NCBI GenBank assembly: GCA_003597955.1
Contig: QZJU01000010.1
Coordinates: forward strand, 1-26,341
DNA length: 26,341 nt
Reading direction: 5' to 3'
Source of the DNA: Candidatus Parcubacteria bacterium
GTDB lineage: Bacteria; Patescibacteriota; Patescibacteriia; PEXW01
Part shown: piece after piece, positions 1 to 26,341 of the stretch
Numbering within the stretch: position 1 is the first letter of the stretch
Layout of the letters: each line of letters opens with the position of its first letter
Made by a program: the position numbers and the translations under genes
Notes under the pieces: generated by a model
Told to the model about the DNA's origin: nothing
What the model saw: the letters and a program-made list of their open reading frames with translations, nothing else
Database searches by the model: none

Positions 1-570
1 AAGCATTATATTAAAAATCACGGTTATGCTCCGACTTTGTCGGAAATCGCCAAAGCATTTAAGCTGTCTTCTTTGGCCACGGTGCACGAGCATCTAAGTT
101 TCTTGGAAAAAACCGGTTATATTAAAAGGGACAAGAATAACGCTCGCGGCATTGAAATCTTGGAAGCGGAGGATAAACCGGAATTTGAATCGGCTTCAAT
201 GCTACTGCCTTTGGTTGGCACCATCGCCGCTGGATCGCCCATCGAAGCGATTGAGGACCGACAAGACATGATCCCCGTCCCGCCCAACCTGGTGGGCAAG
301 AAAAATGCCTACATCTTAAAAGTCCGTGGCGATTCTATGGTGGAAAGTCTGGTCGGCGACGGCGACATGGTAGTCGTGGAAAAAACCCAACTGGCCAAAG
401 ACGGCGACATGGTGGTAGCTTTACTTGACGACGGCAGTGCGACTTTAAAAAAATTCTTTCGCAAAAAAAACTTTATTCGCCTGCAACCAGCCAATGCAAA
501 CTACCAGCCGATTGATGTAAAAAATGTCACAATTCAAGGCCGCGTGATTGGGGTAATTCGGAGATATTAA
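1..570 (+). CDS. lexA: LexA repressor, 5' end cut by the window edge
   Basis: This is the SOS repressor, which binds DNA through an N-terminal winged helix and cleaves itself when RecA filaments form. The frame is open from base 1, so the start lies outside the window. The visible part begins in the wHTH domain (APTLSEIAKAF...). The Ala-Gly cleavage site falls at bases 229-234 (IAAGS). The catalytic serine is in GDSM (codon at 334-336) and the catalytic lysine is in ATLKKF (448-450). All parts needed for self-cleavage are therefore present. A Y-family polymerase homologue follows on the same strand and DinB lies 5 kb away, which fits an SOS setting. I found no obvious LexA operator near these genes, so the regulon is inferred. 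Confidence 0.93.
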   Translation, partial: KHYIKNHGYAPTLSEIAKAFKLSSLATVHEHLSFLEKTGYIKRDKNNARGIEILEAEDKPEFESASMLLPLVGTIAAGSPIEAIEDRQDMIPVPPNLVGKKNAYILKVRGDSMVESLVGDGDMVVVEKTQLAKDGDMVVALLDDGSATLKKFFRKKNFIRLQPANANYQPIDVKNVTIQGRVIGVIRRY

Positions 571-661
571 TTTTTTTGTTTTTTAGTTTCGGTTTTTATT
601 CGGCACATAGAACTCCTTTTTATTAAAAATTTAAATCACAGTTTTCAAACTAACAATTTAT

Positions 662-1522
662 ATGTCTAACCAGAATTTAAGCCTAAAGACAAACCAAACT
701 GGACAAAACCAAATGGCGCATCACTTTTTGGTGGTTTCAATTTGGCATTTCTGGGCTAGCCTGGCTGAAGCTCTTAATCCCCGCTTAAGGAATCTGCCCC
801 TGGCTTTGGTCGAAAATTTAAATGAACAAGCCAGGATTGTGGATTGTAATGTTTTAGCTTCAAATTTAGGGATTCGCAAAAATCAAAGTTTAAACGCGGC
901 CCTGCGTAAAACCCCGCGCTTAGTGGTAAAAACCTTGTCTGAAAACCACCAAGTTGGCTTTGTGAAAACCTTTCAAAAACTTGCTAAAAAGTGGGGCGAA
1001 CCGCTTAAAATTCAGGATCATGAAGTCTTGCTTAGAATCCCTGCCACTACCGTTATTCAAAGGGCCGCGAAATTTTTGAAAGTCCAAACTGACTGCTGGC
1101 TGGAATTGGAATGCAAAATAAAAGCCGGTTTTGGCAGCACGCCAATCTTGGCAAAATTAGCCATGCTCACCTTAAAACAGCCGGGTTTTAAATATCTTTC
1201 CGTCTCCGACCAAGAACATCTAAAAATGATCCCGCTGCAACTTCTGCCGGGTTTGGGCTGGCGGACAGGCGCGGTCCTGAAACGATACGGAGTGAACAAT
1301 GTTTCGGATTTTTTAACCACCCCCGCTGACCAAGTTTACGCCTGGCTTGGCAAAAACGGCCTGCGTTTGCAATATCAAATCAACCGCGGGTTTTTAACCA
1401 CGCCAAACCCAGTCGAAAATTTCCAGAAAAATTCCGATTTTAAATCCAGGCTAAATTTAAAACTGAACCAATTAAAAAATTCTCTGCATCCAAATTGGTT
1501 AAGCCCCAACGAGACTTTTTAA
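662..1522 (+). CDS. Catalytically dead Y-family DNA polymerase homologue (ImuB-like)
   Basis: The protein keeps the Y-family layout. An N-terminal block (FWASLAEALNPRLRNLPLALV) matches the palm start of DinB. The middle holds AGFGSTPILAKLAM, and a helix-hairpin-helix-like part reads LPGLGWRTGAVLKRYGV. The metal-binding residues are gone: the aspartate of DinB's FDMNSYFAS is Ser here (VSIWHFWAS), and no SxDE motif is seen. At 286 residues it is shorter than a full polymerase and lacks most of the little-finger domain. ImuB proteins are known dead Y-family members that act as scaffolds in mutasomes, so a scaffold role beside LexA is plausible but inferred. An internal Met at base 716 (MAHHFLVV) fits the family start better than the polar 18-residue extension; neither start has a Shine-Dalgarno site. 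Confidence 0.72.
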   Translation: MSNQNLSLKTNQTGQNQMAHHFLVVSIWHFWASLAEALNPRLRNLPLALVENLNEQARIVDCNVLASNLGIRKNQSLNAALRKTPRLVVKTLSENHQVGFVKTFQKLAKKWGEPLKIQDHEVLLRIPATTVIQRAAKFLKVQTDCWLELECKIKAGFGSTPILAKLAMLTLKQPGFKYLSVSDQEHLKMIPLQLLPGLGWRTGAVLKRYGVNNVSDFLTTPADQVYAWLGKNGLRLQYQINRGFLTTPNPVENFQKNSDFKSRLNLKLNQLKNSLHPNWLSPNETF

Positions 1523-1529
1523 TGAGACT

Positions 1530-2390
1530 TTAATTTAAAATATATCCACGGTGTTTTAAAATCTTAATCGCCAGAACCAGGCTAATTTTTAAATTCGGAT
1601 ACACGTGCTGATCGGCTAAAGCCGCCGGCAAAGTCAGCCAAAGATTTTGCAAATTAGCTATTTCTTTGGTAGCTAGGCGCTTTCTGACCCGAACCGACCT
1701 TAAGCTAAATAGAAATTGATGCTCGGTTTTTTCGTGAAGTTTTCCGGCTTGATGAAATCGATATTTAACCACATTGAGTTTGCCAAGATATTGAAAATGC
1801 TCGTAACCGGTTTCTTCAATAATTTCGCGGGTGGCTGCCGACACCAGACTTTCCCCTTTTTCCACATGCCCCTTAGGCAGACCTATTCTGCCAGTGTCTC
1901 TCCTTCGGATGAAAAGCGCTTTTTTATTTTTTGGATTAAAAACCAAGCCGCCGGCCGAAATATGAAATTTGCTGATTTTAATTTTAGGCACGGTTATGTT
2001 CGGCGGGTTTTTGTAAGTTGGCCGCAGGAAAATCTTTGGCTTTTGGTGGGTTAAAATTTTGTTACCCAAGGCAAAAATCTCTTCCAAATTTCCCGGTGGG
2101 AAATTCATAGCTGGCAATCTCACGATTTGGGCGTCATAAGCAAAAGCTAAAGCATTCGCGGTCGTTATGACGCCGCGGGTGGTTGAAAAGCTTTGCGGAC
2201 CCAGTGATAAAAGAATTGTTTTGGGTTTAATATTTTTTGTGGGCTGGAAAATTTTGTTTAAAGCCAGCAAAAGTTCAGCGTCTTGAATTTTCAGAAAATG
2301 TTTTCTCGTTGAAAAAATCCTGCCTTTGAATTTAAGGGCGACAAGCAAATCATGTTCTGCCACGACGAATAACAAAGCGGGGTCAACCAT
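1530..2390 (-). CDS. TsaB-like domain fused to a NUDIX hydrolase
   Basis: The C-terminal half is a NUDIX hydrolase. The full box GX5EX7REUXEEXGU runs over residues 174-196 (GHVEKGE...REIIEETGY), preceded by AGGLVFNPKNKKALFIRRR. Such enzymes cleave nucleoside diphosphate-linked substrates. The N-terminal part resembles TsaB/YeaZ, the non-catalytic subunit of the t6A tRNA-modification complex: SLGPQSFSTTRGVITTANAL corresponds to the usual GPGSFTGLR...AKGLA. The domain is short and lacks the usual TsaB start, so it may be a degenerate dimerisation module. I chose the ATG at 2390, whose first bases overlap the upstream stop (ATGGTTGA). A TTG five codons upstream is the alternative. Translational coupling to the HTH gene upstream is likely. 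The substrate is unknown. Confidence 0.75.
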   Translation of the reverse strand: MVDPALLFVVAEHDLLVALKFKGRIFSTRKHFLKIQDAELLLALNKIFQPTKNIKPKTILLSLGPQSFSTTRGVITTANALAFAYDAQIVRLPAMNFPPGNLEEIFALGNKILTHQKPKIFLRPTYKNPPNITVPKIKISKFHISAGGLVFNPKNKKALFIRRRDTGRIGLPKGHVEKGESLVSAATREIIEETGYEHFQYLGKLNVVKYRFHQAGKLHEKTEHQFLFSLRSVRVRKRLATKEIANLQNLWLTLPAALADQHVYPNLKISLVLAIKILKHRGYILN

Positions 2391-2946
2391 TGCGCAGTTT
2401 GTCAACTAAAACAATTTTTCGATTTTCCAAAATGTCATAAAGAAAACGATCCGTAATATCGTTGCGATATTGAAATTCGCGTTTTGACATAACAGTAAAG
2501 CGCAAGGCGTGATCCATTTCTCGTTGAAATTTTCTGACTAGTTTACGCAATTTCAGTCGGTTTACAACGCCAACGATAAAAATATCTGTCTTGGCTTCGG
2601 GCACGTTCGTGAAATACCCCGTTAAAACTGCGTAAGCCACACGGCCGATTTTTTGCAAGCGCTTGCCAAAATCATGTTCAGTTAATATCTGCGCCTTTAA
2701 AAATAGTGCGCGTAGTTCCGGAAATAACGGATTGAATTCATTGACTTGAACTGTTTGCAAACCCTCACTCTCACCAAACTTTACCAATTCATTTTCGGCC
2801 AATCTCTTTAGTTCCGTTCGAATAGCCGAACGATTTAAACCGGTCTTCCGGCTTAAATTTGTAATTAAATAAGGCTTGCCGGAATTAAAAACCAAAAGCC
2901 TAAGTAGGGCGAAACGTGTGATGGAGCCGAACAATTCTTCGAGCAT
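2383..2946 (-). CDS. Winged-helix regulator with nucleotidyltransferase-like domain
   Basis: Residues 1-70 form an ArsR/MarR-type winged helix (TRFALLRLLVFN..., GLNRSAIRTELKRLAENELV). The C-terminal half resembles the MNT nucleotidyltransferase-like fold often attached to such regulators in CPR genomes (DIFIVGVVNRLKLRKLV..., ITDRFLYDILENRKIVL). The usual GSxxxGxxxxxSDxD signature of active nucleotidyltransferases is absent; VGVV stands where GDV or GSR would be, so enzymatic activity is doubtful. It overlaps the next gene by 8 nt and is divergent from the PP2C-like gene across a 62-bp spacer. The domain reading is from resemblance only. The regulated genes may be its own operon or the divergent neighbour. 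Confidence 0.65.
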   Translation of the reverse strand: MLEELFGSITRFALLRLLVFNSGKPYLITNLSRKTGLNRSAIRTELKRLAENELVKFGESEGLQTVQVNEFNPLFPELRALFLKAQILTEHDFGKRLQKIGRVAYAVLTGYFTNVPEAKTDIFIVGVVNRLKLRKLVRKFQREMDHALRFTVMSKREFQYRNDITDRFLYDILENRKIVLVDKLRNG

Positions 2947-3008
2947 ATCTTAATATCGCGCTTGAAAGGTAGCTGTAGTATACTTTAGTTAAGGTGACTT
3001 AAACAAGC

Positions 3009-5267
3009 ATGAATAAAATCGAAAAATTACTGATTTTTGACGCAACCAACAGCCGCACGACGGCCCATGTTTTTATCGCTCGCCCCAGCCCGGCCGAGGA
3101 AAGAACCTTGGGCAAATTGGGTTTTGTGGCGGAAATCGCTTCTGCCGATCGGATAAATCAGGAATTATTAAGCCGTCTGCAGGACTTCTTAAAGGCTGCT
3201 TATTACACCTCCCCGGAAGTCAACTCGGCTGTGGCTTTTGAACATACCATTCAGGCCTGCAATCGATATTTAAGCGAATTAATCAGCGATTTCGGCAGCG
3301 CCTGGGTGGACAACTTTTCCATGGTAATTTTTACCATCCGGGATCAGGAAATTCATTTTGCCGACGCCGGTAGGCTACTGGGCTTCCTTATTCATGATAA
3401 GAAAGTAACCGACCTACTCGGCAATCGGTCGGGTCTGCAAAAAATTAATCCTTTAAAAATTTTCCTTTCTATTTCTTCCGGGGAACTTAAATCCGACAAC
3501 GCCGTGATTTTCAGCACCGCAAACCTGATGGATTACTTTTCCATTGAAAGACTAAGACGCACCATTATGGAAACGCCGTTAGGTGGGGCAGGAAAAAACT
3601 TGGAAGACATTTTACGCAAAGATCCGAATCACGCGGCCTTCGCCGCCATTATCTTGCGGGCACAAGCCGCGGAAGCTTTATTGCCAACCTCTCTGGAAAC
3701 CATCGCGCCAAACGACAATATCAACGGGGCGCCGCAACGCTCAATTGACAATATGCTGGCACAAAACGCACAAACCCAAGAATTTCTAACTCCTTCGATG
3801 TGGCCGTTTATCCAGAAAAGCGCTCGGAAACTATTTACTCGGATAAAAGTATTATTCCGAGCCTGGATTTTACGCAAACCCACTCGCATTTCCGCAGCGC
3901 TGGAAGCCGAAAATTTAAAAATCGAACCCAGTGGCCGCCTGCGGACAGGCCAGGTTATAACCCCTCCACGCTCCCGACTAGTTACCAAAACAATCGGAAA
4001 AACGCTTTTTAATAAGATTCCGAATTTTATTTGGCAAAGCAGCCGCCAAGCCTGGCGAGCGACTCCGAAACTGCTAAATTCAATAAAAAATCTTGGCGGC
4101 AACCTGAAAAGAGCACCCCAGCAAATTCCGGCTACTTTTGAACGCCAAGTCAATACCGTCAAAAGCCTGCCGCAAAAATCCCGCTGGCTTTTCTTGGGCG
4201 TCATCGGCGTAGCCGCAGTCTTAGCGATTGTCTTAATCATCGCCGGCGTGCAACGGCAAAGATCGGCGGCTCAGCAAGTGATCACGGAAAAAATTTCAAA
4301 CATTGAAAAAAATCTGGAAACGGCCCGGTCAGTTTTGCTCTACGGTGATGAAGACCGAGTAAAAACTTTGCTGACTGACGCCAAAAAAGAAATTGAGACC
4401 CTGCCCAATAAATCTAAATCAGACAAAGCCAAGCGTGAAAGTTTGCTGACCGATGTGGAAAGCGTGTTGGCCAAAACCCGCCATGAAATTAAGCCGGAAA
4501 TTAAGACTCTAATCAGCCTTCCGGCGGAAATTAAGCCATTGGGCTTAGCGCTTTTGGGTAACAATTTATACACTCTAAACAGCCAAAATAACTTATTGGT
4601 TTCGGTAAGCCTTCAGACTTCCGAAAAAAAGGACTTGGCAACCTTACCAGGCAATCCTGACATTTTGGAAATTACCACTTTTGGAAGCGGCAACCTGACG
4701 GCGATAACCTCGAATCTGGAAATTATTGAACAGCGGCCGTCCACGCAAAAAGGCACGCGGTATGGCCTGGTCTTGCCAAATCCAAACGCCAACTTAGTAG
4801 GTTTAGTAAACTACAACACAGCGCTTTATTTCATCGATGTTGCCAACAATCTGATCTTAAAGGCAACACGCGCGGGCCCTGGCTATACAGCCACTAACTG
4901 GCTAAAACAAAATGCTAATCTGGATTCGGCGGCGGACATTGCCGTAGACGGAGCCTTGTATGTGCTGACCAAGCAAGGTGAAATCCAGAAATACAACCAA
5001 GGCCAAAGGGCGCAATTGGCCCTTTCCACGGTTGAGCCGCCCTTAACCTCGGCTGTAAAATTCGCGGCCGACACGAACCTTCAGAATTTCTATGTTTTGG
5101 ACACGGCCGGAAAACGCATTGTGGTCTTTACTAAAGCCGGCAAATTCGTCAACCAGTATGTGGGCGATGCTTTGGCCAATGTTAGCGCCTTGGTGGTCAA
5201 TGAAAGAACCAAAAAAATTTACCTTTTAAACAGCAGCGACATTCAAAGCATTGACATTCAAAAGTGA
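3009..5267 (+). CDS. Membrane-anchored PP2C-like / beta-propeller protein
   Basis: This is a 752-residue protein. The N-terminal ~230 residues look like a degenerate PPM/PP2C phosphatase domain: DNFSMVIFTIRDQEIHFADAGR resembles the DN...GDSR core, and GDSR is altered to ADAGR. A basic linker follows, then one transmembrane helix at about residues 392-415 (RWLFLGVIGVAAVLAIVLII). Next come a coiled-coil-rich segment (ISNIEKNLETARSV..., to about residue 500) and a C-terminal repeat region rich in beta strands (YTLNSQNN, YVLTKQGEIQKYNQGQ, FYVLDTAGKRIVVFT, IYLLNSS), consistent with an NHL/YVTN-type propeller outside the membrane. It may couple an extracytoplasmic sensor to a cytoplasmic domain, but that is inference. 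AAGGTGA at 2991-2997 serves as ribosome site. It converges with dinB. Confidence 0.7.
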   Translation: MNKIEKLLIFDATNSRTTAHVFIARPSPAEERTLGKLGFVAEIASADRINQELLSRLQDFLKAAYYTSPEVNSAVAFEHTIQACNRYLSELISDFGSAWVDNFSMVIFTIRDQEIHFADAGRLLGFLIHDKKVTDLLGNRSGLQKINPLKIFLSISSGELKSDNAVIFSTANLMDYFSIERLRRTIMETPLGGAGKNLEDILRKDPNHAAFAAIILRAQAAEALLPTSLETIAPNDNINGAPQRSIDNMLAQNAQTQEFLTPSMWPFIQKSARKLFTRIKVLFRAWILRKPTRISAALEAENLKIEPSGRLRTGQVITPPRSRLVTKTIGKTLFNKIPNFIWQSSRQAWRATPKLLNSIKNLGGNLKRAPQQIPATFERQVNTVKSLPQKSRWLFLGVIGVAAVLAIVLIIAGVQRQRSAAQQVITEKISNIEKNLETARSVLLYGDEDRVKTLLTDAKKEIETLPNKSKSDKAKRESLLTDVESVLAKTRHEIKPEIKTLISLPAEIKPLGLALLGNNLYTLNSQNNLLVSVSLQTSEKKDLATLPGNPDILEITTFGSGNLTAITSNLEIIEQRPSTQKGTRYGLVLPNPNANLVGLVNYNTALYFIDVANNLILKATRAGPGYTATNWLKQNANLDSAADIAVDGALYVLTKQGEIQKYNQGQRAQLALSTVEPPLTSAVKFAADTNLQNFYVLDTAGKRIVVFTKAGKFVNQYVGDALANVSALVVNERTKKIYLLNSSDIQSIDIQK

Positions 5268-5273
5268 AGTGCT

Positions 5274-5293
5274 CCCCGAGCTAATGCTCGGGG
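5274..5293. terminator. Perfect 8-bp hairpin after the PP2C-like gene
   Basis: CCCCGAGC at 5274-5281 pairs with GCTCGGGG at 5286-5293 across a TAAT loop, seven bases after the stop codon. It sits between convergent genes and could end transcription in both directions. There is no U tract, so intrinsic termination is uncertain. Confidence 0.5.
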
Positions 5294-5324
5294 CTTCAGC
5301 CTATCTGGCTTTCGGAGCGGAAAC

Positions 5325-5364
5325 CCCGCACCAGTCCCGCCGGATGGCGGGACTGGTGCGGGGG
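5325..5364. repeat. 18-bp perfect GC-rich palindrome between convergent genes
   Basis: Bases 5325-5342 are perfectly complementary to 5347-5364 around a GGAT loop. The stem is almost all G and C and has no U tract on either side. It may act as a bidirectional roadblock or terminator for the flanking convergent genes. It may instead be a copy of a palindromic repeat family, since short relatives built on GGCGGG/GGCAGGC recur in the window (24945-24963, 25097-25114). Confidence 0.6.
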
Positions 5365-5379
5365 TAAATCCGTCAGGAC

Positions 5380-6591
5380 TTAAATATCCACGCCCACAGT
5401 TTTTCTAAAACCAATCCGGTCCGGAGCATGATGTTTGTCCAATCCAACCAGTTCGCCTTGAGCGATGACTTCTTCGCCGTAGCGATTATTGATTTCATCC
5501 AGAGCTTTTAACAGACGCTCGGGTTTGGGTTTGCTAAACAAAGACAGCTGACCGCTCAAGGGCCTTAAATCAAACAAACCAACGGCAAAAAATTTTGGCG
5601 TGTCTTTCGTGACGCCCGGCGCCAGCATGTTCCAGGCATAACGGAAAAACTTTTGCGTGGTCGTCAAGGGTTCAAAAAGTTTTTGGCTGCCGCCCAAACC
5701 CCCCAAAAGTTCAAAATTCGCATGTGCGTAAACGCTATGCGCTTCCAGCCCCAAAGCGCGCAAGCGCCGACCCGCCCGTTCGGCAAGACGCAAAATCAGA
5801 CTTTTGTGAAAATTCACATCCCGAGTGCGACAGCGCAAAACATGGCTGTGACCGATGGATTTGGGCAATTCGCGAGTTTGCAATCCGCCTAGCTCCAGGC
5901 CGTTCACATTCGCCCACAATTCATAACCTCTGATACCAAAAATTTCCAGCAGGTTGATTGGGCTGTATTGGGCCAACTGATCTAAAGTCTGAATACCCAA
6001 AGCTTGCAGGCGCGGCGCCAAAGCCGCGCCAATGCCCCAGGCTTGCTCCAGTTCCCGGCCCTGCAAATGCGCCAGCCGATTAGCCGGCGTGATGGTTACA
6101 ATGCCGCCCTTGGGCGCAGTGTCGCTGCCGAATTTTGCCAGCCAGCGCGTATAAGCAATGCCCGTGGAACTGCTTAAACATTCCCCCAGCTCCCGCCTGA
6201 TCCGTGCTTTTATTTCCCGGCCGAGCTTAAAAGCCGCCGAAAAAGATTTTACCAGACCCGTCAGATTCAAAAACGCCTCGTCAATGGAATACAATTCAAT
6301 GTCGCTAGTGTACTCCCGGCAAATGCTCATTATGCGCTGGGTGGTCGAATGATATTTCGGCGGGTCAACTTCCACTAATTTTATGGCTGGACATAAAATC
6401 CTGGCCTCTTCCGCCCGGCAGCCAGTCTTCACCCCAAAAGCTTTGGCTTCTTTGCTGGAAGCGATTATGCAGCCCTGCTTGGTCAAGGTCGCGCACACGC
6501 CCACGGGCTGGCCGCGCAAAAAAGGATTGGCCTGCTGCTCCACACTGGCGAAGTAGGAGTTCATGTCAAAATGAAGAATGATTTTTTGCAT
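5380..6591 (-). CDS. dinB: DNA polymerase IV (Y-family, active)
   Basis: This is a translesion polymerase that copies damaged templates. The 403-residue length is slightly above the usual 350-400. Metal ligands are intact: Asp9 in HFDMNSYFASVEQQ and Asp104-Glu105 in YSIDEAFLNL. The palm and fingers are followed by a helix-hairpin-helix region (QAWGIGAALAPRLQALGI) and a little-finger domain (KSIGHSHVLRCRTRD...). A beta-clamp motif may lie near QLSLFSK, around residue 350. The start ATG faces the promoter of the small RNA across a ~60-bp spacer. It differs from the neighbouring Y-family homologue at 662-1522, which has lost the catalytic residues; together they give one active and one dead member close to lexA. 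Confidence 0.93.
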   Translation of the reverse strand: MQKIILHFDMNSYFASVEQQANPFLRGQPVGVCATLTKQGCIIASSKEAKAFGVKTGCRAEEARILCPAIKLVEVDPPKYHSTTQRIMSICREYTSDIELYSIDEAFLNLTGLVKSFSAAFKLGREIKARIRRELGECLSSSTGIAYTRWLAKFGSDTAPKGGIVTITPANRLAHLQGRELEQAWGIGAALAPRLQALGIQTLDQLAQYSPINLLEIFGIRGYELWANVNGLELGGLQTRELPKSIGHSHVLRCRTRDVNFHKSLILRLAERAGRRLRALGLEAHSVYAHANFELLGGLGGSQKLFEPLTTTQKFFRYAWNMLAPGVTKDTPKFFAVGLFDLRPLSGQLSLFSKPKPERLLKALDEINNRYGEEVIAQGELVGLDKHHAPDRIGFRKTVGVDI

Positions 6592-6613
6592 GACTATTGA
6601 AAATTAACGAAGG

Positions 6614-6643
6614 TTGACTGTTTTGGGGTTTAAATTCTATAAT
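6614..6643 (+). promoter_or_regulatory. Strong sigma-70-type promoter for a small RNA
   Basis: The -35 TTGACT (6614-6619) and -10 TATAAT (6638-6643) are separated by 18 bp. It points right, away from dinB, into a stretch with no plausible coding sequence that ends at a strong terminator about 120 nt downstream. Confidence 0.75.
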
Positions 6644-6649
6644 CTATTT

Positions 6650-6773
6650 AAGGATCTTTCCTTCCTGATGAATCAACCAACAATGCATTGGTTAAATGAG
6701 GGGGATGCATAAACCAAACATCGTAAGGAAGGGTAAGGGAGTTCGTCATAATTGTAAGACGAACCCCTTTTTT
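6650..6773 (+). ncRNA. Candidate structured small RNA of unknown class
   Basis: A promoter at 6614-6643 and a terminator at 6735-6773 bound a ~124-nt transcript. A closing helix pairs CCTTCC (6660-6665) with GGAAGG (6727-6732) and GATG (6667-6670) with CATC (6719-6722). Inside, AACCAA (6675-6680) pairs with TTGGTT (6688-6693). A second AACCAA at 6712-6717 could compete for the same partner, and two ATGCAT palindromes (6683-6688 and 6705-6710) could kiss. I do not recognise it as 6S, SRP, tmRNA, RNase P or a known riboswitch. No gene follows on this strand for 1 kb, so a trans-acting or housekeeping RNA is more likely than a riboswitch. Both ends are inferred. Confidence 0.55.
6735..6773 (+). 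terminator. Rho-independent terminator of the small RNA
   Basis: AAGGG-(A)-GTTCGTC (6735-6747) pairs with GACGAACCCCTT (6758-6769), with one bulged A at 6740, and a run of T follows to 6773. Confidence 0.8.
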
Positions 6774-6786
6774 ATTGCCGAGGAAT

Positions 6787-6802
6787 CCAGGGCTTGCCCT
6801 GG
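6787..6802 (-). terminator. Hairpin after the small hypothetical gene
   Basis: CCAGGGC (6787-6793) pairs with GCCCTGG (6796-6802), 12 bases beyond the stop of the minus-strand gene at 6815. There is no U tract, so this is a weak terminator call. Confidence 0.35.
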
Positions 6803-6814
6803 GGTTAATTCCCT

Positions 6815-7111
6815 TTATTCGCCCTGCACTTCGGCTAAAGTCCACTCCAGGCTCTCAGGATTAAAAACCAAAACAAAAACATTAGCCTGATCCGATACGG
6901 CAAAACACCAATCGAATTTCGTCCCCCGCCGACGCTGGTAAACCAAGTTAATGGCTTGGATATCATACCTTTTGCCAGCCCAAAAAAACGTCTTGGGGAT
7001 AACTTGCTTGCCAGCCCCAACCAAGCCTAATTTGGTTGGTATATTGGGATTTGGCCGAAATTCCGCAAAAACCCGGACTTTTTGATTTGGCTGTTCGTGA
7101 AAAACTAGCAT
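6815..7111 (-). CDS. Hypothetical protein, possibly DUF6504-like
   Basis: This is a 98-residue soluble protein without signal peptide or membrane helix. The second half (FFWAGKRYDIQAINLVYQRRRG..., FVLVFNPESLEWTLAEV) reads like a small beta-rich domain. The pattern W-x-G-(K/R)-R-Y followed by a strand ending in W-x-L recalls DUF6504 proteins, some of which I believe are encoded close to Y-family polymerases. The gene lies just upstream of dinB on the same strand, separated by the divergent small RNA. The family assignment is a resemblance, not a search result. The reading frame looks real because the composition matches its neighbours and no other frame here looks coding. Confidence 0.5.
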   Translation of the reverse strand: MLVFHEQPNQKVRVFAEFRPNPNIPTKLGLVGAGKQVIPKTFFWAGKRYDIQAINLVYQRRRGTKFDWCFAVSDQANVFVLVFNPESLEWTLAEVQGE

Positions 7112-7222
7112 TTTTTGGCGAGTTAGTTATTGGTAAATTAGCTAAGATGGCTAAAAATCCCTAAGTATTAGTTAACTTGCTATCTTGCTAAATTGCTAAT
7201 TTCATTATAACCGAATAAAAAC

Positions 7223-7256
7223 CGAAACACAAGCCGACCCCCTAACTTGTGTTTCG
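7223..7256. repeat. 11-bp perfect hairpin
   Basis: CGAAACACAAG (7223-7233) pairs with CTTGTGTTTCG (7246-7256) around a C-rich loop. It directly abuts the first repeat-like element. Confidence 0.6.
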
Positions 7257-7333
7257 TCCCGAACGAAGTGAGGGGCCTTTTATGCCTTAATTCTTGACTT
7301 TTCGTCCTGAGGCGCGTAGCCAAAGGACCTTTT
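7255..7333 (+). repeat. Tandem pair of REP-like elements ending in CCTTTT
   Basis: Two diverged copies share CGTCC-(C/T)-GA at the 5' end and GG-CCTTTT at the 3' end (7255-7280 and 7303-7333). The second folds well: GTCCT (7304-7308) with AGGAC (7324-7328) and an inner GGC/GCC stem. The style (CGTCCTGAG...GAAGGACCTTTT) resembles dispersed hairpin repeats that I recall from CPR and other metagenomic genomes. Confidence 0.5.
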
Positions 7334-7502
7334 GATCTTTACCCCCCCTATTCCAAAAAGCTAAAACCGATGAAATAAGGACTTTTGGCAACAAATTTGC
7401 ATTCTTTTGCTTAAATCTTCTTGCCAAAAAATAATTCCATGCTAAGTTAACACCAGCTCACCTCATGGTCTAGAGCTACTGTTCTTTAAAAAGAACGGAA
7501 AA

Positions 7503-7769
7503 GAATTTGGGAGTTGCTTTTGATGTGATTTTTGAATGTCCCTTGAAGGGAAACCAAGATTGCCATTACTCAAGTAATAGCAAGGGCTTCTTATAATGAG
7601 ATCACCCCTTATGGCCAGGTAGTTCTCCGTCGATGATGAGACCGCAGGTCGCGATGGTGAATCCCTCCTTTGGATGTTCAATCCCGCGATACCCTGCGCA
7701 CGGTATCTCTCGCGAACTACCTCCGGCCTTCAGCGATTTTCACTAAATTGCATCTCAACTCCCAAATTC
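7503..7769 (+). ncRNA. Candidate retron msr/msd RNA
   Basis: A 14-bp perfect inverted repeat closes the unit: a1 at 7503-7516 (GAATTTGGGAGTTG) and a2 at 7756-7769. It extends after a bulge by GATG (7522-7525) / CATC (7751-7754). The 5' part has two short hairpins, as in an msr: TCCCT/AGGGA (7539-7551), and a 10-bp stem at 7560-7569/7574-7583 with a TCAA loop. The 3' part has one long hairpin, as in an msd: GGCCAGGTAGTTC (7613-7625) with GAACTACC-TCC-GGCC (7714-7728), containing an inner stem GATACC/GGTATC (7688-7693/7702-7707). A reverse transcriptase starts 31 nt after a2 on the same strand. This order is the retron hallmark. The branching guanosine and the exact msd ends cannot be placed by eye. 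Confidence 0.75.
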
Positions 7770-7800
7770 CGCTTTAAAAACCAAAGAATTAGGAGAAAAA

Positions 7801-8694
7801 TTGATCCCTAACAATCAAGTTTTCGAACCAGATCAAGCGCCGGCTTTTGAAAAAAGAGTCTTTCGGGATATTAATCCCCTAAGCGGCTCGCGCAAGCTGC
7901 GAATTTTGGGCATGCCCAACGCCGCCATGCGTCAAATTCACCAGAGGCTCATAAAATATCTTCGCATTCAGAAGATAAAATTACCCCATGCCACCTGCTA
8001 TAAACTTGGTGATGGACCCAGAAAAAATGTCGAGCCGCATCGCAAAAACCGATTCTTCTATTTGGTCGACATCCATAACGCTTATGGCAGCGTCCAGCTG
8101 GAAAAACTCGTCCAGGTCTTGTTGTTGTTTGATGCTGAATATCTTATGAATAAACAGCGGACTTCCGAGACTTTGGAAAAGTATTGTTTCTTTCCAAACA
8201 AAAAACCAGCTGGCTTGGTGGTCGGGGCCCCAGCTTCGCCCATATTGTTTAATCTATATGCCGGAGCTTTACTGGATCAAAGGTTAAGTGCTTTTTGCCG
8301 GCAATGGCATATAGTCTATACCCGCTATCTCGATGACCTGACTTTTTCCAGCCGCCGGCCCATAGGCCGTGAAAAAAGAAAGCTGATCAGAAAAATTATT
8401 GCTGAGGCCGGTTTAAGCCTAAGCCATCACAAGGCTAAAGTCTCTGACCTCAAAAAAACCCCGATCGTTGTCACGGGAATTGGCATTGCGCATGGCGGCA
8501 GACTCTTTCTGCCCAGACACTTCTTGCGAAGGTTGCGGGGCTTAATTCACGCGGATCTGAAAAAACCCCGAGTTGATCCCGCGGTCATTCGCGGCATGAT
8601 GGGAGTTTTCTGGTCAATCCGACCAGTAAAATTCAATGCCAGCGAGCAAAAGCTGGTTGATCTGTACCTTAAATGGCAAAAGACAAGATTATAA
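7801..8694 (+). CDS. Retron-type reverse transcriptase
   Basis: The enzyme would prime on its own RNA and make a small RNA-linked cDNA. Motifs run in order: NAxxH-type motif NVEPH (residues 76-80); palm aspartate in VDIHNAYGS (Asp90); VGAPASP (141-147), equivalent to the QGxPxSP turn; catalytic YLDD (176-179) within RYLDDLTFSS; and VTG (224-226) in VVTGIGI. The NAxxH and VTG pair is typical of retron enzymes, and the SQ variant of diversity-generating RTs is absent. At 297 residues it is near the short end for retron RTs, with no extra domain. Translation starts at TTG with AGGAG at 7791-7795. The candidate msr/msd lies directly upstream, and the neighbours downstream are ribosomal genes on the other strand, so no effector is linked. 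Confidence 0.85.
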   Translation: MIPNNQVFEPDQAPAFEKRVFRDINPLSGSRKLRILGMPNAAMRQIHQRLIKYLRIQKIKLPHATCYKLGDGPRKNVEPHRKNRFFYLVDIHNAYGSVQLEKLVQVLLLFDAEYLMNKQRTSETLEKYCFFPNKKPAGLVVGAPASPILFNLYAGALLDQRLSAFCRQWHIVYTRYLDDLTFSSRRPIGREKRKLIRKIIAEAGLSLSHHKAKVSDLKKTPIVVTGIGIAHGGRLFLPRHFLRRLRGLIHADLKKPRVDPAVIRGMMGVFWSIRPVKFNASEQKLVDLYLKWQKTRL

Positions 8695-8711
8695 AAATCT
8701 TGTCTTTTTTT
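8680..8711 (+). terminator. Terminator overlapping the end of the RT gene
   Basis: AAGACAAGATT (8680-8690) pairs perfectly with AATCTTGTCTT (8696-8706) and a T run follows. The left arm lies inside the last codons of the RT gene. In the other direction it may also terminate rplJ-rplL transcription. Confidence 0.8.
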
Positions 8712-8729
8712 AAAATCTTTTTTGTCGGC

Positions 8730-9143
8730 TTACTTCAAAGTCACGCTGGCGCCGGCTTCCTCCAATTTCTTCTTCAGTTCCTCAGCTTCAGCTTTGCTGG
8801 CGTTTTCTTTGACAATCTTTGGCGCGCCGTCGGCAATATCCTTGGCTTCTTTCAAGCCTTTGCCCGTCACTTCACGCAAAACTTTTATAACCGCGATTTT
8901 GCTGCCGCCGGCCGAAGTCAATTCCACATTGAAAGCGGTTTTTTCTTCAGCGCTAGCCTCGCCAGCCGCGGCACCTGCCGCAGGCATGGCGCCCATCATC
9001 ACGGGCGCGGCGGCGGAAACGCCGAATTTATCTTCCAGGACTTTGACTAATTCAGCCAAGTCCACGACCGACAATTTTTCGATCTGTTCCACCAAAGCTT
9101 TGAACTTCTCAGGAACTTCCACGTTTTTTTTCTCTTCTGCCAT
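8730..9143 (-). CDS. rplL: 50S ribosomal protein L7/L12
   Basis: L7/L12 forms the flexible stalk dimers that recruit translation factors to the ribosome. The 137-residue protein has the N-terminal dimerisation helices, an Ala/Gly-rich hinge ([19 protein letters not shown], about residues 45-63) and the C-terminal globular domain with [23 protein letters not shown], the factor-binding surface. It sits 31 bp downstream of rplJ in the canonical order and is governed by the same leader. It converges with the retron RT, sharing the 8680-8711 hairpin region. Confidence 0.97.
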
Positions 9144-9174
9144 AGTTTTAAAAATTAATTATTAATTATTAAAA

Positions 9175-9699
9175 TTAAGCGGTTTTTTCAGCTCGGGCTT
9201 TCAAGACCTGCACGAAGCCGCGCAAGGGACCGGCGCAGACATTCACCAAGCCACTGATCGGCGCTTTGATTGAACCGATCAATTTTGCCAACAAAACTTC
9301 CTTGGTCGGCAGGTTTGCCAAACTCTTCACTTCAGCCGGAGTCAACCATTTCCCATTCAGCAACCCCCCGACAAATTGGAGCTTTTTGTTGGTTTTGGCA
9401 AAGGCATGCAAAATACTGGCTGGCTTAACCTCATCCTCCAGGCCAAAAGCAATGCCGACATTGCCGCGGAAGGCCTTTAGGGGCTCCGCTTCATATTTTT
9501 TTTCAGCTAGTGCCAGTTTAAACAAAGTCTTTTTCAGGCCCAAAAAGTTGACTTTCGCCTCACGCATTTCCTTTCGTAATTTAGTAATTTCCTTAACGGT
9601 CAAACCGTCAATCAAAGCGAAAATCGCCACTCTCATTTGATCTAAATTTTCTTGGAATTTTTTGACGGTTTCCTGTTTTTGAAGCTTGGTTTTTGCCAT
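9175..9699 (-). CDS. rplJ: 50S ribosomal protein L10
   Basis: L10 anchors the L7/L12 dimers to 23S rRNA and represses its own operon by binding the mRNA leader. I start the protein at the ATG at 9699 (MAKTKLQKQETVKKFQ). An in-frame ATG 14 codons upstream would translate through the attenuator hairpin and is unlikely. The 174 residues include the conserved core FLGLKKTLFKLALAE and FRGNVGIAFG, and a C-terminal helix that binds L7/L12. Confidence 0.95.
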   Translation of the reverse strand: MAKTKLQKQETVKKFQENLDQMRVAIFALIDGLTVKEITKLRKEMREAKVNFLGLKKTLFKLALAEKKYEAEPLKAFRGNVGIAFGLEDEVKPASILHAFAKTNKKLQFVGGLLNGKWLTPAEVKSLANLPTKEVLLAKLIGSIKAPISGLVNVCAGPLRGFVQVLKARAEKTA

Positions 9700-9833
9700 A
9701 AAATTAATAAAAAAATCTGTGTTTCCACAGAGACGCTTCACAAACCTTTAATGGGTTTGCTTAGGCTTTCCTGCGTAGGTTTTACGCCCCTTTTCTGGTG
9801 GGGCCACCTACGGTCTGTGGATACCGTTAATCC
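9700..9833 (-). promoter_or_regulatory. L10 leader RNA (rplJ-rplL autoregulation)
   Basis: Read on the minus strand, this leader carries the expected L10-binding fold: an AGACCGTAGGTGG arm and the later ACCTACGC arm pair (GTAGGT/ACCTAC), enclosing CCCC...GGGG. A further hairpin (AAACC/GGTTT) and a terminator follow just before rplJ. L10 leaders are known from many bacteria. In the terminator-bearing form, L10 binding would favour termination. The exact competing pairing is not resolved here. Confidence 0.75.
9709..9731 (-). terminator. Attenuator immediately before rplJ
   Basis: On the minus strand TCTGTG (9726-9731) pairs with CACAGA (9716-9721) around GAAA and is followed by seven U (9709-9715). 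It ends ten bases before the rplJ start codon, so it most likely works as a regulated terminator within the L10 leader. Confidence 0.8.
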
Positions 9834-9863
9834 AGTTTACAAAAATCCTCTATATTTTGTCAA
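9834..9863 (-). promoter_or_regulatory. Promoter of rplJ-rplL
   Basis: On the minus strand, -35 TTGACA (9858-9863) and -10 TAAACT (9834-9839) have an 18-bp spacing, placing the start of transcription at the head of the L10 leader. Confidence 0.75.
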
Positions 9864-9869
9864 ATCCGT

Positions 9870-10565
9870 TTAGTTAATGATTGTTCCGTGAATGATATCT
9901 TGACCGGAAAGTGTATTTTTCATGTTCTTAAAATCTTTCCCGTTACAGATTATTACCCGCATCCCCCACTTGCTCGCCCACCGGCTGGCGACGGGATCAA
10001 AAGGCACATTGGCTCCGGGATCCCATTTGGTGCCTACCAATTTTTGAAAAGCCGGCCAGGAAATTTTTTTAATGGGCTTGGCGGATTTGAATTTGCGCGG
10101 ATCGCAGGTGTACACCCAAGGAATGTTTGAGAGATTGATAATAGTTTTGGCTTTGTATGCCCGGGCTAAAAGCACGGCGTCATAATCCGTGGAACAGCCG
10201 GGCTTAAAACCCGCCGCTATAATTATTGGCGCTGTGATTTTCGGATTTATCTTACGGCGGTTAGTGATTATTTTTGGGTAGGCCGATGTCCTGAAAATCG
10301 TTCTTAACAAATGCGCATTCAACCGAGTAGCGTGAATGCCCAGCCAATCCAAATCTTCATCGGTTAAACGGCTAACTGCTTTGGCGCCGGTTTGATACAG
10401 CCTGGCAATTTTCCCGCCGCCGACAATAATGATGAACTTCTGGCCTTTTTTTATTTGCGCCAAGATTAAACTTCGAAACCTTTTTAAAAAATTCAAATCT
10501 AAATCATCTGGCACCACTAAAGAACCGCCCAGAGAAATGACTATTGGCGGATTATTCTTTTTCAT
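9870..10565 (-). CDS. pyrH: UMP kinase, archaeal-like
   Basis: It phosphorylates UMP to UDP in pyrimidine synthesis. The protein is 231 residues of the amino-acid-kinase fold: P-loop-like ISLGGSLVVPD near the N-terminus, FIIIVGGGKIARLYQ, LDWLGIHATRLNAHLLR, a central GCSTDYDAVLLA and DPRKFKSAKPIKKI. The VGGG..AR.Y and LDWLGI.ATR.NA.LLR signatures match the short archaeal-type UMP kinases more than the usual bacterial PyrH, a known trait of CPR genomes. It is the last gene of a tightly spaced reverse-strand run with mltG (3 bp apart). Confidence 0.88.
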   Translation of the reverse strand: MKKNNPPIVISLGGSLVVPDDLDLNFLKRFRSLILAQIKKGQKFIIIVGGGKIARLYQTGAKAVSRLTDEDLDWLGIHATRLNAHLLRTIFRTSAYPKIITNRRKINPKITAPIIIAAGFKPGCSTDYDAVLLARAYKAKTIINLSNIPWVYTCDPRKFKSAKPIKKISWPAFQKLVGTKWDPGANVPFDPVASRWASKWGMRVIICNGKDFKNMKNTLSGQDIIHGTIIN

Positions 10566-10568
10566 AAA

Positions 10569-11591
10569 TTATTGCAGATATTTTCTTTTATTCGCCAGGT
10601 GCTCTTCAAAGGTTTTGCTGAAAACCGTGGTGCCGTCAGGTTTGGTTAGAAAATATAGATATTCCGAATCTTGCGGATACGCCACGGCCCGAATGGCCGA
10701 CAAGCTGGGGTTGCCGATTGGACCGGGCGGCAAACCCGGATATTTATAGGTATTATACAGGGAATCTACGGAGATGTCGGCGTTAGTGGGCTGAAGGACA
10801 TTTTTACCGGTTATATAATTGACGGTGGCGTCCGACTGCAATGCCATGCCGATTTTTAAGCGTTTCCAAAAAATTCCTGCGGCCAGTTTGCGGTCAGTAT
10901 CGGTTCTGACTTCTTTATCGACAATACTGGCTAGGATGATGCCGTCATAAATCGTATGGCCGCCAGCCTGAATCGCCGCCAAGAGCTCCGAAGAAACCTT
11001 TTGCTCAAAATTATCCAAGAATTTTTTTAAGACGTGCGCGGGTTCGGCCTTCTTAAAAAATCGGTAGGTATCCGGAAATAAGAAACCCTCCAAGGAGGCT
11101 GTGGTTGGCTTGTCAACCAAAAATTCATAAGTCCTTTCCGGCGCGATTGCCCGAGAATCATTTGAACTGGCTAAATTAATAAAATCATTGGCCGGCATTA
11201 CCCCAGCTTGTTCCAAAACCGAGCCGATTTCTTTGGCTGTTAAGCCTTCACGAATCAAAACCTGCACCTCATCGGGCTTGGGAAGGTTGGTTAGAATCTC
11301 AATGATTTGCCGAATACTCGACCTGGCTGGCAAAGCAAAAGTTCCGGCTTTAAAATCGCTTCGCACGCCCTGAAGCGTAGTTTCAATCTTAAAAGCCAGC
11401 TCACTGCCAATAAAACCTTTTTCCGCCAATGCTGAGGCGATTTGTCTTGCGCCTTGGCCGGCTGTCACTTGAAATTCTTGATTTTCCGAGAAATTTCCTG
11501 ACGCATTAACAGACTTTAAAAACCAGATGATTGACAGCGCTAACAGAAAAAGCGCTGTTATGGCGATTGAAAGTAATACTTTCTTTAACAT
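10569..11591 (-). CDS. mltG: Endolytic transglycosylase MltG (YceG-like)
   Basis: MltG cuts nascent peptidoglycan strands at the membrane and sets glycan length. The N-terminal helix (about residues 5-25, LLSIAITALFLLALSIIWFL) anchors it. A LysM-like segment (FQVTAGQGARQIASALAEKG) precedes the YceG domain with LEGFLFPDTYRF, ILASIVDKEV, FWKRLKIGMALQSDATVNY and the C-terminal PGLPPGPIGNPSLSAI. The usual IVEKE catalytic stretch reads IVDKE, a conservative change in its first acid, while the second glutamate is kept. It starts directly next to the manC stop, so the genes are probably co-transcribed. Confidence 0.92.
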   Translation of the reverse strand: MLKKVLLSIAITALFLLALSIIWFLKSVNASGNFSENQEFQVTAGQGARQIASALAEKGFIGSELAFKIETTLQGVRSDFKAGTFALPARSSIRQIIEILTNLPKPDEVQVLIREGLTAKEIGSVLEQAGVMPANDFINLASSNDSRAIAPERTYEFLVDKPTTASLEGFLFPDTYRFFKKAEPAHVLKKFLDNFEQKVSSELLAAIQAGGHTIYDGIILASIVDKEVRTDTDRKLAAGIFWKRLKIGMALQSDATVNYITGKNVLQPTNADISVDSLYNTYKYPGLPPGPIGNPSLSAIRAVAYPQDSEYLYFLTKPDGTTVFSKTFEEHLANKRKYLQ

Positions 11592-12665
11592 TTATAACAG
11601 TTTTTTTAACTTTTTAGCTTTTAATTCTTCCACGATTTTTTTCACATCCTGCGCCGATCCCGCCGGACAAACCAACAAAGCGTCTTCGGTATCAACAATA
11701 ATCAAATCCTTAACGCCCGAGGTGGTTATGGCCCTTTTGGTATAGCCGTAAATTAAAGAATTTTCCGCGCTGCCGAAATGCCGGCCCCGAATCACATTCT
11801 GACCGGGCTTTTTCTGCAAAACATCTCTAACCGTCCGCCAATGTCCGATGTCCGCCCAGCCCAGATCCACAGGCAAGACCAGCATATTCTTGGTTTTTTC
11901 GATAATTCCGTAATCAATAGAAATCGGTCGCATTTTTGGATATTCTTTCCTAATGACTTGGGTCTGTTTGGGCGTAAACAGCGCTTGTTGAATCCGCATT
12001 AAGACCCGGTAATGTCCAGGCAAATGTTTTTTGAATAAATCCAGAAGCGTAGCCGAATGCCAGACGAATATCGCCGGGTTCCAAAGATATTCCCAGCTCT
12101 TGAGGTATTCTTTGGCCGTGGCCAAGTCCGGCTTTTCCACGAATTTTTCCACCTGAAAAACTTCGTGACCGTCAATCCGAAAAGCCGGCTTGCCCATTTT
12201 AATGTAACCGTAACCGGTTTCTGGATAGCTCGGATTTACGCCCAATAAAGCCACGGCTTTCGGATGTTGCTGGACTATATTTTCGGCCAATTTGATGGCT
12301 CGATGAAATTCTCTTTCTTTTTCCACATAATGATCGACATTGGCCGTAAAAAAAATAGACTTGGGATCCAGCTTATGCAAAAATGCCGCGGCCAGACCGA
12401 GGGCTGGGCCGGTGTCGCGCTTTTCCGGCTCAAGGATAAAATTCTTTAGGGGAAAATTCGGCAGCTGTTTTTGGATCAGTCTCTGCTGTTTTAAATTCGT
12501 AGATATAAAAATTTTTTGGATGGAAAAACCCTTTTTTGCCCGTAGATAAGTTTTTTGAAGAAGCGTGTGCCGACCAAAGAAAGGCTGAAATTGTTTGGGG
12601 TTTTGTGAACGGGAAACCGGCCACAATCTTGTTCCGCCCCCGCCCGCTAAAATTAATGCATACAT
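11592..12665 (-). CDS. manC: Mannose-1-phosphate guanylyltransferase
   Basis: The enzyme makes GDP-mannose from mannose-1-phosphate and GTP for surface glycans. The 357-residue protein has the nucleotidyltransferase signature LILAGGGGTRLWPVSR at the N-terminus, FILEPEKRDTGPALGLAA, the sugar-binding FVEKPDLATAKEYL and WNPAIFVW, and DYGIIEKTKN followed by LGWADIGHW. It is the short single-domain form with no fused phosphomannose isomerase. It lies 9 bp downstream of pcm and directly upstream of mltG. The sugar specificity rests on overall similarity. Confidence 0.9.
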   Translation of the reverse strand: MYALILAGGGGTRLWPVSRSQNPKQFQPFFGRHTLLQKTYLRAKKGFSIQKIFISTNLKQQRLIQKQLPNFPLKNFILEPEKRDTGPALGLAAAFLHKLDPKSIFFTANVDHYVEKEREFHRAIKLAENIVQQHPKAVALLGVNPSYPETGYGYIKMGKPAFRIDGHEVFQVEKFVEKPDLATAKEYLKSWEYLWNPAIFVWHSATLLDLFKKHLPGHYRVLMRIQQALFTPKQTQVIRKEYPKMRPISIDYGIIEKTKNMLVLPVDLGWADIGHWRTVRDVLQKKPGQNVIRGRHFGSAENSLIYGYTKRAITTSGVKDLIIVDTEDALLVCPAGSAQDVKKIVEELKAKKLKKLL

Positions 12666-12674
12666 ATGACTTTA

Positions 12675-13304
12675 TTATTTTTTAGGCTGACCGACCAGGG
12701 GCACAAATTGGAAGCCAGGCTGGACCTGCTTTTCCAGTTTGCCTTGAAGATCCTTGCTAAGCAAAACCAAGTCTTGAATATCCTCCCCTACCGGCATTAT
12801 CAACCGTCCACCGTGGGCCAATTGGTCAATTAATGGTTTGGGTACTTCCGAAGCGGCGGCCGAAACCACAATACGATCATAAGGAGCGTGTTCGGGTAAA
12901 CCCAGCCAGCCGTTACCAATTCGTGTTTCGATATTAGTAAAGTGGTAGGAATACAAATGGTGCTTGGTCAATTCTGTTAATTCCGGGATGATGTCCACAG
13001 CGTAAACAAAGCCGCTGGGTCCGACAATTTCCGCCAATAAGCCCGTTAACCAACCCGAACCGCAACCCACATCCAAAACTCGGTTACCGGGCTCAACTTG
13101 CAGGAGTTCCAACATCTGCGCAACGGTCGAGGGCTGGGAGATGCTTTGGCCTTTGCCAATCGGCAAGGGCGCATCTTCATAAGCCTGGGTATGGAAATCT
13201 TCATGCACAAAATCTATGCGCCGGACTTTTTGAAAAGCCTTAATAATATTTTCAGAATACAATACGCCTTTGCCAATTAATTCTTTAACAAATGCTTCCT
13301 GCAT
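12675..13304 (-). CDS. pcm: Protein-L-isoaspartate O-methyltransferase
   Basis: The enzyme methylates isoaspartyl residues so that damaged proteins can be repaired. Its 209 residues show the family start (VKELIGKGVLYSENIIKAFQ), the substrate-site motif PLPIGKGQSISQPSTVAQML and the SAM-binding VLDVGCGSGWLTGLLA with VYAVDIIPEL as motif II. GGRLIMPVGE near the C-terminus is also typical. It heads a likely operon pcm-manC-mltG-pyrH. An extended -10 box lies exactly 6 nt before the ATG, so its mRNA is probably leaderless. It is divergent from the leader ORF and isonitrile-synthase-like genes. Confidence 0.93.
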   Translation of the reverse strand: MQEAFVKELIGKGVLYSENIIKAFQKVRRIDFVHEDFHTQAYEDAPLPIGKGQSISQPSTVAQMLELLQVEPGNRVLDVGCGSGWLTGLLAEIVGPSGFVYAVDIIPELTELTKHHLYSYHFTNIETRIGNGWLGLPEHAPYDRIVVSAAASEVPKPLIDQLAHGGRLIMPVGEDIQDLVLLSKDLQGKLEKQVQPGFQFVPLVGQPKK

Positions 13305-13310
13305 AAACCT

Positions 13311-13319
13311 ATTATAGCA
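13311..13319 (-). promoter_or_regulatory. Extended -10 promoter giving a leaderless pcm mRNA
   Basis: On the minus strand TGC-TATAAT (the -10 at 13311-13316) lies 6 bp before the ATG at 13304. Transcription would start at or next to the A of the start codon. No good -35 is visible; the TGn extension may compensate. Confidence 0.6.
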
Positions 13320-13326
13320 GAAAAAC

Positions 13327-13354
13327 TTGACAGGATTTTACAGGGCTATAAAAT
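13327..13354 (+). promoter_or_regulatory. Promoter of the leader ORF and isonitrile-synthase-like genes
   Basis: A consensus -35 TTGACA (13327-13332) and -10 TAAAAT (13349-13354) have a 16-bp spacing. Six bases separate the -10 from the ATG at 13361, so the first translated codon would sit at the 5' end of the RNA. Confidence 0.7.
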
Positions 13355-13360
13355 AAGCGT

Positions 13361-13486
13361 ATGAAAGACTTAAACAGTCGGAAAATCTATAAACATAACC
13401 CCAAAAACCAAAATGCTTATTGGTTTATGGGCATGTTATATATTTTGGGCAACTCGCCGGCTGTTCTAGCTTTTCGTATGCCTTGA
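13361..13486 (+). CDS. Candidate leader peptide with Tyr-Trp-Phe
   Basis: This 41-codon ORF begins where the upstream promoter should start transcription, so it would be translated from a leaderless RNA. Residues 20-22 are Tyr-Trp-Phe, with further Tyr at 10 and 27; the stretch AYWFMGMLYILG is hydrophobic. Codons 32-34 contain CGCCGGCT (13455-13462), which can pair with the 3' arm of the terminator at 13514-13539. That layout resembles amino-acid attenuators. The next gene belongs to a family whose known members use tyrosine or tryptophan. It might instead be a small membrane peptide gene with its own terminator. I recognise no homologue. Confidence 0.45.
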   Translation: MKDLNSRKIYKHNPKNQNAYWFMGMLYILGNSPAVLAFRMP

Positions 13487-13513
13487 GGCATTAATTTACA
13501 CGAAATTCGTTGA

Positions 13514-13539
13514 CGCCGGCACAGAAGCCGGCGATTTTT
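13514..13539 (+). terminator. Terminator or attenuator before the first PvcA-like gene
   Basis: CGCCGGC (13514-13520) pairs with GCCGGCG (13527-13533) and is followed by ATTTTT. The 3' arm AGCCGGCG (13526-13533) is also perfectly complementary over 8 bp to CGCCGGCT at 13455-13462 inside the leader ORF, giving a ready-made antiterminator. Confidence 0.7.
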
Positions 13540-13604
13540 GTTGCAAACTAAAACTGTTCTTTAATAAACAATTGGGTTAATGGCCCACCAGAAAGGAGAC
13601 TGCC

Positions 13605-14663
13605 ATGGTTGTACATGGTTTTGACAAACTGACCGAACTTTTTTCGGCTAACCTAAATAACGAAAAAATTATCGGTCAAATTTGGAATGTAATGCAGGAT
13701 CCCCAATTTCGGAAATCTTCCAGTAAGGATTTAAACGACGGTTCTGCCCAAGCATATCTTGAGCAGATCAAGCACTGGGTTAAAGAGGATTTACCCATAG
13801 GGTTTGTATTAATCGCTCTGCCGTGGAAGTGCTGGCGAAATCCGTTAAAAACTAACCGCAAGACGCCGGATTTGGGCGAGTTCGCTTTTTTGCAGCAGCT
13901 AAAAAGGTTGGCTGACGAAATCAGTAAAGTTTATAAACCGGGTGCGTCTTTCACGATTCTGACCGAAGGCGAAGTTTATCACGAAATTTTTGGCATTCCG
14001 CTCGTCGAAATCTTGCGTTACCAGATGGGCATTGAAAAAATGCTAAAAGCGAATAATTTCTACCTTCGGGTGGAATTAAGAAGCTTTGGGGAGATTTTAG
14101 CGAAGTTTCCGGAATTTCCGGAGCGTTATCAGGAACAGCTTGAGTGCATCAGTAAATCTTTTGATCCCTTGGCTGACACTTCCAGTGATAACTACAAAAT
14201 TTTCAAGACCATGTTGACTTCGACTGAAGTCACGCACTTGGACATTCGGACTCTGCAAAAAATTTTCGGCCAAAGAATCATCGGGGAGGAAAAATATGAA
14301 CTCACCCCGAGTGAGAGCCGGATTCGTCAGGAGCTGGAATCGCAGGCGCGAAAATTAACCGCAAAATATTTAGCCTTTAATAAGGCCAAACATCTTGTGG
14401 GCAAAAACGGAGCAATTCCAGAGGTTTTCCCGCACCACTTGTATATTTCAATCACTCAAAAACCTGGCCGTTACGCTTTGCACGCCATTCACCCGAAAAC
14501 CAAGCTCTTGCCCCACCATGGTGTTCCGGTTTGGCTGGCCCAGCAAAAACGCGTGGAGATAATGTGGTTGAATTCAGTTTTGCGCCAACCAAATTTTTTC
14601 CAGCCCGTTTTTATCGAAAATGACGAAGAGAATCTGCCGTATTACTACGTGGAGGCGGGCTGA
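13605..14663 (+). CDS. PvcA/DIT1-like protein (isonitrile synthase family), copy 1
   Basis: The family joins a carbon unit from a pentose phosphate to the amino group of tyrosine or tryptophan to give an isonitrile. Core motifs over residues 84-150: LPWK...KTNRKTPDLGE matches the K-x-N-x-x-x-x-PDxGE signature, and KVYKPGASFTILTEGEVYHEIFGI matches YxPGAxxxIxxDGxxFxDxxGV. Near the C-terminus HAIHPKTKLLPHHGVPVW matches the SIHP and H-x-V motifs. The 352-residue length is normal. A clear ribosome site (AAAGGAGA, 13591-13598) precedes the ATG. The upstream leader ORF and attenuator suggest amino-acid control, and a related second copy follows. Substrate and product are unknown, and no downstream oxygenase is linked. 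Confidence 0.75.
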   Translation: MVVHGFDKLTELFSANLNNEKIIGQIWNVMQDPQFRKSSSKDLNDGSAQAYLEQIKHWVKEDLPIGFVLIALPWKCWRNPLKTNRKTPDLGEFAFLQQLKRLADEISKVYKPGASFTILTEGEVYHEIFGIPLVEILRYQMGIEKMLKANNFYLRVELRSFGEILAKFPEFPERYQEQLECISKSFDPLADTSSDNYKIFKTMLTSTEVTHLDIRTLQKIFGQRIIGEEKYELTPSESRIRQELESQARKLTAKYLAFNKAKHLVGKNGAIPEVFPHHLYISITQKPGRYALHAIHPKTKLLPHHGVPVWLAQQKRVEIMWLNSVLRQPNFFQPVFIENDEENLPYYYVEAG

Positions 14664-14668
14664 ACTAT

Positions 14669-14708
14669 ATAGGCAAGGCGGTTTCATGACTGCCTTGCCT
14701 ATCAATTT
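14669..14708 (+). terminator. Terminator after PvcA-like copy 1
   Basis: ATAGGCAAGGC (14669-14679) pairs perfectly with GCCTTGCCTAT (14692-14702) and CAATTTT follows. It separates the two paralogues, so the second copy probably uses its own -10 (TATAAT at 14723-14728; no good -35 seen). Confidence 0.75.
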
Positions 14709-14746
14709 TAAATTCATTCAATTATAATTAAGCAATTGATTCGCTT

Positions 14747-15844
14747 ATGCAAAAATATAATTCAGTGGTTTTCCCTTTCACCAGATTTAATAAACTCAAT
14801 GACCTTAGAGTCCGAGACAACTTTGTCGGCAAAAAGGTTATTTCCTTAAACGAACTAAGAGCTCTGTTGCCAAGCGGAAATTTTAGCAAACTTATGCAGC
14901 GCGGTGGAAACCCTGCGGATAAAATTTTTAATTTATTTTTGCATCCGCAAATTAGATTTGGACCCAAGCGGTTTGTCTTGGAGAAAAAAAGCCACTGGCT
15001 AGCCAAAATAAACGGATTCGTTAAAAGCCGGCGGCCTTTGCTTTTTACCATACTTGGCTTTCCAGGCAAAGCGCCGGTGCCGCTAAAAACTAATCGAAGC
15101 CTGCCGGATTTTGGCGAAATTCTTGCTTTGCAGAGATTATTTGATCTTACCCAAATAATTAAAAAAATTTACAAACCCGGGGCAAAAGTCATCATCGTAA
15201 CCGAAGGGGTTCTGGGTGATTTTATCGGACTCGATCCTCAAGAAACAAGAGCTTATGAGAAACAGCTGGCCTTTTTCGCAAAAAAACTTGGCTGGCATAA
15301 GGCCTTAGACTTCTTACCGTTGCGCGACTTAACGAAATTGAAAAATTTTGAAGTTTTTTTTAAAAAAAATATAAGCCTCTTGAAAAGGGGAAAAAATAGA
15401 TCGGCAGCGCAAAAAAAATTTCAGGCGGCCTTTAATTCGGTGTTTCACCTGGTAAATTGCCGAGGTTTTGCTTTGGACATCATTGCCGACGCTTACCAAA
15501 CCAGACCAAAAACTAAAAAGGGTCGGCATCTAAGAAACCAGCTCATTCAGAAAGCGTCCCAGGCGGTCTGGCAATATCTCGCTTTTTTAAAAACCCGCGA
15601 TGATTTGCGCTTTTTGGAAAAAAGGGCTTCACAGGCTTTGGCTTTAACTGTTTCACCAAAGCCCTACCGTCTGGGTTTTAACTTAGTCAGCAAAACAAAT
15701 AAACTTCTCCCCCATCATGGGGTTCCGCTTGGCACGGAAATCCGTTATTTGATAGACATACGAAGATCTAATAAAAAATTCATCCAAATCTACCTAAAAG
15801 CAGATAAAGAAAATTTACCCTTTCTTTATCTGCTTAAAAAATAA
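14747..15844 (+). CDS. PvcA/DIT1-like protein, diverged copy 2
   Basis: A paralogue of the preceding gene. It keeps the core VPLKTNRSLPDFGEILALQRL and IYKPGAKVIIVTEGVLGDFIGLD (about residues 111-165) and the C-terminal KLLPHHGVPLG. The IHP motif of copy 1 is replaced (FNLVSKTNKLL), and the middle region is Lys-rich and poorly conserved (KKNISLLKRGKNRSAAQKKF). It may therefore have a different substrate or be non-catalytic. The N-terminal ~90 residues are unlike copy 1. A 15-bp hairpin (15798-15812 with 15821-15835) lies inside its last codons. The ATG at 14747 has no Shine-Dalgarno site; the -10 is about 18 nt upstream. Confidence 0.68.
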   Translation: MQKYNSVVFPFTRFNKLNDLRVRDNFVGKKVISLNELRALLPSGNFSKLMQRGGNPADKIFNLFLHPQIRFGPKRFVLEKKSHWLAKINGFVKSRRPLLFTILGFPGKAPVPLKTNRSLPDFGEILALQRLFDLTQIIKKIYKPGAKVIIVTEGVLGDFIGLDPQETRAYEKQLAFFAKKLGWHKALDFLPLRDLTKLKNFEVFFKKNISLLKRGKNRSAAQKKFQAAFNSVFHLVNCRGFALDIIADAYQTRPKTKKGRHLRNQLIQKASQAVWQYLAFLKTRDDLRFLEKRASQALALTVSPKPYRLGFNLVSKTNKLLPHHGVPLGTEIRYLIDIRRSNKKFIQIYLKADKENLPFLYLLKK

Positions 15845-15868
15845 TTTTGTTTTAGTAAAAAACCGGTT

Positions 15869-16921
15869 TTAATCCTTGTCTTCGTCTTCATCTCCGTCGT
15901 TGCCACTGCCCGAATTCCGGTTTTGGTTTGATTTGTTTTCGTCCTCGGCTTCGTCGTCATCATCTTCGGGTCGACTGTCTGTATTGCGGTTTGAATTGAA
16001 CGAGGAATTAACGTTGTTATTCCGATTCTTATTCAGGTTTTGGTTGAGATTCTGGTTCGAATTGGTGTTTATGTCGTCATCTGAATCTTCGTCTTCATCG
16101 TCTTCTTCAATTTTTAGCAATTTTTGAATATCGTTTTTCTCCAACCCAGTGGTGGTTTGAATGGAATCAATGATGGCGTCCAAATTGATGGCATTAAGCG
16201 TATATTTATATTCATTTTCGCCTACTTTTAATTCCAGTTTGGTTACGCCATTCTTAATTTCCGCTTTTAATTCAACTTTTCCGACGGTTTGTTTTAACTT
16301 GGTTTGAAGTCTTTCTTTTTCCCGCTCCGTAAAACGGTTTTTAATCTCCAAAAATTTCTCTTCGACTTTTTCCAATGCCTCGGAGGCTTGCTCGCGATTT
16401 TCGCTTTGCTGCTTGGCTTGAACGCGGTTTATGACTTCCAAAGCGTTTTGCAGAGCCCGACTGGTATCACCCTCGGCGGCAACCGCGTCAGTCAAGCGAT
16501 TTTCCGATTGCAATTCAATCTGTTCTTGCTCGCGTTCTTGAGCGATTTTTAGCCAAAGGTTTGCTTTGTTGGTGTCGCTAAAAGTTAACTTTAATTGGAT
16601 TTTCTCCAACGCTTGGTCCACGCCATAAAGCGCGTCACCGGGCTTGGAATTGTCGGCGGCAACTGCAGTACCAAAACCGCCGGTAAGTAAAACTGCGATA
16701 ATAATGATTGGAATCATAGGTTTAAAAAGTGAATGATAGAATGTGAGATTATTTTTTTTAAAATTTTGACTAGAACTAAATTGACCACGGGTTTTCATTT
16801 CCTGATAAACCGAAAGTAATTGCCGCTGAATCCGGGCTCTGGCCGGCATTGGCAAATCCGCTTCTAACGCTTGACTAAGAATCTCTTTAAGTTTCGCGAT
16901 TTTTTCTAAACTTGTCGGCAT
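15869..16921 (-). CDS. DUF5667 membrane protein, probable anti-sigma partner
   Basis: Residues 1-60 are a cytoplasmic helical segment (LEKIAKLKEILSQALEADLP...RIQRQLLSVYQEM). A transmembrane helix (about 69-88, PMIPIIIIAVLLTGGFGTAV) leads to the DUF5667 signature SKPGDALYGVDQALEKIQL. Charged coiled-coil helices follow (about 120-215). The last ~80 residues are low complexity: an acidic run, then Asn/Gln-rich repeats (NQNLNQNLNKNRNNN) and more Asp/Glu. The gene starts 3 bp after the ECF sigma gene ends, so it probably encodes the membrane partner controlling that sigma factor. No canonical zinc anti-sigma motif is present. The disordered tail is probably outside the cell. Confidence 0.75.
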   Translation of the reverse strand: MPTSLEKIAKLKEILSQALEADLPMPARARIQRQLLSVYQEMKTRGQFSSSQNFKKNNLTFYHSLFKPMIPIIIIAVLLTGGFGTAVAADNSKPGDALYGVDQALEKIQLKLTFSDTNKANLWLKIAQEREQEQIELQSENRLTDAVAAEGDTSRALQNALEVINRVQAKQQSENREQASEALEKVEEKFLEIKNRFTEREKERLQTKLKQTVGKVELKAEIKNGVTKLELKVGENEYKYTLNAINLDAIIDSIQTTTGLEKNDIQKLLKIEEDDEDEDSDDDINTNSNQNLNQNLNKNRNNNVNSSFNSNRNTDSRPEDDDDEAEDENKSNQNRNSGSGNDGDEDEDKD

Positions 16922-16924
16922 GGC

Positions 16925-17473
16925 TTATTCTTTAAGTAATTGGCTGAGTTTTTTCACAGCCCGATGCTTTAAAACCCTGACTTGCAGAGCGGAAATTCGC
17001 ATAAGTGAGGCAATCTCCGAAATGTCATAATTTTCCACAAACATCAAACAAATAACGGTTTGTTGTTTTTCCGTCAGTAATTTTAGTTTTTGTTTCAGCG
17101 CTTTCGTTCTGGTGTCAAGCTCAAATTCTTGCGCGGGCACCTGCAACCCTGGATTTTTTGATTCAACAAGCGCGCCAATCTCCATAACGGGTTTATTGCT
17201 GCGATAATAATCAATCAGCCGATGCCTGGCAATCTGAAAAAGCCAAGTTGAGAATTTGGCATTTCGCCTGGGCTTATAGCGCGGCAGACCCCTGATCATT
17301 TCCAAAAAAACTGTTTGGGTTAAATCCTCGGCGTCAGCTTGGGAATTTACCCGATAAGCCAAAAAGCGGAATATCCGGTTTTGGAAAAATTCAAAGAGCT
17401 TTCCAATGCTTGCCTCATCTCCGGCTTGGGCGGCTTGCACCCAGGCCTGAATTGTCTGATCTTCATGTTCCAT
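16925..17473 (-). CDS. ECF-type RNA polymerase sigma factor
   Basis: Region 2 (DAEDLTQTVFLEMIRGLPRY, FSTWLFQIARHRLIDYYR) and region 4 (LTEKQQTVICLMFVENYDISEIASLMRISALQVRVLKHRAVKKL) are both clear, with a short linker and no region 3, as in ECF sigma factors. I start it at the ATG at 17473 (MEHEDQTIQAWVQAA); an in-frame start 25 codons upstream would add residues foreign to the family. TATACT lies exactly 6 nt before this ATG (17480-17485), suggesting a leaderless mRNA. GTAAC about 16 nt before a CGA near this -10 could be an ECF-style autoregulatory element, but that is weak. The DUF5667 gene follows 3 bp later. Confidence 0.88.
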   Translation of the reverse strand: MEHEDQTIQAWVQAAQAGDEASIGKLFEFFQNRIFRFLAYRVNSQADAEDLTQTVFLEMIRGLPRYKPRRNAKFSTWLFQIARHRLIDYYRSNKPVMEIGALVESKNPGLQVPAQEFELDTRTKALKQKLKLLTEKQQTVICLMFVENYDISEIASLMRISALQVRVLKHRAVKKLSQLLKE

Positions 17474-17548
17474 TCGAATAGTATATCGGAAAATCCATTT
17501 TTTTGTTACAAGAAAAATTTGTCGGCACACCCGCATCGTTTCACTCAC

Positions 17549-17769
17549 GGTTGTTGCTGCCCTTCAAATCCGAGTAAATCCATGAGTAAAGGAAATTAAA
17601 AAGGGGGTCCCCAAATTTTTGTTAAAAAATTTGGGGAAAGGGGAGCTGCCCTGAACCACTCGCCCTTTGGGTTCGGGTATCAGGGCATGCACCACTAGGA
17701 GTGTGATGTCTGGCTCGCCATGCACCCGAACAGCACCGGCCGGTAGGTCGGTGCGTAGTGAGTGGTGCA
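17549..17769. other. Palindrome-dense spacer between the sigma gene and tRNA-Gln
   Basis: There is no credible gene here. Three palindromes lie in a row: a 12-bp perfect hairpin CCCCAAATTTTT/AAAAATTTGGGG (17609-17620/17625-17636), TGCCCTGA/TCAGGGCA (17647-17654/17680-17687), and an 11-bp pair CATGCACCACT (17686-17696) with 17761-17771 enclosing GCACCG/CGGTGC. The last arm overlaps the 3' end of tRNA-Gln. The GC content is higher than in the flanks. It could be a processed tRNA 3' trailer or a non-autonomous palindromic element. Confidence 0.5.
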
Positions 17770-17843
17770 TGGCTCCGGGACTTGGATTCGAACCAAGATA
17801 GCCGCCTCCAAAGGGCGATGTCCTACCATTAGACGATCCCGGA
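17770..17843 (-). tRNA. tRNA-Gln(TTG), CCA encoded
   Basis: The 74-nt minus-strand cloverleaf starts TCCGGGA and ends TCCCGGAGCCA. The anticodon loop is CTTTGGA (anticodon TTG, read from the 5' end of the tRNA). The T arm has a standard TTCGAAT loop and the D arm has TAATGGTA with the GG pair. Confidence 0.95.
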
Positions 17844-17962
17844 ATAAATTTCTTTTAGTTTTCTACGACCCGCTGCTGACTTGAAATATTTTTCTCGCTG
17901 GTGGGCTTCAGCTCGGGTTAAGTAATTTTCGGTATTTGGCTTATTATCCTAAACGAATTTCT
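17844..17962. other. Short spacer between tRNA-Gln and ftsX
   Basis: I see no gene, promoter or convincing terminator in these 119 bases, only some GC-rich partial repeats (CGCTG, GGGCTTCAGC). Confidence 0.4.
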
Positions 17963-18889
17963 TTAAACTTTCAAATACCGCCGAGTGGCGATCCAGGCAC
18001 TCAAAGTGCTTAAAACTAAGGCGCCTAACAGCTCCCAGCCAATTATCGCCCAAAATTCCTCTTTTAAAATACCGCTAACGGTGATATCCGTACCGCTAAA
18101 GAAAAAACGATGCATAGCCGGGGCCGTGCTTTGCCAGAGCAAGACAATTACAATTATCGCCAAGCCGGCGCCCAACAAACTGTAAATTATGCTCTCCAAG
18201 ATAAAGGGCGAACGGATAAAGCCGTTGGAAGCGCCCACTAAACGCATAATCCCAATTTCTTCCCGGTGCGTATATATGGCAATCCGAATTGTGTTAAAAA
18301 GCACGATCAAAGAAAGCAAAGCAAAGACCCCGCTGACTAGTAAGCCAATTTCTCTAATTCGGTCGGTAATTTGAGTAAGTTTGGTTATGACGGTTTGGCT
18401 GTCCTGAAAATCCCGGTCTTTATTCGCCACCAACTTAAGATTTTCTTCATTATCAACAAATTTCATAATCGCCTCGAAATCCGAAATTCTTTTGGCTTTA
18501 ATAATCACGCTGGCAGGCAGCGGATTGCTGGTAAGTTCAGCGAGCAATTCCTGGATGTTCGGGTCTTGCTCATGAAGCTTCTTGAAATTCTCCAGCGCTG
18601 CGGCCTTGCTTTGGTAGCTGACACTTTCAACATTCGACAGCTGCCTTAGCCGGTTTTGAAAATCTTCCGCCTGATCGTCGGTGACTTCAGGTTTTAATTC
18701 CAAAGTGACATCAACCTTTTTTTCCACGGTTTGCAAAGCTCGTTCGCCCAAAACATTCAGGGCTGAAACCAAACTAATGGAAAAAACCGCGACGGCCACG
18801 ATGATTAAAGTCACGATCGAAAGCCATAGGTTGCGCTGAAAATTTTGCAGGGCGAATTTAATTGCCCGGCTAGCTTGTAATACCATCAT
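17963..18889 (-). CDS. ftsX: Cell-division protein FtsX
   Basis: FtsX is the membrane half of the FtsEX complex, which activates peptidoglycan hydrolases at division. The 308 residues show the expected four helices: one near the N-terminus (LWLSIVTLIIVAVAVFSI), then a long external domain (LSNVESVSYQSKAAALENF, NPLPASVIIKAKRISDFEAI), and three C-terminal helices (LLVSGVFALLSLIVLFNTI; IIYSLLGAGLAIIVIVLLW; WELLGALVLSTLSAWIA). The motif IGIMRLVGASNGFIRSPF between helices 2 and 3 is characteristic. It overlaps ftsE by 4 bp (ATGA), so the genes are translationally coupled. Confidence 0.94.
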   Translation of the reverse strand: MMVLQASRAIKFALQNFQRNLWLSIVTLIIVAVAVFSISLVSALNVLGERALQTVEKKVDVTLELKPEVTDDQAEDFQNRLRQLSNVESVSYQSKAAALENFKKLHEQDPNIQELLAELTSNPLPASVIIKAKRISDFEAIMKFVDNEENLKLVANKDRDFQDSQTVITKLTQITDRIREIGLLVSGVFALLSLIVLFNTIRIAIYTHREEIGIMRLVGASNGFIRSPFILESIIYSLLGAGLAIIVIVLLWQSTAPAMHRFFFSGTDITVSGILKEEFWAIIGWELLGALVLSTLSAWIATRRYLKV

Positions 18890-19566
18890 AGACGATATTT
18901 CCCCGAGGCTTGATCGGAAACCAGGTGTCCGTGATCAAGCGTTAAGACTCTTTTTCTAAGACTATTAACGATCTCCCGGTTGTGCGTGACCAAAACCACA
19001 GTCGTTCCGAAACTATTGATTTTCAGAAGCAGCTCCACGATCTCGTGGGCATTAATCGCGTCTAAATTTCCGGTGGGTTCGTCAGCCACCAAAATTTTTG
19101 GCCGGTGAACCAGAGCTCGAGCAATCACCACCCTTTGCTGCTCTCCGCCCGAAACCTCACGCGGAAACCGATCTTGCTTATGGTGCAGACCAACGATTTT
19201 TAAAACTTGGGGTACGATTTGAATGATTTTGGCGTGGGAAGCGCCGGAAACTTCCAAAGCGAAAGCAACATTTTCAAATAAGGTTTTCTGCGGCAAAAGC
19301 TTAAAATCCTGAAAGACCACGCCGATTTGCCGTCGCAAGAGCGGCACATCTTTCGAGTCGATGTGGGTGATATCCCAATCTCCGATGATTAAGCGCCCTT
19401 CGGAAAGACGCTCTTCGGCAATAATCAATTTTGCCAAAGTGGTTTTGCCAGTTCCAGACTGCCCGACAATCGAAACAAATTCCCCGCTAGCAATAGTCAA
19501 ACTGATGTCTTTTAGGGCGACGACATTGTGGGGATAAAACTTGGAAACCTTTTCAAAAGTAATCAT
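18886..19566 (-). CDS. ftsE: Cell-division ATPase FtsE
   Basis: FtsE is the ATP-binding subunit of FtsEX. Walker A is GQSGTGKTT (about residues 35-43), the ABC signature VSGGEQQRVVIARAL and Walker B ILVADEPTGNLD follow, and an H-loop (LVTHNREIV) ends the core. The 226-residue length is normal. Its ATG overlaps the stop of the upstream RlpA-DPBB/carboxypeptidase gene by one base (TAATG) and its end overlaps ftsX by 4 bp, so all three are probably translated from one mRNA. Confidence 0.95.
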   Translation of the reverse strand: MITFEKVSKFYPHNVVALKDISLTIASGEFVSIVGQSGTGKTTLAKLIIAEERLSEGRLIIGDWDITHIDSKDVPLLRRQIGVVFQDFKLLPQKTLFENVAFALEVSGASHAKIIQIVPQVLKIVGLHHKQDRFPREVSGGEQQRVVIARALVHRPKILVADEPTGNLDAINAHEIVELLLKINSFGTTVVLVTHNREIVNSLRKRVLTLDHGHLVSDQASGKYRL

Positions 19567-21545
19567 TAGAGGTTCGCAAAACCAATTTCAAAGGCTTTTT
19601 CCATATCCTTGTAATGTTGGGGCTTTGAGCTGGAGCCCAAGGTGACAACCACTAAATTGCGACCCGTCGTCTTGCCTTTGACCTGCGCAATCAAACAAAA
19701 TCCTGACTCTTCAATATATCCGGTTTTGGTGCCCGTAATTTGCCAGCCGCTTTTTAAAATCTCGTTGCGGTTGGTTATGGTGTGCGACCTTTTTGTATTA
19801 AGCGTAGAAAAAGTATAACTTTTTTTGACTGTGACATTGCTGATCTCGGGTCGCGCAAATGCGATCGCGGCTAATTTGGCCGTATCCGCGGCTGAACCTT
19901 GGTTAGCCGGATCCAGGCCGGTCGGGTCGGCAAAAGTTAGGGAATTTAAACCTAAAGTTTTTGCTTTTTCATTCATTAATTTAACGAAATCCGCTTCGGA
20001 AAGCTTAGTGGAGCGGACCAGAGCACGGGTGGCATTATTCGCCGAACCGATTAACATCGCATGCCATAAGTCGTTTGTGGTCAGTGTTTCGCCCGGTGAA
20101 ACATACAAACACGAACAAATCGCGCCATCAGCTTTTTCGTATTTAACCGTATTCCGGAAAGTCGGCTTGCGGTCAAGATACACCAAAGCGGTCATTAATT
20201 TAGACAGGCTGGCGATAGGATGCCTTTCGTCTGAATTTTTAGTCGCCACCAGCGTTTGCTTATCTATGTCAAAAACTGCGGCGGCAGTGCTGGAAATTGG
20301 CAGCACCACAGGAGCTTTGCTGTCGGCGAGGATCGCAGAGGGCGCATTGACAATTGGCTTTGCTATCATGTCACCCAGGACTTTGGGGTTTACCACGGCC
20401 ACTTTTACTTTAGCCACGCCCCCGTTTTTACCCCGAATCTTGCTAAAAGCCGTATAAACCATGTCAATTACCCTCCCCCTAACATACGGGCCCCGTGAAA
20501 CAACCTTTACGGTCGTTGTTTTCCCATTTTCTAAATTCGTGACCTTTAACTTCGTACCCATAGGATAGCGATTATGCGCCGCGCCATCAGGATACTTTTT
20601 GCTGCGATACCAGCTGGCAACTCCTTGCTCTTCGCCTATATCTTCCACGATTATAAAATACGATTCTGGGTTTGGTACGCGATTCTTGATGGATTCTTCC
20701 CAAATTTTATGTGTGGCGTTATAGATTAAAACCTTTTGCGCGAAAAATCCATTTGGTGCTAAAACCGGCGAAACAACAATCGGCTTTGCCGGTCTAATTT
20801 TCTGGCCGTCAGCCTGGCGCAAAGCTATTTGGTAAAAGCTGGTGCGGGTATTATAGCGGCTTGGAATCGGCGCTGGCGGCTGCACTCCCGGTATAATAAC
20901 CAGATTCGCTTCATTGACAATTGAATTTTTGGCAATCAAGATGTTTAAATTTTCGTATTTCAAAACTCCTTGAAAATCGGCGTTTAGGGTTTGCACAAAC
21001 GCATTCATGCCGGCTTGCACATCGGGACCAAAGTATCCAGGCTGGGTGTAGAGATCCGTCACTGGCACGATAACCGTGTTCAACCGCTTGGTGGCGCCTT
21101 TAATAAAATTTTGTGCGTCAATAGTCCGGCCCACGATTTCCCAGTAATTTTTTTCAAAATTAAAGCCCAACAAAATCGTAGCCGTACCCGGTTGAGGAAC
21201 GCTTAACACTCTCAACCATAAATAGCTTTTTGCCAAAACTTCAGCCTGCGCGGAATTTATGGTAAAAGCGTAAGCCGAACCGGCTTGCGCGTAACGGGTG
21301 GGCAAAGCCAAAGGCAAGGCCGATCCGACTGTAATCGTTAAACGGGCCGGGGCGGAAAATAAATTCGGTCTAAGGCCGAGCGTAAATTCTTCGCCGATTC
21401 TATATTCCGAGCCTTTGGTTGCATAATCAGTAGTGATTTCAGCTATCAGCGGGTCGGCAGCAAAAACTTTGACCGGCAAACTCAAGCCAAAGCCAAAAAT
21501 AAGCAGTATTAAAATTTTTTTAAAACTTGTCAGCTGGAGTGGCAT
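19566..21545 (-). CDS. RlpA-like DPBB domain fused to D-alanyl-D-alanine carboxypeptidase (S11)
   Basis: This is a 659-residue exported protein. A signal peptide (ILILLIFGFGLSLPVKVFA, ending near residue 29) precedes a ~270-residue beta-rich region of unknown type. An RlpA-like double-psi beta-barrel spans about 306-390 (GVASWYRSKKYPDG, MGTKLKVTNLENG, SRGPYVRGRVIDMV). A peptidase S11 domain follows with complete active-site motifs: SLSK (446-449), SAN (501-503) and KTG (607-609). It would trim D-Ala from peptidoglycan stems. In the DPBB the common DRGP motif is SRGP (350-353), so that part may bind glycan rather than cut it. Coupling to ftsEX implies action at the septum; FtsEX activating this protein is an inference. 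Confidence 0.88.
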   Translation of the reverse strand: MPLQLTSFKKILILLIFGFGLSLPVKVFAADPLIAEITTDYATKGSEYRIGEEFTLGLRPNLFSAPARLTITVGSALPLALPTRYAQAGSAYAFTINSAQAEVLAKSYLWLRVLSVPQPGTATILLGFNFEKNYWEIVGRTIDAQNFIKGATKRLNTVIVPVTDLYTQPGYFGPDVQAGMNAFVQTLNADFQGVLKYENLNILIAKNSIVNEANLVIIPGVQPPAPIPSRYNTRTSFYQIALRQADGQKIRPAKPIVVSPVLAPNGFFAQKVLIYNATHKIWEESIKNRVPNPESYFIIVEDIGEEQGVASWYRSKKYPDGAAHNRYPMGTKLKVTNLENGKTTTVKVVSRGPYVRGRVIDMVYTAFSKIRGKNGGVAKVKVAVVNPKVLGDMIAKPIVNAPSAILADSKAPVVLPISSTAAAVFDIDKQTLVATKNSDERHPIASLSKLMTALVYLDRKPTFRNTVKYEKADGAICSCLYVSPGETLTTNDLWHAMLIGSANNATRALVRSTKLSEADFVKLMNEKAKTLGLNSLTFADPTGLDPANQGSAADTAKLAAIAFARPEISNVTVKKSYTFSTLNTKRSHTITNRNEILKSGWQITGTKTGYIEESGFCLIAQVKGKTTGRNLVVVTLGSSSKPQHYKDMEKAFEIGFANL

Positions 21546-21585
21546 TGTTTAAAATCCTGGTTATGGGTGTATTGCTTTTAAGCGT

Positions 21586-21660
21586 GCGAGTGTAGTATAA
21601 CGGCTATTATGCTACCTTCCCAAGGTAGAGACGGCGGTCCGACTCCGCTCACTCGCTCCA
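21586..21660 (+). tRNA. tRNA-Gly(CCC), CCA encoded
   Basis: A 75-nt cloverleaf begins GCGAGTG and ends CACTCGCTCCA. The anticodon loop is TTCCCAA on a perfect CTACC/GGTAG stem. The D loop contains GG. The T loop is TCCGACT, with C in place of the usual second T. It is divergent from the carboxypeptidase gene and 42 bp upstream of tRNA-Thr. Confidence 0.93.
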
Positions 21661-21702
21661 TAGGTAAGCTAGAGTGTCGAACCTACTTATTAAACCCCAA
21701 GT

Positions 21703-21778
21703 GCCGATGTAGCTCAGCTGGTAGAGCAATCGCTTCGTAAGCGATGGGTCGTCGGTTCGAATCCGACCATCGGCTCCA
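21703..21778 (+). tRNA. tRNA-Thr(CGT), CCA encoded
   Basis: A 76-nt cloverleaf GCCGATG...CATCGGCTCCA with anticodon loop TTCGTAA (anticodon CGT) on an ATCGC/GCGAT stem. The D loop (AGCTGGTA) and T loop (TTCGAAT) are standard. Its last bases and 3' flank recur in inverted orientation at 25412-25468. Confidence 0.95.
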
Positions 21779-21823
21779 GCCTTCGCTCCTCGTTTCACTC
21801 GGAGCTTCGGCCGGCAGGCCAGC
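21767..21823 (+). repeat. 57-bp inverted-repeat arm 1 (tRNA-Thr 3' end plus flank)
   Basis: This stretch is the reverse complement of 25412-25468 with one mismatch. It covers the last 12 bases of tRNA-Thr(CGT) and 45 bp of 3' flank containing GCTCC/GGAGC and GGCCGGCAGGCC self-complementary parts. Because the match continues well past the tRNA, it is more than ordinary tRNA similarity. Confidence 0.85.
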
Positions 21824-21972
21824 CGAGGTATTTATTCCAAGAGTTACACAGAACATCTGTAACGAAGGCTGCCCTCTGAAGCCTTGGGCGAAGGAGGGCC
21901 TACCCCCAAGCGCGCCTCGTCCGCGCAGGCCCCGAAAATGACTGCGTCAAAGAAGAATAATCTGATAAAGAG
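21824..21972. other. Spacer with two hairpins after tRNA-Thr
   Basis: No gene is seen. GTTACA (21843-21848) pairs with TGTAAC (21858-21863), and GCCCTC (21871-21876) with GAGGGC (21894-21899). The region is GC-rich compared with its surroundings and lies between tRNA-Thr (+) and the end of the foldase gene (-). Confidence 0.4.
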
Positions 21973-23061
21973 CTAATTCTGGGCTGCGGCGGTGCAGCTC
22001 GGTTCGGTTTTGGTTAAAATTCCACAGTCCGCTTCCCAGCGAAAGCGCGGCTCAAAAAGTATTACCCGATTTTTCTTTATTTCCGCGTTTACTTGGTCTT
22101 GCAGCCAGACGCTAAAATTTGGGGTTTTCAAAATCCTGCGTAAAGTAAACATCTCTCCGTCGGACTGCTTGGCGGCGGCCTCCCGCTTTTCCAAATAGAC
22201 GATTTCATAACCCCGGCTGGTTTCCAGAACTTGGCTGACATCGCCGACTTTCAAAGTCTCAATGGCGCTAGCGACTTCACCATAAGCGGTTTTTAACGAG
22301 GCTGTATTCATCACTTCCAAAAGGCCGCCTTTGGCCGCCGAAGCATCGCTGCTTTGGGTTTTTGCGGTTTCTGAAAATTTATTCGGCTCCCTCGCCACCG
22401 CACCGCGCAAATCTTCAGTCTGCTTTTTAATTTCCGCAAAGTACGCTTCAGCTATTTTATTTTGAACTACCTGCGGCCGAATCAACTTTTGTTTGAATTG
22501 AGCCACCGACCAGTTATACAAAGTTCGAATATAATTTTCAATTTCCGACTGGTTGCCGCCAGCTTGCGCGATATAGTCTTTATAGGTGTTGTCAATGTCA
22601 CTCTGGTTTATAACGATATTTTTTACTTTGGCCAATCGGTTAATTATATCTTCACCAACCATTTTGTTTAAAATAATCTTTCGTGCATAAACATCCAGGG
22701 GCATACCTCGCTTTGCAGACGCGTCGGGCGTTTCGTTACGCTCAAGGTACTGAATAATATTCGGCACATCATTCTGGTAATCCAAATACGAAAGCCAATG
22801 GCTGCCGATCATGGCCACCGGATAAGGCAAAACCTTTGCCGGCCAGAGCAAGGCTCCAGTCTGCCAGCTGAATCGCATATAACCTACGGCAAAAACCAAA
22901 ATCACCGCCAGTATTACCGCAAGCAGACCCCATAAAATCCGTCGAAGCCAGTGAATGTGTGGTGGCGGTAATTGTTTTAAATTATGCGGTTCTGGATTGG
23001 GGGTTTGCGTTTGAGCGATTTCCGAACGAACAGCTTGGTTGTCTGGATGAATTTCGTTCAT
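21973..23061 (-). CDS. Membrane-anchored SurA/PrsA-like peptidyl-prolyl isomerase
   Basis: It is likely to fold exported proteins outside the membrane. A Pro-rich cytoplasmic N-terminus is followed by one helix (about residues 40-65, ILWGLLAVILAVILVFAVGYM). A SurA_N-like helical chaperone region spans about 100-230 (ARKIILNKMVGEDIINRLAKV, VNIQ-type helices, YNWSVAQFKQKLIRPQVVQ). The parvulin rotamase domain (about 240-320) shows FSETAKTQSSDASAAKGGLLEV, IETLKVGDVSQVLETSRGYEIVYL. It begins 8 bp after the ftsB-like gene, so the two are probably co-transcribed. Either SurA-like or PrsA-like naming fits. Confidence 0.85.
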   Translation of the reverse strand: MNEIHPDNQAVRSEIAQTQTPNPEPHNLKQLPPPHIHWLRRILWGLLAVILAVILVFAVGYMRFSWQTGALLWPAKVLPYPVAMIGSHWLSYLDYQNDVPNIIQYLERNETPDASAKRGMPLDVYARKIILNKMVGEDIINRLAKVKNIVINQSDIDNTYKDYIAQAGGNQSEIENYIRTLYNWSVAQFKQKLIRPQVVQNKIAEAYFAEIKKQTEDLRGAVAREPNKFSETAKTQSSDASAAKGGLLEVMNTASLKTAYGEVASAIETLKVGDVSQVLETSRGYEIVYLEKREAAAKQSDGEMFTLRRILKTPNFSVWLQDQVNAEIKKNRVILFEPRFRWEADCGILTKTEPSCTAAAQN

Positions 23062-23069
23062 AAATAAAG

Positions 23070-23483
23070 TTAATTAGATGTTGAGCTAAAGAAGTAACGC
23101 CACCACCGAGTTGGGTTCGACATTCCAGGCTCTGTGGTTTCGGCCGAGCTAAGTCCGGGAGAAGGATTGGCTAAATCTTCAGTTTCCGGCAGAATCAGCA
23201 ATGTCTCGCCGGGTTTTTGCAAATTCAGGCGCTTCCGAGCCTCCCTTTCCCGAAAACTTTCCGTATTAATTGATGCAACATATTCACCTAGGCTGCGATT
23301 CTGCGCTTCAAGCTCGGTTATTTGCTTTTCGAGAGCGGAAATCTCCTGCTTCAAGGCCACGCGCCTGACGACCTCTTTAGTTATTCCGACTAAAAGAAAA
23401 ACAATTACCAGTATTTCAAAAACCACAATGCCACGTGATGCAAGGAGACGCTTTAAAAATTGCTTTTGATGTTGATTTCGCAT
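23070..23483 (-). CDS. FtsB/DivIC-like septum formation initiator
   Basis: A 137-residue bitopic protein: a short basic cytoplasmic tail (RNQHQKQFLKRLL), one transmembrane helix (about residues 17-39, VVFEILVIVFLLVGITKEVV) and a coiled coil (about 45-75, EISALEKQITELEAQNRSLGEYV), then the FtsB/DivIC-like EREARKRLNLQKPGETLLIL. Such proteins link the divisome to septal peptidoglycan synthases. A good promoter lies upstream. The gene heads a reverse-strand run that continues with the foldase and, past the plus-strand tRNAs, with the carboxypeptidase-ftsE-ftsX block. Confidence 0.85.
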   Translation of the reverse strand: MRNQHQKQFLKRLLASRGIVVFEILVIVFLLVGITKEVVRRVALKQEISALEKQITELEAQNRSLGEYVASINTESFREREARKRLNLQKPGETLLILPETEDLANPSPGLSSAETTEPGMSNPTRWWRYFFSSTSN

Positions 23484-23508
23484 GTGTCATCGATTTTTTG
23501 GCCTTTTT

Positions 23509-23537
23509 ATTTTCGCACAAAAACACACCTATGTCAA
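23509..23537 (-). promoter_or_regulatory. Promoter of the ftsB-like gene
   Basis: On the minus strand -35 TTGACA (23532-23537), 17-bp spacer, -10 GAAAAT (23509-23514), about 26 bp before the start codon. Confidence 0.6.
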
Positions 23538-23630
23538 CAAACAACAACCTATTACTTGCTAATCTGCTTAAATCATTAATAGTGTAGTTAACTTAGTAAA
23601 TCTTAATTTTCGATGAAATTTTTGGCAAAG

Positions 23631-23660
23631 AAAAACCCTGTGCAGAATTTCCGTACAGGG
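23631..23660 (-). terminator. Terminator of the 122-residue hypothetical gene
   Basis: On the minus strand CCCTGT (23655-23660) pairs with ACAGGG (23636-23641) and is followed by five U (23631-23635), 27 bases after the stop of the gene at 23687. Confidence 0.75.
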
Positions 23661-23686
23661 CATAATTAACAATGTAGGTTCTTTGC

Positions 23687-24055
23687 CTATGACCACCAGA
23701 GGATGATCGGTGTGTCATCGGGCAGGGCATCAACGAAAGCTTTAATGGCGCGATTGCGAGTAGACACATCTTCGGGCAATTTGAGCTTTTTGAGCTCCTT
23801 TGCATAGACGAATGTTAATTCACTGTCATATCCGTCCGTCCTTGTGCGGTCGAGCTCCCTATCTTCATAACTTACAACCCACATTTGAGGCGGGATTGCC
23901 AGTGGTTTTATTGTCGGCTCGCTTCCGTCAATTTCTCTGATCTGACCGAAAAGTGAGTAGTCGGGATCAAATCTAAGACGGTTGTAAGCAAACACGTTTC
24001 TCTCGCCCAACTCTCGTGGACCTCGCATTGGCAGAAGCGTAAGATCAAGTCCCAT
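23687..24055 (-). CDS. Hypothetical accessory protein (122 residues)
   Basis: I do not recognise a family. The protein is soluble, with no signal or membrane segment. It opens MGLDLTLLPMRGP, a style I associate loosely with phage and metagenomic proteins, and ends in DDTPIILWWS. Its base composition is GC-richer than the neighbouring housekeeping genes. It is an isolated unit: a strong promoter (24110-24137) and an AGGAAG ribosome site upstream, and its own terminator downstream. It is divergent from another small accessory gene. Insertion between the division genes and the rpmG/tRNA cluster suggests recent acquisition, but that is inference. Confidence 0.7.
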   Translation of the reverse strand: MGLDLTLLPMRGPRELGERNVFAYNRLRFDPDYSLFGQIREIDGSEPTIKPLAIPPQMWVVSYEDRELDRTRTDGYDSELTFVYAKELKKLKLPEDVSTRNRAIKAFVDALPDDTPIILWWS

Positions 24056-24109
24056 TAATACTTCCTAATTTTTTATGTGCAATTTGACGCCAAAAAGAGT
24101 GTTCAAAGC

Positions 24110-24137
24110 AATATAGCAGAAAACACCAAGCTGTCAA
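24110..24137 (-). promoter_or_regulatory. Promoter of the 122-residue hypothetical gene
   Basis: On the minus strand -35 TTGACA (24132-24137) and -10 TATATT (24110-24115) with a 16-bp spacer, giving a ~50-nt leader. Confidence 0.75.
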
Positions 24138-24298
24138 GTCAACGGCCAAAAAATTCCAAAAAGGCTCAAATGTAAAATGAAAAAACATTTTTAAACAAAA
24201 TTTCGTTTAACTTTTCGGCTTATAAAAGGTTTTTGACCGAAGGTAAAAAATTTTAATGTGCCAAGGTTTTAAACGCAATATTTTATAACGATTCGATG
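24138..24298. other. AT-rich divergent intergenic region
   Basis: This lies between the -35 boxes of two divergent accessory promoters. I see no gene; it is A/T-rich with poly-A and poly-T runs. Confidence 0.5.
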
Positions 24299-24327
24299 TT
24301 GACATAAGGAACTAATTGCGCTATGCT
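24299..24327 (+). promoter_or_regulatory. Consensus promoter of the AUA-start gene
   Basis: -35 TTGACA (24299-24304), 17-bp spacer, -10 TATGCT (24322-24327). The first in-frame ATG of the downstream reading frame (24323) is inside the -10 box and so cannot be in the transcript. Confidence 0.8.
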
Positions 24328-24376
24328 GTTTCGTTGGTTCTTTTTGTATTCAATCTTCTGCGGAAAGGAGGCGGGT

Positions 24377-24700
24377 ATAGCAACGCAAGGCTTAGTGACT
24401 GTAAGGTCAAGCGGACGAGTCGTTATGAAAGTGATAGCTGGCTGTAACGGCTACAAGGCGCAGGATGTTGCTGACCGGTTAAAGGATTCTTGGCCTGTAG
24501 GGGTGGACAAAGACTATGAACTGGCCAGAGAAGTGGGCTTTGGTTGTAAGGGATGTTTGGTCGTGATTACGGCAACCGAAGAACGGTTCGATGGGGATGA
24601 AGATCTCTTTCCTCGATACCGTGACACTTTCGACCAACCTGAATTTAATCCCCGATGGGAACATGGAACCGCGGACCATATTGTGATCATCGACGTCTGA
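24377..24700 (+). CDS. Hypothetical protein, probable AUA start codon
   Basis: This is a small soluble protein (107 residues from the AUA). The N-terminus ATQGLVTVRSSGRVVMKVIAGCNGY looks like the natural start of a domain. A Cys pair (GFGCKGCLVVIT) and an acidic end (WEHGTADHIVIIDV) are the main landmarks; I cannot name the family. A perfect AAAGGAGG (24364-24371) lies five bases before ATA at 24377. The only upstream in-frame ATG (24323) is within the promoter -10 box. An in-frame TTG (24344) or GTG (24395) would have poor spacing to that site. A terminator follows at 24729. Either AUA is a true weak start or ATG has changed to ATA by mutation or sequencing error. Confidence 0.65.
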   Translation: MATQGLVTVRSSGRVVMKVIAGCNGYKAQDVADRLKDSWPVGVDKDYELAREVGFGCKGCLVVITATEERFDGDEDLFPRYRDTFDQPEFNPRWEHGTADHIVIIDV

Positions 24701-24728
24701 ATTCAACAAAGATCAATGTGGTACAATG

Positions 24729-24773
24729 GCTGTGGTGTGAATCACCAGGTAGGTGATTCTTCCACAGCTTTTT
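24729..24773 (+). terminator. Terminator of the AUA-start gene
   Basis: GCTGTGG (24729-24735) pairs with CCACAGC (24762-24768), and inside it GAATCACC (24739-24746) with GGTGATTC (24752-24759); five T follow. Confidence 0.85.
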
Positions 24774-24779
24774 ATTATT

Positions 24780-24851
24780 AAAAAAATCGTGCCGCACCGG
24801 GGCAGGGCCACGAGGCTTTTGAGTCTCGATCATGGTTTTGCCCCTCGATGC
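24780..24851 (-). terminator. Long bulged hairpin plus U tract ending the rpmG/tRNA unit
   Basis: On the minus strand TGC (24849-24851), TGCCCC (24839-24844) and CTCG (24825-24828) pair with GCA (24794-24796), GGGGCA (24799-24804) and CGAG (24811-24814), with seven U following at 24780-24786. It fits a terminator for the tRNA/rpmG transcript. I considered a structured RNA and cannot rule it out. Confidence 0.55.
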
Positions 24852-24904
24852 GCCAAAGCCGTTCGGTACACTACCAACAAGTACATCATGTACTTACCAT
24901 TTAA

Positions 24905-24946
24905 TGGCGGGGGTTGAGGGAATTGAACCCCCGTTTGCGGTTTTGC
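24905..24946 (-). pseudogene. 3' half of a tRNA, probably tRNA-Cys(GCA)
   Basis: On the minus strand the sequence begins at an anticodon GCA, continues AAACCGC, AAAC, a GGGGG/CCCTC T stem with TTCAATT loop, then AACCCCC, G and CCA. These are positions 34-76 of a normal tRNA. The D arm and the 5' acceptor strand (which should be GGGGGTT) are missing. Upstream there is instead a palindromic-repeat arm (24945-24963). The Cys identity rests on GCA starting exactly at the break. Confidence 0.6.
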
Positions 24947-24963
24947 CTGCCCGCCGTACGGAG
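24945..24963 (-). repeat. Repeat arm abutting the tRNA-Cys half
   Basis: GCCTGCC (24945-24951) and GTACGGAG (24956-24963) are the reverse complements of GGCAGGC (25108-25114) and CTCCGTAC (25097-25104). The two arms enclose tRNA-Trp and touch the broken ends of the flanking tRNA halves. Confidence 0.65.
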
Positions 24964-24999
24964 TAAAATTTTCTTCAACACAGAATTATTATCGTTCTA

Positions 25000-25073
25000 T
25001 GGCGGGGGCGGAAGGTGTTGCGCCCTCGTTACCGGTTTTGGAGACCGGAGTTCTACTGTTGAACTACGCCCCC
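25000..25073 (-). tRNA. tRNA-Trp(CCA) with unusual D and T loops
   Basis: The 74-nt minus-strand cloverleaf has perfect acceptor (GGGGGCG/CGCCCCC) and anticodon (CCGGT/ACCGG) stems, loop CTCCAAA, GTTC/GAAC D stem, GAGGG/CCTTC T stem, and encoded CCA. The D loop AACAGTA has only one G where GG is expected, and the T loop CGCAACA lacks the T-T pair. Position next to rpmG fits the common rpmG-tRNA-Trp-secE order, though secE is not here. Confidence 0.8.
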
Positions 25074-25096
25074 ATGAATTAACGAAATAATACTGT

Positions 25097-25114
25097 CTCC
25101 GTACTCCGGCAGGC
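25097..25114 (-). repeat. Repeat arm abutting the tRNA 5' half
   Basis: Partner of the arm at 24945-24963 (8 bp plus 7 bp complementary, with a 3-4 nt internal loop). It is also bracketed by GTCTCC (25095-25100) and GGAGAC (25117-25122). Confidence 0.65.
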
Positions 25115-25116
25115 GG

Positions 25117-25150
25117 GGAGACTGCCGTTCTAGCACTGAACTATTCCCCC
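25117..25150 (-). pseudogene. 5' half of a tRNA, broken in the anticodon loop
   Basis: On the minus strand GGGGGAA, TA, a GTTC/GAAC D arm with loop AGTGCTA, G, then GCAGT and the loop start CTCC are positions 1-35 of a tRNA. The sequence then enters the palindromic repeat, with no T arm. CTCC could have led to CCA (Trp) or CCC (Gly). It begins 8 bases after the rpmG stop. Confidence 0.6.
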
Positions 25151-25158
25151 CAGCCAAT

Positions 25159-25314
25159 TTACTTTGTCTCTTTATGCAATGTGTGCTTTTCGCACCAAGG
25201 ACAATGCTTCTTAAGTTCCAAGCGCTTCTTTAAAGTCTTCTTGTTCTTTTTAGAATGGTAATTCACATGCTTACACGCTGAACATTCTAATTTTATTAAG
25301 TTTTCTTGAGACAT
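25159..25314 (-). CDS. rpmG: 50S ribosomal protein L33
   Basis: A 51-residue ribosomal protein of the large subunit near the E site. It has the zinc-ribbon form with two cysteine pairs, LECSACKH (Cys11, Cys14) and HCPWCEKH (Cys38, Cys41), separated by a basic stretch ([16 protein letters not shown]). Start ATG at 25314, stop TAA at 25159-25161. There is no Shine-Dalgarno site; a TATTAA lies 6 nt before the ATG, which may again mean a leaderless mRNA. It lies among tRNA genes, as is common. Confidence 0.95.
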
Positions 25315-25411
25315 ATAATATTAATAATTAAAATCCTGAATTTCTAACGGTGAATTTTCTTGGCGCTGTTATTTCGAGGTTCCGCGAACGAGGCGCGCAC
25401 TAATGAAACGA

Positions 25412-25468
25412 GCTGGCCTGCCGGCCGAAGCTCCGAGTGAAACGAGGAGTGAAGGCTGGAGCCGATGG
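25412..25468 (-). repeat. 57-bp inverted-repeat arm 2
   Basis: This is the reverse complement of 21767-21823 with one mismatch. It contains the last 12 bases of the truncated tRNA-Thr(GGT) and its 3' flank. The shared flank suggests duplication of, or recombination between, the two Thr tRNA loci. Confidence 0.85.
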
Positions 25469-25500
25469 CCGGAATTGAACCGGCGACCTACTCCTTACCA
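25457..25500 (-). pseudogene. 3' half of tRNA-Thr(GGT), truncated at the anticodon loop
   Basis: Read on the minus strand: T33, anticodon GGT, AAGGAGT, AGGTC, then a GCCGG/CCGGC T arm with TTCAATT loop, ATCGGC, T and CCA. Everything 5' of T33 is replaced by unrelated sequence. A tyrosine-recombinase C-terminal fragment lies 200 bp away, so this may be one end (att site) of an integrated element. Confidence 0.75.
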
Positions 25501-25706
25501 TCAATGGCCCCGATGCCCAAAAGGTGATTTTGTGGCTAACCTTACGAATGAAATCATCGTTTGCGCGCGTCGCTCGCAGGAGATCTGGAGGACCTGTTTC
25601 CTGCGCTCAGTGGGCGGTGCAAAACCGTCCAAGATTCCAAGAAAAGACGTACTGCAACGATTGAAGTATTTGGTTAGTAAGATGCGACCAACACACTTTA
25701 CCATTC
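25501..25706. other. Junction sequence between tRNA-Thr half and recombinase fragment
   Basis: I see no recognisable gene. GCAGGA (25576-25581) and TCCTGC (25599-25604) form a hairpin. A minus-strand open frame here has no family resemblance. Confidence 0.35.
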
Positions 25707-25892
25707 TTACACCAAATTATCAAGGGTAAGCGTCTCCACATCCCCGCGCATGGCGCTTGTTGGTAGACAGCGGAGATACGTTGCGGTCATACGAATATCC
25801 CGGTGGCCAAGAAGCTGCTTCAATTTTGCGATGTCACTGCCGTTATTAAGGACATTCACCGCAAAGGTATGTCGAAACTGATGGGCAGCCAT
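25707..25892 (-). pseudogene. C-terminal fragment of a tyrosine recombinase (XerD/phage integrase type)
   Basis: Only the end of the catalytic domain is present: HQFRHTFAVNVLNNG carries the His-x-x-Arg pair, LLGHRDIRMT the second His, and TATYL the nucleophilic Tyr. The first catalytic Arg and the core-binding domain are missing. Upstream, the DNA changes at about 25885-25892 into a radical-SAM SPASM sequence in another frame. It reads toward the truncated tRNA-Thr, as integrase genes near tRNA attachment sites often do. Confidence 0.75.
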
Positions 25893-26112
25893 AGCATGTA
25901 CCGGCCAGTTCACAAGTCTTGCAATGACCAGTGATATTCATTCGAATGCCCCGCAACAATCGCAGCTCGCGTGACCCTTGAATGATGACGGAGAGATTCT
26001 CCTCGGGAACGCGACCAAGGGGCACGTCGACACCACTACAAGGCTGGACAACGCCGTCTGATCTGACGTAAACCGCGTACAAGTGGTGCATACACCCCTC
26101 AGGGCCGGCCAT
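25885..26112 (-). pseudogene. Radical-SAM SPASM-domain fragment
   Basis: The frame encodes GCMHHLYAVYVRSDG, QPCSGVDVPLG and GHCKTCELAGTCYGC. The CxxCxxxxxCxxC cysteines and the preceding Cys resemble the C-terminal auxiliary iron-sulphur cluster domain of peptide-modifying radical-SAM enzymes. The catalytic CxxxCxxC domain is absent. The frame continues to 25846 but those residues come from recombinase DNA. The piece is GC-richer than the rest of the window. Confidence 0.6.
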
Positions 26113-26257
26113 CGTGCCGGTCCAGCAGCGGCTCGAAGTCCTTGAGCGTCGATCCCGCCCGTTCCGTCAGGGCATAGAGGCTGTGCCTGAGAATCTCATC
26201 CATCCGGGGCCCACCGTCGCCCACCACTCGCTGCAGAACCGTTGTACTGACCCCCAT
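26099..26257 (-). pseudogene. Fragment resembling a conjugation/HerA-type ATPase
   Basis: A 52-codon frame contains GGPRMDEILRHSLYALTERA and STLKDFEPLLDRHDG. This recalls the (F/G)GPRxxDILRxxLLALxE...TLxDLxxLLxD region of large VirB4/TraG/HerA-like ATPases encoded by conjugative elements. It stops where the SPASM fragment begins. No Walker motifs are present. The call is by resemblance only. Confidence 0.4.
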
Positions 26258-26260
26258 ATA

Positions 26261-26278
26261 CTAGACACGACGGTCTAG
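26261..26278. promoter_or_regulatory. Palindrome upstream of the transposase start
   Basis: CTAGAC (26261-26266), spacer ACGACG, GTCTAG (26273-26278). The spaced palindrome resembles a repressor operator (TAGAC-n-GTCTA, as for some TetR-type regulators) but could be part of an insertion-sequence end. Confidence 0.35.
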
Positions 26279-26298
26279 ACTAATTAACGTATGGGCAT

Positions 26299-26341
26299 AT
26301 GAAAAAACATCACTCGATAGCTCCTGAAGTAAAGGAGCAAA
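26299..26341 (+). CDS. Start of a probable transposase (cut by window end)
   Basis: The 14 visible residues MKKHHSIAPEVKEQ resemble the N-terminus of IS3-like helix-turn-helix transposase OrfA proteins seen in CPR genomes, which typically continue into a helix-turn-helix. The evidence is short. The preceding 40 bp may hold the left end of the element. It borders the GC-rich mosaic. Confidence 0.4.
   Translation, partial: MKKHHSIAPEVKEQ

Follow-up and report, generated by a model that had tools for sequence, protein, structure and literature searches.

Retrons are understood as guards of effectors, and since guard and effector have to move as one, the effector is normally encoded in cis. The closest described relatives of the locus reported here are the PADLOC II-A, III-A and I-A retrons and the NCBIfam St85 retrons, which share with it a common reverse transcriptase (RT) family, the region Y motif, the N and H of the region X motif, and an a1/a2-closed RNA preceding the RT gene. 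Typed reference RTs score 320–550 bits on their own PADLOC model, whereas the RT described here reaches only ~95–117 bits on the models of typed retrons, and the HTH, PtuA/HNH, PRTase or TIR partners of the typed systems are all missing from the clade to which it belongs. Retrons of this kind have precedents, in that some show no clear association with an effector gene (reviewed in PMC8867640) and Retron-Bth1, which has no obvious effector, still makes RT-DNA (PMC12548924). Like the members of our clade, these lone retrons (PMC8867640) and Bth1 consist of an RT and an RNA with no apparent effector; Bth1, however, is a single untyped case from Bacillus that is interrupted by a group II intron (PMC12548924), whereas here an entire CPR clade is effector-less. 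A further parallel is DRT2 (UG2), in which the RT likewise works with an adjoining structured RNA (PMC12039810), but DRT2 belongs to a different RT family and the RNA of our locus shows no read-through frame. No description of a CPR retron was found in the open literature, a scope outside which lie the Mestre 2020 classification and the Khan census. Lone retrons were thus known before; what is new is an untyped CPR lineage that is effector-less throughout the examined loci.

The locus lies in a stretch of 26,341 nucleotides from a Candidatus Parcubacteria bacterium, which we refer to as the window. The retron unit occupies positions 7503–8715 of the plus strand, from a1 through a hairpin terminator, and comprises the following features.

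7503–7516, plus strand: a1 arm of a retron-type inverted repeat, GAATTTGGGAGTTG (inverted-repeat search, shuffle control 2/400)
7503–7769, plus strand: msr-msd-like non-coding RNA closed by a1/a2 (fold z of -6.2; equivalents in relatives)
7560–7583, plus strand: msr-type hairpin 1, with 8 pairs and a TCAA loop, 45 nt past a1 (fold)
7584–7608, plus strand: msr-type hairpin 2 (fold)
7613–7728, plus strand: msd-type hairpin, long, imperfect and branched, with inner stems (fold)
7756–7769, plus strand: a2 arm, CAACTCCCAAATTC (inverted-repeat search)
7791–7795, plus strand: Shine-Dalgarno-like AGGAG ahead of the TTG start (read directly)
7801–8694, plus strand: retron-type reverse transcriptase of 297 aa with a TTG start at 7801 (open reading frame and profile matches)
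8026–8040, plus strand: region X motif NVEPH (retron NAxxH), residues 76–80 (motif reading)
8326–8337, plus strand: catalytic YLDD, residues 176–179 (motif reading)
8470–8478, plus strand: region Y motif VTG, residues 224–226 (motif reading)
8678–8715, plus strand: 13-bp hairpin and T-run, a probable terminator over the RT stop codon (inverted-repeat search and direct reading)

This layout bears out, element by element, what an earlier note on this DNA had claimed: a 14-bp a1/a2 repeat, two short msr-type hairpins, a long msd-type hairpin with inner stems, an AGGAG/TTG start, an RT carrying NVEPH, YLDD and VTG, and a terminator overlapping the 3' end of the RT gene. The a1 and a2 arms are complementary at 14/14 nt (100%) across a spacing of 239 nt, and when the 500 bp preceding the RT are dinucleotide-shuffled, 2/400 shuffles yield an inverted repeat as good. 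The RNA spanning 7500–7772 folds at -97.9 kcal/mol (z of -6.16), and none of 200 shuffles is equally stable. The a1/a2 pairing extends inward as a long irregular stem that was absent from the earlier note, and the window RNA would thus be a closed multibranch structure within which, we infer, the long hairpin at 7613–7728 is the template for msDNA. The RT start sits 32 nt beyond the closed RNA, and the terminator is built from a 13-bp inverted repeat (8678–8690/8696–8708) followed by a T-run. No sigma-70-like promoter for the unit passes a simple scan, and the window RNA matches no family and no intron in Rfam under strict or permissive settings. The bases at the inner end of a1 are GTTGC (TTGC), and the canonical priming AGC is absent; exceptions to this motif are known, such as Se72, which has no apparent priming G (PMC6868368).

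Several lines of evidence place the protein among retron RTs. The three motifs lie in an intact 297-aa frame, in which Pfam recognizes RVT_1 (2.6e-16) and no extra domain. The best NCBIfam model is retron_St85_RT (7.8e-34), with a score of 117 bits that falls below the cut-off of 235 bits for that model, and the scores on the group II and Drt2 models are far lower still (28.6 bits vs a cut-off of 300 and 34.7 bits vs a cut-off of 390, respectively). On the PADLOC models the best matches are RT_II-A (112 bits) and III-A, at ~100–112 bits, so that no clear type is indicated. Sequence matches in the PDB are almost all retron RTs, the first being the retron Ec83 RT (6.9e-20). NAxxH, located between motifs 2 and 3, and VTG, which opens region Y, are hallmarks of retron RTs, NAxxH being missing from group II and DGR RTs (PMC6868368). 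In the window, the N and H of NAxxH are kept and the A is replaced by V; among 16 validated retron RTs, two depart from this motif as well, but at the N (PMC6868368). An AlphaFold model from a two-row alignment had a pLDDT of 45 and was set aside.

The window RT is one of nine RTs, found in eight CPR genomes, that together form a clade. The eight others, from seven CPR genomes, share 31–46% identity with the window RT and are as follows.

Clade members besides the window: L002 (Candidatus Harrisonbacteria), L006, L007, L031 and L032 (both from genome G384), L033 (genome G784), L034 and L035

Carriers make up ~1% of the sampled genomes, and G384 carries its two members at separate loci, one of them between rplA and rplJ. 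The frames of every clade member are free of internal stops, which suggests that selection keeps the clade. The Y and DD of YxDD are invariant; region X reads NVxxH or NIxxH with two outliers, and region Y of the relatives reads ITG, ING, IAG or LNG. In a tree with five outgroup rows (group II/RT-Cas1), the nine RTs formed one clade supported at 98/95, with values of 98/95 to 99/99 overall. This clade is nested among CPR RTs, and a 100/100 split separates the retron side, on which it lies, from the group II and RT-Cas1 sequences. The phylogenetic check put forward in the earlier note thus came out in favor of its reading, with the window RT placed among retron RTs and apart from those of group II introns. 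Not represented in this tree are some retron types and the RTs of DGR, Abi and DRT systems; in it, the window RT joins no typed group and falls in a clade of its own. With a single long-branch group II outgroup the clade was still recovered but stood apart from the typed retrons, whereas with five outgroup rows it joined the other CPR retron RTs, and an AU test of the alternative branching gave p = 0.09. Which RTs belong to the clade is thus firmly established, but its exact branching point shifts with the outgroup and is unsure. Viral and plasmid relatives of the RT are distant only, and mostly typed retrons. The nearest RT relatives of the clade in the tree are sister CPR RTs of family f28; unlike the clade, the f28 loci L008, L036 and L037 have no significant a1/a2 repeat upstream. 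At L008 (9216–11138, genome G278), this sister group includes a fusion between an RT and a complete YaaA domain (peroxide stress, PF03883).

The RNA can be followed through most of the clade. A long a1/a2 repeat lies upstream of the RT at eight of the nine loci, with a different sequence in each, and at seven of these eight it is equalled by at most 5/400 shuffles. The remaining locus, L035, was equalled by 44/400 shuffles in a 500-bp search interval and by 0/60 in a 560-bp interval, because the shorter interval cuts off the best repeat. The clade RNAs have minimum free energy z-scores between -2.8 and -7.5; an RT-coding control scores -1.2 and an upstream intergenic control -3.65, so that a z near -3 is not decisive by itself. 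Across seven alignable loci the arms share a core YCTGRGG, 9/11 of their pairs are altered on both sides and their covariation score is 0.73 vs 0.29 when shuffled. Hairpin 1, whose position is similar and whose stem covaries in most relatives, scores 0.92 vs 0.31. Both counts lean towards pairing because the arms and hairpins were picked for complementarity. Hairpin 1 usually lies 31–49 nt past a1 and often has a TCAA-like loop, both with exceptions. The msd region varies in shape, being a single long hairpin in some relatives and many small hairpins in others. Of the two stems whose covariation in homologs the earlier note had proposed as a check, a1/a2 thus came out in favor of its reading, and the long msd hairpin keeps no constant shape. 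AGC follows a1 in some relatives only (TAGC in L006, GAGC in unit 1 of L033).

Two loci depart from the common arrangement. L007 has no folded RNA upstream of its RT (z of -0.8); a folded RNA with a z of -7.2 and the family a1 motif, CCTGGGG, lies downstream on the same strand, where the 8-bp repeat taken alone is not significant. At this locus (8600–10290) a 43-nt copy of the dnaJ 3' end (81%) lies beyond the retron, whose RNA is 3' of the RT, a layout that looks as if the unit had been inserted at the dnaJ gene end. At L033 (G784; reverse complement, 5716–6470) two tandem retron-like RNAs precede one RT, with a1/a2 at 5730–5998 and 6104–6375 in oriented coordinates. A near-identical terminator comes after each, and the two have hairpin 1 and the 3' end in common and differ in their middles. 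We know of no described retron with two tandem RNAs for one RT. Near-identical terminators (AAAAGAACGGCC...CGGCCGTTCTTTTTTTATTTTG) also stand on both sides of this retron (reverse complement, 5641–5700 and 7480–7525) and are perhaps an insertion footprint.

An adjacent effector is lacking both in the window and among the relatives, in agreement with the earlier note. The window RT offers no fused effector domain, being a 297-aa protein with RVT_1 only, and no effector gene accompanies it, which sets the locus apart from the typed tripartite retron defence systems (types I–XIII). As had been claimed for this minimal RT, it is followed by rplL (L7/L12; 8730–9143), which lies on the minus strand. 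When the ORFs found up to 7 kb from the RT were compared all against all across the nine loci, no partner gene recurred other than through rplJ/rplL synteny. The matches that did appear were rplJ/rplL near the RT in the window, L033 and L031, other genes that L033 and the window share in synteny, and a few isolated two-locus matches. The upstream 98-aa gene and dinB near the window retron were tried as effectors and rejected, as both occur in the genus-mate G381, where the site is empty. The gene order in G381, which has no retron, is a 752-aa gene, dinB, an 89-aa gene, rplL and rplJ, with ~290 bp at the site of the window retron. Because the 98-aa gene, dinB and rplL all occur in this retron-free genome, none of these neighbors is the effector of the retron. 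The retron is also absent at the matching site, between a 740-aa gene and rplL, in G812, a genome from the order of G784. These empty sites in relatives of the hosts indicate that the retron is accessory cargo.

Elsewhere in CPR, three other retron RTs (L080, L081 and L082, from G1004, G928 and G1080) are followed in 3/3 cases by genes for an AAA ATPase and a VWA-domain protein, possibly a retron effector pair. The recurrence of this pair shows that a search of this kind detects partners where they exist. The Harrisonbacteria retron (L002, 7290–7515) lies directly 3' of two tRNA-like genes identified by eye, with no integrase near; tRNA genes are a usual integration site. Two further features of the window are a 6.6-kb stretch with a LexA-like repressor and two Y-family (DinB/ImuB-like) polymerase genes (37–570, 662–1522 and 5380–6591), and a short minus-strand ORF by the contig end (25707–25913) that resembles a tyrosine recombinase C terminus (HQFRHTFA...LGH) and is apparently truncated.

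Judging from sequence comparison, we propose that the locus is probably a chromosomal retron with two components, an RT and an a1/a2-closed RNA, that belongs to a CPR-specific lineage and has no effector in cis. The best reading of the clade is that it represents a stand-alone retron lineage that would make msDNA. By analogy with known retron biochemistry, the transcript would fold so that a1 pairs with a2, the RT would bind the msr hairpins via its C-terminal region Y, synthesis would be primed from the 2'-OH at the inner end of a1, and the msd part would be copied into branched msDNA, yielding an RNA-DNA-protein particle. With no effector in cis, either this particle or its cDNA would itself be active, or it would control a host protein or one that is distantly encoded. 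As to its role, we suggest with low confidence an accessory, defence-like element, since it resembles other defence cargo in its rarity, its patchy distribution and its varied sites. The missing canonical AGC in the window, the variable shape of the msd and the missing upstream RNA of L007 count against the retron reading.

Four other explanations were weighed. The first is that of a tripartite retron in which the msDNA particle restrains, in the manner of a toxin-antitoxin system, an effector that is either encoded at some other place in the genome or supplied as a core host protein. In keeping with such an arrangement, retrons are known to guard effectors, the AAA ATPase and VWA protein recur beside other CPR retrons, and the nearest sister group contains the RT-YaaA fusion. 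We nevertheless regard it as somewhat unlikely, given that the comparison of neighboring ORFs reveals a recurring gene within 7 kb in 0/9 loci once rplJ/rplL synteny is set aside, and that a retron which moves or is lost, as the empty sites indicate, would normally have its effector in cis.

A second possibility is that the cDNA is itself the effector, as in DRT2 or other effector-less defence RTs. This would account for a two-component system with no effector at nine loci, for the long multi-hairpin RNAs of the relatives and for the one relative with two different RNAs per RT, and the DRT2 system provides a precedent (PMC12039810). The RT is, however, of retron type (34.7 bits on the DRT2 model vs a cut-off of 390), and a DRT2-like reading frame through the RNA was sought in nine RNAs, none of which has a frame longer than those of shuffles or above chance. 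We therefore consider this explanation unlikely in its turn.

It could also be argued that the locus is a retron in decay, now functionless after the loss of its effector, since it is rare and patchy, the effector is absent and the canonical AGC is missing in the window. Against this, nine diverged copies (the other eight with 31–46% identity to the window RT) all retain intact frames and YxDD, and the long a1/a2 repeat is kept in 8/9; a relic clade would look otherwise, and we hold decay to be improbable. No close relatives suited to dN/dS analysis were found. Finally, although DGRs are prominent in the genomes of candidate phyla (PMC8867640), it is highly improbable that the RT belongs to another class (group II intron, DGR or CRISPR-associated RT), given that group II and RT-Cas1 are split off at 100/100, that the group II model gives only 28.6 bits, that NxxxH and VTG are present where group II and DGR RTs lack NAxxH (PMC6868368), and that the RNA (query 7440–7800) is not repeated elsewhere in the genome in a form fit to be a variable repeat. 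The case against a DGR is made by the HMM results, the motifs and the single-copy RNA, DGR RTs being absent from the tree.

Within the preferred reading of a two-component retron without a cis effector, a bolder and rather doubtful hypothesis may be entertained, namely that in these CPR-specific retrons the RT-RNA-cDNA particle is the active agent and operates without any protein effector. The element would then spread as a small cassette of ~1.2–1.5 kb with no integrase of its own, whose RNA can be duplicated (as in G784) and moved across the RT (as in G358).

A 297-aa RT with a compact RNA could extend the set of msDNA-producing tools. For the retron family, the clade contributes an untyped lineage of RTs that branches deeply and comes from genomes of ~1 Mb, where each kilobase costs. 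The persistence of an intact lineage with no effector in cis across large evolutionary distances would show either that the RT-RNA part can be selected alone or that effectors can come in trans.

Follow-up and report, generated by a model that had tools for sequence, protein, structure and literature searches.

A Candidate Attenuator-Like Leader ahead of Tandem Isonitrile-Synthase-Like Genes in a CPR Bacterium

Does the DNA between the divergent genes pcm (12675-13304) and pvcA1 control how much transcript reaches an isonitrile-synthase-like gene, and if so, to what does it respond? A first-pass annotation of this locus had proposed an attenuator in which a ribosome stalled at Tyr-Trp-Phe codons of a 41-codon open reading frame (ORF) frees an antiterminator strand and thereby permits transcription of pvcA1. 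The window analyzed here, a stretch of 26,341 nucleotides, is one contig of a 990-kb genome whose relatives point to a CPR/Patescibacteria-type bacterium as the host. Genome-wide statistics were taken on 402 kb of sampled stretches of the same genome. The promoter, the ORF with its Tyr-Trp-Phe run, the terminator, and a second copy of one terminator arm are at exactly the positions that had been assigned to them (Table 1). A long hairpin over nearly the whole ORF, a second gene of the same family (pvcA2), and a hairpin between the two genes were absent from that annotation. The best reading of these elements, to which we assign a probability of about 0.45, is that they form a conditional-termination (attenuator-like) 5' leader of a pvcA1(-pvcA2) unit.

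Table 1. Features of the leader and of the genes that follow it
Feature	Position	Strand	Remarks
Sigma-70-type promoter, TTGACA-16-TAAAAT	13327-13354	+	11/12 consensus match
Long imperfect hairpin	13357-13481	+	Encloses the ATG and nearly all of the ORF; 49 pairs, including 5 G-U
41-codon ORF, MKDLNSRKIYKHNPKNQNAYWFMGMLYILGNSPAVLAFRMP	13361-13486	+	Without Shine-Dalgarno; leaderless geometry; weak coding score; no homologue
Segment 1, AACAGTCGG	13373-13381	+	Pairs with 13457-13465; anti-antiterminator strand
Tyr-Trp-Phe codons, TAT TGG TTT (codons 20-22)	13418-13426	+	Right arm of the hairpin's apical stem
Segment 2, CGCCGGCTGTT	13455-13465	+	Antiterminator strand; pairs with segment 1, 13515-13520, or 13526-13533
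Intrinsic terminator (segments 3 and 4 and U-tract)	13514-13539	+	CGCCGGC-ACAGAA-GCCGGCG-ATTTTT; stem 13514-13533
pvcA1, divergent isonitrile-synthase-like gene	13605-14663	+	PF05141; AAAGGAG ribosome-binding site
15-bp hairpin between pvcA1 and pvcA2	14669-14702	+	Poor U-tract
pvcA2, second PF05141 gene	14747-15844	+	Directly downstream of pvcA1; 28% identical to it

Promoter, small ORF, and terminator

The consensus promoter reported 6 bp ahead of the ORF was borne out, with the -10 box ending 6 nt before the ATG. Promoter sites of this grade are more frequent than expected by chance: three were observed in the 26 kb versus 0.47 expected, and the chance of one falling in the leader's 300 bp was P = 0.008. 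Ranked against probable transcription-unit starts of the genome, the leader promoter scores at the 92nd percentile. The predicted +1, at about 13361, is the A of the ORF's ATG. In the sampled stretches, a -10 box ended exactly 6 nt before the ATG at 4.7% of unambiguous starts versus about 1%, and six genes combined this offset with a -35 match versus about one gene per other offset. Because this offset is enriched and the ORF has the same geometry, the ORF may be translated as a leaderless mRNA from a transcript starting at its AUG. Shine-Dalgarno motifs are scarce in the host genome (12% of genes versus 6% at a control position).

Neither the ORF nor its aromatic run is more than mildly unusual. 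An ORF of 41 codons or longer arose in 4% of dinucleotide shuffles of the leader (1.8% if only ATG starts were counted), as did three consecutive aromatic codons, and the codon score was borderline (P = 0.05 versus shuffles; 11th percentile of real genes). The Tyr-Trp-Phe codons are in the T-rich right arm of the hairpin, where 13405-13411 pairs with 13420-13426. Thus, A-rich codons (Lys, Asn) on the left arm and T-rich codons (Phe, Tyr, Leu) on the right arm can be a by-product of hairpin pairing.

A stringent screen (at least 6 bp of perfect stem, at least 4 GC pairs, and 5 T in 8) over both strands of the window picked out the terminator and no other site. Because pcm is divergent, this terminator can act only on a transcript begun in roughly 210 bp upstream. 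Terminators in such an orphan leader position are rare, with only 3 in 402 kb, and the fact that this one has no upstream gene to end supports the leader reading. The best promoter between the terminator and pvcA1 reached only the 22nd percentile of transcription-unit starts and the 44th percentile of in-operon positions. The TTGCAA/TAATAA pair at 13541-13567, raised previously as a possible promoter for pvcA1, is not credible (7/12 match, 15-nt spacer). A prematurely terminated leader is plausible because the terminator can be reached only from that short upstream interval and no credible promoter separates it from pvcA1. Furthermore, with a strong promoter before the terminator and none above background after it, pvcA1 expression probably depends on terminator read-through.

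Alternative pairings and response to ribosome position

The hairpin that encloses the ORF is much stronger than expected by chance. The 128-nt stretch 13357-13484 folded at -44.4 kcal/mol versus -23.8 +/- 3.2 kcal/mol in shuffles (z = -6.4, 0/500), in a test whose boundaries were picked after the fold was seen. Folded from the predicted +1, which would leave the hairpin's 4 bp upstream of that position out of the RNA, the value was -36.3 kcal/mol (z = -4.0). The fold was also stronger than the peptide and codon usage of the ORF account for (P = 0.023 and 0.012; 0.001 with the 4 upstream nt included).

The second arm copy (13455-13462) is, as had been noted, an exact 8-nt complement of the terminator 3' arm (P = 0.003 when 13355-13513 was dinucleotide-shuffled), and the complementarity extends to 11/12. 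The computed pairings upstream of pvcA1 include an intrinsic terminator and an antiterminator that are mutually exclusive, as in a classical ribosome-mediated amino acid attenuator. In the computed fold of the full-length leader free of ribosomes, segments 1 and 2 were paired (P = 0.98) and the terminator was formed (P = 0.99). In this computed state the start codon is enclosed in the first hairpin and the terminator is left free to form, with the hairpin in the role of an anti-antiterminator.

To examine ribosome stalling, a ribosome footprint was moved codon by codon along the nascent RNA, which was folded at the length at which segment 3 has just emerged (half-way) and at full length. The E. 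coli trp leader, verified against RefSeq, served as a control under the identical procedure. This is equilibrium folding, with kinetic effects outside its reach. In the half-way transcript, the probability of pairing between segments 2 and 3, P(2:3), was 0.77 without a ribosome and 0.76, 0.69, and 0.69 with the ribosome at Tyr20, Trp21, and Phe22, so no switch to the antiterminator by stalling at these codons was computed. For the trp leader, P(2:3) rose from 0.19 when empty to 0.49 and 0.86 at the two Trp codons and was 0.18 at the stop codon. Thus, the method detects a known switch and finds none at Tyr-Trp-Phe. The aromatic-stalled state stayed near the empty state at all three temperatures and for each of three footprints and four transcript ends. 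The leader stop codon is located some 20 nt beyond segment 2. With the ribosome there, P(2:3) was 0.90 under the default footprint; with the smallest footprint only, it fell to 0.20-0.57, a drop that would amount to a weak switch in the direction that had been proposed.

The only robust switching position was at the beginning of the ORF. A ribosome at codons 2-11 covers segment 1, which raised P(2:3) to 0.99 in the half-way transcript and lowered the full-length terminator probability to 0.34-0.95. At full length the terminator won in nearly every ribosome state, with probabilities of at least 0.9 except at some early codons. The proposed attenuator of pvcA1 is therefore retained in part: the promoter-terminator leader, the exclusive pairings, and a true PvcA/DIT1 gene stand, whereas control by Tyr-Trp-Phe codons is not supported by the stall test.

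These results, namely sequence elements of nonrandom strength and computed alternative pairings, suggest the following mode of action, in which we infer where transcription starts, that the ORF is translated, and that any regulatory switching takes place in the cell. Transcription would begin at about 13361. If no ribosome is present on the 5' end, segments 1 and 2 would pair in the long hairpin, the terminator would form, and most transcripts would stop near 13540. If the 5' end is occupied, most simply by a ribosome on the leaderless AUG, within about the first 11 codons, segment 2 would become available for pairing with segment 3, and read-through by RNA polymerase into pvcA1 would follow. 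Such a leader would sense translation initiation or early elongation rather than the Tyr-Trp-Phe codons.

Conservation, known leaders, and competing explanations

The leader is at present a single-genome case with computed support. Its DNA is found once in the host genome, and no real match was found in 115 relatives, phages, or plasmids. A covariance model of the hairpin, searched on both strands of 144 genomes, matched only itself. The best match to the leader peptide had an E value of 0.009, with stop codons within the match. Rfam searches for riboswitch, T-box, and small-RNA families gave nothing above the gathering thresholds, and a permissive scan gave chance-level matches. It had been suggested that leaders upstream of PvcA-like homologues be aligned for covariation. 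No such leader was found, and hence no covariation, when these loci were inspected by eye; the homologues share only about 22-30% identity with pvcA1, and upstream of them there is mostly another gene or a short spacer. In the same-genus genome, the contig ends 11 bp upstream of pcm, i.e., at the place of the leader. Given that no relatives of the leader were found and given this contig break, covariation weighs neither for nor against the pairings. A multi-copy element was rejected as the identity of the leader because of its single copy, as was an integron attC site, for which the end motifs are absent by eye. A retron noncoding RNA (ncRNA) was rejected because the retron-like reverse transcriptase (RT) gene of the window is 5 kb away and has its own ncRNA candidate.

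The closest anatomical parallel appears to be the leaderless ilvBNC attenuator of Corynebacterium glutamicum, in which a leaderless leader-peptide mRNA forms three alternative hairpins with a terminator before the structural gene; the first hairpin shields the start and acts as an anti-antiterminator, close homologues retain the control codons (Leu, Val), and mutations support terminator function (PMC11857589). The leader described here shares, as computed, the leaderless geometry, the three alternative hairpins, the start-shielding anti-antiterminator, and the terminator before the gene. It differs in that no conservation was found, the computed switch does not depend on the aromatic codons, and the downstream gene is not an amino acid biosynthesis gene. 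Sinorhizobium meliloti trpL (rnTrpL) is likewise a leaderless leader-peptide mRNA with an attenuator terminator and an aromatic codon run, in a 14-codon ORF that regulates Trp synthesis (PMC7298713). The likeness covers the geometry, the type of terminator, and the aromatic run, in contrast to the 41 codons and the Tyr/Trp-consuming type of enzyme found here. Pairings 1:2, 2:3, and 3:4 can be drawn for both this leader and the E. coli trp leader, but in the latter a ribosome at the stop codon covers segment 2 and stalling at Trp switches the fold; here, stalling at Tyr-Trp-Phe did not switch the computed fold, and the stop codon is past segment 2, with an effect that varied with the footprint. 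The best reading is a species-specific, attenuator-like leader that resembles leaderless ilvBNC attenuation.

It is possible, but doubtful, that the locus instead contains a stand-alone small-RNA or small-mRNA gene, consisting of the promoter, a rod-shaped RNA of about 180 nt, and the terminator, with pvcA1 transcribed from its own weak promoter past 13540. Promoter, hairpin, and terminator do make a complete transcription unit, and pvcA1 carries its own good ribosome-binding site, of a kind (AAAGGAG) uncommon in the host genome. Read-through feeding pvcA1 is favored over an independent small RNA because promoters past the terminator are weak and pcm is divergent; furthermore, no second copy of the RNA was found in the genome or in 144 relatives, and it has no Rfam match. 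It is unlikely that the hairpin is a nonregulatory remnant, either an inverted-repeat/foldback element or a chance hairpin, that came to lie between promoter and gene alongside a constitutive partial terminator. As would suit such a remnant, either strand of the palindrome can fold (-44.4 and -37.3 kcal/mol), the hairpin is confined to the host genome, and the break in the same-genus contig indicates that the region may be variable. However, the hairpin is single copy, its ends show no target-site duplication, and its placement between promoter and terminator is precise, with a matching antiterminator strand.

A ribosome-mediated attenuator that senses Tyr, Trp, or Phe at codons 20-22 is very improbable. 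The TAT-TGG-TTT run, the terminator, and the complementary strand all exist, PvcA-type enzymes take Tyr or Trp as substrate, and among the structures matched by the pvcA1 model is Tyr-bound PIsnA. However, the stalled fold is the same as the empty fold, unlike that of the trp control, the stop codon is past segment 2, and the aromatic run has a 4% probability by chance and is in a T-rich hairpin arm for which no conservation was found. In addition, starvation turning on a Tyr/Trp-consuming enzyme would reverse the logic of classical attenuators. Nearly as improbable is a leaderless three-hairpin attenuator that couples translation of the small ORF, possibly in an aromatic-codon-dependent manner by a kinetic route, to the tandem isonitrile-synthase-like genes. 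If the kinetic, aromatic-dependent version were true, it would represent substrate-linked attenuation of an isonitrile pathway in a CPR bacterium. Should the preferred conditional-termination leader attenuate, a lineage for which a nonexhaustive literature search found little work on regulatory RNA would have a leader controlled by termination, located on a probable leaderless mRNA before a rare specialized-metabolism gene pair.

The isonitrile-synthase-like genes and other features of the window

The assignment of pvcA1 to the PvcA/DIT1 family withstood scrutiny. The protein matched PF05141 with E = 1e-24 (87.8 bits versus a cut-off of 26.4), and its AlphaFold2 model (pLDDT 76.7, pTM 0.72) matched PvcA (PDB 3e59, Z 22.5) and PIsnA (9dh4, Z 21.6; 9dhm, Z about 21), with tyrosyl-tRNA synthetases next at Z 12 and below. 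Family profile and modeled fold together indicate that pvcA1 is a genuine PvcA/DIT1 relative. The family match and overall fold (Z 21-22.5) are shared with PvcA/IsnA, in contrast to an identity of 20-22% and a score of 38.2 versus a cut-off of 600 bits for the L-tyrosine isonitrile synthase equivalog NF045653. Neither pvcA1 nor pvcA2 is certified as a tyrosine isonitrile synthase by NCBIfam, and the substrate and activity of pvcA1 are putative.

Members of the PvcA/DIT1 family were found in 7 of 166 good-quality relatives. All relatives found for pvcA1 were about 22-30% identical to it, whereas pvcA2 has closer relatives elsewhere: 33-38% in CPR genomes, 31% in Devosia crocina, and 36% for a partial gene in a Lokiarchaeota bin. 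Some of these are in HAD-hydrolase/ROK-kinase clusters; for example, the Nealsonbacteria relative is between a HAD hydrolase gene and a ROK kinase gene. Two genes upstream of that relative, a 533-aa protein (L020:1367-2968) without a Pfam match has weak BLAST similarity to pvcA2 (E 2e-6) and may be a highly divergent PvcA-like partner. In the Devosia locus there is a recognizable second PF05141 gene (L022:1417-2853).

Elsewhere in the window there is a candidate retron at 7503-8694, with a 297-aa RT (Pfam RVT_1; PADLOC retron RT type II-A, 112 bits). Upstream of the RT is a strongly folded stretch (7498-7772, z = -6.0), closed by an inverted repeat of 14 bp without mismatches (7503-7516/7756-7769) like the a1/a2 ends of a retron msr-msd; Rfam gave no match for this ncRNA candidate. 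Two genes are of Y-family polymerase type, a short one at 662-1522 that adjoins a LexA-like gene (1-570) and another at 5380-6591. The strongest fold of the window is at 5255-5390, where very stable hairpins, one with an 18-bp stem, are located between two convergent genes and probably constitute a bidirectional terminator.
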